From: Candidatus Dormiibacterota bacterium
GTDB taxonomy: Bacteria > Chloroflexota > Dormibacteria > Dormibacterales > Dormibacteraceae
Direction of reading: 5' to 3'
NCBI GenBank assembly: GCA_003151665.1
Contig: PLYD01000104.1
Coordinates: 1-10,053, forward strand
DNA: 10,053 nt
The notes under the pieces are model-generated. The model was not told the DNA's origin and ran no database searches. It was given only the letters and a program-made list of their open reading frames with translations. The translations under genes were made by a program, and so were the position numbers. Shown one piece after another: positions 1 through 10,053 of this stretch (position 1 is its first letter; each line of letters starts with the position of its first letter).

Positions 1-376
1 GCGGCCGCCCGTGCCCAGTGCCTCGCACGGCGACCAGGTCCGCACGCTCAGCTTTCGCGAGCTCGCACACAACGTGGCCAGGCTCACCGTCCAGGTGCCG
101 CGACTCGACTTGCGCCCCCAGCTGGCGCGCTATCTTTTCCGCCTCGGCGAGGGCTTGGTTGCCGCCCTCGACCTCCGCGTTGGCGAGCTCCCGCTCACGA
201 TGCGGCGCCAGGTCGTGACCGCCAGGCCTGCGCGGCGCCAGCTCGAGCCCTGGCCTCGGCCCAGTCCTATGAACGAAGACGAGTAGGAGCTCGGCCTCTC
301 GAAGCTGAAGCAGGCGCGCCAGCGAATCGAACAGCCCTCCGGTGTCGAAGCCGTCTACGAGCATGAGAATGCGCAA
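1..376 (-). CDS. Universal stress protein (UspA-like), 3'-truncated by window edge
   Basis: Reading leftwards there is an open frame of 125 codons that runs off the left edge. It begins MRILMLVDGF, a typical Usp opening strand (compare the common MRILVLVDGS). A variable middle follows, then a helix rich in Glu and Ala, and near residues 114-124 the segment ADLVAVRGTGHG, which aligns with the Usp nucleotide-loop consensus DLIVVGSRGHG, with Arg in place of the first Gly. Usp domains are about 140-150 aa, so perhaps 20 residues are missing. The start is uncertain: TTG 376 best fits the family, but GTG 388, TTG 385 and ATG 364 are in frame and none has a Shine-Dalgarno sequence. It lies 26 nt after the arsB-like stop, so the two are probably co-transcribed. 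Such proteins are cytoplasmic and often bind ATP; the specific role here is unknown. Confidence 0.7.
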   Translation of the reverse strand, partial: MRILMLVDGFDTGGLFDSLARLLQLREAELLLVFVHRTGPRPGLELAPRRPGGHDLAPHRERELANAEVEGGNQALAEAEKIARQLGAQVESRHLDGEPGHVVCELAKAERADLVAVRGTGHGRP

Positions 377-402
377 CTGGTTCAACACATTCTGCGCATC
401 TG

Positions 403-1743
403 TCAACGGAAGCTCGCGGCCACAATCACGGCGGCTGCAATCAGCGTCAGAGGGGCCACCACGGCGCCAATCTTGAGGAAGTCCCACGCCGAAACCTGCA
501 CCCCGCGGCGGCGGACGATAACGAGCCAGAGCATTGTCGAGAGCGCTCCCACCGGAGTCAGGTTTGGACCCAGGTCAGCCCCGGCCAGAGCGCCGAAGAG
601 AAATGGAGTGTGGAGGCCGGCCGGCACACCGCCCGCATCAGCGCCCGAGAGGAAGACAAGCACGGCCGGCAGGTTGTTGATCAGGTTGGAGGCTACGGCT
701 GACCCGATCAACCCGGCCATCACCGCGCTCCCGGCGTCGCTCGCATGGCTGACTGCATCTGCCACGAGAGCCGGCGTGATGCCTGCGTCCTGGACGCCGC
801 GCACCAGGACGAAGAGCGCAGCTATGTAGACGAATAGAGCAGGACTGATGTGGGTGCTCAGATGCTCACGCGACAATCGGCGGCGCGCCGTCGCCACCAA
901 TACCAGTCCGCCTCCCCCGGCGACGGCAACGATGCCGAGCGGCCAGAGCAAAGCGGACCCGACGACGTATGCGGCAGCAAGCAACGCAAGTCCGACAAGG
1001 GTCGCGACGAAGAAGGTTCGATCGCCGACCGCCGACCTGACTGCCGACCTCCAATCGAATTCGAACCGGCCGGACGCCGATCGCCAGAAGAACGCCATCA
1101 GGACCGCCATGGTGATGGCGATCGAGGCGAGCGATGCCAGCAGCAGGTGCCCTTCGTAAACAGCAAGTGGTGCGCGAAGGCGATCTCCGGTGAGAACGTT
1201 GATCGGGTTGGATATCGGCAGCGTCATCGATGCCGCGTTGGCCATGAAGCTGACGGCGAAGAGGTACGGCATGACGCGAAGCCGAAGGCGAGTCGCGATC
1301 GTGTAAACGACCGGCGTCAGGATGATCGCAGTCGCGTCGTTGGAGAGGAATGTTGTGATAACCGCGCCAAGGACGAAGACGTTGAACAGCAGCCGACGGC
1401 CGCTGCCCGCCGCCGCTGCCGCCGCCAGGCCCGCCGCCCAATCGAAGAACCCAGCCATGTCAGCGATCGCGGCCGTCAGCATGAGGCCGAAGAAGAACAG
1501 GAACAGATTCCACTCGGAGGCGACGGCGGTCAGTGCACCGAGAGGACTCACCACGCCGGTCGCCAGCATCAGGACGGCTCCGGCAGCGGCCGACCAGGCC
1601 TCGCTGATCTGTCGCGGACGAACGACGATGACGACGAGGGTGACGATGAAGATGAGGGCAGCGAGCGCGGTATGCACTGCCTCAGGCGGCTCGCGAAATC
1701 GTCCAGCCGGCGTGGCGGGGTTGGCCGGGGTCCCCCCGGCCAT
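403..1743 (-). CDS. arsB: ArsB/NhaD-superfamily ion permease (arsenite efflux pump-like)
   Basis: This is a 446-aa polytopic membrane protein with about ten to twelve hydrophobic segments, close to the length of known ArsB proteins (about 430 aa). Ion-transporter superfamily motifs are clear: SNDATAIILTPV at residues 134-145, SNPIN at 178-182, SNLINNLPA at 352-360, and GADLGPNLTPVGALSTMLW at 388-406 with a basic RRRG loop just after. The last block is characteristic of ArsB-type arsenite/antimonite extruders, but CitM or NhaD-like substrates cannot be excluded. No arsR, arsC or acr3 is visible nearby, so arsenic specificity is inferred from family only. ATG 1743 has no ribosome site; a -10-like TAAGAC at 1755-1750 sits 6 nt upstream, which suggests a leaderless start. 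The first dozen codons lie inside the repeated intergenic element, so GTG 1677, just before the first membrane helix, is a real alternative start. A Usp-like gene follows 26 nt downstream. Confidence 0.8.
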   Translation of the reverse strand: MAGGTPANPATPAGRFREPPEAVHTALAALIFIVTLVVIVVRPRQISEAWSAAAGAVLMLATGVVSPLGALTAVASEWNLFLFFFGLMLTAAIADMAGFFDWAAGLAAAAAAGSGRRLLFNVFVLGAVITTFLSNDATAIILTPVVYTIATRLRLRVMPYLFAVSFMANAASMTLPISNPINVLTGDRLRAPLAVYEGHLLLASLASIAITMAVLMAFFWRSASGRFEFDWRSAVRSAVGDRTFFVATLVGLALLAAAYVVGSALLWPLGIVAVAGGGGLVLVATARRRLSREHLSTHISPALFVYIAALFVLVRGVQDAGITPALVADAVSHASDAGSAVMAGLIGSAVASNLINNLPAVLVFLSGADAGGVPAGLHTPFLFGALAGADLGPNLTPVGALSTMLWLVIVRRRGVQVSAWDFLKIGAVVAPLTLIAAAVIVAASFR

Positions 1744-1837
1744 GACTTTGTCTTAGCCGCTCCGAATCGTGGCTTGGAGGACTAATTCGTAATTGATCCA
1801 ATCCCGGGAAGGAGAGCAGAGCCTGCGGCGAAGCCGC
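1706..1837 (-). repeat. Intergenic structured element, left copy (points into arsB)
   Basis: This copy is inverted relative to the one at 8642-8769. In the arsB sense it holds, in order: a hairpin GCGGC-ttc-GCCGC (1837-1825); a 20-base block identical to the other copy (1824-1805); the palindromic core AATTACGAATTAGT (1794-1781); a less conserved spacer; GACAAA-G-TCATGGCC (1752-1738); and a perfect 8-bp hairpin GGCCGGGG-GGA-CCCCGGCC (1741-1723). It ends about GGC at 1706. The 3' hairpin begins on the G of the arsB ATG, so about 38 bases are also read as arsB codons. The hairpins and the fixed position between stop and start suggest a cis-acting leader RNA; a mobile non-coding repeat is the main alternative. 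No known riboswitch class was recognised. Confidence 0.8.
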
Positions 1838-1844
1838 ACGCTCG

Positions 1845-1874
1845 ATGAGAGGGAACCGACTGGTTCCATCTCAT
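1845..1874 (-). terminator. Long hairpin after the propeller gene, possible terminator
   Basis: The arms ATGAGA-g-GGAACC and GGTTCC-a-TCTCAT form 12 base pairs with one internal G.A mismatch and a 4-base loop. The hairpin begins 7 nt after the propeller gene's TAG. No T-run follows on the minus strand, so termination would be non-canonical; an mRNA 3'-end stabiliser is equally possible. It is followed at once by the 5' hairpin of the repeated element and has no counterpart at the right copy. Confidence 0.5.
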
Positions 1875-1881
1875 AATCGCG

Positions 1882-3057
1882 CTAGCGATAGACTCCGTTG
1901 TGGCCCAAGCTGTGCAGGCCTACGTTCGGGAAGTAGGTCAGGCCGTGGTCTTGCAACCCGACCGGGATCTTAGCGAGCAGCTTCCCGGTGATGGTGCTCA
2001 TCACGTAGACCGTGCCGTTGTAACGGCCTGAGGCCCACAGCTGCGTGCCGGCAGGGTTGAGCTGGAGCATGTCGGGGCTGCCGCCACCAGGGATCCACCA
2101 CTTGGCGACCACCTTGCGAGTGGCGAAAGAGATGACCGAGAACGACCCTTCCAGCCGGTTCGACACGTACAGGTACTGGGTGTCACGCGAAATCTGGAAC
2201 CCGTGCGCACCCTTCCCGGTGGGTATGAACTGGATCTCCTTCATCGCGATGGGGTCGATCACCGACACTCCCATGCGGCCCTGGTTGCTCACGTAGAAGA
2301 CAGTGCCGTCGGGCGAAAGCTTGACGTCGATCGGCAATCCACCTACGTGCACAGCACCGACGAGCTTCATGTGAATGACGTCGACCTTGGCGACCATCCC
2401 GGTGTACTCGGTCGAGATCATGAGATAGCTGCCATCCGCGCTGAAGTCGAGGTGGTCCGCCCCGGCCCATGGGATGGCGACCGACCCGATCTGCCTCCAT
2501 CCGTGGTGCGGATCAAGAAACACGATCTTCTGCAGCCGTTCGACGACATCAATCGCCTTGGTGCCGTCGGGAGTGAAGTAGAGGTTGTAGGGATATGGCA
2601 TCGAGATCGTTCCGCTGGGCTTGCCGGTGTGGATGTTGATCACCGTCAGGCTGCTGGATCCTTCGTTGTCGACGTACAACGCGCTCATGTCCCAGGCAGG
2701 GGCGATGTGGTGGGGAATCGAACCGACCGCGAAGTGGTCGATCACCTTGAAGGTCAAGGGATCGATCACATCAACCGTACCGGCTCCGCTGTTGGGGACG
2801 TAAACGCGGGGAGGGATCTTGCACAGAGGACATGGGACGGTGCCCGACATGATGTTGGCGTACACGTTCACAGGTGTCGCAGGCAGGGTGCCCGGCTGGA
2901 CATCGGGGGCCGGGAGGACGCTTACCGGTCCCGTCGGTGCCGCTTCTTCCGCCGATGTCGCCGGGCCCACGTATGGAGTCGTCCAGACCACGGCGAAGAC
3001 CACTCCGGCGGGGCTGAGTATCACGAGCGTGAAGAGCGCCGCGACCACAATTCGCAT
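1882..3057 (-). CDS. Exported YVTN/YncE-type seven-bladed beta-propeller protein
   Basis: The 391-aa product begins with a basic residue and a hydrophobic stretch (residues 3-25), a signal peptide or anchor, then a Pro/Ala/Thr-rich linker to about residue 75. Seven blade-like repeats follow, each with the pattern x-x-(I/L/V/F)-x-x-(S/T)-(P/x)-(D/N), for example PHHIAPAWD (116), PYNLYFTPD (156), ADHLDFSAD (200), PIDVKLSPD (242), AHGFQISRD (284), PDMLQLNPA (328) and DHGLTYFPN (370), alternating with YV-N and VIDP-type strands. A CPLC pair (76-79) precedes blade one; it is not a CXXCH haem site. Such propellers are usually periplasmic or extracellular binding scaffolds, so no enzymatic role is assigned. 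ATG 3057 is chosen because the signal sequence begins there; a frame open to ATG 3144 would overlap the upstream gene by 56 nt. The start is 31 nt after that gene's stop, with no clear Shine-Dalgarno sequence, so translational coupling is possible. Confidence 0.75.
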   Translation of the reverse strand: MRIVVAALFTLVILSPAGVVFAVVWTTPYVGPATSAEEAAPTGPVSVLPAPDVQPGTLPATPVNVYANIMSGTVPCPLCKIPPRVYVPNSGAGTVDVIDPLTFKVIDHFAVGSIPHHIAPAWDMSALYVDNEGSSSLTVINIHTGKPSGTISMPYPYNLYFTPDGTKAIDVVERLQKIVFLDPHHGWRQIGSVAIPWAGADHLDFSADGSYLMISTEYTGMVAKVDVIHMKLVGAVHVGGLPIDVKLSPDGTVFYVSNQGRMGVSVIDPIAMKEIQFIPTGKGAHGFQISRDTQYLYVSNRLEGSFSVISFATRKVVAKWWIPGGGSPDMLQLNPAGTQLWASGRYNGTVYVMSTITGKLLAKIPVGLQDHGLTYFPNVGLHSLGHNGVYR

Positions 3058-3088
3058 TGGTCGCGACCGCAGGAGTGAGACCAGGGGA

Positions 3089-3511
3089 TTATTCGTCAGG
3101 GAGGTCTTCCAGCTTGGGGGCCAGCTCGCACACCCAGCGACCATCGTCGAGGCGCCGGATGAAGCGACCGTAACCCTGGTTTCGTGCCACGTTGAAGAAC
3201 TGCTCCTGCGTAATCAACGTTCGAAGGCGGGCAAGGTCCGCATACGTGTTGTCGCGCATGATCCCGCCCACAACGCCGGCCAGCTCGCGCCACTGGCCTT
3301 CCGACAGCGGCTCGCCATAGCCGGCGATGGTGACGAGCAGCGCGGCAGTGGCGCCGGTGATCGTTTCGGGCAGAAGCTTCTCAGCCTTCGCCCTCGAGAT
3401 GATCTCGCGGCCGGTGCTGATGATGTCGGCGATCCGGTCACGGCGCACCCCGATGATGTCGCGCCCGCTCCCAACCGTGGTGCCTTCGAGATATCGAGGT
3501 CCTGCTTCCAT
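3089..3511 (-). CDS. Hypothetical protein, mainly helical, 140 aa
   Basis: I do not recognise this family. The 140-aa product is soluble-looking, with no signal peptide or membrane segment. It is mainly predicted helical: RRDRIADIISTGREIISRAKAE (residues 22-43), a hydrophobic helix ITGATAALLVTIAGYG (about 51-66), and WRELAGVVGGIMRDN. A compact C-terminal part, GYGRFIRRLDDGRWVCELAP, looks like a beta hairpin, and the tail is acidic. ATG 3511 is taken as start; GTG 3514 directly before it is equally possible. A -10-like TAGAAT lies at 3529-3524, giving a leader of only about 3-6 nt. The gene is first in the leftward set, divergent from the acyl-CoA dehydrogenase at 3541, and 31 nt ahead of the propeller gene. 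Coding reality is supported by the tight divergent start and clean frame, not by homology. Confidence 0.65.
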   Translation of the reverse strand: MEAGPRYLEGTTVGSGRDIIGVRRDRIADIISTGREIISRAKAEKLLPETITGATAALLVTIAGYGEPLSEGQWRELAGVVGGIMRDNTYADLARLRTLITQEQFFNVARNQGYGRFIRRLDDGRWVCELAPKLEDLPDE

Positions 3512-3522
3512 CACCGATTGCC

Positions 3523-3529
3523 TATTCTA
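3523..3529. promoter_or_regulatory. Shared divergent -10 region
   Basis: The 9-base sequence CTATTCTAG (3522-3530) has mirrored CTA/TAG ends. Read rightwards it gives a -10-like TATTCT (3523-3528) 12 nt before ATG 3541; read leftwards it gives TAGAAT (3529-3524, five of six consensus bases) 12 nt before ATG 3511. Both starts are therefore equally spaced from overlapping -10 elements, with leaders of about 6 nt. No convincing -35 was found on either side. Confidence 0.45.
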
Positions 3530-3540
3530 GTTTGCCGTCG

Positions 3541-4662
3541 ATGGACCTGGATTTGGCGCCCCACCACGCGAGCTTCCGAGACGCCGTCCGCGAACTTGCG
3601 CAGGGGGTGGTTCGGCAGCATGCCGAAGCGGTCGACCGCGACCATCGATTCCCCGACGAAGCCATCGAAGCGGCCAGGGCTGCAGGGCTTCTCGGAGTCC
3701 TCATACCTCGCGAGTACGGCGGGGCAGGCCTGGATGCGGTCGCCTTTGCCGTTTGCATCGAAGAGCTGGCGCAGGCCTGCGCGTCGACCTCGGTCATCGT
3801 CGACGTACACACGAGCGTCGGGAGCGAACCGATTCTGCTGTTTGGCACTGAGGAGCAGAAGAAACGGTGGCTGCCGCCACTCGCGTCGGGCGAGCTGCTC
3901 GGCGCCTTCGCACTGACCGAGCCCGCATCGGGCTCGGATGCCGCATCCCTGAAGATGAGTGCTCGTCGAGACGGGGACCACTACATCCTCAACGGGACCA
4001 AGGTTTTCATCACCACAATTGGCCGGGCCGGCCTGTACATCGTGTTTGCTCGGACCGGACGAGAGGATCAGCGCGCAGCTGGAGTCAGCGCTTTTATTGT
4101 GCCTGCGGACACTCCGGGCGTTCGCGTTGGCCAGCTGTTCAAGAAGATGGGATTGCGCGGCTCACCCACGGGCGAGCTGGTGCTCGAGGACGTGGTGGTA
4201 CCGGCGGCCAACCGGCTCGCGGCTGAAGGCCAGGGCTTCACTGTCGCGATGCGGGCGCTCGACTCTGGCCGCATCGGTATCTCCGGCCAGGCGCTGGGGA
4301 TCGCGCAAGCAGCGGTCGACGAGTCGTGCTCATTACTGCGGGAGCGGGAAGCGGCGCAGGGTGACGAGTTCATGCTCGCCAACATGGCGACACGGTTGGA
4401 GACGGCGCGCCTGCTCGCGTACCACGCCGCATGGCTATGCAGCCGCGGCCGGCCGTTCACGCGGCAGGCGTCGATGGCCAAGCTGCATTGCACCGACGCC
4501 GCAATGGAGATCGCACTCGACGGAGTCCAGCTTGCGGGCGAGGTAGGCGCTGCCGGGGGCAGCCCGCTCGAGCGCCACGTCCGCGACGCCAAAGCCCTGC
4601 AGATCTACGAGGGTTCAAACCAGGTCCAGCGCATCGTCATCGCCCGCGAGTTGCTCAGCTAA
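3541..4662 (+). CDS. Acyl-CoA dehydrogenase family protein (divergent paralogue)
   Basis: This 373-aa protein has the three acyl-CoA dehydrogenase domains: an N-terminal helical domain (about 1-115), a beta domain with [12 protein letters not shown] (123-134) and NGTKVFIT (151-158), and a C-terminal helical domain. The catalytic-base Glu expected in the family is present as E357 in [11 protein letters not shown]. Unlike the next gene, it lacks the ERxQFGxPIxxFQ segment (here [12 protein letters not shown], about 266-277, region about 8 residues shorter) and the GGYGY loop (here [10 protein letters not shown], 333-342). Both regions normally contact FAD across subunits, so cofactor binding or substrate choice may differ. 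The reaction expected for the family is FAD-dependent alpha,beta-oxidation of an acyl-CoA with ETF as acceptor. ATG 3541 is preferred over in-frame TTG 3532 because it matches the family N-terminus. The next dehydrogenase starts 9 nt after the stop. Confidence 0.85.
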
Positions 4663-4671
4663 GCTCACCCC

Positions 4672-5811
4672 GTGGATTTCGAGTTCTCGGAAGAACAGAT
4701 CGCGATCAGGGACACCATCCGGGAGCTCGTCCAGGACAAAGTCGCCCCCCGGGCCGCGGAAATCGACGAGAGGTCTGAATACCCAAAGGACATCGAGAAG
4801 CTGTTTGCGGATAACGGCATCCTGGGCATCCCCTTTCCGGAGCAATACGGCGGGATCTCTGGCTCAAGCGTGTCGATCTGCATGGGCATCGAGGAGATCG
4901 CCAAGGCGTGCGCGACCTCATCGCTGATCCTGGCCGTCCAGGCCCTCGGCGCATATCCCATCCTGGTCGCCGGCACGGAGGAGCAGAAGCAGCGGCTGTG
5001 CCCGCCCCTGGCCTCTGGAGAAAAGGTCGCCGCCTACGCCCTGTCGGAGACGGGTAGCGGCTCCGACGCCGCAGCGATGAAAACGCGCGCCGTTCGCCAT
5101 GGCAACGAGTACGTGCTGAATGGCACCAAGCAGTTCATCAGCGGAGGCAGCATTGCCGGAACACTTGTCGTTTTCGCCCAGACAGATCCTGAAGCGAAGC
5201 AGCGCGGCATCTCTGCTTTCGTGTTGGAGCGCGACACCAGTCCATGGAAGTCGGACAAGCTCGAGCACAAGCTGGGCATTCGCGGCTTTCCGACAGCCCA
5301 GCTGGTTTTCGAGGACGTCAAGGTTCCGGTTGCCAACCGGCTCGGCGATGAAGGCTCGGGCTTCAAGCTCGCCCTGGCCGTGCTCGATCGTTCTCGGCCC
5401 GGCATCGGAGCGCAAGCCCTCGGCATCGCGGAAGGCGCGTTCGATTACGCGCTGAATTACGTCAAGGAAAGACACCAGTTCGGGCAGCCGATCGCCAGCT
5501 TCCAGGGCATTCAATTCATGCTCGCGGACATCGCCACCCAGATCGAAGCGGCACGGCACCTGGTTTATCGAGCCGCCACCAAGGTGGACGAGAAAGCGCC
5601 GGACCTCACCAGGATCGCGGCGATGGCCAAGCTCTTCGCATCGGACATGGCGATGAAGGTGACCACCGATTGTGTGCAGCTGCTCGGCGGCTACGGCTAC
5701 ATCTCGGATTACCCGGTCGAACGAATGATGCGTGACGCCAAGATCACGCAGATCTACGAAGGGACCAATCAGATCCAGAGGGTGGTCATCGCGAGATCAT
5801 TGCTGCGGTGA
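4672..5811 (+). CDS. Acyl-CoA dehydrogenase, short/medium-chain (butyryl-CoA) type
   Basis: The 379-aa product is a full-length, canonical acyl-CoA dehydrogenase. Visible signatures are YALSETGSGSDA (122-133) and NGTKQFISGG (150-159) in the flavin domain, ERHQFGQPIASFQ (266-278), QLLGGYGY (336-343), and the catalytic Glu E363 in QIYEGTNQIQR. It would oxidise short- or branched-chain acyl-CoA to the enoyl-CoA and pass electrons to ETF; the exact chain length cannot be read from sequence by eye. GTG 4672 is the start, 9 nt after the previous stop, without a clear ribosome site, so translation is probably coupled. It is a paralogue of the preceding gene. With meaB and methylmalonyl-CoA mutase further right, it fits branched-chain amino-acid, odd-chain fatty-acid or propionyl-CoA catabolism. 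Confidence 0.93.
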   Translation: MDFEFSEEQIAIRDTIRELVQDKVAPRAAEIDERSEYPKDIEKLFADNGILGIPFPEQYGGISGSSVSICMGIEEIAKACATSSLILAVQALGAYPILVAGTEEQKQRLCPPLASGEKVAAYALSETGSGSDAAAMKTRAVRHGNEYVLNGTKQFISGGSIAGTLVVFAQTDPEAKQRGISAFVLERDTSPWKSDKLEHKLGIRGFPTAQLVFEDVKVPVANRLGDEGSGFKLALAVLDRSRPGIGAQALGIAEGAFDYALNYVKERHQFGQPIASFQGIQFMLADIATQIEAARHLVYRAATKVDEKAPDLTRIAAMAKLFASDMAMKVTTDCVQLLGGYGYISDYPVERMMRDAKITQIYEGTNQIQRVVIARSLLR

Positions 5812-5879
5812 GCCTGCGCCGGCCGGAGCCGCCCGTGCTTGCGGCCGCCTCGGCCACACCGACCTTGGGGTAGCGACGC

Positions 5880-6518
5880 TTGGACCGAATCACCGAGGCC
5901 TTCACCTGGCCGTTTCGCGATCCCGACTGGGTCTCCAAGCTGCTGATCATCGCGCTCACCCTTTTGATTCCGATCATCGGCTCGATCAACGGACTGGGCT
6001 GGATGCTTGCGACGATCGACAGGCTGCGGGCGGGAGAGGAGACGCTTGCGCCGGCCAACCTGAGCTACATCGGCCGAGGCCTTCGACTCTTCGCGGCGCA
6101 ATTGATCTACACGCTGGTGATCGTGGTGATCGCCCTTGCAATCTTCGTTCCTGCGCTCGCGCTGTCGGTGAACCAGGGACAAGGTTCGGCCAACAGCGGC
6201 CTGATTGCGGCTGCGGTGCTCTTGAACCTTGTCGGCTTGAGCGTGATCACCGTGCTGAGTCTGGCCCTCACGTTCATGATGCCCGCCATCGTGCTCGCCA
6301 CCGACAGGGCGGGACTGGGCGCCGGAATCGATGTTCGCGCAGTGCTTCGCCGATCTCGCGCGAATCTGAACCACACCCTGATCGCCGGCCTTATGCTGAT
6401 CGCCGCCAGCTTCGTCGGCTCGATCGGATCGATTGCGTGCGGCGTCGGTGTTCTCGTCACATCGGCGTACGCGCTGGCGATGCAGGCATGGATCATCCGC
6501 AGCTTCGACAAGGGGTAG
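5880..6518 (+). CDS. DUF4013 family membrane protein
   Basis: The 212-aa product begins with an amphipathic opening, ITEAFTWPFRDPDWVSKL, followed by four or five hydrophobic stretches: about residues 20-43, 70-97, 108-133 and 162-205 (the last long enough for two helices). The N-terminal phrase with Phe-Asp-Trp-Lys and the later Gly-rich, DRLRAGEE-type loop (about 48-55) resemble DUF4013 integral membrane proteins, whose function is unknown. Start TTG 5880 is forced: a TAG lies in frame at 5871 and the conserved N-terminus follows at once; a weak GGGG (5867-5870) is the only ribosome-site candidate. It lies 68 nt after the dehydrogenase and 32 nt before the DUF4190 gene, so it could be in either transcript. 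Pairing with a DUF4190 protein suggests an envelope role (inference). Confidence 0.75.
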   Translation: MDRITEAFTWPFRDPDWVSKLLIIALTLLIPIIGSINGLGWMLATIDRLRAGEETLAPANLSYIGRGLRLFAAQLIYTLVIVVIALAIFVPALALSVNQGQGSANSGLIAAAVLLNLVGLSVITVLSLALTFMMPAIVLATDRAGLGAGIDVRAVLRRSRANLNHTLIAGLMLIAASFVGSIGSIACGVGVLVTSAYALAMQAWIIRSFDKG

Positions 6519-6550
6519 TGCGTCGCGGAAGCGGCGTAAGGAGGAGTTAG

Positions 6551-7078
6551 ATGTCCGATTTGCCGCCGCCACCGCCTCCGGGTGGAGGGTTTACGCCACC
6601 GCCTCCGGGTGGGGGGTTTACGCCACCGCCTCCGGGTGGGGGGTTCACGCCACCGCCGCCGCCGCCGCTGCCGCCGGGTGGAGGCTTCACACCGCCGCCG
6701 CCCCCTCCGGGCGGAGGCTTCACGCCGTCGCCGCCGCCCCCTGGAGGCTACGTGCCGCCGGCGCCGGTTGGCTACACGGGAGCCGCTGTCGCGGGCCCTC
6801 GGACCGACGGTCTCGCGATCGGCGCCCTCATCGCCGGCATCCTGTCATTGGTCTGTTTCTGGCCGCTGTGCCTTGGCATCATCCTTGGTCCTGCCGCCGC
6901 GATCATGGGATTCATATCCCGCCAGCGGATCGCCGCGAGCGGCGGCACCGTCACTGGGGGCGGTCTGGCCCTCGGCGGCTTGATCGTCGGGATCATTGGC
7001 TTCATCGCCAGCGCAGCGTGGGCGATTTTCTCGATCTTCCTTGCCTCGCACTCCGGCGGCAATACGATCACTCCTTGA
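6551..7078 (+). CDS. Pro/Gly-rich DUF4190 domain membrane protein
   Basis: The 175-aa product has two parts. Residues 1-75 are low complexity: runs of four to seven prolines separated by GGGFT at 11, 20, 29, 43 and 54 and a degenerate GGYVP at 66. Residues 85-165 match DUF4190: DGLAIGALIAGILSL, a first membrane segment to about 120, an FISRQRIAASGG loop, then GGGLALGGLIVGIIGFIASAAWAIFSIF as the second segment. The Pro-rich part would be a flexible cytoplasmic tail or protein-binding arm, and the poly-proline stretches probably need EF-P to translate. The start is secure: AAGGAGG at 6538-6544 lies 6 nt before ATG 6551, the best ribosome site in the window. Transcription probably ends at the hairpins just downstream. 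The molecular function of the family is unknown. Confidence 0.82.
   Translation: MSDLPPPPPPGGGFTPPPPGGGFTPPPPGGGFTPPPPPPLPPGGGFTPPPPPPGGGFTPSPPPPGGYVPPAPVGYTGAAVAGPRTDGLAIGALIAGILSLVCFWPLCLGIILGPAAAIMGFISRQRIAASGGTVTGGGLALGGLIVGIIGFIASAAWAIFSIFLASHSGGNTITP
6569..6649 (+). repeat. Three 27-bp in-frame tandem repeats
   Basis: The unit, encoding PPPPGGGFT, occurs at 6569-6595, 6596-6622 and 6623-6649. The second differs from the first at one base (A to G) and the third differs from the second at one base (T to C). Degenerate units continue to about 6750. Near-identity at synonymous positions implies recent duplication or gene conversion and probable copy-number variation between strains. Confidence 0.9.
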
Positions 7079-7084
7079 TGCGGC

Positions 7085-7108
7085 GCCGGTTTTGACCGGC
7101 TTCTTTTT
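7085..7108 (+). terminator. Intrinsic terminator after the DUF4190 gene
   Basis: A 6-bp stem GCCGGT/ACCGGC with loop TTTG is followed directly by TTCTTTTT (7101-7108), 6 nt after the DUF4190 stop. This is the only canonical hairpin plus T-tract in the window and should end the rightward transcript. Confidence 0.85.
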
Positions 7109-7110
7109 GT

Positions 7111-7142
7111 GAGGCCCGGGGTTTCGTAACCCCCCGGGCCTC
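7111..7142. other. Second, long GC hairpin between DUF4190 and LCP genes
   Basis: The arms GAGGCCCGGGG and CCCCGGGCCTC pair over 11 bp. They extend inward by GTT/AAC pairing around a short bulge, with a loop near TCGT. The hairpin begins 2 nt after the T-tract of the terminator. A weak TCGTTT follows, so it may be a back-up terminator, or an operator or attenuator ahead of the LCP gene. Its near-perfect symmetry means it would also fold in antisense transcripts. Confidence 0.65.
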
Positions 7143-7168
7143 ATCCTCGTTTCATAGGGCCTGGACGC

Positions 7169-7174
7169 TAAAAT
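7169..7174 (+). promoter_or_regulatory. -10 element of the LCP gene (leaderless-type)
   Basis: TAAAAT matches five of six -10 consensus bases and lies 5 nt before GTG 7180 (11 nt before ATG 7186). A transcript would start at or within a few bases of the start codon. No clear -35 is seen. Confidence 0.5.
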
Positions 7175-7179
7175 CCCCG

Positions 7180-8634
7180 GTGCGCATGCTTAGGGCCAGG
7201 CCAAGGGCCAGGCGATCCCGCTACAACGTCACCTACCGCCTGACTCGGTCGGTCCCGGCGATGATCGTTGCTGCCCTGCTGATTGTCGTGCTCGTGGGGG
7301 CGACCCTCGTCTATAAGCGGCTTGACGATTTCATCACCGCCACCACTGGTTACCACCTCAATCCAATCGGTGAAGTTGTACAGGCGCTCGAACCGGCGCC
7401 GGGCACGATTGCCTACAAGCTCAAGCATGGGCAGCGCGTCAACATCCTTCTGCTGGGCAGGGGTGGCTATGAGAACGACGCCCCGTTCCTCACCGACTCG
7501 ATCATGGCGGTGACGATCGATCCAAACAGCGACCGCGTGGTGCTCGCATCGATCCCGCGAGACCTGGTGGTGCACATGAACCTTCAAAATCCGCCGACCC
7601 GGACCTGGACCAACAAGATCAATGCGGCCTACGAGGTCCCATACACGAACGTCGTCTGCTGTGTCGCCAAGCCGTACACCGGCCACGATGGCGGCGGTCA
7701 CGCCGCCGAACACGAGGTCAGCACGGTCACCGGCCTTACCTTCGACCGGTACATCGCAGTCGACTTCATCGCATTTCGCGACATGGTGAATGCGCTCGGT
7801 GGAGTGGACGTCTGCCTCACGACCAATCTCGACGACACCTCATACCCGAACTACTCCGGCGGATACCACCCGATTCACTTCAAGGCCGGCTGCCAACACC
7901 TCAACGGGGAGCAGGCGCTCGAGATCGCGAGGTCCCGGCATGCGATCCAGGCTTCGCAGTCATCCGACTTTGGCCGTGCGCGCCGCCAGCAGGACATCAT
8001 GGAAGCGATCAAGCAGAAGACGACCTCGGTCAACGGTTTCTCCAAAGCGCCCCAGCTTTTGAACGCGCTTCAAAAGAGCATCACGACCGACATGACGCTG
8101 TCTGACATGAAGGCCATCTATGACTGGGGAAAGAACCTACCGAACAGCTCGATCATCAGGGTGGCGCTGACGGCGCCTCAGCCGGGCACTGCGGGCAACC
8201 TCCTGGACTTCGCGGACTGTGGCATGGGCCCGTACGTTTCGCAGCTTTGTCCGCTGGACCAGAGCTACTCGATGATCCGCCGCTACATCAAGTACCTGTT
8301 GATCGATCCAACGGTGCTGGCGGAGAAGGCCCCGATCCAGTTCGCGAACGGGTCTAACAATTTCGTGGACCTGGCGAGCCGCGTGACAGGGATGTTCGAT
8401 CCGACCGGCCTCATGCTCACGGATCCGATTCCTCACGCGCCGTCGTCAAAGACGATCATCCTGGACTACTCGGGCGGGCAGTTTCCGCTGACCGCGAAGT
8501 GGTTGGCGACCTACTTCGGTGCCAACATCGTTGAGGCCACACCCACCAAACCTGCGCCGGCCCCCCACCAGCAAACCTTTGGTCTGGTGGTCATCCTGGG
8601 CCACGACTTCGCCGCCCGCTTCTTAGGGCAGTGA
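7180..8634 (+). CDS. LytR-CpsA-Psr (LCP) family cell-wall glycopolymer ligase
   Basis: This 484-aa protein has a basic cytoplasmic N-terminus, one membrane anchor (about residues 27-45), an extracytoplasmic LCP domain and a C-terminal LytR_C-like tail. LCP landmarks are LTDSIMAVTID (104-114), SIPRDL (124-129), NKINAAY (145-151), GVDV (208-211), LNGEQALEIARSRHA (241-255) and DFGRARRQQ (263-271). The Arg and Asp residues in these motifs are those the family uses to bind the polyprenyl-pyrophosphate donor. LCP enzymes transfer glycopolymers from the lipid carrier to peptidoglycan or other acceptors. The tail, about 445-484, ends in VVILGHDF, as in LytR_C domains. Several extracytoplasmic cysteines (160, 161, 212, 238 and others) could form disulfides. 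GTG 7180 is the listed start; ATG 7186 is an alternative. It appears monocistronic, behind its own -10 and after the terminator. Confidence 0.92.
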   Translation: MRMLRARPRARRSRYNVTYRLTRSVPAMIVAALLIVVLVGATLVYKRLDDFITATTGYHLNPIGEVVQALEPAPGTIAYKLKHGQRVNILLLGRGGYENDAPFLTDSIMAVTIDPNSDRVVLASIPRDLVVHMNLQNPPTRTWTNKINAAYEVPYTNVVCCVAKPYTGHDGGGHAAEHEVSTVTGLTFDRYIAVDFIAFRDMVNALGGVDVCLTTNLDDTSYPNYSGGYHPIHFKAGCQHLNGEQALEIARSRHAIQASQSSDFGRARRQQDIMEAIKQKTTSVNGFSKAPQLLNALQKSITTDMTLSDMKAIYDWGKNLPNSSIIRVALTAPQPGTAGNLLDFADCGMGPYVSQLCPLDQSYSMIRRYIKYLLIDPTVLAEKAPIQFANGSNNFVDLASRVTGMFDPTGLMLTDPIPHAPSSKTIILDYSGGQFPLTAKWLATYFGANIVEATPTKPAPAPHQQTFGLVVILGHDFAARFLGQ

Positions 8635-8641
8635 CGACGGC

Positions 8642-8769
8642 CGGCCTTCGGCCCAGGCTCTGCTCTCCTTCCCGCGATTAATTACGAATTAGTTTCTCCT
8701 TGCCAGGCAGGGAGGAAGTAAAGACAAAATCATGGCCAGGGGGACCCGGGCCAACCCTGCCGCGCTGGC
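8642..8769 (+). repeat. Intergenic structured element, right copy (points into meaB)
   Basis: This is the inverted partner of 1706-1837. In order it has: a GGCC-ttc-GGCC hairpin (8643-8653); a 20-base block identical to the left copy (8655-8674); the palindromic core AATTACGAATTAGT (8680-8693), again identical; a spacer with GGGAGGAAG; GACAAA-A-TCATGGCC (8723-8737); and a hairpin GGCCAGGG-GGA-CCCGGGCC (8734-8752) with one A.G mismatch. It ends near GGC at 8769. The 5' stem differs from the left copy by two compensatory pair exchanges. It starts 7 nt after the LCP stop and ends about 50 nt before the preferred meaB start, so it would form the 5' leader if meaB is transcribed from within or upstream of it. 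Confidence 0.8.
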
Positions 8770-8785
8770 GCTAACGCACTGTTAA
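8732..8785 (+). CDS. Possible 18-codon leader peptide ahead of meaB
   Basis: An ATG inside the repeated element opens MARGTRANPAALALTHC and stops at TAA 8783-8785. In the left copy the matching ATG opens the arsB-like gene with MAGGTPANPATPAG, so nine of the first ten or so positions align apart from two changes. A GGAGG at 8711-8715 is 16 nt away, too far for a standard ribosome site; TAAAGA at 8719-8724 lies 7 nt upstream and could act as a -10 for leaderless expression. The frame is not that of meaB. Translation is plausible, not shown; the similarity may reflect RNA structure instead. Confidence 0.25.
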   Translation: MARGTRANPAALALTHC

Positions 8786-8806
8786 GTTGTGCCAAGTGGC
8801 GAACCT

Positions 8807-8814
8807 GGAAGGAG
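8807..8814 (+). promoter_or_regulatory. Ribosome binding site that fixes the meaB start
   Basis: GGAAGGAG lies 8 nt before TTG 8823. The earlier in-frame starts TTG 8787 and GTG 8796 would place this site inside the coding region and have no ribosome site of their own. The ATG at 8818 is in a different frame. Confidence 0.7.
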
Positions 8815-8822
8815 ACGATGGG

Positions 8823-9788
8823 TTGGCGGCGCGTTTTCGCGCCGGCGACATCCGCGCCCTGGCTCGTGCGATCAGCCTCGTCGAACGTCGCGACCCGTCG
8901 GTCCGCGCTCTGGAGACGCCGCCCAAGGGTCGGGAGGGCTCGGCTGCCGTCGTCGGGTTCACCGGCGCGCCCGGGACGGGGAAATCGACGCTTGTCGACG
9001 CGCTCGTGACCCTGTTGCGGAAACAGGGCAAGTCAGTTTCCGTGATCGCCACCGACCCCAACTCCCCCTTCACCGGCGGAGCGATCCTTGGCGACAGGAT
9101 CAGGATGCAGCGCCACGCGCTTGACCCGAAGGTCTTCATCCGCAGCATGGGCGCCCGAGGTCATCTTGGTGGGCTCTCGCTGGCTGCGCGCGAGGCGATC
9201 AGGTTGCTCGGCGCCTTCGGCTTCGACCAGGTGATCCTGGAGACGGTCGGTGTCGGCCAATCCGAGCTTGAGGTGGCGGCCGTCGCGGATACCACAGTCG
9301 TGGTCATGACCCCAAACCTCGGAGACGGCGTGCAGATGATCAAGGCCGGCATCCTGGAGATCGCCGACATCTTCGTTGTCAATAAGGCTGACCTCGACGG
9401 CTACCAGCGGGTCGCTATGGAGCTCCGCGCCATGCTCAGCCTCAATGCGCCTGGCGCCACTGGCGCCGCCACCTCGAGGCCCTGGAAGCCGCCGATCATC
9501 ACCACCGTGGCCGCTCGTCAGGAGGGGATCGACGAGCTCTGGGCGGCCATCGAATCCCATCGGCGTTATCTCGAAGCGAGCGGTCGCGCACAGGAGCTGG
9601 CCGCGAAAAGGCTCAAGGACGAGACGGCGGAGGTCGTGGCGGACCTGGCTCGGCAGCAGGCCAGGCTGGCGCTCGGCGAGGATGGCGCGCTGACCGAGCA
9701 GCTCCTGAAAGACGGCTCCCCGTACCGAGCTGCCGAGGAGATCCTGAACCGCATCGGCAGCGACGGCCGGAAGCGGGGGCGAGGCTGA
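8823..9788 (+). CDS. meaB: MeaB/ArgK-type GTPase, methylmalonyl-CoA mutase chaperone
   Basis: The 322-aa product, counted from TTG 8823, is a G3E-family P-loop GTPase of MeaB length. It shows an N-terminal helix (RAGDIRALARAISLVE), the Walker A/G1 GAPGTGKST (48-56), the ATDPNSPFTGGAILGDRIRM switch-like block (77-96), ETVGVGQSE (140-148, the base following the G3 region), and G4 NKAD (187-190). A C-terminal helical extension provides dimer contacts in known homologues. MeaB loads and protects adenosylcobalamin in methylmalonyl-CoA mutase, using GTP hydrolysis to gate cofactor transfer. The mutase gene follows 29 nt later, which makes this role firm. TTG 8823 is chosen for its strong Shine-Dalgarno sequence; a longer 333-aa form from TTG 8787 is possible. 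The gene lies behind the repeated structured element, so any regulation by it would reach the mutase operon. Confidence 0.93.
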   Translation: MAARFRAGDIRALARAISLVERRDPSVRALETPPKGREGSAAVVGFTGAPGTGKSTLVDALVTLLRKQGKSVSVIATDPNSPFTGGAILGDRIRMQRHALDPKVFIRSMGARGHLGGLSLAAREAIRLLGAFGFDQVILETVGVGQSELEVAAVADTTVVVMTPNLGDGVQMIKAGILEIADIFVVNKADLDGYQRVAMELRAMLSLNAPGATGAATSRPWKPPIITTVAARQEGIDELWAAIESHRRYLEASGRAQELAAKRLKDETAEVVADLARQQARLALGEDGALTEQLLKDGSPYRAAEEILNRIGSDGRKRGRG

Positions 9789-9804
9789 CTTCAGACCCGC
9801 CGCA

Positions 9805-9810
9805 CATAAT
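9805..9810 (+). promoter_or_regulatory. -10-like element before the mutase gene
   Basis: CATAAT (five of six consensus bases) lies 7 nt before ATG 9818, where no Shine-Dalgarno sequence exists. It could give a leaderless mutase mRNA in addition to read-through from meaB. No matching -35 was seen at normal spacing. Confidence 0.4.
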
Positions 9811-9817
9811 GGATTAA

Positions 9818-10053
9818 ATGAAAGTCCGCGCCCGCGACGCCAAAGAGGCTTGGAAGGAGGAGTTCGAGTCCAGCCCGACGCGTGACGACGGTATCGAGAC
9901 CTCGACGATCTCCGGGATCCCGCTCAAGCCTCTCTACACCGCCGACGACCTGCCCAAGCGTGACGAGGAGATGCCGGGAGTCTTCCCTTACACACGCGGC
10001 ATCCACCCTGGCGGCTACCGCGGCCGGCTGTGGACGATGCGCCAGTTCTCGGG
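9818..10053 (+). CDS. Methylmalonyl-CoA mutase large subunit, N-terminal part (cut by window edge)
   Basis: Seventy-eight codons are visible. After a charged opening ([19 protein letters not shown]) come the family segments [14 protein letters not shown] (32-45), [18 protein letters not shown] (53-70) and LWTMRQFSG (71-79, last codon incomplete), the well-conserved substrate-channel entry of the alpha/catalytic chain. The enzyme interconverts (R)-methylmalonyl-CoA and succinyl-CoA using adenosylcobalamin, linking propionyl-CoA, odd-chain and branched-chain breakdown to the TCA cycle. The B12-binding domain would lie outside the window, so whether this is a single long chain or a split large subunit cannot be told. 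An isobutyryl- or ethylmalonyl-CoA mutase is less likely but not excluded. ATG 9818 follows the meaB stop by 29 nt; the ATG at 9809 is closed by a stop after one codon. Confidence 0.92.

Follow-up and report, generated by a model that had tools for sequence, protein, structure and literature searches.

The window analysed here, a 10,053-nt stretch of a Dormibacterota genome contig, carries two related intergenic stretches on opposite strands, one located between a YncE-like beta-propeller gene and an arsB/CitMHS transporter gene, and the other between a LytR gene and meaB (Table 1). Local alignment of these two copies revealed 100 identical columns out of 129, with a score of 67 against a best score of 17 in 2,000 shuffles of non-overlapping dinucleotides. 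The inverted, near full-length match proposed by an initial sequence-only reading is thus real, and the window's two longest inverted repeats (I1, 49 nt, 88%; I2, 34 nt, 91%) both fall within this pair, as does a shorter one (I19, 18 nt, 94%). The two long identical blocks of that reading also exist, with lengths of 21 and 13 nt instead of 20 and 14. Its boundaries for the arsB-side copy (1706–1837) enclose a genuine match but fall short of the whole unit, which reaches 1875 because the 31-nt hairpin at 1845–1875 belongs to it. As initially described, each copy starts just after the stop codon of a gene, at 6 nt for the YncE-like gene (1882) and 7 nt for LytR (8634).

Table 1. Repeat copies, their hairpins and the neighbouring genes in the window.
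Feature	Position	Strand	Remark
Repeat copy 1, full, ~171 nt	1705..1875	-	between YncE-like gene and arsB; R1 94.7 bits at 1806-1876
Hairpin H1 of copy 1, ATGAGATGGAACC / GGTTCCCTCTCAT	1845..1875	-	starts 6 nt past upstream stop codon
Hairpin H2 of copy 1, GAGC..GCGGC TTCG CCGC..GCTC	1819..1843	-	
Hairpin H4 of copy 1, TGGCCGGGG GGA CCCCGGCCA	1722..1742	-	followed by tail ending at 1705
Repeat copy 2, 5'-truncated, without H1	8642..8769	+	between LytR and meaB
H4 region of copy 2	8734..8752	+	one broken pair, A opposite G (by eye)
YncE-like beta-propeller gene, upstream of copy 1	1882..3057	-	mechanical ORF extends to 3144
arsB/CitMHS transporter, downstream of copy 1	403..1743	-	mechanical ORF; true start probably near 1682
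LytR_cpsA_psr gene, upstream of copy 2	7180..8634	+	
meaB, downstream of copy 2	8787..9788	+	

The ATG at 1743, which serves as the mechanical start of arsB, falls within the repeat, and comparison with another locus of the family (L006) points to the GTG near 1682 as the likelier start. Neither a sigma-70-type promoter nor a T-tract terminator was found in positions 1600–2000 of the window. Hairpin H1, absent from the meaB-side copy, is present at the same locus in Candidatus Dormiibacterota palsa_842 (L001); judging from this counterpart, the ageing meaB copy probably lost its 5' hairpin by deletion between two CTTCG..CAG repeats. Elsewhere in the window, at positions 6551–7078, a DUF4190 domain is preceded by an N-terminal part rich in proline and glycine, in which a 27-nt spaced repeat (D1) occurs.

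The complete unit measures ~170 nt and comprises H1 (31 nt), H2, a conserved CTGCTCTC(C/T)TTCC stretch, a variable middle, H4, which is rich in GC, and finally a tail that stops near CGCTRGC, the 3' boundary being fuzzy. It appears to encode no protein, no reading frame being visible by eye in the alignment, and it is devoid of terminal inverted repeats, since the ends TATGAGAG... and ...CGCTRGC, as read from alignments, are not inverted copies of each other. At ten loci from several genomes, the 3' arm of H1 contained ~38 extra nt (GCGCGC..GCATCG), always inserted at the same point, a variant that makes the repeat modular. Head-to-tail arrays of two or three units were observed at ten loci, in one of which (L064) the duplicated unit also holds the apparent first codons of the downstream gene. 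In addition, a short hairpin, often GGCGGGTCTTCGACCCGCC, occurs at eight loci between the stop codon and the repeat, ending ~2 nt before ATGAG; it may represent a native terminator or an optional 5' module. The copies at two further loci in different genomes (L039 and L058) are both preceded by one shared GC hairpin that is non-coding (GCCCCCCGGTGGAGGGC), with no Rfam match there.

Applying RNAalifold to a 20-sequence alignment produced a structure of 29 pairs in five helices, in which 98.4% of the cells were paired and 14 of the 29 pairs displayed changes on both sides, against a mean of 4.6 in shuffled alignments. None of 500 shuffles reached any of the structure measures, and sliding the structure along the alignment left 0–3 double-change pairs, a control biased in favour of the structure, which this very alignment had served to derive; more weight falls on the double changes. 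Folded individually, the arsB-side copy was more stable than its shuffles on both strands (z -4.27 and -4.41). The truncated meaB-side copy folded alone no better than shuffles (z -0.80), which counts against structure being kept in that copy, the L001 piece without H1 and H2 folded at chance (z 0.19), and a 45-nt H4 piece of the window folded weakly (z -1.28). When the stems were read along the upstream gene's strand, A-C mismatches (36 in H1 over 123 copies and 10 in H4 over 139 copies, 46 in total) exceeded G-U pairs (13 and 4 in the same copies, 17 in total), which hints that the opposite strand is the one selected to fold, these counts coming from related copies and being uncorrected for kinship.

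Rfam 15 produced nothing at the gathering threshold in the window and only two tRNAs in 20 loci of the family, with matches at relaxed thresholds remaining far below their gathering scores; the initial reading likewise recognised no riboswitch family in these blocks. A pattern built from two conserved blocks matched twice among genome contigs, at the LytR-meaB locus of palsa_842 and in a Desulfohalobiaceae contig where the matching sequence is an A+T-rich simple repeat, rejected as a chance match. Exact patterns of the repeat were absent from viral contigs, and plasmid and phage collections held no match to it. A DNA search of the palsa_842 genome, in which 40 of 90 candidates were scored, gave at least 68 matching rows. 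The first 71 nt of the repeat (5' end) served for a covariance model (R1), which was built from 27 sequences and detected the arsB-side copy of the window, missed the meaB-side copy, and returned 110 rows at E ≤ 1 in palsa_842; manual counting assigned ~55 of them to sense copies, and most of the others are palindromes of the repeat matched in antisense. Truncated copies are undercounted because R1 covers the 5' part only.

Across the order to which palsa_842 belongs, R1 matched 31 of 42 genomes at E ≤ 1e-6, with 2–56 matches each. A DNA search across 101 genomes, palsa_842 included, matched 31. Among 301 genomes drawn from the phylum, 19 were matched at E ≤ 0.001, 11 of these with a best E below 1e-17. 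G005, a close relative as judged by MeaB identity (81%), had no match at E ≤ 1e-6 and weak matches only (best 5e-5). As far as searched, the family is confined to one order of Dormibacterota. This survey of relatives with a covariance model, a kind of check suggested in the sequence-only reading, yielded many copies.

Genes around the copies were called with our own codon-usage caller, which recovered those expected in the window; the upstream gene was set by hand at four loci where the caller had missed a good ORF (L004, L042, L021 and L141), the manual check covering one class of loci only. The element list held 142 entries, 57 of them from palsa_842 and the window, with only the best-scoring copies retained from other genomes. 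Antisense palindrome matches, duplicates under two locus identifiers, a 39.9-bit match (L007 589), a cut match at the start of L019, matches at a contig end (L037) and weak matches such as L086 4081 were omitted. Merging of tandem units left 127 loci, including 54 from palsa_842 and the window.

At 103 of 125 loci, the gene upstream is oriented towards the element, against 49% expected from background gene pairs. Among the 123 loci with both neighbours called, 60 gaps were co-directional, 53 convergent and 10 divergent, compared with 318, 48 and 55 among 421 background pairs, and the element stood in sense orientation in 49 of the co-directional gaps and antisense in 11. The upstream stop codon lies -10 to +8 nt from the 5' end of the element at 76 of the 103 loci (23 at -10 to -1, 53 at 0 to 8), and at 17 loci it falls exactly at -6, where the stop codon is supplied by the element itself. 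The remaining stops were located further inside the element (4), at 9–30 nt (11) or beyond 30 nt (12); in five of the 11 intermediate loci, the stop codon and the element are separated by a perfect stem of at least 5 pairs, and in several of the remaining ones by an imperfect stem. One copy (L035) lies 4 nt after a tRNA gene. In the 53 convergent gaps, a stop codon was found within 8 nt of the 5' side in 38 cases and of the 3' side in 18 (Wilcoxon p 0.0004), and a median of 23 nt separated the two stops besides the element, against 82 nt in background convergent gaps.

Downstream genes showed no such coupling, 59 being co-oriented with the element and 64 opposed at the 123 loci. The rule put forward initially, by which copies co-oriented with genes would denote a regulator of the gene that follows, does not fit these data, as the co-orientation is with the upstream gene. 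Scanning of 20 neighbour proteins (ten downstream, ten upstream) identified unrelated metabolic, transport, regulatory and unknown proteins; the ten downstream ones share nothing, as already noticed for arsB and meaB. The adjacency to stop codons could partly reflect selection, because co-directional gaps are short here (median 10 nt). What makes the family unusual is this attachment to stop codons in a locked orientation, and we have not seen the same lock described elsewhere.

Comparison of orthologous gaps provided insights into the history of the copies. LytR-meaB is a conserved pair, with a MeaB match in 37 of 42 genomes and loci examined in 30 of them (palsa_842 and 29 others). In these 29 others, the LytR-like stop is separated from the matched part of MeaB by -1 to 101 nt (read by eye at L149, where the upstream gene call was broken), and R1 detected no element in the gap at E ≤ 0.01. 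G002 displays a hairpin where palsa_842 has hairpin and element, plus a tail-like stretch (by eye), so that partial loss is possible in this genome. Along a colinear region of palsa_842 (C28), three of four sites were empty in G002, the fourth lying beyond the end of the G002 contig; R1 matched none of the corresponding stretches of G002, G005 and G019, and one copy each in G003 and G010. By position, both of these copies occupy the second site, a pattern expected from an independent event or from loss elsewhere.

Four further loci were referenced to G012. In G021 and G030, site L104 is joined immediately behind the stop codon; G016 has this site empty, as does G032, by eye and despite a poor alignment. 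The element is missing at L113 from G021 and G042, and G016 has other sequence there; L112 is empty in G032 and G030, poorly aligned. At L105, G021 carries the element, whereas the site is empty in G030, G016 and G032. R1 found no match in 12 of the 13 comparison stretches, the sole match being that of G021 at L105.

Copies clustered by genome: 78 of 116 had their best match within their own genome, against a permutation mean of 22.6 and maximum of 37, and once tandem units were excluded this held for 57 of 90 (mean 19.5, maximum 31). Of the 21 orthologous gaps occupied in more than one genome, the copies were in the same orientation in 37 locus pairs and in opposite orientation in 8, the latter distributed over four gaps; a fifth gap with opposite copies (guaA-purD, names by our own reading) emerged from letter-by-letter reading of three gaps. 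Orthologous copies were mutually closer than to copies of their own genome in the two window–palsa_842 pairs, four of five G012–G021 pairs and a few others (L039–L058, L041–L119), and this was not the case for most distant orthologous pairs. Same-orientation occupancy of gaps in several genomes could correspond to old, maintained copies. The search for target duplications detected direct repeats of at least 6 nt at 19% of 120 sites, against 11% under the null, with the longest in tandem copies; by eye, a stop-codon triplet stands on both sides of the element at L104 and L113, and flanking inverted repeats were at null level. With ~55 copies in palsa_842, carriage by 31 of 42 genomes, empty orthologous sites and opposite orientations within one gap, the non-autonomous intergenic repeat envisaged in the sequence-only reading is supported.

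Its other proposal, a shared cis-regulatory leader acting on the downstream gene in a riboswitch-like manner, would agree with the conserved structure and with the location of the window copies ahead of arsB and meaB, yet it is largely refuted by the balanced orientation of downstream genes, their unrelated functions, the element-free meaB gap of 29 other genomes and the lack of Rfam matches in the window and 20 loci, leaving it highly improbable. A functional 3'-end module, in which the repeat would be kept to end, process or stabilise the upstream transcript (or those of both genes in convergent gaps), accounts for the enrichment in convergent gaps, for the short distance left between their stops and for the strong folding of the full window copy on both strands. 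However, the region 1600–2000 lacks a T-tract terminator, and copies occur within apparently co-transcribed pairs (fabH-fabD and UDP-glucose dehydrogenase-epimerase, named from our reading of Pfam matches, and LytR-meaB) where termination would be harmful. Relatives without the element at the same places and the clustering of copies by genome, unexpected for a conserved device, also argue against such a module, which we hold to be unlikely.

Two further explanations invoke known mobilising enzymes, and none of the four families considered (Y1, IS91-type, IS110 and reverse transcriptase) tracks the repeat across the 42 genomes, although single absences mean little in draft genomes whose completeness is not stated. 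By its hairpins, its many copies, its arrays in tandem and its intergenic position, the repeat recalls REP-type palindromes moved by a Y1 tyrosine transposase (RAYT); its unit of ~170 nt with several hairpins does not, and Y1_Tnp (PF01797, E ≤ 1e-5) was detected in one of the 42 genomes, the element-free G013, and in none of the 31 carriers, an absence that is not absolute in draft genomes, so that this origin appears barely plausible. G013 holds eight Y1 transposase matches (L173–L180) in a genome of the order without the repeat. The repeat might alternatively be what is left of an autonomous element already known (a group II intron or another retroelement, IS110 or an IS91-type element) and be moved in trans by it. 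Group IIC introns insert behind genes in the sense direction and beside hairpins, a placement that the repeat resembles, and IS110 and IS91-type elements are, like it, without obvious terminal inverted repeats. Against this, RVT_1 (E ≤ 1e-5) occurred in 8 of 42 genomes, was absent from palsa_842 and reached only 4 of 31 carriers (absent from 27), and no group II intron match was obtained at gathering level in the window and 20 loci. IS110 was found in 12 of 42 genomes including palsa_842, nine with the element and three without, and not in carriers such as G002, G010 and G021, and Y2_Tnp in 2 of 42, a search that matched none of 14 control genomes. Such a descent is accordingly very unlikely. 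No longer, autonomous relative of the repeat was seen, an observation made without a systematic search.

Because copies are dispersed, gaps are empty in relatives, copies cluster by genome and the 5' end lies mostly at stop codons, we consider it likely that the two window stretches belong to a mobile repeat of ~170 nt, structured and non-autonomous, found in one order of Dormibacterota. A trans-acting enzyme would recognise the terminal hairpins on a single strand, of DNA or RNA, and insert copies at the 3' ends of genes; the inserted copy would then join the 3' untranslated region, where it could lend its neighbours a stop codon or a hairpin. Counting against a mobile repeat are the failure to find a mobilising enzyme, the lack of clear target duplication and the fuzzy 3' boundary. 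More speculatively, and with considerable doubt, the family may be a new small mobile element with insertion coupled to gene ends, whose machinery, perhaps acting on a single-stranded hairpin intermediate, would set the 5' end at the stop codon, or at an immediately following hairpin or RNA end, in sense to whichever gene points there and without the four tested enzyme families.

In our judgement, the repeat represents a new family of a known kind of small mobile hairpin repeat, the nearest kinds being compared here by description. The closest appears to be YPAL/RU-2 of Yersinia, a 168-bp intergenic repeat with internal inverted repeats, not A+T-rich, whose targets span or adjoin dyad symmetry, which is linked to upstream transcripts and whose recent mobility was inferred from empty and filled sites (PMC2229807). 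The two are alike in size, internal inverted repeats and the lack of terminal ones; YPAL/RU-2 differs by its phylum, by target duplications of 3–26 bp (PMC2229807), none being clear in the Dormibacterota repeat, and by the absence of a stop-codon rule from the portion of its description consulted. BOX, RUP and SPRITE of Streptococcus pneumoniae are enriched in convergent gaps, BOX being modular, with the stop codon of a gene 3' end lying in BOX in 36 cases, and SPRITEs being located near gene 3' ends (PMC3049150). BOX and SPRITE thus resemble the Dormibacterota repeat as small, structured elements enriched in convergent gaps and, for BOX, supplying stop codons, whereas BOX has terminal inverted repeats similar to an IS (PMC3049150), none being evident here, and the consulted part of their description mentions no orientation lock to the upstream gene.

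The bcr1 repeat of the Bacillus cereus group is similarly lineage-specific, mobile-like and present in tens of copies per genome, with a TTTAT motif (PMC6542083) that was not seen by eye at the ends of the Dormibacterota repeat. REPs are likewise multicopy hairpin repeats, but in units of 20–40 bp, far from ~170 nt; the GTAG type accompanies Y1 transposases (RAYT), which were not found in the carriers, and the CGTC repeats are apparently without a dedicated transposase (PMC3733652), as are the multicopy hairpins described here. ERIC, described in enterobacteria, is likewise a small intergenic repeat, and its orientation influences the effect that it has on the upstream mRNA (PMC2229807, PMC3049150).

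We found no report of such mobile hairpin repeats in this phylum among open-licence papers, and our results thus add a family of them to a phylum without one in that literature. Dozens of copies, empty sites and both orientations constitute a natural data set on how bacterial elements without an obvious transposase find the 3' ends of genes. Should the stop-codon rule reflect a genuine target preference rather than selection alone, it would represent a new way for an element to spare its host harm.
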